This document shows positions 1-64,000 of a DNA stretch of 64,000 bases, piece after piece (the stretch's first letter is position 1; each line of letters starts with the position of its first letter). Under the pieces are notes generated by a model. The model ran no database searches, was not told the origin of the DNA, and saw only the letters and a list, made by a program, of their open reading frames with translations. The stretch covers positions 1-64,000 of the forward strand of contig JAPOVS010000027.1 of the NCBI GenBank assembly GCA_026708055.1, given 5' to 3'. The position numbers and the translations under genes are program-made. This DNA comes from a bacterium (GTDB taxonomy: Bacteria; Actinomycetota; Acidimicrobiia; Acidimicrobiales; CATQHL01).

Positions 1-3000
1 GTTGACCGTGAGCGGCGACGCCGGGGCCGGGCGGGCGGTGACCGTGAAGGCGGCGGGGGCGCCTTCGGTGATCCCGCTGCCTGCGGTGACGCTGATCTCG
101 GGGGCGGCGGCGTGTCGGCGCGCCTCGTCGAGTTTTTGGGCGAGGGCGAGGACGCGTTGCCAGCGTTCGCGGGGCTGGCCGCGTCGGACGCCGGCGGCGT
201 GGTCTCGGAGCTCGTGGAGGGTGAAGCCGCCGGGCGCGCCGAGGAGGGTGTCGAGGGCGCGTTCCCAGTTGGCGAGGGCGCGCTGGTTGGCGGTGACGTT
301 CGTGTGGCGGTCGATCATGTCGAGGATGAGCTTGTGGACGGCGGCGGCTTCGGGGTCGGCGGCGTCGACGATGGCGAAGGTCAGGCTCTGCTGGACCGGC
401 ACGTGCACGGCGTCGCCGGAGCCGTCGAAGTAGGCCGCTCCGTCGAGCGCCAGCGTGAGCTGCTCGTCCTCGGCCTCGGCGTCGGCGAGCGCGGTCAGCT
501 TGAGCACGGCGCGGTCCGCGCCGGCGGAGAAGGTGAGCAGCGACCGGGCCGCGCTGAGCGGCTGGTCCTCGCTGACCGTGACGCCCGGGCTCGACGCGGC
601 GTCGAGTGTGAGCGTGTAGTCCTCGCCGGGCGTCGCGCCCGACGCCGCGAGCACGGCGCGCACCTGCTCGTCGCCCTCGAGCGCCGTCGCGAGGCGCAGG
701 GTGATCACCGCGCCGTCGCCGCCCTCGACCAGCTGCGGCAGGCCGCCCGAGGAGCCCTGCGCCCGCGGCGGCGCGCCCGGGCCGCCCGAGGGGGGCGCGT
801 TGGAGCCGGAGGGGGGCGCGCCGGTGCCTGTGGGGTTGCCGTCGGCGTCGCCGGGGCCGCTGTGGATCTGCGGCTGGCCGTCGGGGTCGGGCCGCGGCGG
901 GCCGGTCGGCGAGTTCGAGCCGGCCGGGACCGTCCCGGCGTCGGTCACGCGCACCGTCGCCGACTCGCTGCTGGACGCTAGCCGGTAGCCCGTGCCCGTG
1001 TTCAGGGTCACGGTGATCGACCCGTCCGGCTCGGTGAGGTTGTCCCACCTCGTGGGGACGTCGAACTGGACGGCGCCGGTGAAGCCGATGCCGGGGGGGA
1101 TGTTCACCGTGTTGGCGCCCGGCGTGAAGTTCCCGGTGTCGATCACGTCGCCCGTCTGGGTGACCGTCACCGACAGGGGCAAGGGATTATCGAAGATGTT
1201 GCCGATGTAGCGGACGGTGAAGCTGGCGACCTGGCCCTCCGCGATCGGGTCGCCGCTGCCGCCGCCGCGCCGGACGGTCCAATGCCGCCCGACGTGCAGG
1301 CTGACCGTCGCGGGCGACACCGGGACCTCGCTGCTGCCGGTGAGGTCGTGCGCGGCGCTCATCCACATGTAGCCCGGCATCCGGCCCGCGGTGAAGCGCT
1401 CCGCGTCGAGGTAGCTGCTGCACACGTCGCCCAGGTTCTGCGTCGAGGACATCAGGTGGATGCGCATCGTCTCCATGGTGACGCTGCCGTAGCCGCCGCC
1501 GGAGAGCGTGTGCGTCACGTCCACGCACTCGTTGTTCGCGAGCGGCTTGACCCAGACCGCGAACCCGGGCTTGACCGAGACCGCGCCGCCGCGGTCGACG
1601 GTGAAGTGCTCGGGGTTGAGCGTGACCGCGAGCTCGTCGTCGGTGTAGGTCCCGTTCTGGCCCCAGGGCGGCTCCGACGCGCCGGGCGTGACCGAGAAGG
1701 CGACCCGCCCCGTCTCGGCGTTGTTGTTGTCAGCGTCGCTGACCGCCTTGATCGTCAGCGTCACCGGCCCGGTGGGCAGGTAGTCCGCGCGGAACCAGAT
1801 CTTGTAGTCCAGCGGGCTGCCGAACAGCCGCAGGTCCCGGTGCCAGTAGTAGTCGTCGGCGTTCAGCTCGAGGCCGTTGCTCTTCCGCTTCGGCGGGTCC
1901 CGGTAGCGGGTGATCGTCCAGGTGCCGTCGGCCAGGTAGCGCGCCTGGCGCAGGTAGTAGTCCCCCGGCACATGCCACTTCAGGTACGGGAACTCGTAGA
2001 CCTCGGGCCGCGGTATCGGCGAGGCGATGTCGTCGTCGGCGATCACGAGGCGCACCGTGTGGGGGTCGCCGCGGCTGTAGAGGGCGTCGTTCTCCGGCAG
2101 GGTCCAGGTGAGGGTCCCGTAGTCGGCGTCGGCTGAGTTGTTGGTGACGCTGATGTCGAAGTCCACGCTCGTGCCGCCGCTGGGGATCGTGGCGCTTGAC
2201 GGGACGGCGCCCGCGTAGCCCGAGCTGTAGGAGGAGCCCGAGGCGAGGCCGGCGACGGCGATGCCGCCGGGCAGCGCGGCCTGGTCCGATTGGATGCGGA
2301 TGCGGCGGGTGCCGCCCTCGGCGATGTGGCCGTGGCCGCCCACCACCGACACGGTGAGAGTGGGCAGCGCGCCGCCCTCGTCGTCGGTCAAGACCAGCTG
2401 CTGGGAGAAGTCGCTGCCCCGGCCCACGCCGCCGCTGACGGTGGTGGCCAGGCCCCGGCCGCTGAGCACCGAGTCAGACACCAGGGCCAGGGTCACGATC
2501 TCGTGCCCGGTGTCGCCGTCGTCGAGGCCCGACACCGGCGTGACGGTGATTGCCGCCTCCTGCACCGTCTCGGACCCGGAGCCGGTGAAGAACAGCTTCG
2601 GCTCCGCGGTGGCGAGGCCCGACGCGGTCACGCCGGCGCCCGTCGCCGCCACCGCGAAGTCGGGGGTGGCGTGGCCGGGCAGCCGCGCCCCGGTCGCGGT
2701 GGTGAGGATCAGCCGCACCTCGATCGCCTCGCGGGCGCGCAGGGGGCGGGACAGGGCGAGCTTCGCTGTCGCGGTGTCAGAAGCGTCGCCCTCGGTCATC
2801 CGCGTGTCGTCGCTCGTCAAAGACACCAGGGTGGCCTCGCCGTCCTTGACCAGCGCCTCGTCCGCCGGCTCCTCCGCCGAGACGGTGTAGCCCGTGCAGC
2901 CCGTCCCCCCGACCACGCGGGCCACCACGGCGCTGTCGGGCTCGTCCACGGCCGTGTCGGTGTAGGGCACCGACAGGGTGCCCGTCGCGCTGTTGGCGAG

Positions 3001-4819
3001 GATGGTGACCGTGCGGCGGCCCTCGTTCGCCGCCGAGACGCGGTCCCCGCCGGTCTCCACGACGTCCACGCACACGTCCTTGTTCGCCGTCGGCGCCGGG
3101 TCCGCGGTGACCGTGAAGCTGAGCGGGCTCTGGCCCTCCTCGCGCACCTGCTGGTCGTAGTCGTTGCGGCTGATGCCCTCAATGTCCGGCAACCCCACCT
3201 TCACCAACGGGGAGGCCGCCGTGTAGTCGCTCGGCTCCACAGTGAATCGCTCCAGGCCCGGAGATGTCACCCGCAGCCCGCTGTTGTGGTTGGTTCCAGC
3301 AAGATAGACGATATGCCGCTGGGCCTGCTGGGCGGTGTTGTCGCTGGGCGCCGTCAGCCTGAACGACGCCGACGACGCGTTGGCGGGAATGGTGGCGTGG
3401 TAGGAGGTGTGAACGTTATAGACCGACCCGGTCACTGTCGTAGCAGCGCCGAAGCTTGAGGCTCGCGGGCCACTCAGTGTCATGCCAATTTCCGTGCTGC
3501 TGGTCCGCGTCGGCGAGATGCTGACCGTGACGGTGACGGTGCCGCCCTCGGCCACCCGGTCAGGCGACACCGACAGGCTGACCTCCGGGCCGGTCGCGGC
3601 GCTGTCCCGGATGTACAGCGCGACGTCCCCGCCTTGGCCGCTGGTGTCGAAGGTCGCGCCCGCTATGCCGCTCACAGCCTGGATCCGCAAGGTTCTGCCG
3701 ACTGTTCTGGGATTGGCGACCGAGTTGGCCGCGGCCGTCGCGGTGAGGCTCGCCGACCGCGGCGCGCCCGCCCCGCTGAAAGTGATGGTCCTGCTGCCGG
3801 TGTTCAGGGTCACCCCCGCGGGCGCGCCGTCCAGGGCCAGGGTGTAACCGATCAGACTTGTGTACGTGGCGTTGATGGTCTCGCCCTCGACGAGGTCGCG
3901 GCTCAGGCTGACCTCCACGGTGGCGGTGTCGGTGCTGCTGCCCTCGGTCATGATCTGGTCGGTGGCGCTCAGGGACACGTGGATCGGCCCCGCCACGATG
4001 AACTCCGGGGACATGGCGTACATGGACCGCGTCTCGGTCCTGGCCCGCTGGCCGTTGCTCAGGGGCCCGTACAGCCTGCCGTTCTCCCGGTGCCTGCCGA
4101 ACTCCACGTTGGTCGGGGCGCCGAGATAGTGAGAGCTCCGGCGGCGGCAGTCGTTCTCGCTGCCGGTCCAGGGCCAGTCGCTGTCGGCGTGGGGCGCGCC
4201 GTTCTCGTTGCGGTGGTCGGCCAGCGTTCCGGCGCGCCACCACTCCGCCGGCTGGGTGCTGCTGCGCCACGGCTGCTCCTGGTTGCAGAAGTCCTGGTAG
4301 TCGTTGGCCACCAGCCCGCCGTCGCCCTCGTCGTCCATCCAGTAGATGGGAACGCCCTTGCGCCAGTTGCCGCCATGGCGGAAGTCCAGGTGGTCCCGAA
4401 GGTTCGCGGCCTGGGTTGAGCCGACCATCTTGAAGCCCGACGCGTACGGCTTGATCGCCGTGAGCGTGTTGGCGCTCTTGGTGATCTCGCTCTGCACGTA
4501 GCCGTCGTAGGTCGCGAGGTCCGTCGCCGTCGCCGCCCACCGCGACGTCGTGCGGAACAACAGCCGGAAACGGTCCCCCGCCCCCAAGCCGCTCGGCTTC
4601 AGCGCCCAGTCGTTCGGCACCACATGCACATCCGCCTCCGGAACCGCCGGAACCGAACCGCCGCCCTGCGCCAAAGCCTCCCGCGCCGCGCCCGCCACCA
4701 GAACCGGCGCCAACAAACCCGGCAGCGCCACCAGCAGCGCCCACTGCCGCGCCCGGCGGCGGCGCCGCCTCAGGTCAGAACAAGAACTCCGCGGGGGGGG
4801 GGGGCGTACTAGAACACAT
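1..4819 (-). CDS. Giant secreted Calx-beta-like repeat protein (partial, start disrupted by homopolymer)
   Basis: This minus-strand reading frame is open from about 4818 to the left edge, giving roughly 1,590 residues with no stop and a missing C-terminus. A hydrophobic signal segment (ALLVALPGLLAPVLVAGAA, about 4740-4684) follows an arginine cluster, so the product is probably exported. A mature N-terminal region (about 4620-4030) is followed by repeated beta-sandwich units with motifs such as EGSSTDTATVEVSLSR and EGGTVTVTVSI, typical of Calx-beta or cadherin-like adhesins. A Gly/Pro linker lies near 950-750, and another unit begins at the window edge (EISVTAGSGITEGAPAAFTV). The only good ATG (4819-4817) is out of frame with the signal peptide unless the 12-base tract at 4793-4804 loses one base; no ATG, GTG or TTG lies in frame between the upstream stop at 4821-4819 and the signal peptide. 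It is probably a surface or matrix protein; no catalytic domain is visible. Confidence 0.75.
4793..4804. repeat. Homopolymer tract of 12 G/C at the start of the adhesin gene
   Basis: Twelve consecutive G on the plus strand (C on the coding strand) lie between the ATG at 4819-4817 and the signal-peptide codons. With 12 bases the ATG frame hits a stop after 14 codons. With 11 (or 14) it runs straight into the signal peptide and the repeat domains. This is either a phase-variable contingency tract or a sequencing/assembly length error. Confidence 0.85.
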
Positions 4820-4822
4820 CAC

Positions 4823-5202
4823 AACTTCTTATGCCCTTTCAATCCTCGCACGCGGCGGGGCGACGCGGTCAGGCCATTCCGAGGGCGCCGCGGCCGCAGC
4901 CGCGCCCTCGGCACCCGAGCGGCTCGCGAGCCTCCACCGGGCGCTCCTCGCCGTCGTCAATCCCGCAGATCTCCGAATGACCGAACTATACCCGCGCCCC
5001 CCAACCCAGAGAACTCGGAGTGTGCTGAGCAATCTACGGGCAGCGCCGGTCGGGTGGCGAAAGCCGTGGATTCCGGCCTTCGCCGGAATGACGGATGCTG
5101 GACCTGCCGCATTGTTCAGCAGTCTCTTGGCCGCCAAACAAGCCGCCGCCCCCCGTCCGAGCCCAGGGATAGCGCCGACGCCACGAGCGCGAGCGCCGTC
5201 CG
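4823..5202. other. Intergenic region between adhesin gene and tRNA-Ala
   Basis: About 380 bases with no convincing gene on either strand; open frames here are arginine/alanine-rich with no recognisable motif. The only recognisable element is one copy of the dispersed palindromic repeat at 5067-5092. The upstream promoter of the adhesin gene must lie here, but I could not pick a clear -35/-10 pair. Confidence 0.6.
5067..5092 (-). repeat. Dispersed 26-bp palindromic repeat, copy 1
   Basis: An imperfect palindrome with core ATTCCGGC...GCCGGAAT. The same 26-bp element occurs at 11197-11222, 27097-27122 and 36419-36444, always between genes. This copy is in the opposite orientation to the other three. 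Confidence 0.8.
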
Positions 5203-5276
5203 TGGAGCTGATGGGACTCGAACCCACGACCCCTTGCTTGCAAAGCAAGTGCTCTAGCCAGCTGAGCTACAGCCCC
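5203..5276 (-). tRNA. tRNA-Ala(TGC)
   Basis: Reverse-strand cloverleaf. Acceptor stem GGGGCTG pairs with CAGCTCC, the D arm is GCTC...GAGC, the anticodon stem CTTGC/GCAAG encloses loop TTTGCAA with anticodon TGC, and the T loop is TTCGAGT. Discriminator base A. CCA is not encoded. Confidence 0.95.
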
Positions 5277-5467
5277 CGAGGCGGTCGCTTCCGGAATTGT
5301 CGGCAGGCGACCGACCTCTGAGGCTAGCAACACCCGGCAGCGGCCCGGACCCCGGGGCCGACGCGTTCGCTGAGACGATCGGGGGCGAAGTACGCTGCCG
5401 CTGCCGCGGGCGCAGTGGTGATCCCGAACGTCGGTACGGCACCCAGAGAGCAGGACTGGTGGCTCAC

Positions 5468-7486
5468 ATGACCAACGGTGCATCGACCCAGACGCTGACC
5501 CTGGTCGACGAGTTCCTTCTGACACTCCTCAACGAGGAGGCCGGTTATTTCCACCAGGTGCCCGGCTGGGATCTGAACTGCGCGGTCGTCGGCGCCGGCC
5601 TCGCGGAGCTGTCGCTGAGGTCCCGCATCGACACAGACCTCGATTCGCTGATCCTGCTGGATCCGACCCCGACCGGGGATCCTGCCGTGGACCCGATCCT
5701 GGACAAGATCGCCGGCGAATCCATCCAGGGCAATGCGCAGTACTGGGTCGAACGGCTCGCCTTCCGGGCGGAGTCCGTCGTCGACATGACGCTGGAGCGC
5801 CTGGTCGCGTTGAAGATTCTGGAATACCACGACGGCGACTTCTGGTCCCTGGCCCGCGCCGGCTGGCAGGCAGATCTTCACGCCGCTTCTCTGGAAGGCA
5901 CCGCGGCCGAGTTCGTCACGACCCGCCTCGCCAGGGTGATCTTCAACGATGAGATTCCGGAACCCAGGGACATCATCATCATATGCCTGCTGAACACCTG
6001 TGGTGTCCTGCGTCTCATCTTCCAACTTGATGAAGACGCAGAGGCACGGATCGAACTCATCTGCAAGATGGATGTGATCGGTCGCGCGATAGCCCAGGCG
6101 ATTGAGCACAGCCAGGCCGGCCCTCTGTTCCGAAGTGCTGCCTTGGCCAGGAAGATCCCCGCTGTTCCATTCCGCAAGATTCTGCGGAATAGACATGTTC
6201 GCGACGGCAACCTACCCGCGTTGTTCGCGGGCCTCGCGGAGGAGTACGGCCCGGTGTTCAAGATTCGGCTGCCGTTTGCGAAACCCCTGATCTTTCTTGC
6301 CGGGCCGCGGGTAAATCGCTGGATCCACCGGAATGGGCGATTGTTCCTTAGGACCAGGGAGTACTTCGCTGACATGGAGAGGGTCTACGGCGCGTCGGGC
6401 GTGCTTCCTGCGTTGGATGGCGCAGATCATTTCCGGCTTCGCAAGGTCATGTCGCCGTCACTTGCCCGCCGCAAGCTCGAGGGACTGCTGGGCCCTCTCA
6501 TGAGTCACGGCCGACAGTATATCTCGAGTTGGACCCCCGGAGAAGAGATCACCGCGACACATGTGTGTCGTCAGTTGATTAATGCAGAGACTTCGCCTCT
6601 GCTGGTCAGTGTCGACTCTCAGGACGTCATTGATGACGTGATCGCTTACAAGGAACGAGCACTCAACACACAGATCTCCAGGATCCTTCCCAAGTTCATG
6701 CTGCACACGCCGAAGATGAGACGTCGGGCGAAGCTGGTGAATCTCGTACGGGACAGGGTGCAGAGTGTTCATACATCTGCCCAGCGGGTCGGATGCCCTC
6801 GGGAACTCGCTGACGACCTGCTCGATCTGCACGCCAGCGACCCGCAGTTCTTTCCCGAGTCGAACCTGGGGTTCGCTCTCTCCACTCCGTTGCTCGCCGC
6901 CATGTATCTTGGCGATTCGCTCGCATTCGCATTGTATGCCATGGTCTCACAGCCGGAGCTGAATGAGAGAATCCGCAATGAAGCGGATGCCCTGTTCGCC
7001 GACGGTGATCCGGGACATGAAGATCTCACAGGGTCCGCGGTCGACGTCACTACTCGCTTCATCATGGAGTGCATGCGTCTTTACCCGTCGGTTCCTGCGT
7101 CTATCCGGAACGTCATGAATAGATGCGTCGTTGAGGGCTACGAACTAGTCGACGGTATGCGTATCCATATCTTTACCACGGCGCCGCACTACATGAAAGA
7201 CGCGTTCCCCGACCCCTACAGTTTTGACATCGACCGCTATCTGCCGTCGCGCAAGGAGCATCTCAGTCCCGGTTACGCCCCGTACGGGCTTGGAACGCAC
7301 ATATGTCTCGGATTCCGGTGGATGGAACTGCAACTCGCGGTGAATTTGCTGATGATCGCGCACTATTTCACGCTTGAACTTTCGCCCGCCGACTACAAGC
7401 TCAAGTTCAATCCGTTCCCGTCGATGTCCCCTAGCAAGAAGATGAAGTTCATCGTCTCCGAGCGGAGGCACGAACTACCTGTCTGA
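5468..7486 (+). CDS. GPP34 (GOLPH3-like) domain fused to cytochrome P450
   Basis: A 672-residue protein with two domains. Residues about 8-215 match the GPP34/GOLPH3 family (TLTLVDEFLLTLLNEE, then D-L-rich alternating strands and a WVERLAFRAE segment), which in eukaryotes binds phosphoinositide membranes. Residues about 235-672 form a cytochrome P450: the ExxR pair is at about 534-537 (ECMR) and the heme-thiolate loop YGLGTHICLG has its Cys at about 613. The I-helix segment reads YLGDSLAF, with Ser where a Thr is usual. I chose the ATG at 5468 because GPP34 homology begins within ten residues; an in-frame ATG at 5297 would add 57 low-complexity residues. A small inverted repeat follows the stop. 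The next genes are an RND lipid transporter and a sterol-type methyltransferase. My inference is a membrane-associated monooxygenase acting on a sterol or other polycyclic lipid. The CYP family cannot be fixed by eye. Confidence 0.85.
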   Translation: MTNGASTQTLTLVDEFLLTLLNEEAGYFHQVPGWDLNCAVVGAGLAELSLRSRIDTDLDSLILLDPTPTGDPAVDPILDKIAGESIQGNAQYWVERLAFRAESVVDMTLERLVALKILEYHDGDFWSLARAGWQADLHAASLEGTAAEFVTTRLARVIFNDEIPEPRDIIIICLLNTCGVLRLIFQLDEDAEARIELICKMDVIGRAIAQAIEHSQAGPLFRSAALARKIPAVPFRKILRNRHVRDGNLPALFAGLAEEYGPVFKIRLPFAKPLIFLAGPRVNRWIHRNGRLFLRTREYFADMERVYGASGVLPALDGADHFRLRKVMSPSLARRKLEGLLGPLMSHGRQYISSWTPGEEITATHVCRQLINAETSPLLVSVDSQDVIDDVIAYKERALNTQISRILPKFMLHTPKMRRRAKLVNLVRDRVQSVHTSAQRVGCPRELADDLLDLHASDPQFFPESNLGFALSTPLLAAMYLGDSLAFALYAMVSQPELNERIRNEADALFADGDPGHEDLTGSAVDVTTRFIMECMRLYPSVPASIRNVMNRCVVEGYELVDGMRIHIFTTAPHYMKDAFPDPYSFDIDRYLPSRKEHLSPGYAPYGLGTHICLGFRWMELQLAVNLLMIAHYFTLELSPADYKLKFNPFPSMSPSKKMKFIVSERRHELPV

Positions 7487-7507
7487 GGCACTCCGGACGG
7501 GCTTGGC

Positions 7508-7528
7508 GGGCAGCGCCGGTCACTGCCC
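7508..7528. terminator. Possible bidirectional terminator hairpin
   Basis: GGGCAG (7508-7513) can pair with CTGCCC (7523-7528) across a 9-base loop, between the convergent ends of the P450 and RND genes. There is no T tract, so this is only a plausible stem-loop. Confidence 0.3.
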
Positions 7529-7541
7529 GGGCATCACATGG

Positions 7542-10037
7542 TCAGTCTGCCGTCGAGGGGGATTCCGTCTCTGGGTGGTGTCGGCGGTGGATCTCCTCGG
7601 CGACGATGTCGAGGTCGTCCCACATGCGTTGCACCTGCGAGCGGAGCTTCATGTTCTGGTAGGCACCCCAGATGGTCATCGCCGGCGGGACGACCAGGAT
7701 CGAGACGATGAGCGAGTAGGCGATCGTGATGGCGGCGGTGATGCCGAGTTGCTGGGAGCCCTCCAGCGGTGAGAGCACCAGCACGCCGAACCCCAATGCG
7801 GTCGTCAACGCCGAGCCCAGCAGCGCCGACCCCGTGGTGGAGAGCGTCCGGATCGCCGCTTGCTCCGGGTTGCGGAGGCGGCTGAACTCCTCCCGGTACC
7901 GGTGGATCACGTGGATCGTGTAGTCCACGCCGATCCCGATCGAGAGCGCCGTGATGATCGAGGTGAGCATCGTGTAGGGAATGCCCACGAGCGCCATCGT
8001 GCCCAGCACCCAGATGAGGACCAGCACGATCGGGCCGACCGCGATGACCCCCAGCGCGGGCCGTCGCTGCGTGAGCCAGAAGAACAGGGCGAGGATGCCC
8101 AGCGCCACACCGACCGTCGAGGCGATCGCCTCGGTCTGCCGGGATGTGATCTGGTTGGCGATCTCGACGCCCAGGATGCTCGCGGAGGTCGCCGTGATGG
8201 CCTCGTCATCGCCGGCCCAGAGCGCCTCGATCTCCTCCTGGACGTGCAACGTCGCCGCGGGGTTGTCCGTGTAGACGGGGAACTGGAGCAGCAGCTTGTC
8301 GTCACCGTCGGGGTTGTTGACCAGGACACGAGCGACCTCGGGATCTGTCGCCTCGATCCTGTCGAGGAACTCCTGCATCAGGACCGGGTCGACGGCCACC
8401 CCTGCGGATGCCTCACTGAACAGCGCCGCCAGCTCCGGGTCGTACTTGTCCCCGGGCCGGCCGCTGTCGTGGGTCCAGTCCACGAGGATCGATTCGAAGG
8501 ACCCTTCCAGCGGTCCCGCCACCGCCGCCGGACGGCGCTGGGGGTCAGCGAAGGCGGCTTCGAGCTCGTCCAGGTTCAGGAGCGTGCGGGTCTCGGTGGC
8601 CTCGGCTCTCACGAGCATGCTGGCGAGTTCCGTCGAGCCGCCCACGGACGCCTCGAGCGTCTCCAGATCGTTCAGGACGGTGCCGCCCTTGGGCAGGACG
8701 TCGCGGATGCTGAACTCGGCATGGAGGCCGCTGGCCGCGAACGCCATCCAGATCGTCACGCCGGTCACGGCGATGAGGTAGGGCGCCGGGCGCCGCGCCA
8801 CGCTCGTCCCGAGCATCTCTGCTCCCCGCTCGATGCCGGGCAGTGCTCCGGAGACCCGGCGGGGCTCCTTCAGCTTGCCGCGCGCCTCGCGCCGGCGGTC
8901 GATGATCGTCCGGCCTGCCGGGATCAGTGTGAGCATGACGACGAGGCTCAGCGCCACGCCGAGCGCGGCGACGACGCCGAAGTCGCCGAGTGTCCCGATC
9001 GGCGAGAACAGGTTCGCCAGGAAGCTGGCCGCCGTCGTCACAGCCGCCAGTGCCAGCGGGATGGCGACGTTGCGGAGCCCGGCGCGGACCGCCTGCTGCA
9101 CCGCCAGGCCCTCGGCTCGCTGCTCGCGGTAGTGCGAGACGGCTTGAATGGCGTAGTCAACCGAGAGGCTGATCAGCATGATCGGCACCATCACGGTGAG
9201 CGAACTCGGCGGCCCGATCAACCCCAGCGCGTTCGGTCCCAGCCAGCCCTCCGCCCCGACGATCCAGATCAGCGAGAACAGCAGCCCCAGGAGTGTGAGC
9301 AGCAGATCCGAGAACGAGCGCAGGAAGAGCAGGAGCAGCGCGGCGATCAGCACCAGCGCCACGCCTATCAACGGCAGCATTCCGGTCTCGGTGGCCTCGG
9401 TGTACTCGTCCTCGATCACTATGACCGACATGCTGGTCACGCCGAGCGGGCCCTCGGAGCCCGAGGCCAGGTCGTCGATTGTCCGTTCGATGTCGGCGAT
9501 TCGCTCGTCGCCGCTGTCGAGCAGCCGGATCGTGGCGATGGCGATCGGCGTTCCGTCGTCGTCGATTCCGGTCACGGCGCCGAGCGCCTCCCCGATCTCC
9601 GGGACGCTGCGGACCGAGTCGATCTCGGCCTGCGCGAGCGATGCCAGATCGTCGCGTTCGAGGATGCCCCCGATCAGCAGGCTGGGGGCGAAGACCGGAT
9701 CGGCCGGTGCCAGTTGCGCCGTCACGTCCGCGTCGCTGAGGATCGTGTCGAGCAGGGCGTCCATCTGGGCCAGCCCGCCGGGCGTCAGGGCCTCGCCGCG
9801 GAAGACCAGCGTCACGACCCTGACATCGCTGTGGCCCCCGAAGCTCTCGTCGATCTCGATCACCGCAGAGCGGACGTCGTTGCTGGCAGGAAGCAGGGCC
9901 AGCGAGACCCCCTCCGTCGGCGGCGCTCGCCGCGTCGCCCCCGCGGCCAGCACGACGGTGACGAGGATCAGCACGCCGATGGTGATCCACGGCCGGACCG
10001 TGACCAGGCGGCTGAACCTGTCGAGAGGACGGCTCAC
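7542..10037 (-). CDS. RND/MMPL-family transporter
   Basis: About 831 residues with the duplicated RND layout: a transmembrane helix near the N-terminus, a large periplasmic loop, a block of five helices including SVDYAIQAVSHYREQ, then a second half with the same plan and the equivalent motif GVDYTIHVIHRYREE. This is the architecture of MMPL and hopanoid/sterol transporters (HpnN and BstA types), which move lipids out of the inner membrane. The GTG start at 10037 is preferred; an upstream GTG/ATG choice at 10097 would almost touch the divergent methyltransferase start. It lies between the GPP34-P450 gene (convergent) and the sterol methyltransferase gene (divergent), so it may export the lipid those enzymes modify. 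No periplasmic partner gene is adjacent. Confidence 0.85.
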   Translation of the reverse strand: MSRPLDRFSRLVTVRPWITIGVLILVTVVLAAGATRRAPPTEGVSLALLPASNDVRSAVIEIDESFGGHSDVRVVTLVFRGEALTPGGLAQMDALLDTILSDADVTAQLAPADPVFAPSLLIGGILERDDLASLAQAEIDSVRSVPEIGEALGAVTGIDDDGTPIAIATIRLLDSGDERIADIERTIDDLASGSEGPLGVTSMSVIVIEDEYTEATETGMLPLIGVALVLIAALLLLFLRSFSDLLLTLLGLLFSLIWIVGAEGWLGPNALGLIGPPSSLTVMVPIMLISLSVDYAIQAVSHYREQRAEGLAVQQAVRAGLRNVAIPLALAAVTTAASFLANLFSPIGTLGDFGVVAALGVALSLVVMLTLIPAGRTIIDRRREARGKLKEPRRVSGALPGIERGAEMLGTSVARRPAPYLIAVTGVTIWMAFAASGLHAEFSIRDVLPKGGTVLNDLETLEASVGGSTELASMLVRAEATETRTLLNLDELEAAFADPQRRPAAVAGPLEGSFESILVDWTHDSGRPGDKYDPELAALFSEASAGVAVDPVLMQEFLDRIEATDPEVARVLVNNPDGDDKLLLQFPVYTDNPAATLHVQEEIEALWAGDDEAITATSASILGVEIANQITSRQTEAIASTVGVALGILALFFWLTQRRPALGVIAVGPIVLVLIWVLGTMALVGIPYTMLTSIITALSIGIGVDYTIHVIHRYREEFSRLRNPEQAAIRTLSTTGSALLGSALTTALGFGVLVLSPLEGSQQLGITAAITIAYSLIVSILVVPPAMTIWGAYQNMKLRSQVQRMWDDLDIVAEEIHRRHHPETESPSTAD

Positions 10038-10099
10038 GTCCCTTGACTGTAGCCCGTGCCCGCGCCGGGGCCGGCTCGGCGGCGATACGATGAGCATCC

Positions 10100-11140
10100 G
10101 TGGTGATGGCGCTCGGCCGGGTCATAGGCGCCCTACGAGCTGCGCATCGGGGCACGGACGTCGCGGGTCGTGTGGCTGACTTCGAACAATGGATCGAAAG
10201 ATCCGCTGCCGCCGACGCGGGCTCCTCGGAATACGACCACACCGCGGTGGTCAACGACTACTACGACCTCTGCAACCAGTTCATGGAACTCGGCTGGGGT
10301 GAGTCCCTGCAATTCGCGCCCCTGGCACCGAAGGAGACGCTGGAGCAGGCCATCGCCCGTCACCAGCGGGCGATGATCGCCAAGCTGAGGCTGGAGCCGG
10401 CAATGGATGTCGTCGACATCGGATGCGGATTCGGCGCACTGATGCGCCGCGTTGCGACAGAGGCCGATGTGCGGGTCGTCGGCATCAACAACAACGAACA
10501 CCAGATCGAGCAGGCGAAGCTCCGCAATCGCGAAGCCGGCCTGGATCGGGTGAGCGACTGCCTCGAGTGCAACATCATGGACATGAGCAGCATCGGAGCA
10601 GGCTCCTTCGACAGGGGCTATGCCATCGAGTCGACTTGCCACACTCCGGACAGGGCCAAGGCGTACGCAGAGATCTTCCGCATCCTGAAACCGGGAGCCT
10701 TGTTCTGGGGCCAAGAGATGTGTATGACCGACGGCTTCGATCCGATATCCGCCGAACATCGATCCATCAAGCAGGACCTCATGCTGACCATCGCACTGAA
10801 GGAGATCCCCCGCTTCGCCGAGGTGAACCTGGCGCTCGAGTCGGCTGGATTCGAGGTCCTCGAGGGCTCTGACAGAAGCAACAGCGACGGTTGCACAGTC
10901 CCCTGGTACGCTCCCATGGAAGGTCGCTACGGGAAGCTGGGGCGCGGGCTCATCCGTGTCCCCAAGGTCCGTAAGGCGCTTGTAGCGGCGTCGAGGGCGG
11001 CAGAGGTCGTGCGAGTCCTCCCGCGCGGTTCAGCCAGGGTTCTCGCACTCATGAATCGAGCGGCCGACGCCTACGTCAGCGGCGGCAGGGCCGGGATCTT
11101 CACACCCCTGTACTGCTTCCTGGCCAGGAAACCCGTCTGA
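10100..11140 (+). CDS. Sterol C-24 methyltransferase (ERG6/SMT1) homologue
   Basis: A 346-residue SAM-dependent methyltransferase that follows the ERG6/SMT layout over its whole length. Residues about 61-71 (FMELGWGESLQF) match sterol region I, normally YEYGWG. VVDIGCGFG at about 104-112 is the SAM-binding loop, GINNNEHQIEQA at about 128-139 matches the SMT NNxxQI motif, and YAIESTCHTP at about 174-183 matches region III. Residues EHRSIKQDL and VPWYAP follow, and the C-terminus IFTPLYCFLARKP is the SMT ending. Two aromatic positions of region I are replaced (M and L for Y and Y), which could change side-chain specificity. GTG at 10100 starts the frame; the ATG two codons later is equally possible. 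It is divergent from the RND gene with a 62-bp gap, suggesting a shared promoter. The exact substrate is unproven. Confidence 0.87.
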   Translation: MVMALGRVIGALRAAHRGTDVAGRVADFEQWIERSAAADAGSSEYDHTAVVNDYYDLCNQFMELGWGESLQFAPLAPKETLEQAIARHQRAMIAKLRLEPAMDVVDIGCGFGALMRRVATEADVRVVGINNNEHQIEQAKLRNREAGLDRVSDCLECNIMDMSSIGAGSFDRGYAIESTCHTPDRAKAYAEIFRILKPGALFWGQEMCMTDGFDPISAEHRSIKQDLMLTIALKEIPRFAEVNLALESAGFEVLEGSDRSNSDGCTVPWYAPMEGRYGKLGRGLIRVPKVRKALVAASRAAEVVRVLPRGSARVLALMNRAADAYVSGGRAGIFTPLYCFLARKPV

Positions 11141-11196
11141 GAGCATTAGCGGACAGGCGGCCACCACCGACTGAGAATTCCAATCCGCGCACTCCC

Positions 11197-11222
11197 GTCA
11201 TTCCGGCGGAGGCCGGAATCCA
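11197..11222 (+). repeat. Dispersed 26-bp palindromic repeat, copy 2
   Basis: Same element as at 5067-5092 but inverted, with one change in the loop (GGCGGAGGCC in place of GGCGAAGGCC). It lies between the methyltransferase stop and the DUF3179 lipoprotein start. Confidence 0.8.
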
Positions 11223-11273
11223 TGACTCGGCCACGAGACCGGCGGTGGCCGGTCGGGGCCCTAGCGTGGTGAC

Positions 11274-13025
11274 GTGCGCGCGCACCGACTTCGTGTTCTC
11301 TTGGGGGGTCTCGCATTGCTGGCGGCGTCCTGCGCGAGCGGCGATGGGGCCGAGGCGCCCACCTCCGATGGGTCGCCAGCAGCGGCCGGGCCGCAGCGGG
11401 ACGCTGTGGCGGCGCCCCCCGCGGGCGGCGAGCGGGACTCCGGCGGGGCGGGGCCGCGGGCCGCTGACGGCGCCGCGCCGGATCCTGATCTAGCGCCATC
11501 GCCGTCCCCGGTCGACGCGGGGTCGGCTCCGGACGTCGACCGGCCGCCGGGCGGCAACGACGGGCCGGCACCGGCCGAAAGTCCGCCGGAGCCTCCGACC
11601 GCCGAGGCGGACGAGCACGTCGTCGAATTGCAGCAGGCCGACGCCGGGTCGGTTGTCGAGGTCGAGCCGGCCGACGATGCCACGCCGGTGGCGGATGACC
11701 TCGAGGTACACCCGGTCGAACGCGCCGCACTGCGGAACTTCCGCGGCTACGAGTTCCCGCCCGCGCCCGACGTGCCGTCCGGTCCGCTCGGGCAGGCGGC
11801 GGCCGAAGACCTCGAGGCTGTCTGGTCGGGGCTCACGACCGAGGTCGATGTCGGTGCGGTCGCCCGACTCGGGCAGTCCGGGGACCCGAGACTGGGCTGG
11901 ATCCTCTCGGACCTCCTCAGGTTCTTCTACTACGGCGAGGTCCACGAGGAGGCGGTGTCCGCCTTCGAGACGTTGACGGGTGTGAGCCTGGCCGCCGATC
12001 CGGTGGCGGCCCGCAGCCCGTGGCAGTCCGTCACCGACCACATGTTCGCCTGGGATCTGCCCGCCTTCGACGGCTACGTCGACTACAAGGAGCGGCTGTT
12101 CACGCTGGTGGAGCCGGGCTGGCAGCCGTTCTTCGACGACCCTGAGTCGGCCATCGACTGGCGGTTCGTGAGTTGGGGAGGGGTGCGGATCGACGACCGC
12201 CCGCTCGGCGACCCGCAGCGGTGCGTCCGGGGCTGCATCCCGGCCCGCGACGACCCGCCGGTCACCGCCGCCGCCGGAGGTGCCTGGTATCCCGACGACC
12301 GCATCGTGTTCGCGCTGGTCATCGGCGGCGAGGCCAGGGCCTATCCGAAGAACTTCATGGAAGTCCACGAGATGGTCAACGACACGCTCGGGGGACGCAG
12401 GATCGGCTTCCCTTATTGCACGCTGTGCGGCGCCGCCCAGGCCTACTTCACCGACGACGTTCCCCCTGGCGTCGAGACACCGGTGCTGCGGACCTCGGGG
12501 CTGCTCTCGCGGTCCAACAAGGTCATGTACGACCTCGTCACCAAGTCGGTGTTCGACACCTTCACCGGCGAGGCCGTCTCGGGACCGCTCCGGGAGAAGG
12601 GAGTGGTCCTCAACCAGGCGACCGTCGTGACCACCACTTGGGGCGAGTGGAAGGCCGCCCATCCCACTACGACGATCGTCGCCCGCGACGGCGGTATCGG
12701 CCACAGCTACCCGCTCGACCCGCTGCGCGGCCGCGACGACGACGGGCCCATCTTCCCGATCGGAGACGTCGACGCGCGCCTCGGCGTCCACGACCAAGTC
12801 TTCGGCGTGGTCCTCGATGACGGCACCCCGGTCGCCTTCCCGGTGGACGCCGCGGTCGCTGTGCTCGAGGCCGGCCGAACCGTGGAACTCGCTGGCGGCA
12901 GCCTCCGCCTCGACGGGGGCGGCGTGCGCGCTGTCGACGCCGCCGGCAACGAGATCGAAGGCCACCAGGCCTTCTGGTTCGCCTGGAGCCAGTTCATGCC
13001 CGACACCCTCCTCTGGGCGCCCTGA
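11274..13025 (+). CDS. DUF3179-domain lipoprotein
   Basis: A 583-residue protein that starts with a lipoprotein signal (arginines, then LLGGLALLAASC with the lipobox Cys at about residue 20). A long Pro/Ala/Gly/Asp-rich linker of about 150 residues follows, suggesting a tethered extracytoplasmic domain. From about residue 330 the DUF3179 hallmarks appear: GGEARAYPKNFMEVHEMVND, FPYCTLCGAAQAY with the conserved CxxC-like pair, and GHSYPLDPL. The family function is unknown; the CTLC pair might bind a metal or redox centre. The start is GTG. No operon partner is evident. Confidence 0.75.
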   Translation: MRAHRLRVLLGGLALLAASCASGDGAEAPTSDGSPAAAGPQRDAVAAPPAGGERDSGGAGPRAADGAAPDPDLAPSPSPVDAGSAPDVDRPPGGNDGPAPAESPPEPPTAEADEHVVELQQADAGSVVEVEPADDATPVADDLEVHPVERAALRNFRGYEFPPAPDVPSGPLGQAAAEDLEAVWSGLTTEVDVGAVARLGQSGDPRLGWILSDLLRFFYYGEVHEEAVSAFETLTGVSLAADPVAARSPWQSVTDHMFAWDLPAFDGYVDYKERLFTLVEPGWQPFFDDPESAIDWRFVSWGGVRIDDRPLGDPQRCVRGCIPARDDPPVTAAAGGAWYPDDRIVFALVIGGEARAYPKNFMEVHEMVNDTLGGRRIGFPYCTLCGAAQAYFTDDVPPGVETPVLRTSGLLSRSNKVMYDLVTKSVFDTFTGEAVSGPLREKGVVLNQATVVTTTWGEWKAAHPTTTIVARDGGIGHSYPLDPLRGRDDDGPIFPIGDVDARLGVHDQVFGVVLDDGTPVAFPVDAAVAVLEAGRTVELAGGSLRLDGGGVRAVDAAGNEIEGHQAFWFAWSQFMPDTLLWAP

Positions 13026-13111
13026 GCCCGCTCCAATCCGGCTCGCAACGACGTCGGCGGTAGACCGCGCGCCGAGCGGGCACGCTACGGCGGGAGTGAT
13101 CCGGTCGCGGC

Positions 13112-13222
13112 TCAGGCGGCGAGGGGGCGGCCGAAGGGGAGTTGGTCTCGCCAGGTGGCCAGGAAGCTCTCGGCGTGGTGGCAGGCGCCCAGGAAGGCGC
13201 CCTCGGAGTGGGCTGCGGTCTC
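13112..13222. repeat. 111-bp direct repeat, left copy (fragment of the dehydrogenase-like gene 3' end)
   Basis: Identical over 111 bases to 14022-14132. The right copy is the last 37 codons, including the stop, of the minus-strand dehydrogenase-like gene; this left copy is a detached fragment with no start of its own. The two copies bracket the 13330-13979 gene pair. Confidence 0.95.
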
Positions 13223-13329
13223 CTCGGTGGATTGGCGTCGGCTTCGGTGGCGGTGGCCGTCGCAGGGTCGGAGGCGTATCGTTGAGGCATGGGTCAGAGG
13301 ACTCAATCTCGTTGCCAGGGGAGAGCGTC

Positions 13330-13602
13330 GTGACGGCACCCGAGTACGAGCCCGGAGAGATAGCAACCCGGGGAGAGGCTATCTACCGGAAGTTCATCCA
13401 GCCACAGGTGGGGTCAGTGGAGAAGGGGAGCTTCGTGGTCATCGACGTGGAGAGCGGCGATTACGAGATCGACGCCGGCGACGCGGTGGCTACCCGCCGG
13501 CTGTTGGAACGCCGGCCGGGGGCCGTGACCTACGGTGTGCGCGTCGGCCATCGCGCGGCCTACAGCCATGTCGGGGGTTTCAGGGCACCCAGCAGCCGAT
13601 GA
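13330..13602 (+). CDS. Small protein paired with aspartic protease
   Basis: A 90-residue protein starting at GTG 13330, with a strong Shine-Dalgarno (AGGGGAG) about seven bases upstream. The sequence includes GEAIYRKFIQPQVGSVEKG, FVVIDVESGDYEIDAGD and a C-terminal TYGVRVGHRAAY. Small proteins of this pattern sit immediately before clan AA aspartic proteases in other bacteria, especially cyanobacteria. The stop overlaps the next start as ATGA, so the two are translationally coupled. The function is unknown; the acidic middle and the coupling would fit an antitoxin-like or partner role, but that is inference. Confidence 0.7.
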   Translation: MTAPEYEPGEIATRGEAIYRKFIQPQVGSVEKGSFVVIDVESGDYEIDAGDAVATRRLLERRPGAVTYGVRVGHRAAYSHVGGFRAPSSR

Positions 13603-13979
13603 TCCGAGGCAGGGTAAGCGACGACGCCCAGGCACTGATCACTGTCGAGATCCTGGACGGTGAGGGTCGTTGTCGGCCCCTGGATTTCATCCTGGACACG
13701 GGGTTCACTGGCTATCTCACTCTGCCCGCAGAGTCCATCCGCCGGCTTGGGCTGCCCGCGGTGGGTGGGCGCACCTTCGAACTGGCCAATGGAGAACTCT
13801 TTGAGTTCGAGGCCTACCTCGCCTCTGTGTCCTGGCATGGACGCCCGACTGACGCAGTGACGCTGAAGTCGGACAGCGCTCCCTTGTTGGGCATGACCCT
13901 GCTGTGGGGAAGCCGGGTGATCGTGGATGCCTTGAGCGGCGGCAAGGTCACGATCGAGGAGCTGACTTCTGCGCGGTAG
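13599..13979 (+). CDS. Clan AA (retroviral-type) aspartic protease
   Basis: A 126-residue protein with the single-chain retropepsin-like motif DFILDTGFTGYLTLP (catalytic Asp in DTG) near residue 30. A strand-rich region follows (GGRTFELANGELFEFEAYLA), then a hydrophobic motif LLGMTLLWGSRVIVDA matching the second conserved ILG-type element. The length fits the AF_0612-type small aspartic protease family, which acts as a homodimer. It overlaps the preceding gene by four bases. The pair sits alone inside a duplicated 3' gene end, with no integrase or transposase. Confidence 0.8.
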   Translation: MIRGRVSDDAQALITVEILDGEGRCRPLDFILDTGFTGYLTLPAESIRRLGLPAVGGRTFELANGELFEFEAYLASVSWHGRPTDAVTLKSDSAPLLGMTLLWGSRVIVDALSGGKVTIEELTSAR

Positions 13980-14021
13980 CCGTTGCCCACCGCGACGATT
14001 GGGGTCGTCGAGTGGAACCGG

Positions 14022-14132
14022 TCAGGCGGCGAGGGGGCGGCCGAAGGGGAGTTGGTCTCGCCAGGTGGCCAGGAAGCTCTCGGCGTGGTGGCAGGCGCCC
14101 AGGAAGGCGCCCTCGGAGTGGGCTGCGGTCTC
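14022..14132. repeat. 111-bp direct repeat, right copy
   Basis: Native copy of the repeat also found at 13112-13222, beginning exactly at the stop codon of the minus-strand dehydrogenase-like gene. Confidence 0.95.
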
Positions 14133-15089
14133 TCGGACCAGGCTCGTGATGGTCTCGCTTGCGGCGGTTTCGATCGCCTCGGCGGTGACGGCGTCGCCCT
14201 TGAGTCCGGCCAGTTCGCCGGGCCAGGCGGCGAACAGCGGGCCGGCGAGGCAGATGAAATCCGCAAGCACCACCGTGCCGGCCGCCTGCAGGATCACCAG
14301 TGCCCGGGTGGTGAACGGGACGGGGTGCAGGCAGGCCACCGCCGAGACGTTGAGACCCGTCGCGACGTTGTGGTCGAGCACGCCCATCTTGGAGCCCACC
14401 AGCAGCACGTCGTCGGCCGCCCTCCATATGTCGTCGGGTGCTGAGCAGGCGGCGTCTAGATGTTGCACGAAGCCGACGCCGTGCTGCGCCCACGCCTCAC
14501 CGACTGCGGCGGCATCGAGGCCTGCGCCGTCCGGGGCCGCGCAGAAGCCCTTCTCGGTGGCGAAGCCCGCAAGCACGGCCCCCCGTGCGGACGCGGCGGC
14601 GGCGGCCGCCACGCCGGCGGGTCCGCAGCCCTCGATCACGATCCGGCGTCCCCCCAGCCCGTCCAGCGCTGCCGCCGCGGCGGCCACCGCGCCGCTGCCG
14701 ACCAGCCGCTCGGCGAGGGTGATCCCCCCGGCGGTGTGGAGACGGATCGCATGGCGCGGGTCCTGTGCCTGCAGCGGCGCCAGGTCGGCGGCGCTGAGGC
14801 CCTTGCCGGCATCGGGGAGGACCTCGCCCGTCGCCACCCAGGGCTCGCACTCCGCCACGAACGCCTCCACGGCGTCGTCGCGATCGTCGGGCCGCGCGTT
14901 GATGCCCCCCGACGCTCCCGAGCGGCGCATGCCGACGGCGGCGAAGGTATAGGTGGCCGAGCGCGCCATCTCCCGGACGCCGCTCGGCAGGATCTTCGGT
15001 GCCAGCCGCATCAAGCCCGCGGAGCCCTCGGCGTCGTCGAGGTCGACCACGATGAAGGCGTCGGTGCCCGAGAGTCTGCGGAGCGCCAT
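14022..15089 (-). CDS. Glu/Leu/Phe/Val dehydrogenase-like protein
   Basis: A 355-residue protein. The N-terminal half has a Gly/Ala-rich segment resembling the amino-acid dehydrogenase dimerisation domain (GKGLSAADLAPLQAQDPRHA). The second half contains a Rossmann dinucleotide-binding loop, IEGCGPAGVAAAAA, at about residues 190-203, followed by a probable NAD(P)-binding fold. It is shorter than typical glutamate dehydrogenases (about 410-450 residues), and I do not see the usual catalytic Lys motif clearly, so activity on glutamate should not be assumed. The ATG at 15089 begins MALRRLSGTDAFIVVD, where conserved-looking sequence starts. Its final 111 bases are duplicated at 13112-13222. Confidence 0.6.
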   Translation of the reverse strand: MALRRLSGTDAFIVVDLDDAEGSAGLMRLAPKILPSGVREMARSATYTFAAVGMRRSGASGGINARPDDRDDAVEAFVAECEPWVATGEVLPDAGKGLSAADLAPLQAQDPRHAIRLHTAGGITLAERLVGSGAVAAAAAALDGLGGRRIVIEGCGPAGVAAAAAASARGAVLAGFATEKGFCAAPDGAGLDAAAVGEAWAQHGVGFVQHLDAACSAPDDIWRAADDVLLVGSKMGVLDHNVATGLNVSAVACLHPVPFTTRALVILQAAGTVVLADFICLAGPLFAAWPGELAGLKGDAVTAEAIETAASETITSLVRETAAHSEGAFLGACHHAESFLATWRDQLPFGRPLAA

Positions 15090-15159
15090 CAGCCCGCCGG
15101 GGCGCCGTCGTCGAGGCGATCGCGCACGGTGGGGGCACCGGCTGGCGTGCGGCCCCGCA

Positions 15160-15453
15160 TCAGCCGGTCGGGTCTCCTGCGGTGGCCCCGCCGTCGCTCC
15201 CGGGTCCCGCATCACTTGGATCGGCGTCGAGGCCCAGATCGTCGAGTTCGGCCACTATCTGCGTCACCTGGGTCTCGGCTGCCACAAGACGCTCTCGGCA
15301 GAAACGCAACAGCTCGGCGGCCCGATCCACGTGTGTCGCCAGGGCATCGACGTCCACGTCGGGCGCTTCGAGGGCGTCGAGGATCTTCTGCAGTTCGGCC
15401 ATGGCGGCGGCGTAGCCGTCGGCGGGCGCCTGCTCCGGCGTGCTCTCAGCCAT
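15160..15453 (-). CDS. xseB: Exodeoxyribonuclease VII small subunit
   Basis: A 97-residue protein with the XseB helical core (YAAAMAELQKILDALE, then LLRFCRERLVAAETQV), which binds the large subunit at the end of its coiled coil. An acidic, Gly-rich tail follows. Its start overlaps the xseA stop by eight bases, the standard arrangement, so the two are co-translated. Exonuclease VII degrades single-stranded DNA in both directions and trims damaged ends. Confidence 0.9.
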   Translation of the reverse strand: MAESTPEQAPADGYAAAMAELQKILDALEAPDVDVDALATHVDRAAELLRFCRERLVAAETQVTQIVAELDDLGLDADPSDAGPGSDGGATAGDPTG

Positions 15454-16903
15454 CTTCGCTCCCGGTCGTCTCGGCGGACGCGACCGCAGTAGCGGTGCTG
15501 GTGACGGTCCCGTCCCTCATCCGGGTTCGCAGGGTAGCGCCGGGCGCGATGTCGGCGACCGACCGCAGCAGTCGTCCAGCCCCGTCGGTCGTGATGGTCC
15601 AGCCCCGCTCCAATGCCCGCTGCGGGTCGTAGGCGCGGACTTGCGCGTCGAGTGCGTCGAGCTGGCGGCGCCGGGTCTCCAGAGCGTGCGCGGTGTCGAG
15701 GCTCAGGCGTCCGGCGGCGGAGGCCAGCAGACGGCGCTGCCCGGCGAGGCGGGCGGTGATCCTGTCGGCGGTCAGCACATGCTGCGCGTCGAGGTGCCAG
15801 CGGGCTCGCTCGGCACCGTGGCGCGCCACTCGGTCGATGCCGAGAGCCAGCCGGCGCATCTCGCTGCGGGCGCCGCGGCAGGATGCCCGGAAGGCCGCCC
15901 CGGCCCGTTGGGCGGCGTCGGCAAGCCGGTGCCGGTCACCGGCCAGCCTGCCGTCGACGGCGTCCTCGATCCGCCGCCAGAGAGCCAGGGTGGCCCGGTC
16001 GAACCGCCCGGCCTGTGCAACGAGGGCCGCCGCGCAGGCGGTGGGCGTGCTGCAGGCGGTGTGGGCCACGACATCCGCCACCGAGCGGTCGATCTCGTGG
16101 CCGATGCCGGTCAGGACCGGCGCCGCGCTCTGCGCGATGGCCTGTGCCACCGCGGCGCTGTCGAACGGCGCCAGTTCGGTGCGGGCACCGCCGCCGCGTA
16201 CCAGTGCGATCACGTCCACTGCCTGCTGGCCGGCCAGCGCCACCGCCGCGGCGATCCTCTGCTCGCTGCCGAAGCCCTGCACCGGCGTGTCTGCGACCAG
16301 GATCTCCCAGCCGATCCCACCGGCTGCCAGCACGTTGCGGAAATCGGCCTCGGCGGCGCTGCCTGCGCTGGTGACCAGCGCCACACGCAGGGGCAGCGTC
16401 GGCAGCGGAAGGGCCCTGTTGCGCTCCAGCAGGCCGGCGGCCTTCAACTCGCCCAGCAGACGGTCGCGCTGGTCGTCCAGCCTGCTGAGCGTGTAGGCGG
16501 GGTCGATGGTCTTCATCTGGAGTTGGACTTGGCCCCGCGCCTTGTAGACGGAGACGCTGCCCCGGATGCGGACCTCCACCCCGTCGATCATCTGGCCCGC
16601 CGCGCCCGCCCCGAGGATCCGGTTCACGATCTTGCGGTACCAGTCGAACAGGACGACCGGGAGGACTGCCGGCGGGTTCCTGTCGGCCGGCGTGGGAGTG
16701 ACCAGGTCGAAGTAGACGTGGCCCTTGCGGGACCTGTGCAGGTTGCGGATCTGGCCCCTGATCCAGATCTCGTCCGGAAACGCCGCCTCGACCGTCTCGG
16801 TCAGCTCGGCAAGCAGTTCGTGCACGTCGTAGGTCGTGTCGTCGCCACCGCCAGACGCAGGCGTGTTGTTGGCCGGAGCCTCTATGCGCGGGAGCTCGCT
16901 CAC
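15446..16903 (-). CDS. xseA: Exodeoxyribonuclease VII large subunit
   Basis: A 485-residue protein from GTG 16903. The N-terminal OB fold is clear (WIRGQIRNLHRSRKGHVYFDL), followed by the catalytic core (VALVTSAGSAAEADFRNVL, DVIALVRGGGARTELAPFD, and GIGHEIDRSVADVVAHTACSTPTACA with the conserved GHExD motif). A long helical region follows, and the C-terminal ALERGWTI motif is present. An ATG far upstream would intrude on the ABC transporter gene and adds only low-complexity residues. It forms an operon with xseB. Confidence 0.93.
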   Translation of the reverse strand: MSELPRIEAPANNTPASGGGDDTTYDVHELLAELTETVEAAFPDEIWIRGQIRNLHRSRKGHVYFDLVTPTPADRNPPAVLPVVLFDWYRKIVNRILGAGAAGQMIDGVEVRIRGSVSVYKARGQVQLQMKTIDPAYTLSRLDDQRDRLLGELKAAGLLERNRALPLPTLPLRVALVTSAGSAAEADFRNVLAAGGIGWEILVADTPVQGFGSEQRIAAAVALAGQQAVDVIALVRGGGARTELAPFDSAAVAQAIAQSAAPVLTGIGHEIDRSVADVVAHTACSTPTACAAALVAQAGRFDRATLALWRRIEDAVDGRLAGDRHRLADAAQRAGAAFRASCRGARSEMRRLALGIDRVARHGAERARWHLDAQHVLTADRITARLAGQRRLLASAAGRLSLDTAHALETRRRQLDALDAQVRAYDPQRALERGWTITTDGAGRLLRSVADIAPGATLRTRMRDGTVTSTATAVASAETTGSEDG

Positions 16904-16982
16904 CGCGACCCCGCGCCGGCCGCCGTTCGGACAGGCCCCCTGCGGCCGACCGGCCCGCCCGCCCGCTCGTGCCGTGCCGCCC

Positions 16983-18860
16983 TCACCGGTTCGCCTCGGC
17001 CCGCACCAGGGTGCGGTAGAGCTTGGCGTAGAGCCCGTCGTCGGCCAAGAGTTCGTCGTGGCGGCCCTGCTCCACCAGCCGGCCCTCATCCAGCACCACG
17101 ATCCGGTCGGCGGCGGTGATCGTGGACAGTCGGTGCGCGATCACGAAGGACGTGCGGCCGGCCAGCGCCGCCGCCAGCGCCGCCTGCACGGCGGCCTCGT
17201 TCTCGCTGTCGAGATGGCTGGTCGCCTCGTCCAGGATCACGATCGCCGGGTCCTTCAGCAGCATCCGGGCGATCGCCAGGCGCTGCTTCTCGCCGCCGGA
17301 GAGGCGGTAGCCGCGCTCGCCCACGAGGGTGTCCAAGCCCTGCGGCAGCCCCTCGATCACTGCGAGGATGCCGGCCGCCCGGCAGGCCTCGGCGATCTCG
17401 TCCGCCGATGCGTCGGGACGGGCGTAGCGCAGGTTCGCTTCCACCGTGTCGTGGAAGAGGTGGGGATCCTGGGGCACCACGCCGACCGCGGCCCGCAACG
17501 ACTCGCCGGTGACGTCGCGCAGGTCGTGACCGTCGACGGCGATGGTGCCCTCGTCGGGGTCGTAGAGCCGCAGCAGCAGCGCGGTGAGAGTCGTCTTGCC
17601 GGCGCCCGACGGTCCGACCAGCGCCACCAGCTCCCCCGGTGGGATGTCCAGGCTCATGCCGTCCAGAGCCGGGCCCGCGGGCTTGTCGCCGTTCGTCGAC
17701 GGATCCGGCATTGCAGGGGCGAGCGACGCCAGGGCGGCCGTGTCCGTCGGCGGGTAGGTGAACCGCACGTCCCGCAACTCCACCCGGCCCCGGGGCCGCG
17801 GCAGGCGACCGGCGCCGGGCCGGTCCGGCACGGCGTTCGGCGCGTCCAGCACCTCGAAGACCCGCTCGAAGGACACGATCGCCGTCATGATGTCGACGCG
17901 GGCGTTGGTGAGGCTCGTGAGGGGCATGTAGATGCGGATCACCAGCAGGCCCATGGCGGCCAGCGTGCCGATCGTGACAGAACCGGAGATCGCCAAGTGC
18001 CCGCCGACCCAGTAGACCGCGGCCGTGCCCACGGCGCCGAGCAGGGTCAGGGCAATGAAGAACACTCTCGCGTACATGGCGGTGCGCACGCCCAGGTCCC
18101 TCACGTTGCTGGCCTTGTCGGCGAACTGCTCCCGCTCGGCGTCGTGGCGCCCGAACAGCTTCACCAGCAGGGCGCCCGCCACGCCCAGGCGCTCGGTCAT
18201 CAGCGTGTTCATGTCGGCGTTGTGCTCCATCTGCCGACGAGTGAGCGCCTGCAGGCGCCGCCCGACGCGCTTGGCGGGGAGCACGAAGACCGGCAGCAGC
18301 GCCAAGGCCAGCAGCGTGAGCCGCCAGTCGAGGATGATGAACATCGTCAGCAGCGTGATCAGCAGGATGCAGAGGTTGGAAACCAGCTGGCCGAGGGTGC
18401 CGGTCATGGCTCGCTGGGCGCCGATCACGTCGTTGTTGAGGCGGCTGATCAGCGCCCCGGTCTGCACGCTGGTGAAGAACGAGACCCCCATGCGCTGGAC
18501 GTGGTCGTACAGGGCCACCCGCAGGTCGAAGATGAGCCCCTCGCCGATGCGGGCCGACCACCAGCGCTCGCCGAAGGCCAGCAGCGCCTCGGCGAAGGCG
18601 GCCGCCAGGATGAGGCCCGCCAGCAGGTTCACGTAGCCCCGGTCGGAGTTGACGATGGCGTCGTCGATGATCTCCCGGAACAGCAGCGCCGGCACCTGGC
18701 TCAACAGGGCGCCCAGCAGGATGGCGATCACGAACAGCGTGATCATGCGCTTGTAGGGGACAGCGAACCCCAGCACCCGCCGCGCCACGTTGCGGTCCAG
18801 GGTGCGCCCCTTCACCGCCTCGGCATCACGCCCCAGCGCCGCGTGCAGCCCCCAGTCCAT
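16983..18860 (-). CDS. ABC-type exporter, fused permease and ATPase
   Basis: A 625-residue half-transporter. Six transmembrane helices lie in residues about 40-320 (including ITLFVIAILLGALLSQVPALL and LCILLITLLTMFIILDW). The nucleotide-binding domain is at about 370-610, with Walker A GPSGAGKTT, signature LSGGEKQRLAIARM, Walker B AIVILDEATSHLD and the H-loop VIAHRLSTI. The layout matches MsbA/MDR-type homodimeric exporters of lipids, drugs or peptides. A roughly 20-residue insertion precedes Walker A. The substrate cannot be inferred. It ends 79 bases upstream of the xseA start and may share transcripts with it. Confidence 0.9.
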   Translation of the reverse strand: MDWGLHAALGRDAEAVKGRTLDRNVARRVLGFAVPYKRMITLFVIAILLGALLSQVPALLFREIIDDAIVNSDRGYVNLLAGLILAAAFAEALLAFGERWWSARIGEGLIFDLRVALYDHVQRMGVSFFTSVQTGALISRLNNDVIGAQRAMTGTLGQLVSNLCILLITLLTMFIILDWRLTLLALALLPVFVLPAKRVGRRLQALTRRQMEHNADMNTLMTERLGVAGALLVKLFGRHDAEREQFADKASNVRDLGVRTAMYARVFFIALTLLGAVGTAAVYWVGGHLAISGSVTIGTLAAMGLLVIRIYMPLTSLTNARVDIMTAIVSFERVFEVLDAPNAVPDRPGAGRLPRPRGRVELRDVRFTYPPTDTAALASLAPAMPDPSTNGDKPAGPALDGMSLDIPPGELVALVGPSGAGKTTLTALLLRLYDPDEGTIAVDGHDLRDVTGESLRAAVGVVPQDPHLFHDTVEANLRYARPDASADEIAEACRAAGILAVIEGLPQGLDTLVGERGYRLSGGEKQRLAIARMLLKDPAIVILDEATSHLDSENEAAVQAALAAALAGRTSFVIAHRLSTITAADRIVVLDEGRLVEQGRHDELLADDGLYAKLYRTLVRAEANR

Positions 18861-18963
18861 GCCGTCAGGTTGTCACACTTGTGCTGGCTGGAGACGCTGC
18901 CTGGTTGTACGTCGCCGCGTACCGCCCCCGGGGGACCGCCGCCGTCAGGGGCGATCGTCGGGC

Positions 18964-19674
18964 TTACTTCTGGTCGTCCAGTCGGGCGCGCAGGGCCGCC
19001 ACCTCGGCCTCGGCGGCGCGGCGGGCTGCGGCCTCGGCGTCTCGCTCGTGGCGAACCAGGTTGAGGGCTTGGCTGGTGTCGTCGGGATCCGGCAGCCATC
19101 GGCCGGTGCGGGGGTCGCGGAAGCGCAGCCGGCGCTCGTCGGCGTGCAGGTCGAGTTCCAGGACGCTGCTGTGGCCGGCGAGGCGTCCGTCGTCGTCGGG
19201 GCCCACCGCTATCGGTGCCCATGCGCCGCCCACCCGGCGGTTGCCCTGCAGCACTGGGCTGTGCAGGCCCCGGCCGCTGGGGTCGAAGCGCCAGTACTCG
19301 CGGGCACCCACCTCGAGGTAGATGGCGGGCTTGTCCTCCCGGTCCCTCTCGGCCATCGTCCCCGAGGCGATCTCCAGCACGAACGCCGGCGGCGCGCCCG
19401 CGTCCCAGATCCGGTAGCTGAAATCCTCCTCGATGGCCCCGGCGTCCACGCCGAAGGACACGAGCACGTCCGGGACCACGAACTTCGTGTCCGGTGCCCG
19501 GCGGTAGTACACGTTGAGCTCTTGGCCCACGAAGCAGTCCGAGCGCCCCGAGAAGTAGGCGCTCAGGGCGCCGTAAGCGAGGAATTGGGCGCGCGAGTGG
19601 CGCGGGGACTCACCCATGTCCGGGGCGGTGGCCGGGTACGCCACAGCAGGATCCACCTCGGTCAGAACGCTCAT
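18964..19674 (-). CDS. Uma2 family PD-(D/E)XK nuclease-like protein
   Basis: A 236-residue protein from ATG 19674. The Uma2 (DUF820) core is visible: VVPDVLVSFG supplies the conserved Asp, PAFVLEIASGTMAERDREDK gives the E-x-S block with a nearby Lys, and YLEVGAREYWRFDP follows. The C-terminus is an Ala/Arg/Glu-rich coiled coil (HERDAEAAARRAAEAEVAAL). The biological role of most Uma2 proteins is unknown. It borders the DNA methyltransferase hotspot and is divergent from the first methylase. Confidence 0.85.
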   Translation of the reverse strand: MSVLTEVDPAVAYPATAPDMGESPRHSRAQFLAYGALSAYFSGRSDCFVGQELNVYYRRAPDTKFVVPDVLVSFGVDAGAIEEDFSYRIWDAGAPPAFVLEIASGTMAERDREDKPAIYLEVGAREYWRFDPSGRGLHSPVLQGNRRVGGAWAPIAVGPDDDGRLAGHSSVLELDLHADERRLRFRDPRTGRWLPDPDDTSQALNLVRHERDAEAAARRAAEAEVAALRARLDDQK

Positions 19675-19744
19675 CGTCGCCTCCCCTCCCGCGGCCCCGC
19701 AGCCCCGGCTCAACGCTCCAGCCTAACCCCACCGCCCTGCCGCC

Positions 19745-19850
19745 GTGCCTCTCGACTACCATGATAGATTATAGTATCACTTGAAAGCGCTATATTATCT
19801 CGAAAATATTCCTGATATGCTGCAGATCAGGAACACAGGCCACCAGGCCA
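19745..19850. promoter_or_regulatory. AT-rich divergent promoter region with hairpin
   Basis: A clear local drop in GC with several TATA-like stretches (TATAGTAT, TATATTAT, AAATATT) between the divergent Uma2 and N6-methylase genes. TCCTGAT (19810-19816) can pair with ATCAGGA (19826-19832). It probably contains promoters for one or both genes; exact elements are not assigned. Confidence 0.4.
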
Positions 19851-19910
19851 GGTGGATGGAAGCGCCCGAGGTCCGCGTGGCTGTCGCAGGTCTCCCATAC
19901 GGTTACGCCA

Positions 19911-21603
19911 ATGGCTGACTGCGACGAGCCTGCCGGCGCCGTCGACTCCCCTCGTACCGCGGCGCAGCCTGACGACGATCCGTTGCTCGGTGCCTCCTCG
20001 GAGGCGCATCTGGCAGCTGTGGCGGGCCGCATCCTGCGCGCTGATTCCTTGGACCGACTGTCATCTCTGGAGCGGCGGTTGCTCAGTCGGGCGCCAGTGG
20101 ATTCGGTCAGCTGTCGCGTCGTCGCGAACGTGCGCGAGCGGATCGAAGCCGGGACCGATCCTCTCGGGGACGCCTTCCTCAAGCTACGCAGCGCGGATGT
20201 GCGCCGGGAATCGGGGGCGGTCTACACGCCGCAGGTGATCGTCGGCTCGATGGTCGCGTGGTTGTCGCAAGAGCCCTCCGTCGGGCGGATCGTGGATCCG
20301 GGTGCGGGTTCGGGACGGTTCGCGCTCGCCGCCGGGCGGGCGTTCAACGAGGCACGCCTCGTCGCAGTCGAATCCGACCCCCTGGCCTTGCTGTTGCTGC
20401 GCGCCAACCTCACGGCTGCCGGTTTGGCGGAGCGGTCCGAGGTCGTCGCCGGCGACTACCGCCTCCTGCGGCTGGGCGACGCAGTCGAACAGCGGGGACC
20501 GACGGCGTTCATCGGCAACCCGCCGTACGTCCGCCATCACCTCATCGAGCGCGGCTGGAAGGAGTGGCTCCATGCCGAGGCGAATCGTCTCGGCGTACCC
20601 GCGAGCGGGCTCGCCGGCCTGCATGTGTACTTCTTTCTCCAGACCGCTCTGCCCGCGGCGCCCGGCGACATCGGCACGTTCGTGACGTCGGCCGAGTGGC
20701 TGGACGTCAACTACGGGAAACTCGTGCGCGCCCTGCTCGTTCGCCATCTCAGTGTGGAGTCGGTCCACCTCATCGATCCGTCGGAACTGCCGTTTGGCGA
20801 CGTCGCCACGACGGCGGCGATCACGTGCTTCCGAGTCGGTCACACCAGGGCGCCTCGTCGGCTTCCGGAAGATCGCAACAATCGGTGATCTGGGCGCGTT
20901 GGAAGGAGGGCGCAGTGTCAGCCGGGCCCGGCTGCAGGCGACAGTTCGCTGGACTCCTCTTCTCGCGGCCCCGAAGCGCCCACCGGATGGCTACGTCGAG
21001 TTGGGCGAACTCTGCCGCGTCCATCGCGGCACCGTGACGGGCGCCAACGGCACATGGATCACCAGCCGGGATGATTCAAGGCTTCCCGCGAGCACGCTGT
21101 TCCCTTCGGTGACCAGGGCGCGGGAACTGTTCGACGCCGGCGATCGTCTGAAGTCGCTCGACGGTCTGCGATGCGTGATCGATCTGCCGGAGAACCTCGA
21201 CGAACTCGATCCATCCGAGCGACGTGCCGTGGAGCGGTTCCTGCGTGCCGCCCGCGCCGGCAACGTGCACGAGGGGTACATCGCACGCCATCGGAAGTGC
21301 TGGTGGTCGGTCGGCCTCCGATCCCCGGCGCCGATCATCGCCACCTACATGGCGCGCCGCCCGCCGGCCTTCGTCCGCAATCCAGTCGGCGTGCGCCACG
21401 TCAACGTGGCGCACGGGCTGTATCCCCGGGAGCCGATGACTGCGACAGTCCTCGACCGCCTCGCCGGGGTCCTCTCGGCAACGGTAACGACCGACGGAGG
21501 CCGAATCTACGCCGGCGGGCTCACCAAGTTCGAGCCCGGCGAAATGTCCCGCCTGGCGGTCCCGAGCGTCGACCTCCTGGCCGCGAACGAGGTCGCCGCC
21601 TAG
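19911..21603 (+). pseudogene. N6-adenine DNA methyltransferase (Eco57I/HsdM-like), split by a frameshift
   Basis: The first frame (19911-20888) encodes an N-6 adenine methylase. It has SGAVYTPQVIVGSMV, the SAM-binding VDPGAGSGRFALAA and catalytic motif IV AFIGNPPYVRHH (NPPY), followed by LNxxYG-like and AITCFRVG segments. Near 20840-20855 the homology moves to the next frame (GRLVGFRKIATIGDLGALEGG) and continues to the stop at 21603 with a target-recognition-like region (YVELGELCRVHRGTVTGAN). One extra base (or loss of two) near GGTCACACCAGGG explains the break; rejoined, it would be about 563 residues. No nuclease or specificity gene is adjacent. It could be a sequencing error, a real pseudogene or a switchable gene. 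Confidence 0.75.
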
Positions 21604-21610
21604 ATGCTGC

Positions 21611-21823
21611 CGGCGAACTCCATCGGTGGTTGCGGCCGATTGTCCTGACGTCCGGCGTCGGTCAGGCGGTCGGACGCCCCGACCCGATCACGTTGGGCCT
21701 AATGGGAGTGGTCGGCCGCTGCTGCGGCGGCGGGCACAGTCGGTGTTGCCAGGCCGTTGCCTGCCGCGGGTCCGCGGTAGGTGGGGTACTGCTCGCCGCG
21801 CGTCGTCGTGTCCTCGTCCGCTT
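21611..21823. repeat. About 212-bp direct repeat, left copy (remnant of MT-A70 gene 3' end)
   Basis: Matches 22843-23054 at roughly nine of ten positions with small indels. On the minus strand it encodes a recognisable but detached version of the MT-A70 C-terminus (RGEQYPTYRGPAAGNGLATP). It starts eight bases after the N6-methylase stop and ends just before the next methyltransferase gene. Confidence 0.9.
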
Positions 21824-21840
21824 GAGAGCCTCCCGGTCGC

Positions 21841-22803
21841 TCACCGCGCCAGGCGATGCTCGATCAGGTCGACGAAGGCAGGGTTCAACTCGATTCCTGC
21901 CCAGCGGCGATCCAACTCACGAGCAGCCAGCAACGTCGTCCCGGAGCCGGCGTATGGGTCGAGCACCACGTCGCCGGGCTCGCTGGCGATCATCACACAC
22001 CGCCGGGCCAGCGTCAGAGGCATCACCGCGGGATGATCCTCGGCGCTGCTGTCGGCGGGCCGGCGGGGCTCGGTGTTGATGTCCCACACGGTGCGCAGAC
22101 GCCTGTCGTTGGGACCCCGCACCGCGTCAACGTCGTAGTAGTAGTCCTGGCTCTTGGACAACAAGAACACCGTCTCGTGGGCCTTGGTGGGCCGGTCCTT
22201 CACCGACTCGGGGTGCGCGTTGGGCTTGTGCCAGATCACCTCCGAGCGCAGCCACCATCCCGCGTCCTGCAGCGCCAGCGCAAGGTGCCAGGGAACCCCG
22301 ATCAGGTCCTTCGGCTTGAGGCCCTCGGGCGTCGGCGGGCGCACCCGCATCGCCCGCGCCCGGTTCTTGCGATCCGGCGCCCGGTATCGGCGGTTGCCGG
22401 AGGTGTAGCTGTCGCCCACGTTGAGCCACACCGTCCCGTCGTCCGTGAGCACCCGGCGCACCTTGTCGAAGGTCACCGCAACGCTCCTGACGTAATCGCC
22501 CAGCGCGTCGTCCCGGCCGATCTGCCCATCCGCCTCGTAGTCGCGAAGCGACCAATACGGCGGCGACGTCACCACCGTGCGCACGCTGCGATCCGGTAGC
22601 ACGTCGAGCCCCTCCAGGGCCGGTCCGCATATCAGCACCGAACCGCCCAACCGGCGCATCGGCCCAGCATCAGCAGCGTCCACCCGCCGGTACGGCATCG
22701 CCGAGCCCGACTGCCCGCGGCACTCCATCGACTCCGACGCTAACCGCTCCCGCCTCACCAAGGGAGGATCGCCGACATCAACATCGAACAGTCGTTCGCT
22801 CAT
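21841..22803 (-). CDS. Site-specific DNA methyltransferase, TSPPY type
   Basis: A 320-residue beta-class DNA methyltransferase. Catalytic motif IV TSPPYWSLRDY (typical of N4-cytosine and some N6-adenine enzymes) is at about residues 78-88. The DSYTSGNRRY and SEVIWHKPNAHPESVKDR segments are characteristic, and the SAM-binding motif I, VVLDPYAGSGTTLLAA, is near the C-terminus. The ATG at 22803 begins MSERLFDVD; an upstream start at 22854 would lie inside the repeat. It sits exactly between two copies of the MT-A70 3' end, so it looks like an inserted cassette. No cognate restriction enzyme is visible beside it. Confidence 0.88.
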   Translation of the reverse strand: MSERLFDVDVGDPPLVRRERLASESMECRGQSGSAMPYRRVDAADAGPMRRLGGSVLICGPALEGLDVLPDRSVRTVVTSPPYWSLRDYEADGQIGRDDALGDYVRSVAVTFDKVRRVLTDDGTVWLNVGDSYTSGNRRYRAPDRKNRARAMRVRPPTPEGLKPKDLIGVPWHLALALQDAGWWLRSEVIWHKPNAHPESVKDRPTKAHETVFLLSKSQDYYYDVDAVRGPNDRRLRTVWDINTEPRRPADSSAEDHPAVMPLTLARRCVMIASEPGDVVLDPYAGSGTTLLAARELDRRWAGIELNPAFVDLIEHRLAR

Positions 22804-22842
22804 GCCAGGCACCGTACAGAAGGCCTGTGACACCCGAGGCTT

Positions 22843-23054
22843 CGGCAACTCCATCGGTGGTTGCGGCCGATTGTCCTGACGTCCCGGCGTCGGTCAGGGC
22901 AGTCGGATGCCCCGACCGGGTCACGCTGGGCCTAATGGGAGTTGGTCGGCCGCTGCTGCGGCGGGCACAGTCGGCGTTGCCAGGCCGTTGCCCGCCGCGG
23001 GTCCGCGGTAGGTGGGGTACTGCTTGCCGCGGGGCGTTGTTTCCTCGTCCGCTT
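22843..23054. repeat. About 212-bp direct repeat, right copy (native MT-A70 gene 3' end and 3' flank)
   Basis: Covers the last 44 codons of the MT-A70 gene (stop at 22923-22921) plus about 78 bases beyond it. It also contributes the 5' flank of the neighbouring DNA methyltransferase gene. Confidence 0.9.
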
Positions 23055-23787
23055 CCAGTCCCCAGGACGTCCAGCCCTTCCGGGGGTAGCGGGCGAACAT
23101 CTCGAGGTAGGGGCCCGGCGAGCAGGCTTCGACGATCTCGTACTGCTCGTCGGGCTTGCGCGAGTGCTCTCGCTTGCGAGTCTCGATCATGTTGACCTGG
23201 CGGCGTCCCGGCGGCAGTGTGCGCATCCGGCCGCGGACGCCGAAGAGGATCAGTTCTGTGACGTTCCGGAAGTAGAAGCCGACGCCTCGACCGTCGGGGC
23301 CGCCGTCCCTGCGACGTTTCGCCCAGACGAGATTCGACTTGTACTCGAACCCCCACGACTCCATCACGCGGAGGCCGTCGGCGATGAGCGCGTTCGGCAC
23401 CCACAGGTAGAGGTGGGCATTCTCCCCGACCACGTCGGGAACCGGGAGGGCGCAGACCGCGCCGGTGGTCATGGTGTCGTACCGGGAGAGGCGCCGATGT
23501 TCGGGGGCCACCTTGCCCGTGCGGTTCTGGAACCTCCACGGCGGGTCGGCCAGCACGGCGCCGAACCCGCTCCCCGACAACGCCAAAAGGTCGTCGCTCG
23601 CCGCTTTGCCGCTGCCTTCTCCCAGGACGGCCTCCGCGACGGCGCGGCCTGCCTTCGGCTGGAGTCTGAGTTCGTAGCCCAGCGAGTCGGCCTCGGCGGT
23701 GAGCGTGGCGAGAAGTCGGTGGGTGACGGGTTGACCGACAGGAGGTGGTCGGCGGCGACGATCAGGCCGGGGGTGCAAAACCCGCAC
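22921..23787 (-). CDS. MT-A70 family methyltransferase with chimeric 5' end
   Basis: The core from about residue 75 is an MT-A70 enzyme: AVLADPPWRFQN carries the DPPW catalytic motif, followed by AHLYLWVPNALI, YKSNLVWAKRRRDGG, VGFYFRNVTELILFGVRG and the C-terminal YPRKGWTSWGLE. This family methylates N6 of adenine in RNA, or in DNA in phage and bacterial contexts. The first about 25 codons from GTG 23787 are a frameshifted fragment of the (2Fe-2S) hydroxylase gene duplicated at 23713-23800, so the native start has probably been replaced. Whether it is translated from this chimeric start is uncertain. Its 3' end is duplicated on the far side of the preceding methyltransferase. Confidence 0.8.
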   Translation of the reverse strand: MRVLHPRPDRRRRPPPVGQPVTHRLLATLTAEADSLGYELRLQPKAGRAVAEAVLGEGSGKAASDDLLALSGSGFGAVLADPPWRFQNRTGKVAPEHRRLSRYDTMTTGAVCALPVPDVVGENAHLYLWVPNALIADGLRVMESWGFEYKSNLVWAKRRRDGGPDGRGVGFYFRNVTELILFGVRGRMRTLPPGRRQVNMIETRKREHSRKPDEQYEIVEACSPGPYLEMFARYPRKGWTSWGLEADEETTPRGKQYPTYRGPAAGNGLATPTVPAAAAADQLPLGPA

Positions 23788-23800
23788 TGCACGGCGCCGT
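23713..23800. repeat. 88-bp direct repeat, left copy (hydroxylase gene fragment)
   Basis: Matches 24668-24755 with three substitutions in 88 bases. The right copy is inside the intact (2Fe-2S) subunit gene; this copy is a detached piece fused to the 5' end of the MT-A70 gene. The pair brackets the MNT-HEPN genes and the 3' end of the hydroxylase gene. Confidence 0.95.
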
Positions 23801-23863
23801 TTGGAGATGGACCTGTAACCCCCAGAGCGGCGCGGTGCTGCTCTCGCCGGTTACTCTGGGTGC

Positions 23864-24166
23864 ATGAGCCGCCGAGACCTGATCCTGGGCACCCACCGCG
23901 AGGCCATCGTGGCCACGGCCCGCGCCAACAAGGCCACCGAGATCGCCTTGGTCGGCTCGGTGGCCCGCGGCGACGACGGCCCCGGCAGCGATGTGGACTT
24001 CCTGGCCACATTCGCTCCCGGAGCGACTCTGTTCGATCAGAGCCGCCTCCTCGGTGCCCTGCGTGAACTGCTGGGCATCAAGGTGGACGTGCTCTCTGTC
24101 GGTGGCCTCAAACCCGAGAGCCTTCCACGTCACAGGGAGATACTCGCCGAAGCGATCCGCCTGTGA
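23864..24166 (+). CDS. mntA: MNT-type nucleotidyltransferase antitoxin
   Basis: A 100-residue minimal nucleotidyltransferase with the polymerase-beta-like signature GSVARGDDGPGSDVDFLATF (GSxxRG followed by DxD) at about residues 31-50. In MNT-HEPN modules this protein adenylylates or polyadenylylates the HEPN toxin at a Tyr and so neutralises it. It overlaps the HEPN gene by four bases. The pair lies inside a duplicated hydroxylase fragment, suggesting recent acquisition. Confidence 0.88.
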   Translation: MSRRDLILGTHREAIVATARANKATEIALVGSVARGDDGPGSDVDFLATFAPGATLFDQSRLLGALRELLGIKVDVLSVGGLKPESLPRHREILAEAIRL

Positions 24167-24540
24167 GCGCCCAAGGCACTGAACGCGACACCGAGCGCAT
24201 CGAGCACATCCTCGATGCCGCGGACTTCCTGGCCACCCTGGTCGGTCAGGGCCGTGAGGTATTCGATTCGAGCCGCGAGCGGCGCAACGCCGTTGAGCGG
24301 CTGCTGGAGATCGTCGGTGAGGCTGCTGGCCAGATGTCCGGCGGATTCGCCGCGGCCTACCCCGACCTTGATCTGGCTGGCGCGCGGGACCTGCGCAATG
24401 TCATCATCCACGGCTATATGAACGTGGATGATGACCTCTTGTGGGATGCCGCCTCCTCCTCCGTGCCCGCCTTGGCCGCTGGCCTGCGGGCAGCGGCAGG
24501 CCTCGATCCGTCCGCCGACCGGCCGGGGCCCGACTTCTGA
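24163..24540 (+). CDS. hepT: HEPN (DUF86/HepT-like) ribonuclease toxin
   Basis: A 125-residue helical protein. The HEPN active-site motif Rx4-6H appears as RNVIIHGY at about residues 79-86, with the Tyr two positions after the His, the residue usually modified by the MNT partner. An N-terminal helix (RIEHILDAADFLATL) and AVERLLEIVGEAAGQMS match DUF86. It starts with GTG overlapping the mntA stop. It presumably cleaves RNA when not modified. Confidence 0.88.
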   Translation: MSAQGTERDTERIEHILDAADFLATLVGQGREVFDSSRERRNAVERLLEIVGEAAGQMSGGFAAAYPDLDLAGARDLRNVIIHGYMNVDDDLLWDAASSSVPALAAGLRAAAGLDPSADRPGPDF

Positions 24541-24561
24541 CCGGCCGGCGGATCGTGGCTG

Positions 24562-25071
24562 TCAATCGTCGGCGGCGCGCTCGGTGGCGACGGCGGCGAC
24601 GGCGGCGATGACTCGGCCGTAGCCGGTGCAGCGGCAGAGGTTGCCCGAGATGGCCTCGCGGATCTCCAAGTCGGTCGGTGACGGGTTGACCGACAGGAGG
24701 TGGTCGGCGGCCACGATCAGGCCGGGGGTGCAGAACCCGCACTGCACGGCGCCGTGGTCTACGAACGCCTGCTGGACGTCGGTCAGCTCGCCGTCGTCGG
24801 CGAGGCCCTCCACGGTGACGATGTCCCGCCCCACCGCCGCGGCCGCCAGCATCATGCAGGCGCACACCGGCAGGCCGTCGGACAGCACCGTGCACGAGCC
24901 GCACTCGCCCTGGTCGCAGGCGTTCTTGGTGCCCGGCAGGCCCAGGCGCTCGCGCAGCACGTAGAGCAGGCTCTCGCCGAGCCAGGCATCGGCCACCTCA
25001 CGATCGGTGCCGTTGACGTGCAACGTGTAGTGCAGCGTTGCCTCGCCGGCGACGCTTCGATCCTCGCTCAT
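24562..25071 (-). CDS. coxS: (2Fe-2S)-binding subunit of a molybdenum hydroxylase (CoxS/XdhC-like)
   Basis: A 169-residue protein with both clusters of the family. The plant-ferredoxin cluster is CDQGECGSCTV plus CAC, and the C-terminal helical cluster is CGFCTPG plus CRCTGY. It transfers electrons from the molybdopterin site to FAD in CO dehydrogenase, xanthine dehydrogenase and related hydroxylases. ATG 25071 overlaps the coxM stop by four bases. Part of it (24668-24755) is duplicated at 23713-23800. The catalytic large subunit is not next to it. Confidence 0.92.
   Translation of the reverse strand: MSEDRSVAGEATLHYTLHVNGTDREVADAWLGESLLYVLRERLGLPGTKNACDQGECGSCTVLSDGLPVCACMMLAAAAVGRDIVTVEGLADDGELTDVQQAFVDHGAVQCGFCTPGLIVAADHLLSVNPSPTDLEIREAISGNLCRCTGYGRVIAAVAAVATERAADD
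24668..24755. repeat. 88-bp direct repeat, right copy (inside coxS)
   Basis: Native copy in the second iron-sulfur cluster region of coxS, spanning the codons for CGFCTPGLIVAADHLL. The detached copy is at 23713-23800. Confidence 0.95.
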
Positions 25072-25910
25072 GAGAACACCCTCGCCAGGGCGCGGCGGGA
25101 CATGACGGCCACGGCGTGGCGCCGGTAATCGGCGGTGCTGCGGTGGTCGTCGATGGGGATGGACGCCGCTGCCGCCAACTCGCCGAAGTGAGTCAGGACG
25201 TCGTCGGGGGGCACCTCGGTTGCGTCCCAGTCGACCGCGCCGGCAATCCACTCCTCGGCTTCGGTGGCTCGCACGGGCACCGGGGCGACTGAGCCCAGCG
25301 CAAGGCGCACACTGCGCTGGGCGCGGTCCAGGACCAGCGCCACGGTGGCCACCGAGATGACCATGGCGTTGCGGGTGCCGACCTTCAAGAACTCCTGGGG
25401 GCCGTCGACCACCGGCACGGTCACGCTGCGGATTACCTCGTCGGGTGCCAGCGTGTTCCGCTTGGGGCCGACGATCAACCCGTCGAGGCCCACCTCGCGG
25501 GTGCCGCGCGCCGAACAGATGGTGATGCGGGCGTCCAGCGCCGTCAAAGGGGGCAGCGTGTCGCCGGCGGGTGAGGCGGTGGCCAGGTTGCCCCCGAGCG
25601 TGCCGGCGTTGCGGATCTGCGGCGAGCCGACGGTCCGCGCCGCCTGGGCCAACGCCGGGACGTAGGCGGCGAACAGCGGGTGCTCCATCTCGGCGTAGGT
25701 CATGGCCGCGCCCATCTCCACGGCACCGTTGCGCTGCCGCCAGCCGGTCAGTTCCGGGACGCGGTCGATGGCGATGACCGAGGCGGGCCGCCGCTTGTTG
25801 TAGTTGACCTCCACCATGAAGTCGGTGCCGCCGGCCAGGAGGCTGGCCGACGGGTCGGCCGCCAGCAGGTTGCACACCGCCTCGAGGGACGCCGCGACGT
25901 GCACGCTCAC
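25068..25910 (-). CDS. coxM: FAD-binding subunit of a molybdenum hydroxylase (CoxM-like)
   Basis: A 280-residue protein of the CoxM/XdhB FAD-binding type. Conserved elements are LLAGGTDFMVEVNY near residue 25 and the FAD-binding motif AGTLGGNLATASPAGDTLPPL near residues 100-120. The C-terminal domain includes GTRNAMVISVATVAL. GTG 25910 starts the frame; a second GTG two codons later has better spacing from the GGAGG. It is translationally coupled to coxS. The two subunits normally work with a CoxL-type molybdenum subunit, absent here. Confidence 0.9.
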   Translation of the reverse strand: MSVHVAASLEAVCNLLAADPSASLLAGGTDFMVEVNYNKRRPASVIAIDRVPELTGWRQRNGAVEMGAAMTYAEMEHPLFAAYVPALAQAARTVGSPQIRNAGTLGGNLATASPAGDTLPPLTALDARITICSARGTREVGLDGLIVGPKRNTLAPDEVIRSVTVPVVDGPQEFLKVGTRNAMVISVATVALVLDRAQRSVRLALGSVAPVPVRATEAEEWIAGAVDWDATEVPPDDVLTHFGELAAAASIPIDDHRSTADYRRHAVAVMSRRALARVFS

Positions 25911-26215
25911 GCCTCCATCATGCCCGGAGGGCCACCGCGATGCACGCCCACCCAGACGCGGCGGGCCTCGCTGAGCGCCGCTCGGTGAACACGCCGGATC
26001 CCTGACCGCCGACCGCGCGCCGCGATTCGGCAGCGACCCGCGACCGAAGGCGATACGGGTGCCGCCGGCTGGCCTCAGTGCCATGTGGGCACGCGGGGGA
26101 CAGTTCGCCGCTGGGGGGTAACATCGGCGCTGCCCGGCGCTTCGGAGGCTCCGCGGGGCCGAGCGCCGCAGCGGGCGCAAATCCCGCGAAGCGGATCACC
26201 CAGATCGGAGACGCC
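25911..26215. other. Divergent intergenic region between coxM and beta-ureidopropionase
   Basis: About 305 bases between divergent genes, presumably holding promoters for both the hydroxylase genes and the pyrimidine operon. Open frames here are low-complexity. A short GTGCC/GGCAC inverted repeat lies near 26081-26095. No recognisable regulator site or riboswitch was seen. Confidence 0.5.
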
Positions 26216-27058
26216 ATGGACAACGTCGTGCGGGCTGCTCTCGTGCAGCAGTCCTGGACGGGAGACGCCGACTCGATGGTCGAGGCGCACATGGCCTGGG
26301 CACGGGCCGCCGCCGAGCAGGGGGCGCAGGCGATCTGCTTCCAGGAATTGTTCAACGGCCCCTACTTCTGCCAGGTGCAGGACGAGCGGTTCTACGCCAC
26401 GGCCGAGGCGGTGCCCGGCGGCCCCACGACGAAGCTGGCCTGCGAATTGGCCGCCGAACTGGGCATGGTCATGGTCCTCCCGCTGTACGAGGAGGAGCAG
26501 CCCGGGGTGCTGTACAACACGGCCGCGGTCATCGACGCGGACGGCACCTACCTGGGCAAGTACCGCAAGACGCACATCCCCCAAGTGAAGGGGTTCTGGG
26601 AGAAGTACTACTTCCGGCCCGGCAACCTGGGCTACCCGGTCTTCGACACCGCGGTCGGCAAGGTGGGCGTGTACATCTGCTACGACCGCCACTTTCCCGA
26701 GGGCTGGCGCGCCCTGGGGCTCGGTGGGGCGCAGATCGTCTTCAACCCCTCGGCCACCAGCCGGGGCCTGTCGGCCTACCTCTGGAAGCTGGAGCAGACC
26801 GCCTCGGCGGCGGCGAACATGTACTACGTGGGCGCCATCAACCGGGTGGGCGTCGAGCCGCTGGGAGACAACGACTTCTACGGCACGTCGTACTTCGCCA
26901 ACCCGCGCGGCCAGTTCGTGGGGGAGGTGGCCTCGGATTCCGAACCGGAGGTCATCGTCCGCGACCTCGACCTGGACCTCATCGGCGAGGTCCGCAACCA
27001 GTGGGCGTTCTACCGGGACCGCCGCCCCGACGCCTACGACCCGCTGGTGGCCGGCTGA
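26216..27058 (+). CDS. Beta-ureidopropionase / N-carbamoyl amidohydrolase (nitrilase family)
   Basis: A 280-residue carbon-nitrogen hydrolase. The catalytic triad motifs are clear: Glu in ICFQELFNGPYFC, Lys in GKYRKTHIPQ and Cys in VYICYDRHFPE. The GFWEKYYFRPG segment is typical of N-carbamoyl-beta-alanine or N-carbamoylputrescine hydrolases. In this neighbourhood it would hydrolyse N-carbamoyl-beta-alanine or N-carbamoyl-beta-aminoisobutyrate to the beta-amino acid, CO2 and ammonia, the third step of reductive pyrimidine catabolism. ATG 26216 is chosen because homology begins at once (VVRAALVQQSW). It is the first gene of a run of nine genes in one direction. Confidence 0.88.
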   Translation: MDNVVRAALVQQSWTGDADSMVEAHMAWARAAAEQGAQAICFQELFNGPYFCQVQDERFYATAEAVPGGPTTKLACELAAELGMVMVLPLYEEEQPGVLYNTAAVIDADGTYLGKYRKTHIPQVKGFWEKYYFRPGNLGYPVFDTAVGKVGVYICYDRHFPEGWRALGLGGAQIVFNPSATSRGLSAYLWKLEQTASAAANMYYVGAINRVGVEPLGDNDFYGTSYFANPRGQFVGEVASDSEPEVIVRDLDLDLIGEVRNQWAFYRDRRPDAYDPLVAG

Positions 27059-27096
27059 GCGGTCTGCTGAGCGATGCTGCGGACCGTCGCAATCCC

Positions 27097-27122
27097 GTCA
27101 TTCCGGCGAAGGCCGGAATCCA
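27097..27122 (+). repeat. Dispersed 26-bp palindromic repeat, copy 3
   Basis: Same element as at 5067-5092 in inverse orientation, in the 118-bp gap between the ureidopropionase and aminotransferase genes; it could form a stem-loop in the operon transcript. Confidence 0.8.
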
Positions 27123-27176
27123 GTGTGTGCCCGACCGACCGCCGGGCACGTCGCGCCGAGGATGGAGACTCCGACC

Positions 27177-28460
27177 GTGGCTGATGAACTGCTCGCCCGC
27201 CACCGCAGCGTGCTGCCCAGTTGGCTCGCCCTCTACTACGAGGAGCCGATCGAGCTGACCCGCGGCGAGGGCTGCCGGGTCTGGGACAGCGAGGGTCGCT
27301 GCCACCTGGACTTCTTCGGTGGGATCCTCACAACGATGACGGGCTACAACGTGCCGGAGGTGATCGACGCCATCCGGACCCAGGCCGCCAGGATGCTGCA
27401 CACCTCCACGCTGTACCTCATCGAGCCGATGGTGGCGCTGGCGGAGAAGATCGCCGGGCTCAGCGGCATTCCCGACGCCAAGGTGTTCTTCACCACATCG
27501 GGCACCGAGGCCAACGACGCCGCCCTGCTGCTGGCCACCAACTACCGCTCCAGCCACGAGATCCTGGCGCTGCGCAACAGCTACCACGGCCGCTCCTTCA
27601 GCGCCCAGGCCATCACCGGCAACCGCTTCTGGTCGGCCTCGCGGCTCTCGGGCCTGTCGGTCAGCTTCATCCACGGCGGCTACCGGATGCGCAGCCCCTG
27701 GCCCGATCACGACGACGAGTCGTACACCGCCGCCTGCGTCCAGGACCTGCGCGAGGTCATCGACATGTGTACGACGGGACACATCGCCGCCCTCATCGCC
27801 GAGCCGATCCAGGGCGTGGGCGGCTTCGCCATGCCGCCCGACGGGTTCTTCGGCACCGTCAAGGAAGTGCTGGACGAACGGGGCATCCTGTTCATTTGCG
27901 ACGAGGTGCAGACCGGCTGGGGACGCACCGGCGAGCACTTCTGGGGCTACCAGGCGCACGGCATCCAGCCCGACTTCCTGACCTTCGCCAAAGGAGTTGG
28001 CAACGGGCTGGCGCTGGGCGGCGTGGTGGCCCGAGCCGAGCTCATGGACAGTCTGGGCGCCAACTCCATCTCCACCTTCGGCGGCAACCCGCTGTCCTGC
28101 GCTGGCGCATTGGCCAACCTGGAGTACCTGCTGGACCACGACCTGCAGACCAACGCCGCCAAGATGGGCAACCGCCTGCGCCTCGGCCTCGAGCCCGTGG
28201 CCGATCGAACGCCGGATATCGCCGAGCTGCGCGGCCGCGGCCTGATGCTGGCGATGGAGTTCAACTGCCCGGGCGGCCGCGAACCGCACCCGGCGGCCGC
28301 GTCCGCGGTACACGAGGGGGCCCGCCGGCGCGGCCTGCTGGTCGGCAAGGGCGGCCTCTACGGCAACGTCCTGCGCATCGCCCCGCCGCTGTGCGTCTCC
28401 GACGCCGAGATCGACGAAGCCGTCGAGATCCTGGCGGCCGCGGCTGCGGATCTGCGCTAG
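27177..28460 (+). CDS. Class III aminotransferase (beta-alanine / beta-aminoisobutyrate type)
   Basis: A 427-residue PLP enzyme resembling AGXT2 and (R)-3-amino-2-methylpropionate:pyruvate transaminases. Landmarks are TTSGTEANDAALLLA (phosphate binding), NSYHGRSFSAQAITGN, LIAEPIQGVGGF, FICDEVQTGWGRTG with the PLP Asp, and FAKGVGNG with the Schiff-base Lys. It should convert beta-alanine or 3-aminoisobutyrate to malonate or methylmalonate semialdehyde, the substrate of the dehydrogenase two genes downstream. GTG 27177 has GGAG nine bases upstream; ATG 27162 is an alternative adding five residues. Confidence 0.88.
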   Translation: MADELLARHRSVLPSWLALYYEEPIELTRGEGCRVWDSEGRCHLDFFGGILTTMTGYNVPEVIDAIRTQAARMLHTSTLYLIEPMVALAEKIAGLSGIPDAKVFFTTSGTEANDAALLLATNYRSSHEILALRNSYHGRSFSAQAITGNRFWSASRLSGLSVSFIHGGYRMRSPWPDHDDESYTAACVQDLREVIDMCTTGHIAALIAEPIQGVGGFAMPPDGFFGTVKEVLDERGILFICDEVQTGWGRTGEHFWGYQAHGIQPDFLTFAKGVGNGLALGGVVARAELMDSLGANSISTFGGNPLSCAGALANLEYLLDHDLQTNAAKMGNRLRLGLEPVADRTPDIAELRGRGLMLAMEFNCPGGREPHPAAASAVHEGARRRGLLVGKGGLYGNVLRIAPPLCVSDAEIDEAVEILAAAAADLR

Positions 28461-28540
28461 AGCACGAGGAGGGCAGGCAGCCGCCGCGACCGAACAGCTC
28501 CTGGGGCGCCACCCCGCCGACCACTGAACAGGAGGACGCC

Positions 28541-29956
28541 ATGCGTACGCTCATCGCCGACGGGACGGTCGTCAGTGCCACGGGACGCGTCCGGGCCGAC
28601 GTGGTGGTTTCGGGGGAGGTGATCGAGGCCGTGGTCGCCCCCGGCAGCGAGATCGCCGAGAGCCTGCGGCGCAGCGGCGACGTCCGCCTCATCGACGCCG
28701 CCGACCGCTACGTGGTGCCCGGCGGCGTGGACGTCCACACCCACATGGAGTTGCCCTTCGGGGGCACCTACGCCTCGGACACCTTCGAGACTGGCACCCG
28801 TGCCGCCGCCCATGGCGGCACCACCACCATCGTGGACTTCGCCGTGCAGCGCGAGGGCGAGGACGTGCGGGAATGCCTCGACGCCTGGTTCGCCAAGGCC
28901 GAGGGCCAGTGCGCCATCGACTATGGCTTCCACATGATCCTGGGCGGCATCGACGAGCGGTCGCTGAAGGAGATGGACACGCTCGTGAACGACGGCATCA
29001 CCAGCTTCAAGCTGTTCATGGCCTACCCGGGCGTGCTCTACAGCGACGACGGCAAGATCCTGCAGGCCATGCAGCAGGCCCACCACAACGGCGGGCTCAT
29101 CATGATGCACGCCGAGAACGGCATCGCCATCGACGTCATCGCCGCCCAGGCAGCGGCCCGGGGCCAGACCGACCCGGTGTACCACGGCATCACCCGGCCG
29201 CCTCGCCTGGAGGGCGAGGCCACCTACCGGGCGATCCAACTGGCGCTGGTCGCGGGCACGCCGGTCTACTTCGTGCACCTGTCGGCCTCCGACGCCCTTG
29301 CCCATGTGGCCGCCGCCCGAAACGAGGGCTACAACGTCTTCGCCGAGACCTGTCCGCAGTACCTGTACCTGAACCTGGAGGAGCACTTGGGTGCGCCCGG
29401 CTTCGCCGGCGCCGGCTACGTGTGCTCGCCGCCGCTGCGCAGCCGCCACGAGACCCACCACGCCGACCTGTGGCGGGGCCTGCGCACCAACGACCTGTGC
29501 GTGGTGTCGACCGACCACTGCCCGTTCTGCATGAAGGAGCAGAAGGAACTGGGCCGCGACGACTTCCGCCTCATCCCCAACGGGCTGGGGGTGGTGGAGC
29601 ACCGCATGGACCTCATCTACCAGGGCGTGGTGCAGGGCGAACTGTCGCTGGAGCGCTGGGTGGAGACCTGCGCCACCACACCGGCGCGCATGTTCGGGCT
29701 GTACCCCCGCAAGGGCAGCATCACGCCGGGGGCCGACGCCGACGTGGTGATCTACGACCCGACCACCGTGAGCCGCATCAGCGCCGAGACGCACCACATG
29801 AACATGGACTACTCGTGCTTCGAGGGCTTCGAGATCGCCGGCACGGTCGAGACGGTGCTGTCACGTGGCCGGGTGGTGGTCGACGGCGGCAACTACCTGG
29901 GCAGCCCCGGCGACGGGGTGTACCTGCGGCGCAGCCTGTCGCAGTACCTCCTGTGA
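28541..29956 (+). CDS. Dihydropyrimidinase / D-hydantoinase
   Basis: A 471-residue cyclic amidohydrolase. It has the HxH metal motif in GGVDVHTHMELPFGGTYASD, the carbamylated Lys in TSFKLFMAYPG, metal-binding His in MMHAENG and FVHLS, and Asp in VSTDHCPF. Substrate-loop residues GYVCSPPLR are typical of dihydropyrimidinases. It opens the ring of dihydrouracil or dihydrothymine to the N-carbamoyl beta-amino acid, the step before beta-ureidopropionase. ATG 28541 has an AGGAGG site six bases upstream. Confidence 0.92.
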   Translation: MRTLIADGTVVSATGRVRADVVVSGEVIEAVVAPGSEIAESLRRSGDVRLIDAADRYVVPGGVDVHTHMELPFGGTYASDTFETGTRAAAHGGTTTIVDFAVQREGEDVRECLDAWFAKAEGQCAIDYGFHMILGGIDERSLKEMDTLVNDGITSFKLFMAYPGVLYSDDGKILQAMQQAHHNGGLIMMHAENGIAIDVIAAQAAARGQTDPVYHGITRPPRLEGEATYRAIQLALVAGTPVYFVHLSASDALAHVAAARNEGYNVFAETCPQYLYLNLEEHLGAPGFAGAGYVCSPPLRSRHETHHADLWRGLRTNDLCVVSTDHCPFCMKEQKELGRDDFRLIPNGLGVVEHRMDLIYQGVVQGELSLERWVETCATTPARMFGLYPRKGSITPGADADVVIYDPTTVSRISAETHHMNMDYSCFEGFEIAGTVETVLSRGRVVVDGGNYLGSPGDGVYLRRSLSQYLL

Positions 29957-30004
29957 GTCCGGCCGACCGGGTCACGACGAACCAGACATGAGCAGGGAGC
30001 GGAC

Positions 30005-31495
<1,491 letters not shown>

Positions 31496-31530
31496 GCGGC
31501 TCCCCGGCGGCATCGGAGAAAGGAGCCCGC

Positions 31531-32535
31531 ATGGACTTCGGCCTCGTCCTGCAGACCGATCCGCCCGCGCGGCGAGTGGTCGAACTCACGAAGCGAGCCG
31601 AGGAACTCGGCTTCAACCACGCCTACACGTTCGACTCCCACGTGCTGTGGCAGGAGCCGTTCGTGATCTACGCCCAGATGCTGGCGGCCACCGAGAACAT
31701 GGTGGTGGGCCCGATGGTCACCAACCCCGGCACACGCGACTGGACGGTCACCGCCTCGCTGTTCGCCACCCTCAACGACACGTTCGGCGAGCGCACTGTG
31801 TGCGGCATCGGGCGGGGCGACTCGGCCATGCGGGTCATCGGCCACCGGCCGTGCACCCTCGCCACGCTGGAGGAGGCCATGGGTGTCATCAAGGGCCTGG
31901 CCGAAGGCCGCGAGGTGACCTACAACGGCCAACAGCTTCGGATTCCGTGGCGGGGCGAGGGCAGCCTGCCGGTCTGGATGGCCGCCTACGGGCCGCGGGC
32001 GCTGGCGCTGTGCGGGGCGGTGACCGACGGCTTCATCCTGCAGCTGGCCGACGTGGACATCGCCGCCTGGACCATCGGCGCGGTGCGCCAAGCCGCCGCC
32101 GAGGCCGGGCGCGACCCCGACGAGCTGACGATCTGCGTGGCCGCCCCCGCCTACGTGGGCGACGACCTGGCGCACCAGCGCGACCAGATGCGCTGGTTCG
32201 GCGGCATGGTCGGCAATCACGTGGCCGACCTTGTGGCGCGCTACGGCGGCGACGGCTCGGGCGTGCCGCGGGCGCTCACCGACTACATCGAGGGCCGGGA
32301 GGGATACGACTACAGCACCCACGGCCGCTCGGAGAACGTCCACACGGAGTTCGTGCCCGACGAGATCGTGGACCGGTTCTGCCTCCTCGGCCCGCCGGCG
32401 GCACACGTCGCGCGACTCCGGGAGCTGGCCGAGTTGGGTGTGGACCAGTTCGCCGTCTACCTGATGCACGACCAGCCCGACGAGACGCTGGAGGCCTACG
32501 GCGGCATCATCGCCGACATGGCGGGAGCCGGCTGA
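31531..32535 (+). CDS. LLM-class flavin/F420-dependent oxidoreductase (CPS_4043-like)
   Basis: A 334-residue TIM-barrel protein of the luciferase-like family. It starts MDFGLVLQTDPPARRVVELTKRAEELGF and has AYTFDSH, VGPMVTNPGTRDWTVTAS, ERTVCGIGRGDSAMR and VWMAAYGPRALALCG, typical of F420-binding members and of the subfamily found with dihydropyrimidinase genes. The predicted cofactor is F420 or FMN. Because no dihydropyrimidine dehydrogenase lies here, it is a candidate for ring reduction or another oxidoreductive step; this is inference. ATG 31531 has AAAGGAG seven bases upstream. Confidence 0.8.
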   Translation: MDFGLVLQTDPPARRVVELTKRAEELGFNHAYTFDSHVLWQEPFVIYAQMLAATENMVVGPMVTNPGTRDWTVTASLFATLNDTFGERTVCGIGRGDSAMRVIGHRPCTLATLEEAMGVIKGLAEGREVTYNGQQLRIPWRGEGSLPVWMAAYGPRALALCGAVTDGFILQLADVDIAAWTIGAVRQAAAEAGRDPDELTICVAAPAYVGDDLAHQRDQMRWFGGMVGNHVADLVARYGGDGSGVPRALTDYIEGREGYDYSTHGRSENVHTEFVPDEIVDRFCLLGPPAAHVARLRELAELGVDQFAVYLMHDQPDETLEAYGGIIADMAGAG

Positions 32536-32542
32536 GGCGGCC

Positions 32543-33442
32543 GTGGCCGACCCCTCGTCGACCCGCCGGACCCGGGCCCGCCGCACGCTGATCTTCGCGG
32601 CCTTCCTGGTCGCTCTGGCCCTGCTCTACACCGGCTACAAGGCTTTCGGCCAGGCCATCGACGACGCCCAGCGGGACTGGTGGGTCGTCGGGTCGTTCCT
32701 GCCGCGCAGCGACGACAAGAACATGCCGCCCGTGCTGGACATCCTCGCCGAGTTCGGCCAGGCGCCCCGCGAGGGCGGCACCACCATCGGCCGCCTCACT
32801 CTCGACGGGGCCCTGTTCACCCTGCGTGAGGCCGCCGTGGGCTTCGCCGCCGGCACGATCATCGGGCTCGCCATCGCCGTCGTGCTGCTGCAGTCGCGGC
32901 GCGCCGAGCGGGGTGTGCTCCCGTACGTGATCGCCAGCCAGACGGTTCCGCTCATTGCGATCGCGCCCATCGTGGTGGTGTGGGGGCGCACCGGCCTGGA
33001 ATTCCTGCCGTGGGAGTGGCAGGACTGGATGTCGGTGTCGCTGATCGCCACCTACCTCACGTTCTTCCCCGTCGCGGTGAACGGGTTGCGGGGACTCCAG
33101 TCGCCGTCACCGGAGGCCACCGAGTTGATGCAGTCCTACGCCGCCGGCCGGCGCCAGGTGCTGCGGCGGCTGCAGCTGCCGGCGTCGCTGCCCTACCTGT
33201 TCCCGGCGCTGCGCATCGCCGCCACGGCCAGCGTCGTCGGCGCCATCGTGGGAGAGATCTCCGCCGGCGTGCGCGGCGGCCTCGGGCGGTTGATCCTGGA
33301 CTTCGCCGGCAAGTACATCACCGGTCCTGAGCGGCTCTACGTGGCGATCATCGGGGCCTGCATCACCGGCCTTGTCGCGGTGGGCGTGGTGGCGGCGGCC
33401 GAGCGGCTGCTGCTGGCACGGCGCGGGATCGTGGCCCAGTGA
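32543..33442 (+). CDS. ABC transporter permease (NMT1/SsuC-like)
   Basis: A 299-residue membrane protein with six predicted helices. The binding-protein-dependent permease loop (EAA-like) reads ELMQSYAAGRRQVLRRLQLPASLPYLFPALR. Membrane segments include LIFAAFLVALALLYTGY and TIIGLAIAVVLLQ. A Trp/Asp-rich extracytoplasmic loop of about 50 residues follows the first helix. It starts seven bases after the LLM gene stop and overlaps the ATPase gene by four bases. Confidence 0.88.
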   Translation: MADPSSTRRTRARRTLIFAAFLVALALLYTGYKAFGQAIDDAQRDWWVVGSFLPRSDDKNMPPVLDILAEFGQAPREGGTTIGRLTLDGALFTLREAAVGFAAGTIIGLAIAVVLLQSRRAERGVLPYVIASQTVPLIAIAPIVVVWGRTGLEFLPWEWQDWMSVSLIATYLTFFPVAVNGLRGLQSPSPEATELMQSYAAGRRQVLRRLQLPASLPYLFPALRIAATASVVGAIVGEISAGVRGGLGRLILDFAGKYITGPERLYVAIIGACITGLVAVGVVAAAERLLLARRGIVAQ

Positions 33443-34254
33443 ACGCCGCCGAGCCACAGGGAGGGGCCGGAGAGGTGGCGGAGGATCTGGTTCTGGAGAT
33501 CGCAGGACTCGAGAAGACGTTCAACGCCGGCCGGCCGAATGCCGTGACGGCCATTTCCGGGCTCGACCTGTCGGTGCGACCCCGGGAGTTCGTTTCGATC
33601 ATCGGTCCCTCCGGCTGCGGCAAGAGCACGCTGCTGCGGCTCGTGGGAGGGCTGATCGGTCCCACCGCGGGCGATTTGTCGGTCAACGGCCGCAGCGCGC
33701 AGCAAGCGCGCCTGGCACGCGACTACGGGATGGTGTTCCAGGCCGCGGGACTGCTGGACTGGCGCTCGGCGGTCCGCAACGTGGAACTGCCGCTGGAGTT
33801 GATGGGCTGGTCCAAGCTGCGCCGCCGCGCTCGCGCCAGGGAGATGCTGGAGCTGGTGGACCTCGACGGGTTCGCCTCCCACTACCCCGGCGAACTCTCC
33901 GGGGGCATGCAGCAGCGGGTCTCGATCGCCAGGGCGCTCAGCTTCGAGCCGGCGCTGCTGCTGATGGACGAGCCGTTCGGCGCCCTCGACGAGATGACCC
34001 GCGAGTACATGCAGACCGAACTGCTGAAGATCTGGCGGGAGACGGCCACCACGGTCATCTTCATCACCCACTCGATTCCCGAGGCGGTGTTCCTGTCCAC
34101 CCGGGTGGCGGTGATGTCGCCCCGACCGGCCCGCATCGCCGCCGAGATTCCCGTCGAGTTGCCCGAGCGCACACCCGCGGTGCGCGACACCGAGGAGTTC
34201 TTCCGCAGCGTGTCACTGGTGCGCCGCACGCTGCGGTCGGTGGAACACGAGTGA
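33439..34254 (+). CDS. ABC transporter ATP-binding protein
   Basis: A 271-residue ATPase of the SsuB/TauB/ThiZ type. It has Walker A GPSGCGKSTLL, Q-loop VFQAAGLLDWRSAVRNVELPL, signature LSGGMQQRVSIARAL, Walker B LLLMDEPFGALDE and H-loop ITHSIPEAVFLSTRV. The GTG start overlaps the upstream stop (GTGA). It energises import by the two flanking permeases. Confidence 0.93.
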   Translation: MNAAEPQGGAGEVAEDLVLEIAGLEKTFNAGRPNAVTAISGLDLSVRPREFVSIIGPSGCGKSTLLRLVGGLIGPTAGDLSVNGRSAQQARLARDYGMVFQAAGLLDWRSAVRNVELPLELMGWSKLRRRARAREMLELVDLDGFASHYPGELSGGMQQRVSIARALSFEPALLLMDEPFGALDEMTREYMQTELLKIWRETATTVIFITHSIPEAVFLSTRVAVMSPRPARIAAEIPVELPERTPAVRDTEEFFRSVSLVRRTLRSVEHE

Positions 34255-34267
34255 AGGCGGAGTCCCG

Positions 34268-35044
34268 GTGAAGCGTCTGCGCGGCGGCGCCTGGCTCCCG
34301 CCCGCCGTCTTCGGGGCGGCGGCGCTGGGGCTGTGGGAGCTGCTGCTGTGGGCGACCGACCCCCAGGGCTTCGTGCTGCCGCGGCCCAGCGAGATCGCCA
34401 TCGCGCTGGGCGAGAACATCTCCGACGTGTGGGCGGCCTCGCGGGTCACGGGATTCATCATCCTCAGCGGGCTCGCCGGCGGCGTCATACTCGGCGCGGC
34501 GGCCTCACTGGTCGTCACCCGCTTCCGCACCGCCAACGAGACGCTGACCCCGCTGGCGGTGGCGATCAACGCCATCCCGATCATCGCCTTGGCGCCCCTG
34601 TTCAACAACTGGCTGGGGATCACCTCGCCGCGCTCCAATCAGGCCGTGGTGGTGCTGCTGGTGTTCTTCCCGGTGTTCATCAACTGTGCCCGCGGCCTCA
34701 GCGAGGTGGACGACGAGAAGATCGAACTCATGCGGTCCTACGCGGCGAGCGACTGGCGCATCATGCGCACCGTCCGCATCCCGAACGCGCTGCCGTTCTT
34801 CTTCACGGCGCTGCGCCTGGTGGCGTCGCTGGCGGTGATCGCCGCCATCGTGGTGGAGTACTTCGGGGGCCGCCAGGACACGCTCGGCAATATCATCACG
34901 CAGAACGCCCAGTTCACGCGTTACGACGTGGCGTGGGCGGCCGTCGTGGCGGGCAGCATCATCGGGATCGCCCTCTACTTCGCCTCCCTGATCGTCGAAC
35001 GGCTCGTCACGGGCCGGTACGCACGGGCGACGGCGGCGGTCTGA
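34268..35044 (+). CDS. ABC transporter permease, second subunit
   Basis: A 258-residue permease paralogous to the one at 32543. The EAA-like loop reads ELMRSYAASDWRIMRTVRIPNALPFFFTALR and there are six predicted helices. GTG start, 13 bases after the ATPase stop. Having two different permeases suggests a heterodimeric membrane domain. Confidence 0.9.
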   Translation: MKRLRGGAWLPPAVFGAAALGLWELLLWATDPQGFVLPRPSEIAIALGENISDVWAASRVTGFIILSGLAGGVILGAAASLVVTRFRTANETLTPLAVAINAIPIIALAPLFNNWLGITSPRSNQAVVVLLVFFPVFINCARGLSEVDDEKIELMRSYAASDWRIMRTVRIPNALPFFFTALRLVASLAVIAAIVVEYFGGRQDTLGNIITQNAQFTRYDVAWAAVVAGSIIGIALYFASLIVERLVTGRYARATAAV

Positions 35045-35129
35045 GCAGCCGGGACAGAATCTCCGGGCGGGTTCCTCGCACCCCGCCCGCTGAGACAAGG
35101 GGAAGACAACAGACATGAAAGGGGAGACA

Positions 35130-36353
35130 ATGAAGACTCCGAAGAAGACATTCGCCTGGCGACTGCTGGCGGCTCTGCTGGCGGTGGCGCTGGTGGCCGC
35201 TGCCTGCGGCGACGACGAGGAGGCGGTGACCGCCCCGGCGCCTGCGCCCGAGCCCGCAGCGGCTCCCGAGCCGCCGCCACCCGAACCGGCGCCCGCGCCG
35301 GCCGAGGAGGCCGCGTCCATGATGGGAGAATGCGACGGGCTGACCGAGGTCACCGTGCAGCTGCAGTGGTTCACCCAGTCGCAGTTCGCCGGCTACTACG
35401 CCGCGCACGACCAGGGCCTCTACGAGGACCTGTGCCTCGACGTGACCATCCTGGAGGGCGGCGTGGAGATCGTGCCGATCCCGGTGCTGGACTCCGGCGG
35501 CGCCGACTTCGCCGTGTCGTGGGTGCCGCGGGGGCTGGTGCCTCGCGAGGAGGGGGCGAACGTGGTGAACATCGCCCAGATCTTCGAGCGCAGCGCCACC
35601 TTGCAGGTGTCCTGGGCCGATTCGGGCATCGAGAGCGTCGAGGACTTGGCTGGCAAGACCGTCGGCAACTGGGGCTTCGGCAACGAGTTCGAGCTGCTCG
35701 CCGGTCTGCGCCGCAGCGGCATCGACCCCGACAGCGACGTGACCCTGGTGCAGCAGAACTTCGACATGTCGGCGCTGCTGAACCGGGAGATCGACGCCGC
35801 CCAGGCCATGATCTACAACGAGTACGCCCAGGTGCTGGAGGCCGTCAACCCCGACACCGGCGAGCTGTACCAGCCCGAGGACCTCGTGGTCATCGACTGG
35901 AACGACGTGGGCACCGCCATGCTGCAGGACGCCATCTGGGCCGACGCCGACCTCCTCGACAGCGACGCGGCCTACCGCGACACCGCCGTGCGGTTCGTGC
36001 AGGGCACCCTCGCCGGGTGGATCTGGTGCCGCGACAACCCCGATGCCTGCGTCGACGTGGTGCTCGACAACGCCCCGACGCTGGGCCGCTCGCACCAGAC
36101 CTGGCAGCTCAACGAGATCAGCGCCCTGATCTGGCCGTCCAGCAACGGCATCGGCGTGATGGACGAGGGTCTGTGGAACCAGACGATCGACGTGGCGGTG
36201 ACCGAGGGCATCCTCTCGGCCGAACCCGAGGGCGAGGCCTACCGCACCGACATCGCGCTGGAGGCCATCGCCAACCTCGAGGCCCAAGGCATCGACACCA
36301 GAGGCATCGGCTGGAGCCGCGTCACCGTCGTCCTGAACGAGGGCGGCGAGTAG
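35130..36353 (+). CDS. NMT1/THI5-like substrate-binding lipoprotein
   Basis: A 407-residue lipoprotein: Lys-rich start, hydrophobic LLAALLAVALVAAACG with lipobox Cys near residue 24, then an acidic Pro/Ala/Glu linker. The binding domain begins VTVQLQWFTQSQFAGYYAAHDQGLYED, the pattern of NMT1/THI5 proteins that bind pyrimidine-like compounds or nitrogenous aromatics. Two start codons are usable; ATG 35130 has GGGGAG five bases upstream, and ATG 35115 would add five residues. Next to pyrimidine-degrading enzymes it probably binds a pyrimidine base, nucleoside or hydropyrimidine; the ligand is not proven. Confidence 0.85.
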   Translation: MKTPKKTFAWRLLAALLAVALVAAACGDDEEAVTAPAPAPEPAAAPEPPPPEPAPAPAEEAASMMGECDGLTEVTVQLQWFTQSQFAGYYAAHDQGLYEDLCLDVTILEGGVEIVPIPVLDSGGADFAVSWVPRGLVPREEGANVVNIAQIFERSATLQVSWADSGIESVEDLAGKTVGNWGFGNEFELLAGLRRSGIDPDSDVTLVQQNFDMSALLNREIDAAQAMIYNEYAQVLEAVNPDTGELYQPEDLVVIDWNDVGTAMLQDAIWADADLLDSDAAYRDTAVRFVQGTLAGWIWCRDNPDACVDVVLDNAPTLGRSHQTWQLNEISALIWPSSNGIGVMDEGLWNQTIDVAVTEGILSAEPEGEAYRTDIALEAIANLEAQGIDTRGIGWSRVTVVLNEGGE

Positions 36354-36706
36354 CCGAAACCCGCAGGGGGTCGCCGGCGGCCAACCAACAGCCGCCGGCG
36401 ACGCCGTGTCCTCGAGCGTTCATTCCGGCGAAGGCTGGAATCCAGGTCGGTACAGGCCCGGACGCCGCCGATGGCGCTCCGGCGGCCTCTGAATTGCCGC
36501 CTGTGCCGTATCGGACTACAGATTTAGCCGTTCCAACAGTTCCTCGACACTCAGGTCTTCGAAAATGATCTCGGACATGGGCGATGTCATGCCCCGCTCG
36601 CCGCGCGTGTCCATCGGGGAGTTCATTCGACCTCGGTCTCTTCGTCGTGACGATATCGCAGGCTCTCGTACTGCCCGCCAGAGCGGCCGGCGACTGCAGG
36701 TATTGG
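36354..36706. other. Intergenic region after the pyrimidine operon
   Basis: About 350 bases with palindromic repeat copy 4 at 36419-36444 and a short minus-strand open stretch encoding MSEIIFEDLSVEELLERLNL (about 36582-36523). That peptide may be a gene remnant or a tiny protein; I could not support either. No promoter was recognised. Confidence 0.4.
36419..36444 (+). repeat. Dispersed 26-bp palindromic repeat, copy 4
   Basis: The most diverged copy: the first base pair of the border and one stem base (GGCTGG for GGCCGG) are changed relative to copy 3. Confidence 0.75.
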
Positions 36707-37027
36707 TCAACTGGCCCTCGTCGCCAGGGACTTGGGCAGATCGACCTGCGCAAGCGACACCGTCGTCGGGAGTTCGGCGGGCGGCTCGCTGTCATCGCGC
36801 GCGAGTCGGGCGTGGAACATCATCGCCTCGGTCACCGACATCGCCGGTTCGGGAATCGGGGTGCCCTCCTCGATCAGGCTCTCGATATGGAACGCAAGGG
36901 CCTCCCGGATGTTCTTCTGAATGAGTTCCCAGGTGTCCGCGGTGCTAGCGCATCCCGGCACGTCGGGGGCGTATGCGCAGTAGTTGTTCGGAGTCCGCTC
37001 GTAGACCACGGCGTACTCGAGTCTCAT
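36707..37027 (-). CDS. hicB: HicB-type antitoxin
   Basis: A 106-residue protein whose first half is the partially degraded RNase-H-like HicB fold (YAVVYERTPNNYCAYAPDVPGCAS, with the GCxS-type turn) and a helix ELIQKNIREALAFHIESLIEEG. The C-terminal about 40 residues would be the DNA-binding or dimerisation part. It starts at ATG 37027, overlapping the hicA stop by four bases, in the hicA-hicB order. Confidence 0.88.
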   Translation of the reverse strand: MRLEYAVVYERTPNNYCAYAPDVPGCASTADTWELIQKNIREALAFHIESLIEEGTPIPEPAMSVTEAMMFHARLARDDSEPPAELPTTVSLAQVDLPKSLATRAS

Positions 37028-37224
37028 CGGCGCTCCTCCCCAAGTCCTGCTTGCTTGAGTATGTTCCGCCATGTGCCGATCGTCAGATCATCGCCCGGAT
37101 TGCCCGGGATGGTGACCGTCCCGGGCTTCTCCGGGTGCTTGTACTGCCGGTGGCTGCCGCGGGTGCGGCTCAACCGCCAGCCGTCCTGCTCCACGAATCG
37201 TATCGCTTCCCTGACCGTCGGCAT
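37024..37224 (-). CDS. hicA: HicA-type mRNA interferase toxin
   Basis: A 66-residue double-stranded-RNA-binding-like toxin with the family pattern REAIRFVEQDGWRLSRTRGSHRQYKH, including the catalytic His of GSHRQYKH, followed by GTVTIPGNPGDDLTIGTWRNILKQAGL. It is coupled to hicB. Confidence 0.92.
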   Translation of the reverse strand: MPTVREAIRFVEQDGWRLSRTRGSHRQYKHPEKPGTVTIPGNPGDDLTIGTWRNILKQAGLGEERR

Positions 37225-37248
37225 TGCTCGATGCTGGGTAGCGAGCCG

Positions 37249-37821
37249 TCAAGCTCGGCCCATTGTGTAGAACTCGTCGTTGGGGCGCATGGCGGTGAGG
37301 TGGGCCATGCGGTTGGACATGGCGAACAGGGCTGTGATGGCGCCGATGTCCCAGATGTCCTCGTCGCTGAAGCCGTGGGCCCGCAGCGCCTCGTGGTCGG
37401 CGGGGCCCACCGACGCTGGCTTCCTGCAGAGCTTCAGGGCGAAGTCGAGCATGGCGCGCTGCCGGTCGCTGATGTCGGCCTGGGTGGGGTCGATCGCCAC
37501 TTGGTCCGCCAGCAGCGGGTCCTTGGAGCGGATGCGCAGCACCGCCCCGTGCGCGACGGTGCAGTAGAGGCAATCGTTGGCCGCGCTGGTGGCCACGACG
37601 ATCATCTCCCGCTCGGCGAGCGTCAGCCCGCCCTCGGCCGCCATGAGCGCATCGTGGTAGGCGAGGAATGCCCGCAATTCCGCCGGCCGGTGGGCCATCG
37701 CCAGGAACACGTTGGGCACAAAGCCGGTCTTGGCCGCCACCTCCTCGATGCGCTCCCGCAGGTCCTCGGGGATGTCGGCCAGATCGGGCACGGGGAACGA
37801 CGAGATCGGCTGCTCGCTCAT
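37249..37821 (-). CDS. Peroxidase-related carboxymuconolactone-decarboxylase-like (AhpD fold) protein
   Basis: A 190-residue AhpD-like protein. It carries CLYCTVAHGAVLR, the CxxC redox pair plus downstream His that defines AhpD-like alkylhydroperoxidase and peroxidase-related enzymes. The helices FLAYHDALMAAEGGLTLAEREMIVVATSAAND are typical. It is likely a thiol-based antioxidant reductase. It lies 24 bases upstream of hicA on the same strand but is probably unrelated in function. Confidence 0.85.
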   Translation of the reverse strand: MSEQPISSFPVPDLADIPEDLRERIEEVAAKTGFVPNVFLAMAHRPAELRAFLAYHDALMAAEGGLTLAEREMIVVATSAANDCLYCTVAHGAVLRIRSKDPLLADQVAIDPTQADISDRQRAMLDFALKLCRKPASVGPADHEALRAHGFSDEDIWDIGAITALFAMSNRMAHLTAMRPNDEFYTMGRA

Positions 37822-37889
37822 GCTGCGAGCCTACCCATCGCCCCTCCGCGGGCTCTCCGGCGATCGGCGGGATATCATGCTGCGTTCAC

Positions 37890-37982
37890 GGAGAGGTGGC
37901 CGAGTCCGGTTGAAGGCGCTCCCCTGCTAAGGGAGTAAGGGTCACAAGCCCTTCGTGGGTTCAAATCCCACCCTCTCCGCCA
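37890..37982 (+). tRNA. tRNA-Ser(GCT)
   Basis: Class II tRNA with acceptor GGAGAGG/CCTCTCC, anticodon loop CTGCTAA with anticodon GCT, a long variable arm (GGTCACAAGCCC region), T loop TTCAAAT, discriminator G and an encoded CCA at 37980-37982. Confidence 0.95.
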
Positions 37983-38561
37983 TAAACGGCTCTCGACCTG
38001 CAGATTTTGAGATCCTGCGCCAAGATTGGAGCCGGGCCGGGTTGTCGTTGGCCGTGGGTTCGCTTTCTGCCACGGCGCCGTCAAGGGCACGCGGTTCAAG
38101 TGGCTCGACATTGCGGCGCTTTGCCAACGCATGCTGCCACGAGATCGAATCGTCAAGATCCGCTACTGCACATCTCGGGTCAGTGCCCGACCCGAAGATT
38201 CTCAACAACCCATTCGTCAGGAGACGTACCTACGGGCTCTCGCCACTCTGCCGATGAACTCGAAGGACTCGGCTGTCAGTTCTACAAGCAGGTCCCACGC
38301 CAATTGCGGGCACAGACGCAGTTTCCGGACGTCGTGTATGACTTAAGGGGCCCGATCCGCGAACCGAACCGCTGCCAGAACGCTCGAAGGCCCGCCGACG
38401 CGGGCCTTCGCCCAGGCACCGAAGCAACTGGGGGGATGTGCCGCATGGTATCCCGTTGGTGCGATAACCAAATCAGGTGGGGTCCGGGTTGTGCTCGGTC
38501 AGCGTGTTCGACTCCGGGCCGTCGTATCGACCAGACGGACCTCGCTCGGCCCCGGGTGGCG
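37983..38561. other. Gene-poor region after tRNA-Ser
   Basis: About 580 bases with only short Arg/Ser-rich open stretches on both strands and no domain I recognise. The sole structured element is a strong inverted repeat at 38385-38410. It could be the eroded remains of an element inserted at the tRNA, but no integrase fragment or duplicated tRNA 3' end is visible. Confidence 0.5.
38385..38410. terminator. Perfect 10-bp stem-loop
   Basis: CGAAGGCCCG (38385-38394) and CGGGCCTTCG (38401-38410) form a perfect GC-rich stem with a 6-base loop. There is no following T tract, but the hairpin lies downstream of the minus-strand Asp23 operon and could end its transcript. Confidence 0.55.
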
Positions 38562-38750
38562 TCAGCGGTCTTTGAGGCGTTCGAGGAGCTTGATGAGTCC
38601 GTCGGGGTTGTCGAGGATCATTCCGATGACCCAGCCCAGCGCGGCTAGGCCGATCACGATGCCGACGGCCGCTCCGCCGAGCCCGACCCAGATGACCGCG
38701 ATCACGACGCCGGCGAGCGCTCCCCACAGTGACCGTTTCTTGGTGAGCAT
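38562..38750 (-). CDS. Small DUF2273-like membrane protein
   Basis: A 62-residue protein with two hydrophobic helices (LWGALAGVVIAVIWVGLGG and AAVGIVIGLAALGWVIGMIL) and a basic C-terminus. Small DUF2273 proteins accompany Asp23 and AmaP as membrane components. It is the last gene of the four-gene operon; start ATG 38750. Confidence 0.7.
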   Translation of the reverse strand: MLTKKRSLWGALAGVVIAVIWVGLGGAAVGIVIGLAALGWVIGMILDNPDGLIKLLERLKDR

Positions 38751-38768
38751 GTCGATGTGCCTTTCTGC

Positions 38769-39314
38769 CTACCGCGTTCGTGGCGGGTTCGGGTGGTGAG
38801 TGACCAGGAGGTTGACGCCGAAGTCGGCGAGACCCAGGTCGATCCAGAATTCGTGGTCCAGGCGCTCGCGCGCTTCGTTCTCGACGTCGGCCAGGTTGAC
38901 GCGGTCGTCGATGCGCAGCGTGAGGTGGATTTTCTTGGAACGGATCCGCCCGTCGACGCCGAGCACCCCTTCGATCGTCTCAACCTCGTGGCGGGCGGCG
39001 CGGATGGCGGCTCGCCCCCGGATGCGGGTCTCGCCGTCGGCGGCGCGATAGACCTCGAACAACCGGGTGAGGCCCTTTCTGGGCGGCGCCAGTTGCGCGA
39101 CGACCAGGGTCAGGCCGAGCAGTGCCAGGCCGGCTCCGACAAGTCCGGAGATCCAGAGGCTCCAGCTGGGGAAGGTGGCCGTGCCGATGAAGTCGGCGAG
39201 GCGGTTCCGCCACTCGCTGCCGATGGTTCCGGTGATCTCGAGGACCAGCAGCAGGCCGACGGCACCGGCGGCCGCGATGCCGGCCAGGCTGGCGGTTCGG
39301 CGCAGCAGCGTCAC
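38769..39314 (-). CDS. amaP: AmaP-like Asp23 membrane anchor protein
   Basis: A 181-residue protein with two N-terminal membrane helices (LAGIAAAGAVGLLLVLEITG and WISGLVGAGLALLGLTLVVAQL), then a cytoplasmic domain (RAAIRAARHEVETIEGVLGVDG, ending DFGVNLLVTHHP) related to Asp23. This is the layout of AmaP, which tethers Asp23 to the membrane in Firmicutes; actinobacterial versions are common in four-gene sets. GTG start at 39314, two bases after the preceding stop. Confidence 0.72.
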   Translation of the reverse strand: MTLLRRTASLAGIAAAGAVGLLLVLEITGTIGSEWRNRLADFIGTATFPSWSLWISGLVGAGLALLGLTLVVAQLAPPRKGLTRLFEVYRAADGETRIRGRAAIRAARHEVETIEGVLGVDGRIRSKKIHLTLRIDDRVNLADVENEARERLDHEFWIDLGLADFGVNLLVTHHPNPPRTR

Positions 39315-39316
39315 AG

Positions 39317-39886
39317 CTAGCGGACCTGGCGGCGGCGCGTCATGCGCCTCGGCACCGTGGCGGTGATCCGACCGGACCGGCACGGCAGCGCCCGCGCGGC
39401 GCACTGCTCGTCGACGGCGTCACGAAGTTCCTGCACTGGCCCGACCGCGGAGGGGTCGGGCGTGACGAGTCGCACGTTCACCTGACCGCGGCGGGTGATG
39501 CGCACGCGGACGTCGCAGCGGCGGTCGATCGCCTCCAGTCGCCTCTCGATGGCGTCCTCCAGGGTGATCCTGTCGAGCTTCGTCCAGCCCCGCCGCCGGC
39601 GCGTCGTCAGGACGCGGCCTCCGGTGCCGAACGTCCGGACCAACTGCCACAACCCCCCGAGCGCCAGCAGCACCAAGGCGATCCCGGCGAACAGCCCTGT
39701 GCCCGTCGAGGGGCTCCCCCGCACCCATTCGGTGAGGTCGTCCACCGCGCCGCGGGAGAGCGGTGGGTCGATCTCGAAGGAGAGCATGAGGAGCTGCGCT
39801 GCCGCCAGCAGCACGATGCCCGCGACCACGGCGCCGATGGCGCGCAGACTGATCGTGGGCGACTTCGAGGCGTTGTAGGGATCCAT
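39317..39886 (-). CDS. DUF6286-like membrane protein of the Asp23 operon
   Basis: A 189-residue protein with two predicted helices (IGAVVAGIVLLAAAQLLMLSF and LFAGIALVLLALGGLWQLV) and a basic cytoplasmic domain with alternating strands (RRCDVRVRITRRGQVNVRLVTPD). It lies between asp23 and the AmaP-like gene, a conserved slot in actinobacteria. I name the family tentatively; no catalytic residues are visible. Confidence 0.6.
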   Translation of the reverse strand: MDPYNASKSPTISLRAIGAVVAGIVLLAAAQLLMLSFEIDPPLSRGAVDDLTEWVRGSPSTGTGLFAGIALVLLALGGLWQLVRTFGTGGRVLTTRRRRGWTKLDRITLEDAIERRLEAIDRRCDVRVRITRRGQVNVRLVTPDPSAVGPVQELRDAVDEQCAARALPCRSGRITATVPRRMTRRRQVR

Positions 39887-39932
39887 CAGCGGCACTCTGG
39901 CGAGGTTGTCGCCCTGAGCCGAGCCGGGCCCC

Positions 39933-40379
39933 CTACTCGACTCGTGACGAGGTCTCGGATTCGTTCTCGAATCGAAGGTCGTCGACCTCGATGTTGACCT
40001 CCTTGACAACCAGGCCTGTGGCCGACTCGACGCGCGCGACCACGTTGTCGCGAACCTCCTTGGCGAGCGTCGGGATCGAGTAGCCGTATTGCACGACGAT
40101 CACGACGTCGATGGCGGTCTCCTTCTTCCCGACCTCAACATGGACGCCCTGCGAAAGGGGTTCCTCACCGAGCCGGACACGACCCAGCAGGCGCCGGAAG
40201 GTCGCCCCCATCCCGGCGACACCGCCGATCTCCCGGCAGGCGTGGCCGGCGAGTTTTGCCACGACCTCGTCCGCGATGTGCGTGACGCCGCGGGCGGTCT
40301 CGAGTTCCAGGCCGGTCTCGGTTGGGCTGGCCCCGGTCACAGCCGTCTCGTTCGCGACGGCAGCGGTCTTTGTTGCCAT
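39933..40379 (-). CDS. Asp23/Gls24 family envelope stress protein
   Basis: A 148-residue protein. After a low-complexity N-terminus the Asp23 core reads ARGVTHIADEVVAKLAGHACREIGGV, then GVHVEVGKKETAIDVVIVVQYGYSIPTLAKEVRDNVVARVESATGL, with the C-terminal VKEVNIEVDDLRFE. Family members form membrane-associated scaffolds under alkaline or envelope stress. It is the first gene of the quartet, and the ECF sigma operon at 42919-44525 runs in the same direction upstream. Confidence 0.88.
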   Translation of the reverse strand: MATKTAAVANETAVTGASPTETGLELETARGVTHIADEVVAKLAGHACREIGGVAGMGATFRRLLGRVRLGEEPLSQGVHVEVGKKETAIDVVIVVQYGYSIPTLAKEVRDNVVARVESATGLVVKEVNIEVDDLRFENESETSSRVE

Positions 40380-40663
40380 TGGTTGCTCCTTTGTCCTCGG
40401 CCTCGCAGCCGCGCTCCGCATTGGATTGATCGGTAGACGCACGGGTGAGCCGAAAGTTTCGCTGCCCCGTCCCACGGGCCGGCGCGGTCCTGTGCAGCTT
40501 TGCTCGGCGTCGCGCGTCTGATTGTTGTGTGGGTTGGACGTCTGCCGCGTGGCGTCGGCTCGGGCGCCGGCTCGGGCTCCGGCGTTCAGATGGCTGACCG
40601 TGAGGAGACCGCAGTGCGAGAGCCAACGCGGTTCGCTGACCGAGCGACGCACGATCCGCGCCG
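40380..40663. other. Region upstream of the Asp23 operon
   Basis: About 285 bases with no supported gene. It separates the divergent Asp23 operon and the decayed ATP-grasp gene and should contain the Asp23 promoter. Confidence 0.4.
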
Positions 40664-41102
40664 ATGAAGGTCGCCATCGTCTACAACCGGGACAGCCGCA
40701 ACGTCATCAACTTGTTCGGTGCACCCAACCAGGAGAAGATCGGGCTCAAGACGATCCGGCGGTTGGAGAACGCGCTGCAGGCCGGCGGGCATTAGGTGAA
40801 GGCCTTCGAGGCCGACAAGGCGCTGATCGGCCGCCTCGAGGAGTTCATGCCGCGGGTCGTCAAGGGCGAGCAGCCCGGCATGGTCTTCAACGTGTCCTGC
40901 GGGCTGCAGGGCCAGGCGCGCTACACGCACGTCCCCAGCATCCTGGAGATGGTGGGGCTCCCCTATGTGGCCTCGGGGCCGCTGGGGCACTCCCTGGCGC
41001 TGGACAAGGTGGTCACCAAGATGATCCTGCGCCAGCATGGGATCCCCACCCCGGAGTTCGCCGTGCTGGACAATCCTGAGGTGCCGATCCCGCCAGCGCG
41101 CG
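40664..41102 (+). pseudogene. D-Ala-D-Ala ligase-like ATP-grasp gene, truncated with internal stop
   Basis: The frame begins MKVAIVYNRDSRNVINLFG, continues to an in-frame TAG at 40793-40795 (codons CAT TAG GTG), and resumes VKAFEADKALIGRLEEFMPRV, GMVFNVSCGLQGQARYTHVP and HSLALDKVVTKMILRQHGIPTP. The order matches the N-terminal and part of the central ATP-grasp domains of D-Ala-D-Ala ligases. Homology stops near 41095, where the M20 peptidase fragment begins in another frame, so the ATP-binding C-terminal half is deleted. Inactive unless readthrough is invoked, which still could not restore the missing half. Confidence 0.75.
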
Positions 41103-41735
41103 GTGGCGTACGTGACCCAGCGCCGCGAGCGGATTGAGCGGCGTGTGCGGGATTGGGTGGTGCTGTGCTGTGACCAGAGCGTCGGGTCGCCGCAGAGCGC
41201 CGAGGTCGTGGCGGCCGCTGCAGCTCGCGCCGCCAGGGTGCTGGTGCTCGAGCCGTCGGTGTCCTCGGGCGGCATCGTGCTGCGCCGACGGGGCAACCGC
41301 CGCTACACCCTGACTGTGACGGGGGAATCGATCCTGCCGGTGCAGACGACCCGCCGGCAGGCCACGGCGCGCTGGACGATCGAGAAGCTCGAACGGATTG
41401 CCCAGCTGACGTCGCGCAAGCGGGCCGTGTCGGTGTCGATTTTGGACGTCGCCACCGAGGGTCACGCATTGCACCTGCCTCACCGCGTGACGGCGAGCCT
41501 CCTGGCGACCTACCGCCACAGTGAGCAGGCCACTGAACTCGAGGCGGAGATCAGGGCGATCCTGGGGCGCGGCGGCTGCCGCTGGGAACTCGAGCTGGAC
41601 TGGGACCGCCCGCCGATGCCCGAGACCCCGGGCGGCACGGAACTGCTGGCCGAACTCAACCGCGCCGGCGAGCCGCACGGCATCGCCTTCGGCCGGGAGA
41701 CCTCCAGCAACGCCGTGGACGCCGCGGCCGGCCTG
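41103..41735 (+). pseudogene. M20 peptidase fragment
   Basis: Residues VVLCCDQSVGSPQSAEVVAAAAARAARVLVLEPSV match the middle of an M20 metallopeptidase (after the active-site Glu), and the insert AVSVSILDVATEGHALHLPHRVTASLL matches the dimerisation lid. WELELDWDRPPMPETPGGTELL matches the distal catalytic domain. The N-terminal half with the first zinc ligands is missing and the C-terminus runs into a gamma-glutamyltransferase fragment. It is a broken remnant in one open frame. Confidence 0.7.
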
Positions 41736-42105
41736 GTCGGCGCTGGCGCTGGGTGTCTGCGAACCGGTGGCCTCGGGGCTGGGCGGCCAGACCATGATGC
41801 TGGTGCCCGTCGCGGCCGAGGGCCTCACGTTCGCCCTCGACGGGTCGTCACGCGCCCCGAACCGCGCCACGACCAGCGCCTTCAGGAACTTCCGCAGAGA
41901 GCGCCGCCGCGGCCATCGCGCCACGACGGTGCCCAGCTCGCCGGCGGTCTACGACTACGCGGTGGGGTGCTACGGCCGCCTGAGTGCCGCCGAGGTGCTC
42001 CAGCCGGCCGTCCGCCTGGCCTCAGACGGATACAGGGTCAGCGAGTTGCAGGAGACCCTGACGCGCCGCGAGCTGATTCACCGGCGTGGCCGACCCGCGC
42101 CGCGA
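41715..42105 (+). pseudogene. Gamma-glutamyltransferase N-terminal fragment
   Basis: After the M20 remnant the homology moves by one frame to ALALGVCEPVASGLGGQTMMLVPV and SSRAPNRATTSAF, then RGHRATTVPSSPAVYDYAVG and LSAAEVLQPAVRLASDGYRVSE. This is the first quarter of gamma-glutamyltransferase, including the segment before the autocleavage Thr, which is absent. The junction with the M20 remnant falls in the shared string SSNAVDAA, consistent with deletion-fusion. Confidence 0.65.
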
Positions 42106-42218
42106 CGGTGCCGCCGCCGGACCGACCCGATGAGCGGTTGTCATCCCAGCGCAGACTCTGCCCCGGGCTCGATTCGGGGCGGGGATCCGTACGGCAGCCC
42201 CACCTCCGGCCTCTCCCG

Positions 42219-42910
42219 ATGAGCCTTTCGCTGCTGCTGTCGGTGCCCCATGCCGGCACCGAGGTACCGGCCGAGGTGGCGGCCTACTGCGCCCTGACGC
42301 CCGAGCAGATCGTCGCCGACGGCGACGAGGCGCCGCTGAGATCTACGCCCTCGCCGCCGAGGTGGCCGCCCACGTCACCGCCCACGTCGTCCGAGCCGTC
42401 GTCGACCTGAACCGCGCCCCCGACGACCGCAGCCGCGACGGCGCCATCAAGACCCACACCTGCTGGGAGGAGCTCGTGTGGGATCCCGAGTTGCCGGCCG
42501 AACTCGCCGCCGCACTCATCGACACCTACTGGCGGCCCTACCACCGAAGGCTGTCGAGACTTAGTGCCACTGGCCGGTTCCTGTTCGGCGTCGACGGCCA
42601 CACCATGGCCGCCCACGGACCCCCGGCGGGCCCCGACGCCGGAGCACAACGGCCCGCGGCCTGCCTCAGCAACGCCGACGGCACCTGCCCGCAAGCGTGG
42701 ATCGAAACCCTGCAGGACGCGCTGGCCCGCTGGCTGGACCACGAGGTCACGATCAACCGCCCCTTCCGTGGCGGCTACATCACCCGCACCCACGCCGCCG
42801 AGATGCCCTGGCTGCAGATCGAGTTCTCCCGCGCCCCGTTCGCCTCCCCGGCGGCCAAGCGCGAAGCCGTCCTCGGCGCACTCACCGAACTCTGCAGCAT
42901 GATCGAGTAG
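42219..42910 (+). pseudogene. N-formylglutamate amidohydrolase with one frameshift
   Basis: The frame from ATG 42219 reads MSLSLLLSVPHAGTEVPAEVAAY, with the SxPHxG active-site motif, then DGDEAPL up to about 42338. There one base is missing; the next frame continues EIYALAAEVAAHVTAHVVRAVVDLNRAPDD and ends GGYITRTHAAEMPWLQIEFSR. Apart from the single frameshift near 42335-42345 the gene is full length (about 230 residues), so it is either a recent pseudogene or a sequencing error. Confidence 0.75.
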
Positions 42911-42918
42911 CTCCGGAC

Positions 42919-43647
42919 TCAGTCCGCGGCGTCGTCGGCGACGATGTCGTAGGGCTCGGAGAGCAGGACTTCATAGGGGACCGCTCGGAACTCGCCCGGC
43001 GCGATCTCGACGTGCACACGTGTCGGTCGAATCTCCCTGATCCTGCCCTCGGCGCCGTCGGGGAGTCTGATGTGCGCCCCCGGTCGCAGGTCGGCGCGCA
43101 ACGCTCGCCCCGCGGCGATCTGGCGGGCGACATTGCGCCCTCCCAGCCCGATCAGCAGCGCACATGCGGTCGCCAGTGCGAAACCCAGCGAGGCGATCAG
43201 GACGATGAGGATCGTGGTGTCCACACCGAGTTGACCGAGCGCCAGGATCCCCGCGCCGAACACGATCGTCAGCCGGATAGCGCGCTCCACGCCCGGGCTG
43301 CGGGCGCCGGTGGCGCGGCTCAGCGCCCGCCCCACAGCGGCCGCCGCGGCGATGCCCGCGGCAACACCGGCAAGGAGCACGAGTCCCGCCGCCAGCACGT
43401 TCGGCAGCCACGACAGGATGTCCGAGGGGATTGTGTCAAGGGTCGCCGGATTCACGAAGGCGATCGCCACGAGCACACCGGCGCTGACACCCAACCAGAA
43501 CAGAAACACGCTCGTCGCCGCGGCGATGCTGCGTAATCCTGGGTGCTCTATGCGCCCCAGCAGGCGACGCGCCGAGAAACCCACGAGCGCTCCCAGGACG
43601 ATCCCCCCGCCGAGCGCCACGGCGGCCGCGATCCAGTCGTTGCTCAT
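42919..43647 (-). CDS. MscS-like mechanosensitive channel protein
   Basis: A 242-residue membrane protein with four hydrophobic segments (IAAAVALGGGIVLGALVGF, SVFLFWLGVSAGVLVAIAF, VLAAGLVLLAGVAAGIAAA and LIVLIASLGFALATACALLIGLG) followed by a beta-rich cytoplasmic part (GAHIRLPDGAEGRIREIRPTRVHVEIAPG), the pattern of the MscS pore and beta domain. The beta domain is short and the usual C-terminal cage is missing. It is the third gene after the ECF sigma factor, so it may belong to an osmotic or envelope response. Confidence 0.75.
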   Translation of the reverse strand: MSNDWIAAAVALGGGIVLGALVGFSARRLLGRIEHPGLRSIAAATSVFLFWLGVSAGVLVAIAFVNPATLDTIPSDILSWLPNVLAAGLVLLAGVAAGIAAAAAVGRALSRATGARSPGVERAIRLTIVFGAGILALGQLGVDTTILIVLIASLGFALATACALLIGLGGRNVARQIAAGRALRADLRPGAHIRLPDGAEGRIREIRPTRVHVEIAPGEFRAVPYEVLLSEPYDIVADDAAD

Positions 43648-43662
43648 CAGTTCCCTCCTCGG

Positions 43663-43959
43663 TCAGCCATCCAGTTCCTCCTCGGTCGCCATCAGCACCC
43701 GTCCGGTCTGCAGCCCCAGACCCAGCAGGTCCGCCAACGTCGACAGCGTCTCGCGATCCAGCAGACGCTCCCGGACACGTCGCACGGCGCGGTCCTCGAA
43801 GTCGTCGTCGATCTGTCCCCACAGTGATCGCAGCCCGCCACGCAGCGTCACCACCGTGGCCTCCTGCTGTTCGAGCATCTCGTCGATGTCCACCTCGGTC
43901 ATCCCGAGCGCCTCCAGCTCGGCGGACACGTCGATGCGCTGCGGCTCGGTGGCACTCAT
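43663..43959 (-). CDS. Small acidic protein between ECF sigma and MscS-like genes
   Basis: A 98-residue acidic protein (SAELEALGMTEVDIDEMLEQQEATVV, WGQIDDDFEDRAVRRVRERLL) with no membrane segment and no zinc-binding anti-sigma motif. It overlaps the sigma gene stop by four bases, a slot often taken by anti-sigma factors, so a regulatory role is possible but unsupported by sequence. Confidence 0.6.
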   Translation of the reverse strand: MSATEPQRIDVSAELEALGMTEVDIDEMLEQQEATVVTLRGGLRSLWGQIDDDFEDRAVRRVRERLLDRETLSTLADLLGLGLQTGRVLMATEEELDG

Positions 43960-44525
43960 CGTCCCAGGCCCAGTTCTTCGCGAAGGTGTGTGCGGGCGCG
44001 GAACAGCCGGATTTTCACCACAGCCACCGACACGTCGAGGGTTGCGGCGATCTCCTCATAGGACATTCCCTCCAACTCGCGTAGTGCCAGTATCGCCCGA
44101 CTCAACTCGTCGAGTTCCCGGACCACGCCGTTGAGCGCCCGGAGATCCTCTCGCCCGAGCGCGGTCCGTTCCGCGGACACGACCACCTGTGCCGGCAATT
44201 CTGCCGGATCCCACGGGTCCTCCCGCCGGGCCCGCAGCGCAGACACCGCCGTGTTGTGCGTGATGCGCATGATCCAATGCTCGATCGGCGCATCCGCCCG
44301 GTAGGTGTCCAGGCCTCGCCACACCTTGATCAGACTCTCCTGGACGATGTCCTCGGCCAGATCCTGGTCACCCGCCACGATCGAACGAGCCAACCGCAGC
44401 ATCGAGCGCCCATGCGTCTCGACCAGCAGACGAAGCGACTCCTGGGCAGACAGTCCCGCGCCCCGGCCGGCAGCTGGCGGCGCGACGGTCCGCTCAGCGG
44501 TCACTGGGCCGGCTGGCGGCGACAC
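43956..44525 (-). CDS. RNA polymerase ECF sigma factor (RpoE-like)
   Basis: A 189-residue sigma factor with region 2 LLVETHGRSMLRLARSIVAGDQDLAEDIVQESLIKVWRGLDTY and region 4 LDELSRAILALRELEGMSYEEIAATLDVSVAVVKIRLFRARTHL. Region 3 is absent, as in ECF factors. The start is uncertain: GTG at 44525 or 44504 is plausible and an upstream ATG at 44600 only adds low-complexity residues. It leads an operon with the small acidic protein and the MscS-like channel, and may also control the Asp23 operon. Confidence 0.88.
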   Translation of the reverse strand: MSPPAGPVTAERTVAPPAAGRGAGLSAQESLRLLVETHGRSMLRLARSIVAGDQDLAEDIVQESLIKVWRGLDTYRADAPIEHWIMRITHNTAVSALRARREDPWDPAELPAQVVVSAERTALGREDLRALNGVVRELDELSRAILALRELEGMSYEEIAATLDVSVAVVKIRLFRARTHLREELGLGR

Positions 44526-44926
44526 GTGCTGCGTCCGAGAACGTCCAGATGCCTGACAATAGTGCGGCTGCTCCCAACCCGATCCCGCCGTCGTGCCCAT
44601 GCTGCGGTGATCCGGCAGCTGGCGGTCTCAGCGTCTGTGCCAGTCTCAGGCCTGGTTCAAACGGCGACCGGTACGAACTGCACTCTTCGGTGAGCCGAGG
44701 CTGTGCCGTCCGGCCAGTCTCGCACGACATTGAGAATGCAAACTTATACGACTCGTGCAACGCATTTTGCGAAAGTGCAAAGCTGACTGTGCAACTAGCG
44801 CCTCCGCGTGCGGCCCAGAAATCGCCAGTTGCCGCGAGACACGTTGGCGCAACGGAGATACAAAGTTATAGGCCGAGTGCTATATCGAGGTGGAAAGTGT
44901 AAACACATACGTATAATCGTGACTCG
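44526..44926. other. Intergenic region between ECF sigma and AlbA_2 genes
   Basis: About 400 bases, with GC falling toward its right end. No coding region is supported. The last 50 bases carry the AlbA_2 promoter elements. Confidence 0.5.
44912..44917 (+). promoter_or_regulatory. -10 box (TATAAT) for a leaderless AlbA_2 transcript
   Basis: A perfect TATAAT lies nine bases before the ATG at 44927, so transcription would start at or within a few bases of the start codon. No Shine-Dalgarno sequence precedes the ATG, which agrees with leaderless translation, common in actinobacteria. A -35 match is not obvious. Confidence 0.6.
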
Positions 44927-46636
44927 ATGGATACCGACATCACGAGTCTCATCGCCGGCGGCGAGACCTATACCGTTGAGTTCAAGAGCGATGTGAACGA
45001 CGACGAGTTGACAGAGACCGTCGTGTGTCTCGCCAACGGGAGTGGCGGCTGGCTTCTTCTCGGGGTCGATAACGACGGTACTGTGCTCGGCGCGCGGCCT
45101 CGGCATGGCGAGACGACCGAGAGCCGACGGCTTGAAGCGCTGATCGCCAATAAGACCTCCCCTGCCCAGAGCGTCACGGTCACCGTGGAGCGGTTCGATG
45201 GTCTCGACGTCGTCGTGGTCCACGTGCCGGAGGCGAAGTCGCTCGTCGCGACCACGTCCGGGCGGTACGTACGGCGGGCGATCAGTGTGGACGGAAAGCC
45301 GCAGTGTCTTCCGGTGCTGCCTCACGAGGCCCAATCGCGGACAACCCTGATTGGGGATCGCGACCTTTCGGCGTTTCCGTTGACTGATCTGTCGATTGCC
45401 GATCTTGACCCTGCTGAGGTCGATCGATTCCGGCGCCTCGCGGGGGGCGGAGGTGACGCCGTCCTCGCCGAACTCTCCGATGTCGATCTTCTGTCCGCAC
45501 TTGGTTTCCGGTCCGTCGACGGTGAGTTGACGCTTGGCGCTGCACTGCTGTTCGGAACGCCCGGCGTACTCAGGGAATACGTGCCAACGCATGCAGTCGC
45601 GTTCCAGGCACTTGATGAGCATGATGCTGTCAAGACCAACCGCGACCTGCATGTCCCGCTCCTCCGCGCCATGGTTGAACTCGCCGAGGCCGTCAAGCCG
45701 TACAACCCTGAAGAGGAAGTCGATGCAGGACTGTTCCGGCTGGGACTGCCGCTCTATGCCGAGATCGCCGTTCGGGAATTGATCGCCAACGCCCTCGTGC
45801 ATCGCGACTACTCGGCCAATGGCCAGGTGCGGGTCGCCGTGGAGGGTTTGCAGGCTCTTTCGGTGACCAGTACCGGTGGGTTCCCTACCGGGATCACGGT
45901 TCAAAACTTGCTGATCGCACCCCCTCAGGCTCGGAACCCGCTGATTGCTGACGCGTTCAAGAGAGCAGGCCTCGTTGAGCGGGTCGGGCGAGGCGTCAAC
46001 CGGGTTTACAGGAGCCAACTCGCTTTGGGGCGACCTCGGCCCGACTATGCGCGGTCAACACGGGCATGGGTCGAAGCCCGGTTGCCCGCTGGGCCGGCCG
46101 ACCGCGAACTCGCTTCGTTCACTGCCGCCGCGGCACGAGACGGCCAATCACTCGACCTCCAGACCCTGCAGGTCCTTCACGAGGTTCGGGTTGAGAGTCG
46201 CGTCACCTCGAGGCAAGCGGGTGAACTCCTGCAGGTTGGAACCGAAGAGGCGCGGTCGGTGTTGAATTCGCTGGTCGAACGTGGCCTACTGGAGTCCCGA
46301 GGCGAGGGCAAGGGACGCACGTATCACCTGGCCGCCGAGTTGTACAGGGAGCTGGGTGAATCGGCCGCCTATGTCCGTACTCGAGGCTTCGACCCGATCC
46401 AGCAAGAACAAATGGTCCTCACCTATGTGGCACGCCACGGCTCGATCGCGCGCGCCGAGGCGGCCGACCTGTGCAGGATCGCGCCCGATCAAGCCTCGCG
46501 CCTGCTGCGCCGAATGGTGAGGGCCGGAAAGTTGATCATGACCGGTAGCCGGCGAACCGCCCGTTACCACGGCGTCGAGGCTGCTCAAACTCGCCTCCGT
46601 CGACCAGGCCGCCGCCGATCGGATCGACCGGCTTGA
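44927..46636 (+). CDS. AlbA_2 (Schlafen-like) DNA-binding regulator with winged-helix C-terminus
   Basis: A 569-residue protein. The N-terminal AlbA_2 domain is seen in YTVEFKSDVNDDELTETVVCLANGSGGWLLLGVDNDG (about residues 14-50). Next is a central block including RELIANALVHRDYSANGQVRVAVEGLQ and RNPLIADAFKRAGLVERVGRGVNR, the pattern of HATPase_c_4-type domains in these proteins. The C-terminus has two helix-turn-helix-like units (SRQAGELLQVGTEEARSVLNSLVERGLLE and SIARAEAADLCRIAPDQASRLLRRMVRAGKL). Such proteins are transcriptional regulators or defence-associated factors. It is a single gene with its own probable leaderless promoter and locally higher AT upstream, suggesting acquisition. Confidence 0.85.
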   Translation: MDTDITSLIAGGETYTVEFKSDVNDDELTETVVCLANGSGGWLLLGVDNDGTVLGARPRHGETTESRRLEALIANKTSPAQSVTVTVERFDGLDVVVVHVPEAKSLVATTSGRYVRRAISVDGKPQCLPVLPHEAQSRTTLIGDRDLSAFPLTDLSIADLDPAEVDRFRRLAGGGGDAVLAELSDVDLLSALGFRSVDGELTLGAALLFGTPGVLREYVPTHAVAFQALDEHDAVKTNRDLHVPLLRAMVELAEAVKPYNPEEEVDAGLFRLGLPLYAEIAVRELIANALVHRDYSANGQVRVAVEGLQALSVTSTGGFPTGITVQNLLIAPPQARNPLIADAFKRAGLVERVGRGVNRVYRSQLALGRPRPDYARSTRAWVEARLPAGPADRELASFTAAAARDGQSLDLQTLQVLHEVRVESRVTSRQAGELLQVGTEEARSVLNSLVERGLLESRGEGKGRTYHLAAELYRELGESAAYVRTRGFDPIQQEQMVLTYVARHGSIARAEAADLCRIAPDQASRLLRRMVRAGKLIMTGSRRTARYHGVEAAQTRLRRPGRRRSDRPA

Positions 46637-46651
46637 GTCATTCCGGGCAAC

Positions 46652-47593
46652 TCAGAGATCTGCCAGGAGGCGTTCGTACTCCGCGGTCGTGGCGAAGGAG
46701 AGTTGGGTGCCGGGGCGGGTGACGCTGTCGGCGGCGACCGTGGTGGCGATACCGATGGCGTCGATCTCGTTGCGGCCGCCGGCCAGGGCCCAGACGAAGC
46801 CGCCGACGAAGGCGTCGCCGGCGCCGGTGGTGTCGATGGCGTCGACAGTCGGAGCGGGCGCGCGGTGGACGGACCCGTCGGTGCCCACCAGCGCCGAGCC
46901 GGCTTCTCCGAGGGTCACCAGCAGGCGGCAGCCCACCCTGTCGGCGACTGACCGCAGGAGATCGTCGCCGGGCAAATCGTCGCCGGGGGGCTCGCCGGCG
47001 AGGGCCGCCAGTTCCACCTCGTTGGGGATCATCCAGTCCGAGGCCGCGGCCAGTGCGGGCGCCAGCGAGGCCGCCGGGGCGGGGTTCAGCACCGTCAGCG
47101 CGCCCCGCCGCCGGGCGGCTGCGAAGGCCGCGGCCGTGGCCGCCTGCGGCACCTCGAACTGTCCGGCCACCACGGCCGGCGCCTGCCCGTCGTTGACGGC
47201 GGCAACGGCCACGTCTGCGTCCATAGCCAGGTTGGCGCCGGGCAGGATGATGATGCGGTTCTGGCCGTCGGCCTCCACCCAGATGGGCGCCACGCCGCTG
47301 GCGCCCGGCACGCGGCGCGCCCATGTGGTGTCGATGCCGCGGTCGGCGAAGTTCTGGAGCGTCTCGGCGCCGTAGCCGTCGGTGCCCACGCAGCACACCA
47401 TCGACACCTCGGCCCCCAGGAGGCGGGCCATGATCGCCTGGTTGGCGCCTTTGCCCCCGAAGCCGACCTGGAACGACGAGCCCAGGACCGTCTCGCCCGC
47501 CTCGGGGACCCGGTCGGTGTAGGCCATCAGATCCATCATGGTGCTGCCCACGATCATGATCCGCGGCGCCGCGGCGCCCGACTGCGGTGCCAC
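46652..47593 (-). CDS. rbsK: Ribokinase-family (PfkB) carbohydrate kinase
   Basis: A 313-residue PfkB kinase. GGKGANQA near residue 45 is the ribokinase substrate signature, and DTTGAGDAFVGGF near residue 255 is the C-terminal signature with the catalytic Asp of GAGD. It most resembles ribokinase, which phosphorylates ribose at O5, but related specificities cannot be excluded. Ribose could arise from nucleoside breakdown, which would fit the pyrimidine operon, though the genes are distant. Confidence 0.85.
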   Translation of the reverse strand: MAPQSGAAAPRIMIVGSTMMDLMAYTDRVPEAGETVLGSSFQVGFGGKGANQAIMARLLGAEVSMVCCVGTDGYGAETLQNFADRGIDTTWARRVPGASGVAPIWVEADGQNRIIILPGANLAMDADVAVAAVNDGQAPAVVAGQFEVPQAATAAAFAAARRRGALTVLNPAPAASLAPALAAASDWMIPNEVELAALAGEPPGDDLPGDDLLRSVADRVGCRLLVTLGEAGSALVGTDGSVHRAPAPTVDAIDTTGAGDAFVGGFVWALAGGRNEIDAIGIATTVAADSVTRPGTQLSFATTAEYERLLADL

Positions 47594-47597
47594 GGCG

Positions 47598-48395
47598 CTA
47601 CCCGAACAGCTCGGGGTTCAGGGCGATGATCGTGAAGGTCGCACCGGTCGAGTCGTTCACGACGGCGAACCGGCCCGGGGGGATGTCGGTGGGCGGCACG
47701 CAGACCTCGCCTCCCAGCTCGGCCACCCGCGCCGCGGCGGTGTCGCAGTCCTCCACGGCGAAGTACACCATCCAGTGCGGGGGCACCTCGGCCGGCCAGT
47801 TCTCGTCCATCGTGATGATGCCCCCGACGGGCGCCTCGCCGAGCTGCAGCATGACGTAGTCGAATCCGGGTCCGCCCTCTTCGGCCGGGCCGCCCACCTG
47901 CTGCGCCTCCCAACCGAATAGCTCGCCGTAGAAGGAGACCGCCGAGTCGGGGTCGCGGGTGTTCAACTCCACCCAGCACAGGGAGTTCGGCTCCATCCGC
48001 ACCTCGGCGCCGATGTGGCTGTTGGGCTGCCACAGCGACAGCGCGGCGCCAGTGGGATCGGCGATGACGGCCATGCGGCCCACGTCGAGCACGTCCATGG
48101 CGCCCATCAGCACCTTGCCCCCGGCTGCGACCGCCGCTTCAAGGGCAGCGTCGGCGTCGGCGACGGTCACGTACGTGCTCCAGACGGCCGGCATCTCCCC
48201 GAACGTCGGGGCCAGACCGGCAGCGGCGGCGTCACCCAGCATCATGACCGTGTAGCCGCGCGCCTCGGGTTCGGTGGCCGGCTCGCCCGTCCATCCGAAC
48301 AGCGCGCCGTAGAAGGCGCGGGCGGCGTCGGGGTCGGGGCTGGTCACGTCGGCCCACGAGGGCGTGCCGGGCTCGTATGCGGTGTGTCGGACCAT
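47598..48395 (-). CDS. Double-domain VOC (glyoxalase-like) protein
   Basis: A 265-residue protein with two tandem vicinal-oxygen-chelate modules. Each shows W-D-D/P-A-FYGxLFGW (PDPDAARAFYGALFGWTG and RDPDSAVSFYGELFGWEA) and ends with DPTGAALSLWQP or DSTGATFTIIA. The fold fits dioxygenases, glyoxalases or resistance proteins; the substrate is unknown. ATG 48395. The stop lies four bases from the ribokinase start, so the two form an operon. Confidence 0.85.
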   Translation of the reverse strand: MVRHTAYEPGTPSWADVTSPDPDAARAFYGALFGWTGEPATEPEARGYTVMMLGDAAAAGLAPTFGEMPAVWSTYVTVADADAALEAAVAAGGKVLMGAMDVLDVGRMAVIADPTGAALSLWQPNSHIGAEVRMEPNSLCWVELNTRDPDSAVSFYGELFGWEAQQVGGPAEEGGPGFDYVMLQLGEAPVGGIITMDENWPAEVPPHWMVYFAVEDCDTAAARVAELGGEVCVPPTDIPPGRFAVVNDSTGATFTIIALNPELFG

Positions 48396-48530
48396 GGGGA
48401 TGTGCCTCCTCGCTGCTTGTCGTCGTCCGAGTCGCCGCCTGCGGGGGGAGCGGCCCTTCGGCGGTCGCCATAGTCTGCCAGCGGCGCCCCGGCGCGACGA
48501 CGTGACGATCCAGAGCAGTAGGAGCAGCCC

Positions 48531-49532
48531 ATGCACGATTCGGAGGTGTGGTCCTCCCCCGTCCTGCAGTCCGTCGTCGGCGTGGTCGGGCGCTCCCGCC
48601 ACGTGAGCACCTCGGTCGAGGCCGTCGGGAGTGTGGCGTCCTGGATGGCCTACGAGGAGTTCACCTTCCCGTCGGGCTCGATGGACGCCGCCTTCAGCGG
48701 CCGGACCGATCCGGCGGAGATCATCGACGTGTCGTTCTTCTACGCGGTGCTGAACTTCGCCTTCAGCGACTTCGACACCGGCGTGAAGTTCGCCACTAAC
48801 TACCGGGGCCGCGAGTGGTCTGACAGCGAGGCCATGTTCGCCTGCGTGAACCGGGCGCTGGCGGGGGGCGTGCCGCTGACCGATGGCGGCTTCCTCGCCG
48901 AAGTAGGCCGCGACGACCTCGCCGGCGTGTTCAGCGGCAACATCGAGATCCCCATGATCGATGAGCGTGTCGAGATCCTCAACGAGGCCGGCCGCACGCT
49001 CAGCGAGCACTACGGCGGCGCCGCGCACCGCTTCGTGGCCGACTGCGCCCCGGCGATGTACGCGGGCGGCGACGGTCTCATGGAGCGGCTGGTGGTGGAG
49101 TTCCCACGCTTCAACGACGTCAGCACCCATGACGGCCGCGAGGTGCAGCTCCACAAGCTGGCGCAGCTCTGGCTCTGGCAGTTGCACATGTCCCTGGCCG
49201 CCACGGGCGCGTTCGCCGTCTCCGACCTGGACCGCATGACGGCCTTCGCCGACTACATCGTGCCGGTCGCGCTGCGGCTCATGGGCATCACCTCGTACTC
49301 CCCGGAGTTGGAGGCGGCCATAAACCGCGGCGACCACATCCCCCGCGACAGCGGCGAGGAGGTGGAGATCCGAGCCCACACTCTCTACGCCACGGCCCTG
49401 CTGACCGACGCCATCAACCGCCTTCGCCCCGCTGAGTCGGCCCTGGTGGTGCCGCAAGTCGACCTCCGCCTCTGGAAGAGCTACCACGCCACCTTCTGGC
49501 CCCACCACCTCACCCGCACGATCATGTACTGA
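48531..49532 (+). CDS. Queuosine salvage protein (DUF2419/Qng1-like)
   Basis: A 333-residue protein resembling the eukaryotic and bacterial DUF2419 family of queuosine 5'-phosphate N-glycosylases. Features are VASWMAYEEFTFP, NFAFSDFDTGVKFATNYRGREWSDSEA, VEILNEAGRTLSEHYGG, FNDVSTHDGREVQLHKLAQLWLWQLH, MTAFADYIVPVALRLMGI and EEVEIRAHTLYAT. The family releases queuine from salvaged queuosine nucleotide. No queuosine biosynthesis gene is nearby, as expected for a salvage enzyme. Single gene with ATG at 48531. Confidence 0.8.
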   Translation: MHDSEVWSSPVLQSVVGVVGRSRHVSTSVEAVGSVASWMAYEEFTFPSGSMDAAFSGRTDPAEIIDVSFFYAVLNFAFSDFDTGVKFATNYRGREWSDSEAMFACVNRALAGGVPLTDGGFLAEVGRDDLAGVFSGNIEIPMIDERVEILNEAGRTLSEHYGGAAHRFVADCAPAMYAGGDGLMERLVVEFPRFNDVSTHDGREVQLHKLAQLWLWQLHMSLAATGAFAVSDLDRMTAFADYIVPVALRLMGITSYSPELEAAINRGDHIPRDSGEEVEIRAHTLYATALLTDAINRLRPAESALVVPQVDLRLWKSYHATFWPHHLTRTIMY

Positions 49533-49662
49533 GCGGCCCGGCGCCGTCGCCGGTCTCGCAGCTCGGCGTGGCGGCACAGGCGCCCCTTCGCCGCGGTCGG
49601 ATATTCCGAGGCGTGTCGTACCGGTCGCGTAGTCTGTGAACTGGAGTCGATGAGGAGGGCGT

Positions 49663-50700
49663 GTGGCTGCGAGCGGGGATTGCACGGCGGACGAGTGGAC
49701 GCTGTTTCGCGGTGACGCCCTGGCCGCCTACGGCGGCTGGCCGACACCGACGGTGATCGTTTCCGACGGCGCGTACGGGGTTGGCGGTTTTCCGGGCGAC
49801 CCGCGCACCCCTGACGGACTCGGCGAGTGGTACGAGCCGCACGTCGAGGCGTGGTCGAAGCACGCGCATCCCGCGACGACGCTGTGGTTCTGGAACACCG
49901 AGGTGGGCTGGGCGACGGTTCACCCGCTCCTGTCGGATCACGGCTGGGCGTATGTCCAGTCGATTGTGTGGGACAAGGGTCTCGGTCACATCGCCGGAAA
50001 CGTGAACGGGGAGACGATCCGCCGTTTCCCTGTGGTGACGGAACTGTGCGCGCTCTACCGCCGCCGGTTGGAGTTCTCCACGCCGGACGGCGTGATGACG
50101 GCGAAGCAGTGGCTGCGCTACGAGTGGCAGCGGTCGGGCCTGTCGCTCAGCGCCGCGAACGAGGCCTGCGGCGTGGCGAATGCGGCCACCCGCAAGTATC
50201 TGACGCAGGACTGGCTGTGGTACTTCCCGCCGCCGGAGATGATGGAGCGGCTCGTCAGCTACGCCAACCTGCACGGGGATCCGGGGGGTGCCCCCTATTT
50301 CTCCCTCGACGGCGTCACAGGGGTGACTGCCGCCGAGTGGGCGGCGCTGCGCGGCTGCTGGAACCACGCGCACGGTCTCACCAACGTGTGGTCGGCGCCG
50401 CCCCTCAACGGACACGAGCGCTACAAGGGCAACGGCCTGCGGTCGGCGCCGCGCGTGTACCGTCCGGGGCGCAATGCGGCCGTCCACCTGAACCAGAAAC
50501 CGCTGGAGTTCATGAGGCGGATCGTCGCGGCCTCGAGCGATCCGGGCGACGTTGTCTGGGAACCCTTCGGAGGACTCTGCACGGCGGCGGCGGCGGCCGT
50601 TGAGCTTGGGCGTATCGGGTACGCCGCGGAGACCGTGGAGCACTTCGCCGACCTCGCGGAGCAGCGCCTCCAGGCAGGTCTCGTCTCGACGGTCGCTTGA
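49663..50700 (+). CDS. DNA methyltransferase with atypical motif IV (SDGAYG), R-M partner
   Basis: A 345-residue protein. The N-terminal VIVSDGAYGVGGFPGD corresponds to catalytic motif IV, although the usual Pro-Pro is replaced by Gly-Ala. TTLWFWNTEVGWATVHPLL and WAYVQSIVWDKGLGHIAGNVNG follow as in site-specific methyltransferases. The C-terminal LNQKPLEFMRRIVAASSDPGDVVWEPFGGLCTAAAAA is the SAM-binding motif I with upstream motif X-like sequence. An internal helix-turn-helix-like part (GLSLSAANEACGVANAATRKYL) may contact DNA. GTG start. A nuclease-like gene follows 16 bases downstream. Confidence 0.8.
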   Translation: MAASGDCTADEWTLFRGDALAAYGGWPTPTVIVSDGAYGVGGFPGDPRTPDGLGEWYEPHVEAWSKHAHPATTLWFWNTEVGWATVHPLLSDHGWAYVQSIVWDKGLGHIAGNVNGETIRRFPVVTELCALYRRRLEFSTPDGVMTAKQWLRYEWQRSGLSLSAANEACGVANAATRKYLTQDWLWYFPPPEMMERLVSYANLHGDPGGAPYFSLDGVTGVTAAEWAALRGCWNHAHGLTNVWSAPPLNGHERYKGNGLRSAPRVYRPGRNAAVHLNQKPLEFMRRIVAASSDPGDVVWEPFGGLCTAAAAAVELGRIGYAAETVEHFADLAEQRLQAGLVSTVA

Positions 50701-50716
50701 TCGCACATCGAGTCCT

Positions 50717-51631
50717 GTGACATCCACTCCCGAGTTTCCTGCTCCGCCCGCGCTGGATCGCGACGATCGCCGTACTCGCTTGATGGAACGCGTGCGGGAG
50801 GCTGTCCTGGCCCTACCCGGATACTTCGACTCGCACACCAACATTGAGGGTGTAGCCGCTACTGACCTGTTCGCGTTGAACACGGTGCTCGGGGCCACGA
50901 TTGAAGTGCAGGTCGTCCAGACGCTGAACCGGATGCGCGACGTGTGGGATCCGGGGGACGACTGGCCTCTCTACGCGTTCGAGAGGCAGGCGCAGACATT
51001 CCCGGACGTGCTGCTCCGGAAGGCGACCGGCACGGCGGGATACGAAGTCGCGATGGGCGTCGAACTCAAAGGCTGGTACGTGCTCGCCAAGGAACGGGAG
51101 CCCAGCTTTCGTTACACGGTGACACCGGACGCATGCACCGATTTGGATCTCCTCGCGGTTGTCCCGTGGCACTTGTCGAACGTTCTTGCCGGGACGCCGC
51201 TCGTGGACACTCCCGGCGTCTGGTCCGCGAGATACGCCGCGGAGCACCGGAACCATTGGTGGCAACATCTCCGTAAGACGGCGGCGGACACGTCGATAGC
51301 GAGCCCGGAGGGCGTGTTTCCGTACAAGGGCCGTGAGAACACATCCGACAAGCCTGCGTACGACAGAGGCGGGAACTTCGGCCGGATCGCACGCACCGGG
51401 ATCATGGACGAATGGATCGATGGTGTGCTCCGCAAGCCGCTGGCGGGGATTCCTGCTCGGGACTGGATTGAGTTCCTTCGGCGTTACGCCGACGACAGCG
51501 ACCTCAATGCGATCTGGCAGGACCTGCACGGGAGGGTCCGCCGCCGACTCGACCGGGATGTGGAGGCCAGATCCGCGGATGCGATGCAGTCCCTCGGACG
51601 TGTCGTGGACATCCTCGGCAGCATCGAATAA
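50717..51631 (+). CDS. Putative Type II restriction endonuclease (PD-(D/E)XK)
   Basis: A 304-residue protein from GTG 50717, 16 bases after the methyltransferase stop. A PD-(D/E)XK core can be read: FPDVLLRKATG supplies PD, and VAMGVELKGWYVLAKE supplies E-x-K about 19 residues later. SHTNIEGVAATDLFALNTVLGATIEVQVVQTLN lies N-terminal to it and TPDACTDLDLLAVVPWHLSN C-terminal. Position directly after a DNA methyltransferase supports a restriction enzyme cutting the site that the partner protects. Its recognition site cannot be predicted. Confidence 0.78.
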   Translation: MTSTPEFPAPPALDRDDRRTRLMERVREAVLALPGYFDSHTNIEGVAATDLFALNTVLGATIEVQVVQTLNRMRDVWDPGDDWPLYAFERQAQTFPDVLLRKATGTAGYEVAMGVELKGWYVLAKEREPSFRYTVTPDACTDLDLLAVVPWHLSNVLAGTPLVDTPGVWSARYAAEHRNHWWQHLRKTAADTSIASPEGVFPYKGRENTSDKPAYDRGGNFGRIARTGIMDEWIDGVLRKPLAGIPARDWIEFLRRYADDSDLNAIWQDLHGRVRRRLDRDVEARSADAMQSLGRVVDILGSIE

Positions 51632-51681
51632 TCGACTCGTCCGTCTGGCCGGCTATTCCGTGAACGGGTCGCTGGCGGTGG

Positions 51682-51695
51682 TACCATATATGGTA
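51682..51695. promoter_or_regulatory. Perfect 14-bp palindrome overlapping the vapB start
   Basis: TACCATATATGGTA is a perfect palindrome whose last base is the A of the vapB ATG. It is the expected kind of operator for a ribbon-helix-helix antitoxin, so VapB-VapC probably autorepress by binding here. Confidence 0.7.
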
Positions 51696-51904
51696 TGAAC
51701 AAGACGACGGTGTATCTGCCGGAGGCGCTGAAGCAGGGAGTGGAACGTCTGGCCCGGCAGCGTTCGTGCTCCGAGGCGGAGGTGATCCGCCGGGCCATTC
51801 AGGACGCGATAGCGCGTCCCAAGCCACATGGCGGGATCATCCCCGGTGACAGCGCTTGGGCCGAGCAGGCGGACGACTACCTGGAGGGCTTCGGCGACCG
51901 ATGA
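51695..51904 (+). CDS. vapB: VapB-type ribbon-helix-helix antitoxin
   Basis: A 69-residue protein with the CopG/RHH pattern MNKTTVYLPEALKQGVERLARQRSCSEAEVIRRAIQDAI and a C-terminal acidic tail that would wrap the toxin. It overlaps the vapC start by four bases. Confidence 0.9.
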   Translation: MNKTTVYLPEALKQGVERLARQRSCSEAEVIRRAIQDAIARPKPHGGIIPGDSAWAEQADDYLEGFGDR

Positions 51905-52311
51905 TCATCGCCGACACCAGCGGGCTCATCGCCTTCTTCAGCGAGTCCGGTGCACAGCACGAGGCGGTGGCGGCCTGGGTGGACGCCCACGAACCCGTCA
52001 TGGTGGTCTCCCCCTATGTCCTGGCCGAGGTGGACTATCTGGTCGCCGCCCGCAAGGGCATCGACGCCGAGTTGGCTGTGCTGGCGGAGCTGTCGGGCGG
52101 CGCCTATGAACTGGCGGGGATGGGCGCGCCCGACGTGGCGGCGGCGCGGCGGGTGGTGGAGCGGTACCGGGATCTGGGCGTCGGTCTCGCCGACGCCTCC
52201 CTGGCGGTGCTCGCTCAGCGCTACCGGACCCGCACCGTCCTGACCCTGGACCGCAAGCACTTCAGTGTCATGCGCCCGCTGGACGGAGGCACCTTCACGA
52301 TCGTCCCGTGA
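51901..52311 (+). CDS. vapC: VapC-type PIN-domain toxin
   Basis: A 136-residue PIN-domain ribonuclease. The acidic residues expected of the active site are in MIIADTSGLIAFF, VLAEVDYLV, DLGVGLADASLAVLA and VLTLDRKHF. Members cleave tRNA or rRNA. Its ATG overlaps the vapB stop. Confidence 0.92.
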   Translation: MIIADTSGLIAFFSESGAQHEAVAAWVDAHEPVMVVSPYVLAEVDYLVAARKGIDAELAVLAELSGGAYELAGMGAPDVAAARRVVERYRDLGVGLADASLAVLAQRYRTRTVLTLDRKHFSVMRPLDGGTFTIVP

Positions 52312-52349
52312 GCGATTGGTTCAGCCTCGACCGCCGGTCCGCGTGCTGG

Positions 52350-52667
52350 CTACAGTCCGAGCACAGCGCGGAGGCCGTCGTCGATGGCATCAATGAGGGC
52401 ACCAGGCAGCTTTCCCGAGTATTCCGTCAGCCAGGACCGGTCGATCAACTCCAACCCGAGCGGCACCGCCACGGAGTCTTTGGGCAGACCCGTCGCCGCC
52501 GACTTGAGCAGCACGTTGCCGGCGAGGCCGGCTCTGTCGAGGTTCGAGGTCAGCGGCACGACATGGGTCTGCCAAACCTCGACCTCGAGGACGTCGTGAG
52601 AGGACACGACGACACACGGCCGACGCTTGTCGATGTTGATCCAGTACACCGCGCCGCGCGCTACCAC
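52350..52667 (-). CDS. mazF: MazF/PemK-type mRNA interferase toxin
   Basis: A 105-residue MazF-like toxin with RGAVYWINIDKRRPCVVVSSHDV and TSNLDRAGLAGNVLLKSAATGLPKDSVAV, LELIDRSWLTEYSG. GTG 52667 overlaps the antitoxin stop by seven bases. It presumably cleaves mRNA at short motifs. Confidence 0.88.
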   Translation of the reverse strand: MVARGAVYWINIDKRRPCVVVSSHDVLEVEVWQTHVVPLTSNLDRAGLAGNVLLKSAATGLPKDSVAVPLGLELIDRSWLTEYSGKLPGALIDAIDDGLRAVLGL

Positions 52668-52891
52668 GGCGCGGACCGCTCCATCCGCTCGGCCGCTGCG
52701 AGTGCGTCCCTCTGGATCAATGGTTCGCCGACTGTGAGTGCGGCGTCGGCCGCGAGCTGTTGGGCGAAAGTAGTCGTCGACTGAGCCGAGTGGCGGCGAA
52801 GCTGCTCGGTCACCCACCTCGAGAAGGGGACGCCGAGGCTGTTGATGATCGGCACGACGTCGTCGGGCACGCTTATCGTCTTGTTTGGCAT
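52661..52891 (-). CDS. MazF partner antitoxin
   Basis: A 76-residue protein starting MPNKTISVPDDVVPIINSLG, the beta-strand plus helix opening of a ribbon-helix-helix antitoxin, followed by SRWVTEQLRRHSAQSTTTFAQQLAADA. It overlaps the toxin gene. The start ATG is six bases after a TATAAT, so the transcript is probably leaderless. Confidence 0.85.
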   Translation of the reverse strand: MPNKTISVPDDVVPIINSLGVPFSRWVTEQLRRHSAQSTTTFAQQLAADAALTVGEPLIQRDALAAAERMERSAPW

Positions 52892-52908
52892 GTACGTATT
52901 ATACATAC
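52892..52908 (-). promoter_or_regulatory. -10 box inside an inverted repeat upstream of the antitoxin
   Basis: On the minus strand GTATGTATAATACGTAC is an imperfect palindrome that includes a perfect TATAAT (52903-52898), ending six bases before the ATG at 52891. It can act both as promoter and as operator, allowing autorepression. This places the transcription start at the ATG. Confidence 0.65.
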
Positions 52909-52929
52909 TGCAGCAGCTTGTGGTTTGGG

Positions 52930-53016
52930 CGGAGGGTGTGGGATTCGAACCCACGGTGACCCGGAGGCCACAACGGCTTTCGAGGCCGCCCCATTCGTCC
53001 GCTCTGGCAACCCTCC
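52930..53016 (-). tRNA. tRNA-Ser(CGA)
   Basis: Class II tRNA on the minus strand: acceptor GGAGGGT/ACCCTCC, anticodon loop CTCGAAA with anticodon CGA, a long variable arm, T loop TTCGAAT and discriminator G. CCA is not encoded. Confidence 0.93.
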
Positions 53017-53026
53017 GCCGGACAAG

Positions 53027-53485
53027 CTAGCGGCGCCGGGCGGCGAAGAACTCCCGCAGCAGCCGGGCGGTCTCGCTGGCCAGCAGGCCGCCGTCGAGGT
53101 CCATCTCGTGGTTCAGGCGCGGGTCGGCGGCCAGGTTGTAGAGCGAACCGCAGGTGCCGGCCTTCGGGTCGGCGGCCCCGAAGACAATGCGGTCGACCCG
53201 CGCCGCCAGCGCCGCCCCGGCGCACATCGGGCAGGGCTCCAGGGTGACCACCAGGGTCGCCCCGTCGAGGCGCCAGGTGCCGACGGCCGCCGCCGCGTCG
53301 CGCAACGCCAGCACCTCGGCGTGCGCCGTGGGATCGCCCCGCAGCTCGCGCTCGTTGTGCCGCCGGGCGATCACGTCGCCGCCGAGCAGGACCACCGCAC
53401 CCACCGGCACGTCGCCGTGGGTCGCCGCCGCGGCGGCCTCGTCGAGCGCCAGCCTCATGGCAGCCGTCTCGGGGTCAGAATCCAT
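53027..53485 (-). CDS. tadA: tRNA adenosine(34) deaminase
   Basis: A 152-residue deaminase with zinc-site motifs DPTAHAEVLALRDA (His and catalytic Glu) and LEPCPMCAGAALAARV (two Cys). FGAADPKAGTCGSLYNL and NHEM complete the TadA pattern. It converts A34 to inosine in tRNA-Arg(ACG). It lies between two serine tRNA genes and before the SRP RNA and dnaX, a common actinobacterial order. ATG 53485. Confidence 0.92.
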   Translation of the reverse strand: MDSDPETAAMRLALDEAAAAATHGDVPVGAVVLLGGDVIARRHNERELRGDPTAHAEVLALRDAAAAVGTWRLDGATLVVTLEPCPMCAGAALAARVDRIVFGAADPKAGTCGSLYNLAADPRLNHEMDLDGGLLASETARLLREFFAARRR

Positions 53486-53578
53486 GTGCCGTCCATTCCC
53501 GGCGCTCGCGGACCCGGCTGCTCGGCGGGCACGGCGGCAGTCCGGCGCTGCGGGGTCGCGCTCTCTGGCTCGCCGGAG

Positions 53579-53665
53579 CGGAGGGAGTGGGATTCGAACC
53601 CACGGTGGCCGAAAGACCACACACGCTCTCCAGGCGTGCCGATTCGTCCGCTCTCGCATCCCTCC
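53579..53665 (-). tRNA. tRNA-Ser(GGA)
   Basis: Class II tRNA on the minus strand: acceptor GGAGGGA/TCCCTCC, anticodon stem CACGC/GCGTG with loop CTGGAGA and anticodon GGA, a long variable arm (GTGGTCTTTCGGCCAC), T loop TTCGAAT and discriminator G. CCA is not encoded. Confidence 0.93.
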
Positions 53666-53737
53666 CGGTCGCCTCCGTGCCGGAGCACGGAAGGTCGGAC
53701 AAGGGTACCCTGTGGCAGCCGGCGACTGTCCTGGGAC

Positions 53738-53843
53738 GTGGCGGCCGGGTCCTGTGCGACCGGGACCCGTGAACCGAGTCAGGGCCGGGAGGCAGCAGCT
53801 CTCAGCGGGAACCCCGGAGCGCCGCAGATCACCTGGCCGCCAC
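53738..53843 (+). ncRNA. ffs: Bacterial small SRP RNA (4.5S-like)
   Basis: The conserved SRP domain is clear: GTGAACC, then GTCAGGGCCGGGAGGCAGCA, and AGCGGGAACCC on the return strand. The tip is GCC-GGGA-GGC, a GNRA tetraloop. Ends were set by the perfect 9-bp pairing GTGGCGGCC (53738-53746) with GGCCGCCAC (53835-53843). It binds Ffh to target membrane proteins. It lies between tRNA-Ser(GGA) and dnaX. Confidence 0.9.
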
Positions 53844-53922
53844 ATCCGAGGGCGGCACCGGCGCGGCGCCGTACGTTCCTCCCGACGATGGCTGTCCCAG
53901 GGGATCACTAGGCTCGGCGCCG

Positions 53923-55857
53923 ATGGTGCATCAGTCGCTCTACCTGCGCTACCGGCCGGCGCGATTCGGCGAGATCATCGGCCAGGAACACGTCGTGGCG
54001 GCGCTGCGCAACGCGGTCGGTACCGACCGGGTGGGGCACGCCTACCTCTTCAGCGGGCCGCGCGGCACGGGGAAGACATCCACCGCCCGCATCCTGGCCA
54101 AGGCGCTCAATTGCGAGAACCTCACCGACGGCGAGCCGTGCGGCACCTGTCCGTCTTGCGCCTCCATCGCCGCGGGCACGTCCTACGAGTTGCACGAGCT
54201 GGACGCCGCCTCCAACAACAAGGTCGACGACGTTCGCGAGCTCATCAGCAGGGTGGCGCTCGGCACGCCGGGCCGGGCCAAGGTGTACGTGCTCGACGAG
54301 GTGCACATGCTCACGCCGGGCGCCGAGAACGCCCTGCTTAAGACCCTCGAGGAACCACCCCCCCACGTGGTGTTCGTGCTCTGCACGACCGAGCCGCACA
54401 AGGTGGCGCCGACGATCCGCAGCCGCACCCAGCACCTGCACTTCGAACTGCTGGCCGCCGATGCGCTGGAGAGCCATGTCCGGGCGGTGGCTGCCGACGC
54501 CGGCTTGACGGTGTCCGACGCCGATGTGGCCTACGTGCTGACCGCCGGCGGCGGGTCGGCGCGGGACACCCTGTCGGCGCTCGACGCCGTAGCGGCTGCG
54601 GGCCGGGCTCCCGACGGCGCCGACGCGGTGACAGCCGTGCTGGACGCCGTGGCGAGCGCGGATGTCGGCGCGGCCCTGAGTGCCGCCGATGCCGCCGCCC
54701 GAGCCGGGCGGGAGCCGCGCATCCTCGGCGAGGCTCTGCTCGGCCGGCTGCGCAATGCCTTCCTGGCTTCGGTGAAGGCGCCGCTGGAGCACCTGCCCGC
54801 CGCGGAGAGGACCGCCGCGGAAGACCTGGCCGGGCGGCTCCGACCCCGCGCCCTGACATTCGCGCTCGAACTGCTCGGTGAGGCGCTCGTGGCGATGCGC
54901 GAGGCCCCCGATCCCCGGGTCGACCTGGATCTGGCACTGGTGCGGCTCACCAATCCTGACATCGGTCTCACGCTGCAGTCCCTGGCTGAGCGGGTGGAGC
55001 GCCTCGAGAGCGGCGGCGGTGTCGCGCCGGCCATGACAAGCGGCGGGGGTGCCGCGCCGGCCATGACAAGCGGCGGGGGTGCCGCGCCGGCCACGGTGGG
55101 CAGCCCCGCAAGGCCGAGCGCAGCACCGCGACCTCATCGGGGCCCGGCCGGAGACGCATCCGAGGAACAGGGGACGCCTCGCGGCGGAGCCGCGGCGGGG
55201 GCGCGGGAGGCGCTGGCGCGGGCCAAGCCGCCAGAGCCCGGCGCGGGTGGCGAACCACGGTCGACCGAGTCCCCTACCGGGTCCGTGCCGGCCGCACGGC
55301 CCGCTGCCCCCCGAGCCGCCGAGCAGTCGATCTCGCCGCGGGGAGGCGACTCGACGAGTGCGCCCGCAGGCGCGGAGGAACCGGCCGCGACCCCGGCGGC
55401 CACGACCGAGCCGCCTCCGCAACGCGACGAGGCGGTACTGGCGTGGGTGGAGGAGATCCTCCCATCGCTGCGGACCCTGTCCTCGTTGCCCAAGAGCGCC
55501 GGCGCGCGCCTCTCCACCGGACGCTTTCTACCGAACGCTTCAGGGGCCCTCCGGCTGGCGTTCCCCACCCCCGGGTCCCTTGAGCGGTGCGAGACGTTCC
55601 ACTCGGCGGTCGAGGCGGAGTTCGGCCGCTGCTTCGACCGTGCCGTGACCGTGCAGTTCGTGCTCGACGATCACAGCACGCCGGATCCTCCGTCAAACTC
55701 GGCGGGCGCCTCGGCGACGAGTTCGCCGCATCTGGGCGAGGTCCAGGCGACCACGGCATTGCCCAAGGCGCGCCCGAGCGACCGGGACGACAGCGGGGTG
55801 GCGCAGGTGCAGCAGGCCTTTCCCGGCTCGAGGCTCGTCGAGCTCGAAGCTCCCTAG
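53923..55857 (+). CDS. dnaX: DNA polymerase III subunit gamma/tau
   Basis: A 644-residue clamp-loader ATPase. The AAA+ core has [16 protein letters not shown], Walker [14 protein letters not shown], four zinc Cys ([16 protein letters not shown]), Walker [23 protein letters not shown] and sensor SRTQHLHF. The C-terminal half is a long Ala/Pro/Gly-rich linker and a small domain ([12 protein letters not shown]) of the tau type. The linker contains a short in-frame tandem repeat at 55021-55093. GTG/ATG choices upstream only add linker-like residues; ATG 53923 is used. Confidence 0.94.
55021..55093 (+). repeat. 30-bp tandem repeat in dnaX
   Basis: Units at 55021-55050 and 55051-55080 are nearly identical and a partial third lies at 55081-55093. 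They encode repeated [10 protein letters not shown] in the linker between the ATPase and C-terminal parts of tau. The unit is a multiple of three, so length changes keep the frame. Confidence 0.85.
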
Positions 55858-55868
55858 GCGGACGCTCC

Positions 55869-56483
55869 GTGGCCACCGGTGGCTACACCGCTCCGATACA
55901 GGAGTTGATCGATCAGCTCGGGCGGCTGCCCGGGATCGGTCCGAAGTCGGCTCAGCGCATCGCCTTCCACCTGCTGAAGGCGCCGGCCGGCGATGTCGAG
56001 GAATTGTCGGCGGCGATCGACGAGGCGAAGCGCAGCGTGCGGTTCTGCGGGCGGTGCTGCAACCTGGCCGTCGCCGACCTGTGTGACATCTGTAGCGATC
56101 CGCGGCGCGAGGAGTCCCTGATCTGCGTCGTCGAGGATCCTCGCGACGTCGTGGCGTTCGAACGGACCGGTGAGTTCAAGGGCCGCTACCACGTGTTGCA
56201 CGGGGCCATCAACCCCATGGAAGGCGTCGGCCCCGACCAGTTGCGGATGGCCGAACTCCTGCAGCGCGTCGGCGACGAACCCGTCACCGAGGTGATTGTC
56301 GGCACCAATCCCAACCTGGAGGGGGAGGCCACAGCCATGTACGTCGCCAGCGTGCTGGCGCCGCTCGGTGTCAGCGTCACCCGCCTGGCGAGCGGGCTTC
56401 CCGTCGGCGGCGACCTGGAATACGCCGACGAACTGACTCTGGGCCGGGCACTCGCCGGTCGGCGGGACATCCTGCGGGACTGA
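55869..56483 (+). CDS. recR: Recombination mediator RecR
   Basis: A 204-residue RecR. The helix-hairpin-helix [20 protein letters not shown] is at the N-terminus, the zinc finger [16 protein letters not shown] follows, and the Toprim region includes [38 protein letters not shown] and [18 protein letters not shown] 55869 is 11 bases after the dnaX stop. It acts with RecF/RecO to load RecA at gaps. Confidence 0.93.
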
Positions 56484-56702
56484 GACCGGCCGGCGGGACT
56501 TCCGGCTGGAGAATACGGTCGAGGCGCTCCTCGAGGGCTGCTGGGCGCGGGCTACGTTGCAGCCCGACGAGGCAGCGCCCCGACCGTCGCACCGGGGGAG
56601 GGGAAGATCGTGCAAACCCCGATGAGAACCACGAGGCATATGTTACAGACTTCACGCGGAAATGTCAAGGACTCCCGAGCCTGTGCTGTTTCCGCTGTTC
56701 AG

Positions 56703-56728
56703 ACGGACGCCTGAAATGTTACGTCCGT
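56703..56728. terminator. Possible stem-loop between recR and thiolase
   Basis: ACGGACG (56703-56709) and CGTCCGT (56722-56728) can pair across a 12-base loop in a locally AT-rich stretch between convergent genes. It could act as a bidirectional terminator; no T tract follows. Confidence 0.35.
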
Positions 56729-56738
56729 AACGTCTCCG

Positions 56739-57932
56739 CTAAGAGGCGGCGGGAACCCTCACCAGGGCAGCGTCGCCCTGTCCGCCGCCGCCGCAGAGGG
56801 CGGCGGCGCCCAGACCCCCGCCCTGCCGGCGCAGTTCGTGCAGCAGGGTCAGCAGGACGCGGTTGCCGGAGGCGCCGATCGGGTGCCCCAGGGCGACCGC
56901 ACCGCCGTTCACGTTCACCACCTCGTGCGGCACGCCGAGGGCGGCCATGCTGGCCAGGACCACGGCGGCGAACGCCTCGTTGATCTCGAACAGGTCGATG
57001 TCACCGAGTTCGGCACCGTTCCGTTCGAGGGCCTTTCCGATGGCCGTCGCCGGCTGGGTCAGCAGCGACGTGTCCGGGCCGGCCACCTGGCCGTAGGAGA
57101 CGACTTCGGCGAGCGGCGTGGCGCCGAGCCGCTCGGCGGCGGTGGCCGAGGCCAGCACCAATGCCGAGGCGCCGTCGGAGATCTGCGAGGCGTTGCCGGG
57201 TGTCACCGTTCCCTCCGGATCGAAAGCGGGGCGCAGCCGGGCCAGCGACTCGGCACTGGTGTCGGGGCGGATGCCCTCGTCGTGTGCCACGACGGTGGAG
57301 TCGCCGCGCCGCTGAGGTACCTCGACGGCGGCGATCTCGCTGTCGAGGAGCCCGTCCTTGGTGGCGCGTGCCGCCCGCTCGTGCGAGGCGGCCGCGAAGG
57401 CGTCCTGCGAGTCGCGGCTGATGCCCCCGATGGAGGCGAGGTGGTGCTCGGTGCTGAGGCCCATGGACCGGCCTTCGATGGCACAGGTCAGACCGTCGTA
57501 CATCATCGAGTCCACGAGGGTGGCATCTCCTGCCCGCAGGCCGGCGCGGGCGCCGGGCAGCAGGTAGGGGGCCCCGCTCATCGACTCCATGCCGCCGGCC
57601 ACCACAACGTCGGCGTCGCCGTCGGCGATCATCCGCCCGGCGAGGTAGACGGCGTTGAGCCCCGACAGGCAGACCTTGTTCACTGTGGCGGCGGGTGCCG
57701 TGAGGGGAACACCTGCTTTGGTGGCGGCAGCGCGGGCGGGGGCTTGGCCCTCGCCGGCCAGCAGCACCTGCCCCATGAACACGTAGTCCACTTCGGCGGC
57801 GGGGACGCCGGTGGCCTCGAGGGCGGCGCTGATGGCGAGCCCGCCGAGGTCGGTGGCGGAGAAGGACGAGAGCGCGCCGGAGAACCGACCGATCGGCGTC
57901 CGGGCGCCCCCCAGGATCAACGTTGGACTCAT
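56739..57932 (-). CDS. Acetyl-CoA acetyltransferase (thiolase)
   Basis: A 397-residue thiolase. The acylation Cys lies in VNKVCLSGLNAVYLA at about residue 86, the GMESMSGAPYLLPG loop follows, and the C-terminal catalytic motifs are NVNGGAVALGHPIGASG (His) and LCGGGGQGDAAL (Cys). It reversibly condenses acetyl-CoA or releases acetyl-CoA from 3-ketoacyl-CoA. It is divergent from methylmalonyl-CoA epimerase. Confidence 0.92.
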   Translation of the reverse strand: MSPTLILGGARTPIGRFSGALSSFSATDLGGLAISAALEATGVPAAEVDYVFMGQVLLAGEGQAPARAAATKAGVPLTAPAATVNKVCLSGLNAVYLAGRMIADGDADVVVAGGMESMSGAPYLLPGARAGLRAGDATLVDSMMYDGLTCAIEGRSMGLSTEHHLASIGGISRDSQDAFAAASHERAARATKDGLLDSEIAAVEVPQRRGDSTVVAHDEGIRPDTSAESLARLRPAFDPEGTVTPGNASQISDGASALVLASATAAERLGATPLAEVVSYGQVAGPDTSLLTQPATAIGKALERNGAELGDIDLFEINEAFAAVVLASMAALGVPHEVVNVNGGAVALGHPIGASGNRVLLTLLHELRRQGGGLGAAALCGGGGQGDAALVRVPAAS

Positions 57933-58041
57933 CTCGGCCTCCGTCGCGACGGGCTGGAACTCTTCCGGACACGCTAGCGGTGCCGCGCCGCCGCGGCCCC
58001 GGCGCGTTGGGCGGCGGCGCCGGGCCGGGCATCATGGGGCC

Positions 58042-58443
58042 GTGCTGCTCACCGAGATCGACCACGTGGCCATCGCCGTGCGAGATCTCGAGGCCGCTGT
58101 GGACTACCACCGCCGGGCATTCGGCGCCAGCGTGGCGCACCGGGAGACCGTCGAGCGCGACGGCGTGGAGGAGGCTCTGCTCGCCGTGGCCGACTCCTAC
58201 ATCCAACTCATCTCGCCGACGAGGCCGGACTCGCCGGTGGCGCGGTTCCTCGAACGCCGCGGCGAAGGGTTGCACCACGTCGGCTACCGGGTGGCGGACT
58301 GCGCGACGGCGCTGGCCGCCATGGTCGCCGCCGGCGCCACTCCACTGGACTCGCAGCCCCGGCCCGGCTCGCGTGGCACGACGATCGCCTTCGTGCATCC
58401 GAAGGGATCCTTCGGCACGCTGATCGAGCTGGTCCAGCCCTAG
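58042..58443 (+). CDS. mce: Methylmalonyl-CoA epimerase
   Basis: A 133-residue VOC protein with EIDHVAIAVRDLEAAVDYH, RFLERRGEGLHHVGYRV and FVHPKGSFGTLIEL, the metal-ligand pattern of methylmalonyl-CoA epimerase. It converts (S)- to (R)-methylmalonyl-CoA after propionyl-CoA carboxylation, so it could serve propionyl-CoA made by the 30005 dehydrogenase. GTG start. Confidence 0.85.
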   Translation: MLLTEIDHVAIAVRDLEAAVDYHRRAFGASVAHRETVERDGVEEALLAVADSYIQLISPTRPDSPVARFLERRGEGLHHVGYRVADCATALAAMVAAGATPLDSQPRPGSRGTTIAFVHPKGSFGTLIELVQP

Positions 58444-58476
58444 GCGCGGGGGCGACGGCGGCACCGGGGCGGATCG

Positions 58477-59394
58477 ATGCAGGTTCACCTGGTCGACGGA
58501 ACCTACGAACTGTTCCGGCAGTTCTTCGCCCGCCCGTCGCACCGCACCGCTGATGGCCGGGAGGTGGCCGCCGCCCGGGCGGCGGTGAGCGGTCTGCTGC
58601 GCCTGGTGGCCGACGGCGCCAGCCACGTGGGCGTCGCCACCGATCATGTGATCCCGTCGTTCCGCAACGAGATGTATCCGGGCTACAAGAGCGGCGAGGG
58701 TGTCGATGCGGACCTGCTGGCGCAGTTCCCGCTGCTGGAAGAGTTGGCCGACGCCGCCGGCTTCACCGTCTGGGCGATGACCGACTACGAGGCCGACGAC
58801 GCGCTGGCGACGGCTGCGGCCCGGGCGGCAACGGATCCCGCCGTGGAACGGATCATGATCTGCACACCCGACAAGGACCTGGCGCAGTGCGTGAGCAACG
58901 ACGGTCGGGTGGTGCAGTTCGATCGCCGGGGTGGCCGCATCAGTGATCGGGCCGGTGTCGTGGCGCGCTTCGGCGTCCCGCCCGCCTCGATCCCCGACTA
59001 CCTGGCGCTGGTGGGTGACAGCGCCGACGGATTCCCCGGTCTGGCGGGCTGGGGGGCGAAGTCGGCCGCGGCGGTGCTGGCCCGCTACGGCCATATCGAG
59101 AACATCCCCGACTCCTCGGGCCAGTGGGACGTGGCGGTGCGTGGCGCGGTCACTCTGGCCGCCCGGCTGGCGGCGGGGCGAGACGAGGCATACCTGTACC
59201 GGCGCCTGGCCACGCTCGTGACCGACGTGCCCGGGGTCCTGGACAGCGCCCCGGCAGGTGCCGGCGGGGCGGTGGATTCCCTGGCCTGGGTCGGGCCCCG
59301 CCCCGGTTTCGCGGAGTTCTGCGGGCGCGTCGACGCCGAGCGCCTGGCGTCGCAGGCCGCGGCGCTGGCGGCGGGGCGCCGCTCCGGCGGCTGA
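58477..59394 (+). CDS. 5'-3' exonuclease (PolA N-terminal type)
   Basis: A 305-residue stand-alone flap nuclease. It has QVHLVDGTYELFRQFFA, ATDHVIPSFRNEMYPGYKSGE, MTDYEADDALATAAARA, MICTPDKDLAQCV and DYLALVGDSADGFPGLAGWGAKSA, which carry the metal-binding Asp residues and the helix-hairpin-helix. No polymerase domain is fused. The stop is 22 bases before the LigD-type polymerase gene; the two may function together in DNA end processing. Confidence 0.87.
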   Translation: MQVHLVDGTYELFRQFFARPSHRTADGREVAAARAAVSGLLRLVADGASHVGVATDHVIPSFRNEMYPGYKSGEGVDADLLAQFPLLEELADAAGFTVWAMTDYEADDALATAAARAATDPAVERIMICTPDKDLAQCVSNDGRVVQFDRRGGRISDRAGVVARFGVPPASIPDYLALVGDSADGFPGLAGWGAKSAAAVLARYGHIENIPDSSGQWDVAVRGAVTLAARLAAGRDEAYLYRRLATLVTDVPGVLDSAPAGAGGAVDSLAWVGPRPGFAEFCGRVDAERLASQAAALAAGRRSGG

Positions 59395-59416
59395 GCGAAC
59401 CCCAAGGGCTGCCACG

Positions 59417-60382
59417 GTGGCTGGCGACTTCACGACCATTGAGGTGGACGGGCGCCAGGTGCGCATCTCCAACCCGGGGAAGGTCTTCTTTCCCGCTCGC
59501 GGGGAGACCAAGCTGGACCTCGTCCGGCACTACCTGACTGTCGGCCCGGGGGCGCTGCGGGGGGTCTGGTGCCGGCCGACGGTGATGCATCGCTTCCCCG
59601 ACGGCGCCGGGGGAAAGAGCTTCTACCAGAAGCGCGTGCCGGAGCGACGCCCGGACTGGCTCGAGACGGCTGTCGTGGCGTTCCCGTCGGGACGGACCGC
59701 CACCGAGTTGTGCCCCGCCGACCTGGCGCACATCGTCTGGGCGGTGAACCTGGGGTGTTTGGAGTTGCATCCCTGGGCGGTGCGCCGTTTCGAGCCGCAC
59801 CGCCCCGACGAGTTGCGCGTCGACTTGGACCCGGCGCCCGACCTGGATTTCGAGGCGGTGCGGCGGGCGGCCTTCCTGCTGCGGGAACTGCTGGATGAGT
59901 TCGGCCTGGCAGGCTGGCCCCGGACCTCGGGCGGCCGGGGCATCCACATCGTGGTGCGCATCGTGCCGGTGGCCGGCTTCAGCGAGGTGCGGGACGCCGC
60001 TCTGGCGCTGGCCCGGGCCGCCGAACGGCGCCGGCCCGATCTCATCACCAGCGCCTGGTCGAAGAAGGATCGGGGACGGCGCGTGTTCGTGGACTACAAC
60101 CAGAACGCCCGCGACCGCACGCTGGCCTCGGCGTATTCGGTGCGTCCCGGCCCGGACGGCCGGGTGGCAGCACCGCTGCGCTGGGAGGAGGTGGCCGGCG
60201 CCGAGCCCGGCGACTTCACGCTCGCCATGATGCCCGATCGCTGGCGCACCGCGGGCGACGTGGAGGCGGGGTTGGAGGACGGCGCCGGCTCGCTGGCGCC
60301 GCTGCTGGCGCTGGCCCGCCAGGAGGCTGCGCAGGGCACCGCCGACGCCCCCTGGCCCCCGCACCACCCACGCCGCTCGTAG
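59417..60382 (+). CDS. LigD-type DNA polymerase/primase (PolDom)
   Basis: A 321-residue stand-alone polymerase domain of NHEJ LigD. ISNPGKVFFPA, LDLVRHYLTVGPGALRGV, FYQKRVPERRPDWLE and LHPWAVRRFEPHRPDELRVDLDPAP, with the metal-binding DLDP, lead to SGGRGIHIVVRI, followed by RRVFVDYNQNARDRTLASAYSVR. It fills gaps and adds nucleotides at broken ends. GTG 59417. Together with the exonuclease and the ligase at 61904 it gives three NHEJ-like activities as separate genes; Ku is not in the window. Confidence 0.9.
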   Translation: MAGDFTTIEVDGRQVRISNPGKVFFPARGETKLDLVRHYLTVGPGALRGVWCRPTVMHRFPDGAGGKSFYQKRVPERRPDWLETAVVAFPSGRTATELCPADLAHIVWAVNLGCLELHPWAVRRFEPHRPDELRVDLDPAPDLDFEAVRRAAFLLRELLDEFGLAGWPRTSGGRGIHIVVRIVPVAGFSEVRDAALALARAAERRRPDLITSAWSKKDRGRRVFVDYNQNARDRTLASAYSVRPGPDGRVAAPLRWEEVAGAEPGDFTLAMMPDRWRTAGDVEAGLEDGAGSLAPLLALARQEAAQGTADAPWPPHHPRRS

Positions 60383-60406
60383 CACCCCCGGTGCGGCGGC
60401 GCCGGG

Positions 60407-61816
60407 CTACTCGCCTGACTCGACCTCAGCGGCGTCGGGATCAGCGGGCTCGCCGCCCGTCTCCGCTGCCGGATCGTCGTCGGGTTCGCTCGACTCCGCG
60501 CCGGTCTCCTCGTCGGTGCCCTCCGGTTGCTCCGTTCCGGCGCCCTCCGCCGTCTCATCGACGGGGTCGCCGGGCTCGGGCTCCAGCGGCGGATCGATGC
60601 ACTCGATGTCGATGGCGGGCGGGTCGTAGATGCGGGGTTCCTCGATGAACCCGCTCCCCGGCCGGTCGGTCTCCAGGAACGCTTCGATGGCGTCGGCCGT
60701 CGCACCGGCGGCGACGGTGATGTACTCCTCGGTGGCGAAGAGTTCGGCCTCCGAGGCGTTCGTGAGATAGCCGTACTCCACCAGCGCCGACGGCATCACG
60801 GGACCCCGTATGAGCGCGTACGTGTCGATCCCGTCGGGGAGCAGCACGCGCTTGACACCGGCGTTGGGGAGGCCGCTCCACTCGACGTCCTCGAAGGTGC
60901 TGAGGGCCTCGGTGATCTCCTCGTACAGCAGGCCGCCGAGACGGGCCGACTCGGGGCGCATCTCGCTGGCGGACTGGGACTGCACGTACACCTCGGTCCC
61001 CGGCGCGTCCCCCAGGTCCCAGGTTGGGCCGTTGTGATGGATCGACACGACCGCGGCAGGCTCCAAGGCGTCGGCGAACTCGACGCGGACCCTGAGGCGG
61101 ACCATGTAGTCGCTCGTCCGGGTCGTGGCGGCGGCGATGCCGCGTTCGGCGAGTTCGGCGAGCACGGCATCGGTGAGCGTCAGATTCAGATCGCGCTCGA
61201 CGAGACCGTTGGGGCCCACCGTGCCGGTCTCGATGGGTCCCCCGTGGCCGGGATCCAGGACGACCTGCACGGGCTCGATGCGTTCGCCGCCGGCGATCTC
61301 GGCGGTGTTGCCGCACGGCGTGCGTATGAGATAGCCGGTCTCGAGCACTTCAAGAACCGTGACCGGGATGCCCGTCGGGGTGAGCAGCGCAACCGGCGGC
61401 GGTGGTGGCGGTTCGGTGGTGGTCGTGGTGGTGGGCGGTGGCGGTTCGGTGGTGGTCGTGGTGGTGGGTGGTGGCGGCTCGGTCGTCGTGGTGGCGGGTG
61501 GTGGCGGTTCGGTGGTGGTCGTGGTGGTGGGCGGTTCGGTCGTCGTGGGTGGTTCGGTCGTCGGGACCGTCTCGATCGGAGGGTCGGAGAGTCCTGCCTC
61601 GCCGGCCGGCGAGGGCTCAGGGGCCGGCGGCGCACCGATCGTCGTCTCCGCAGTGCCGCTGCCGGTCCCGTTGGGCTCCGCGGCGTCGTCGGAGCCGATG
61701 CGGGTGACCGCCACCACGATGATGGCGATGGCGAGCATCAGCCCGCCGAGCAACAACAGCCTCCGCCGGCGGTACACGCGTGCGGGAACTTCGCCGCCGA
61801 AGGGATCCGTATGCAC
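60407..61816 (-). CDS. N-acetylmuramoyl-L-alanine amidase (Amidase_3) with Thr/Pro stalk
   Basis: A 469-residue exported wall hydrolase. One N-terminal membrane helix (LLLLGGLMLAIAIIVVAVT) is followed by a repetitive Thr/Pro/Glu stalk (residues about 85-142). The Amidase_3 domain then has VVLDPGHGGPIETGTVG (zinc His and Glu), VVSIHHNG and LVEYGYLTNASEAE with the catalytic Glu. The C-terminus is an acidic Glu/Asp/Pro tail. It cleaves the amide link between MurNAc and the stem peptide. It interrupts the two NHEJ-like genes on the opposite strand to the polymerase. Confidence 0.9.
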   Translation of the reverse strand: MHTDPFGGEVPARVYRRRRLLLLGGLMLAIAIIVVAVTRIGSDDAAEPNGTGSGTAETTIGAPPAPEPSPAGEAGLSDPPIETVPTTEPPTTTEPPTTTTTTEPPPPATTTTEPPPPTTTTTTEPPPPTTTTTTEPPPPPPVALLTPTGIPVTVLEVLETGYLIRTPCGNTAEIAGGERIEPVQVVLDPGHGGPIETGTVGPNGLVERDLNLTLTDAVLAELAERGIAAATTRTSDYMVRLRVRVEFADALEPAAVVSIHHNGPTWDLGDAPGTEVYVQSQSASEMRPESARLGGLLYEEITEALSTFEDVEWSGLPNAGVKRVLLPDGIDTYALIRGPVMPSALVEYGYLTNASEAELFATEEYITVAAGATADAIEAFLETDRPGSGFIEEPRIYDPPAIDIECIDPPLEPEPGDPVDETAEGAGTEQPEGTDEETGAESSEPDDDPAAETGGEPADPDAAEVESGE

Positions 61817-61903
61817 TATGTGCTGTCTAGCCGTTGGGCGCTCGGCGGCGGCGCAACCTCACCGGCACGATCGTGCCGTGGCGCGCACGCAACGCTGCCG
61901 ACA

Positions 61904-62962
61904 TCATTCCGCCGGATCGACAGCCCCGAAGATCTCCGCCAGTTCGACCGGGGCGCTGCGGATGATCTGGGCATAGCTGCAACTCTCGGGCACCCGATCG
62001 GGGTGCCAGCGCAGTAGTCGGGCGCTGTGGCGGAACCGTCCCGCCAGGACGGCGTCGTATGCCACCTCCGCCACGGGGGCGCCCAGCAATGGCACCCAGG
62101 CGTCGACGCCCGACCGCCAGCGGTTCGGAGCACCGGGCAGGCGCCCCTCGGCGCCCTCGACCGTCCAGGGATGTGTCACCGCGTCGTCGATTCGATGCCC
62201 GGCCAGCAGTCCGGCCAGTTCGGCACGCCCGTCCGCCGTGAAGCCCGACGCCGCGCCCACGTAATGCAGGACCTCCCGGGAGTCGTGCAACCCCAGCAGC
62301 AGCGAACCCACCCCGTCGCCGCTGCGGTGCATGCGGTAGCCGGCCACCACGCAGTCGGCGGTGTGACGGTGCTTGATCTTGAACTGGGCGCGCTTCCCGC
62401 ACTCGTAGGTGCCTCCGGCGGGTTTGGCGACGACGCCGTCCAGCCCGGCTCCCTCGAACCGCTCGAACCAGGCGGTGGCGAGCGAACGGTCGGTGGTGGC
62501 GGGTGTCAGATGCACCGGCGGGCCGAACCCTGCTGCGACATCGGCGAGGGTTCGGCGGCGCTCGCTGAACGGTCGGCCGGTGAGATCGCGATCGCCGAGT
62601 GCCAGGATGTCGAAGGCCACGAAACGCGCCGGCGTCTCGGCCGCCAGCCGGGCGATCCGGCTCGCGGCCGGGTGGATGCGAGCGCTGAGGGCGGCGAAGT
62701 CCAGCCCGCCACCGGGCCCCACGATGACCAGTTCGCCGTCCAACACGCAGCGCTGAGGCAGGCGCGCCCTCAGCGGGCCCAGCAGCTCGGGGAAGTAGCG
62801 GGTCAGAGGCCGTTCGTTGCGGCTGCCGATCGCCAGGTCGTCGCCGTCGCGGAACACAACGGCACGGAAGCCGTCCCACTTGGGCTCGAACCACATCTCG
62901 TCCGCTGCGGCGACGGGGAGCGACTCGGCGGCCCGCGCCAGCATCGGAGCCACGGGCGGCAT
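61904..62962 (-). CDS. ATP-dependent DNA ligase (LigD-type)
   Basis: A 352-residue ligase. The adenylation motif EPKWDGFRAVVFRDGD has the nucleophilic Lys. LDGELVIVG, FVAFDILALGDRDL, DGVVAKPAGGTYECGKRAQFKIKHR and the OB-fold motif GLLLGLHDS follow. It is the LigD ligase core without polymerase or nuclease domains. ATG 62962 starts MPPVAPMLARA; an in-frame GTG at 62977 would add five residues. It probably seals breaks with the separate polymerase at 59417. Confidence 0.92.
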   Translation of the reverse strand: MPPVAPMLARAAESLPVAAADEMWFEPKWDGFRAVVFRDGDDLAIGSRNERPLTRYFPELLGPLRARLPQRCVLDGELVIVGPGGGLDFAALSARIHPAASRIARLAAETPARFVAFDILALGDRDLTGRPFSERRRTLADVAAGFGPPVHLTPATTDRSLATAWFERFEGAGLDGVVAKPAGGTYECGKRAQFKIKHRHTADCVVAGYRMHRSGDGVGSLLLGLHDSREVLHYVGAASGFTADGRAELAGLLAGHRIDDAVTHPWTVEGAEGRLPGAPNRWRSGVDAWVPLLGAPVAEVAYDAVLAGRFRHSARLLRWHPDRVPESCSYAQIIRSAPVELAEIFGAVDPAE

Positions 62963-63084
62963 GACCGGCAGGTGCACGGTTCGTACGGTAGGCCGCGGCC
63001 GGCCCGGTCGGTGGTGTCCCGGACGACTGCCGAGGATTTCTATCGATCGTCGCGCCGCCGTCGGCCGGCGCGCCCGGTCATCCC

Positions 63085-63969
63085 TCAGCCGAGCGCCACG
63101 AGAACCAGCCCGGCGGTCGCCACCGCCATTCCCAACACCTGGACGCGGCTGATGTGCTCGTGCAGGAAGAGCCACGCCGGGATCACGGTGAAGGCGGGTG
63201 ACAGGGCCGTGATCGGGCCGACGATGGACAGCAGGCCCAGCGAGAGGGCTTCGAGCAGCAGAGCGTGTGCCAGCAGGAGCAGAACCCCGCTCGCCACCAC
63301 CGGTACGACGGTGCTGCGCCGCGGTAGCCGGGGACGTGGGGCACCGGCTCGCCGCCAGACCACCAGCAGGGCGGCCAGGCTGAGGGCCAGGGCGGCGGCG
63401 CGGACGACGAGCAGGGGCGCAAAGCCGGCGGCGTCCCCGATCTCGCCGATGGTGGTCTGGAACGTGGCGAGCGACGCACCGGCGGCCAGCGACAGGCCCA
63501 GCTCGCCGCCCAGCCCGATCCGCCGCCCGGGCTCGTTCGGCGGAGCGGTCGCGTGGCCGGCTTTGGGCGGTCGCGAGATGAGCACCACGGCCACGATCGC
63601 CAACGCCACACCCGCCAGGGAGAGCGAGGACGGGCGCTCACCGCGCACCAGTCCCACGACGAACGTCAAGATCGCGATGGCGGAAGCGGTCACCGGTGCG
63701 ACCACCGCAATGCGGCCGAACGTGAACCCCGTGTACATGAAGCCCACCCCGAGCGTCAGCGCTCCCCCGGCCAGGAGCGCCAGGAGGATCTCGCGGGTGC
63801 TGCCGACCGACCGCCAAGTGGCCAGCAGGTAGATCCCCATGATCACCCCGCCGACCAGCTGGGCACCGACGACGGTGCGCACCGGACCGGTGCGCCTGCC
63901 CGCCATACCGCCGAAGAAGTCCGCCAGCCCGAGGCCGCCGGCCACGCCGATGCCCAGAATGACGTCCAT
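63085..63969 (-). CDS. EamA/DMT-family transporter
   Basis: A 294-residue protein with about ten hydrophobic helices arranged as two five-helix repeats: GIGVAGGLGLADFFGGMAG and VAPVTASAIAILTFVVGL, and in the second half SVVPVVASGVLLLLAHALLL and SIVGPITALSPAFTVIPAWLFLHE. The EamA-type motifs GPITALSPAFTV and LHEHISRVQVLGM are clear. It may export amino acids or other metabolites; the substrate is unknown. Confidence 0.87.
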   Translation of the reverse strand: MDVILGIGVAGGLGLADFFGGMAGRRTGPVRTVVGAQLVGGVIMGIYLLATWRSVGSTREILLALLAGGALTLGVGFMYTGFTFGRIAVVAPVTASAIAILTFVVGLVRGERPSSLSLAGVALAIVAVVLISRPPKAGHATAPPNEPGRRIGLGGELGLSLAAGASLATFQTTIGEIGDAAGFAPLLVVRAAALALSLAALLVVWRRAGAPRPRLPRRSTVVPVVASGVLLLLAHALLLEALSLGLLSIVGPITALSPAFTVIPAWLFLHEHISRVQVLGMAVATAGLVLVALG

Positions 63970-64000
63970 GACTCAGAGACTCGGCGGGGTCGTTCCGGAA

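Follow-up and report, generated by a model that had tools for sequence, protein, structure and literature searches.

The window, by which we mean the whole stretch of 64,000 nucleotides analysed here, corresponds to contig C27 of a 3.9 Mb genome (96% complete, 87 contigs) that probably belongs to an acidimicrobiial sponge symbiont. The locus under study contains the following features.

5202..5276, minus strand: tRNA-Ala (tgc), found by ARAGORN; directly adjoins the low-GC GPP34-P450 gene
5468..7486, plus strand: P0001, GPP34-cytochrome P450 fusion, 672 aa; a single ORF, assigned with Pfam
5501..6109, plus strand: GPP34 (GOLPH3-like) domain of P0001, residues 12-214; PF05719, E 8.4e-27
6200..7450, plus strand: P450 domain of P0001; PF00067, E 3e-31; haem ligand Cys613 (codon 7304-7306) in GLGTHICLG, ExxR at 534-537
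7542..10097, minus strand: P0002, MMPL/RND (HAE3-like) transporter, 851 aa; PF03176, E 1e-46; the start may be nearer 10040
10037..10103, no strand: scar in place of the KshA-like Rieske oxygenase gene present in loci L099-L101; blastn
10100..11140, plus strand: P0003, sterol-methyltransferase-like protein (SMT-A clade), 346 aa; Sterol_MT_C PF08498, E 3e-14; likely start at 10106 (ATG)

Open reading frames and Pfam domains bore out the three genes that the first-pass annotation had described. Comparison with close relatives gave dN/dS values of 0.21-0.38 for the GPP34-P450, MMPL and SMT-A genes, indicating that all three are under purifying selection. A scan for promoters and terminators gave nothing exceeding chance level.

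The methyltransferase, which had been called ERG6-type, is the sole PF08498 protein of the genome, and its Sterol_MT_C domain scores 53.2 bits against a curated Pfam cut-off of 21.7. The earlier label is correct as far as the superfamily goes; within it, the protein falls into a divergent clade that is sister to the canonical sterol methyltransferases (SMTs). In our tree, SMT-A, SMT-B and ERG6 split from RebM, MitM and SpnF (SH-aLRT 99) and SMT-A formed a clade of its own (94), a result to be taken as a lead given the quick method, the long branches and a provisional yeast ERG6 sequence. A grouping with other small-molecule methyltransferases, which had been named as speaking against a sterol role, was not found in this tree, in which RebM, MitM and SpnF represented them, and on tree and Sterol_MT_C domain together we rejected that identity for SMT-A. 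Two paralogs occur in the class: SMT-A, the type found in the window (49-59% identical), and SMT-B (~38%), the sequence of which resembles canonical ERG6. Relative to this provisional ERG6, SMT-A has ELGWG in region I, DIGCGFG in region II and YAIESTCH in region III, while its region IV reads WGQEMCMTD where ERG6 has A-x-YEW-x-MTD. It departs from both SMT-B and ERG6 at F89L, A221W and Y223Q (yeast numbering), which lie in the sterol-binding regions I and IV. Judged from the sequence, these replacements suggest a changed substrate or product, and because they fall in sterol-binding regions, C-24 specificity should not be assumed for SMT-A. A structural model (pLDDT 86.6) showed a class I methyltransferase fold, and a structure search with it returned generic methyltransferase folds only and no SMT structure. 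Brown et al. 2023 (PMC10070321) describe sponge-symbiont SMTs of the same superfamily and kind of host, often accompanied by other sterol genes, and report that several bacterial SMTs carry out multi-step methylation in vitro, up to 24-isopropyl sterols. One A. aerophoba scaffold in that study carried two SMTs, as does L111. SMT-A is a clade of its own with altered region I and IV residues.

We examined the distribution of SMT-A with one scan of named genomes, which returned 469 relatives; the best 80, all of them SMT-A (55-87%), were analysed as loci. These best 80 of 469 come from MAGs, mostly from sponges and some from coral, and represent ten named phyla: Actinomycetota, Nitrospirota, Nitrospinota, Gemmatimonadota, Chloroflexota, Pseudomonadota, Acidobacteriota, Rhodothermota, Bacteroidota and Dadabacteria (listed under Thermodesulfobacteriota). 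Many bins carry names (RHO, COS, IRC, SB06xx, Plut) that suggest an origin in reef sponges or a coral; the hosts listed in PMC8163846 agree with the prefixes RHO, COS and IRC, which would map these bins to their hosts. Of the 80 named loci, 65 have a GPP34-P450 gene no more than ~10 kb away from SMT-A, and this neighbour is found in 43 of the 48 loci in the set whose flanks each extend for 8 kb or more. KshA-like Rieske genes occur in 57/80 and FAD amine-oxidase-like genes in 29/80. For two single-copy genes in a genome of 3-4 Mb, chance proximity would be expected in less than 1% of cases, and since the linkage is seen in 65 of these best 80 of 469 relatives, across many phyla, it is not due to chance. 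Bacteria of about nine phyla, from sponges and corals, share the SMT-A and GPP34-P450 pair. Within the class of the host genome, a related methyltransferase occurs in 25 of 395 genomes, where it and GPP34-P450 are mostly on different contigs. Full-length GPP34-P450 was found in 24 of these 25 SMT-bearing genomes and in 0 of 20 SMT-free ones, a comparison confounded by habitat and relatedness for which we claim no p-value. The loci nearest to that in the window are L099-L101 (L100 being labelled Acidimicrobiia), which share its synteny, including a DUF3179 gene.

The GPP34 domain of the fusion protein scores 95 bits against a Pfam cut-off of 29.1, and the residues C613, G609, H611, E534 and R537 are at least 97% conserved among 73 homologues. 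GPP34 and P450 form one open reading frame in 61 named loci among the best 80 of 469 SMT-A relatives; these come from independent projects and include the chromosome-scale records L110, L140 and L152, so that an assembly artefact is ruled out as the source of the fusion. Foldseek with the predicted structure (pLDDT 78.5) gave a P450 fold; the P450 folds were generic, and no GPP34 match appeared among the top 50 structure matches. CYP51 is among the best matches by both sequence and fold, sharing the P450 fold, the haem cysteine and the ExxR motif. Unlike CYP51, however, the fusion carries an N-terminal GPP34 domain, and it is only 22% identical to the true CYP51 of L111 over 276 aa, a part of its length, which rules out a CYP51 identity. 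The GPP34 domain may serve as a membrane anchor for the P450 and, if so, the fusion would represent a novel means of fixing a P450 to a bacterial membrane. Neither the GPP34-P450 fusion nor a module of SMT-A, GPP34-P450, Rieske, FAD oxidase and MMPL was described in the literature we searched, where incomplete open-access coverage makes this weak evidence of novelty.

The MMPL transporter lies near the SMT-A/GPP34-P450 pair in 19 of the best 80 of 469 loci, in Chloroflexota and Acidimicrobiia-type bacteria. It has the MMPL/RND superfamily assignment and a sterol-sensing-domain-like match in common with HpnN and BstA but is nearer to the generic HAE3 family, and an identity with either was rejected because the curated cut-offs were missed by far (129.5 bits against 751.85 for the HpnN NCBIfam model and 48.5 against 1400 for BstA). 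A role in transport of the product of the locus is plausible.

The first-pass annotation had read the locus as one for tailoring sterols or triterpenoids. The genomic support for a sterol-tailoring locus is strong, and it includes Nitrospirota symbionts, in which the SMT-P450 pair lies inside complete sterol clusters. In L111, L102, L122 and L105, and in the related L106, SMT-A and GPP34-P450 adjoin genes for SdmB (E 3e-90), SdmA (E 8.5e-123), ERG24, CYP51 (E 1e-100 to the Methylococcus capsulatus enzyme), a squalene-epoxidase-type flavoprotein fused to an oxidosqualene cyclase (SE/OSC) and, in most, SMT-B; where a contig or locus ends, individual loci are missing one or other of these genes. 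Of all the evidence that the pair acts on sterols, these clusters are the strongest. Degradation of sterols for growth by the P450, the KshA-like Rieske oxygenase and the FAD oxidase has parallels in known steroid degraders and novel sponge KshA clusters (PMC5790920), and the Rieske partner does bear a KshA_C domain. We nevertheless give this the slimmest chance of the readings weighed here: an SMT does not belong in a catabolic pathway, the Rieske protein resembles KshA only distantly, and the Nitrospirota module sits among anabolic genes. It is also very unlikely that the substrate of SMT-A is an isoprenoid other than a sterol, whether hopanoid, carotenoid or quinone. Such a substrate would suit a region IV unlike that of ERG6 and a genome that makes hopanoids too, but it sits poorly with the tree position, the Sterol_MT_C domain and the OSC, CYP51 and Sdm genes clustered with SMT-A in Nitrospirota; moreover, hopene cyclase is missing from many SMT-A genomes as well.

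Published work already covers sterol clusters of sponge symbionts (PMC9531527), bacterial SMTs (PMC10070321) and the SE/OSC fusion (PMC7074536). The accessible part of Kelly et al. 2022 (PMC9531527) describes, in Ircinia symbionts, clusters (CSGs) of ERG24-CYP51-LSS with flanking reductase and SMT genes, which occur in 10 phyla and have undergone lateral transfer. The same core is found in L102, L105, L106, L111 and L122, and the 3765-nt LSS alignment given there fits an unrecognised SE/OSC fusion. That part of the account makes no mention of GPP34-P450, a KshA-like Rieske, an FAD oxidase, MMPL or two SMT types, and in contrast to the CSGs it describes, our host genome has the pieces dispersed and CYP51 missing.

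The window itself was said to hold no cyclase or squalene gene, which is correct; such genes lie on other contigs of the genome, where a whole-genome check, suggested at the time, found squalene epoxidase, oxidosqualene cyclase and hopene cyclase. Contig C67 encodes a 1173-aa SE/OSC protein that is 66-78% identical to the Nitrospirota fusions and stands alone, without an ERG24-CYP51 operon. Its front half matches squalene monooxygenase (E 8e-25), and its cyclase half matches TIGR03463 (E 8e-218; 724.8 bits, below the curated cut-off of 851) and human lanosterol synthase (E 4e-131), with the lanosterol-synthase residues H232, D455 and Y503 and the lanosterol-type V453 retained (counted by hand from the alignment). 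We dropped the fusion as a novelty, since MsbE has already been described as bifunctional (PMC7074536). A hopanoid cluster on contig C42 contains a hopene cyclase, two SQS_PSY (squalene/phytoene-synthase-family) genes and HpnE-, HpnG- and HpnH-like genes; its HpnC/D/E genes make up a squalene-forming set. Contig C2 carries an ERG4/ERG24-family reductase (E 1.5e-32) that is ~30% identical to ERG24 of a sponge Nitrospira. No CYP51 ortholog was found among the P450s of the host genome, the best being 28% identical over part of its length, and no SdmA ortholog was found in the genome. Because SE/OSC is present and orthologs of CYP51 and SdmA were not found, the genome is probably able to make a lanosterol-type sterol, but its sequence gives no evident route to demethylation at C-14 and C-4 by the bacterial enzymes known for these steps.

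The msb cluster of a Melophlus symbiont (PMC7074536) resembles this gene set in its bifunctional squalene epoxidase/cyclase MsbE, which has the lanosterol-type valine seen in C67; it also includes a sterol reductase, a demethylase, a Rieske protein and an SMT, and no GPP34-P450 is reported. Since this similar core cluster (msbA-F), from a gammaproteobacterial sponge symbiont, has been proposed for sarasinosides, SMT-A and GPP34-P450 might modify a lanostane aglycone before its glycosylation into a sarasinoside-like norlanostane for chemical defence of the host. The C23-oxo group of sarasinosides has no assigned P450 (PMC7074536) and the missing CYP51 fits a lanostane-type product, but no glycosyltransferase partner was noticed at the locus in the window, the msb locus was reported without sterol genes nearby beyond A-F (PMC7074536), and we consider this pathway quite unlikely here.

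Our preferred reading, at a probability of roughly three in four, is that a sterol-tailoring cassette has spread horizontally among symbionts of sponges and corals and that this locus is a reduced copy of it, acting on a lanosterol-type sterol which the bacterium makes itself. This reading draws on sequence throughout: on genes, domains, catalytic motifs, cyclase active-site residues, linkage, co-occurrence and placement beside canonical SMTs, from which we infer the substrate identity, the methylation and oxidation positions, the GPP34 anchor and the transport role. HpnC/D/E would supply squalene, which the fused SE/OSC would epoxidise and cyclise to a lanosterol-type sterol. With SAM as methyl donor, SMT-A would then methylate the sterol once or several times, most probably at the double bond of the side chain. 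The P450, kept at the membrane by its GPP34 domain, would hydroxylate the sterol, and the MMPL protein would move the resulting compound, either inside the cell envelope or out of it.

Synthesis and tailoring need not go together. Among the 25 genomes of the class with a related SMT, the SE/OSC fusion is confined to three (G000, G380 and G388); three others have a hopene-cyclase-like match only, and the remainder yielded no cyclase at E 1e-20. SMT-A is therefore not tied to de novo synthesis, and since many SMT-A genomes are without a cyclase, their substrate must come from outside, with host sterol the obvious candidate. It is accordingly possible, if somewhat short of an even chance, that the cassette acts mainly on sterols from the sponge or neighbouring symbionts and that de novo synthesis is secondary or vestigial. 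The f40 and f51 genomes with SMT-A or SMT-B all lack oxidosqualene and squalene-hopene cyclases and nearly all have GPP34-P450. A precedent is reported in PMC10070321, where an SMT of Chlamydiae, unaccompanied by further sterol genes, yields 24-isopropyl sterols in vitro. Against this, the genome that contains the window has its own SE/OSC, the full pathway adjoins the pair in Nitrospirota, and a sterol uptake system was not identified.

Which organisms produce the unusual sponge sterols, some of which serve as the oldest animal biomarkers, is disputed, and our results suggest that the odd sterols of sponge and coral hosts are made or remodelled by symbionts. A defined enzyme pair is now tied to sterol clusters across many phyla of bacteria from sponges and corals, some of whose genomes have no cyclase; SMT-A may account for methylations beyond those of canonical SMTs, and the pair and the clusters provide a short list of enzymes to assay. 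A broader proposal, which we regard as rather unlikely, is that SMT-A and GPP34-P450, with the Rieske, FAD oxidase and MMPL proteins, constitute a mobile pan-symbiont module through which many phyla remodel sterols in sponges, including sterols that they do not make themselves. Through such a module, with methyl transfer elsewhere than at C-24 and a new membrane-anchored P450 architecture, bacteria would supply unconventional sterols, side-chain-extended or oxidised, of the kind attributed to sponges.

Returning to the favoured reading of a reduced, laterally acquired cassette, the locus in the window is a reduced copy from which the Rieske gene has been lost, with the FAD oxidase decayed and CYP51 not found. 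The sister loci L099-L101 have the KshA-like Rieske gene between MMPL and SMT-A where the window keeps 67 bp, and no close copy of that gene was found elsewhere in the host genome; fragments of the FAD oxidase lie on C42. The P450 gene has a GC content of 58-62%, against ~70% in its surroundings, and the dip begins at the tRNA-Ala gene (5202..5276), a possible integration site. Low GC beside a tRNA and an SMT-A tree that intermingles phyla both fit lateral transfer.

Outside the window, its own genome (G000) carries the following genes:

L003:2483-6004, contig C67: squalene epoxidase/oxidosqualene cyclase fusion, a single 1173-aa ORF
L004, contig C42: hopanoid cluster with a hopene cyclase, HpnC/D/E, and HpnG- and HpnH-like genes
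C42:39587-39973 (L201-L203): fragments of an FAD amine-oxidase-like gene
L200, C75:76249-77729: two adjacent Rieske oxygenase genes

The fusion stands alone among unrelated flanking genes, and the same fusion is carried by two other genomes of the class, G380 and G388, at 70-71% to the G000 copy. Given the hopanoid cluster on C42, G000 may therefore make both hopanoids and sterols. In sister cassettes from different phyla the FAD amine-oxidase-like gene shows ~78% conservation; the fragments on C42 are a decayed copy of it. The Rieske pair is ~30% similar both to the sterol demethylation protein SdmA and to the KshA-like Rieske.

Two further features lie within the window:

1-4818, minus strand: open frame of ~1600 aa that continues beyond the edge of the window and matches no Pfam family
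11274-13025, plus strand: DUF3179 protein gene adjoining the methyltransferase gene (SMT-A), syntenic in L099-L101, the closest sister loci, and in no others

Elsewhere, Dadabacteria are the sole phylum-level exception to the pairing of SMT-A with the GPP34-P450 fusion: six loci of this phylum (L128, L134, L135, L139, L151 and L168) contain SMT-A and, in most, the KshA-like Rieske, with no GPP34-P450 nearby. In L118 the GPP34-P450 gene is broken into two overlapping frames (7703-9957), which reflects a frameshift or assembly error. A Chloroflexota MAG carries two tandem ERG24-like reductases near its cassette (L158:16437-18860). The SMT-B paralogs of the class (L055-L071) are canonical-looking, ERG6-type genes, and the genomes that carry them mostly lack any cyclase.
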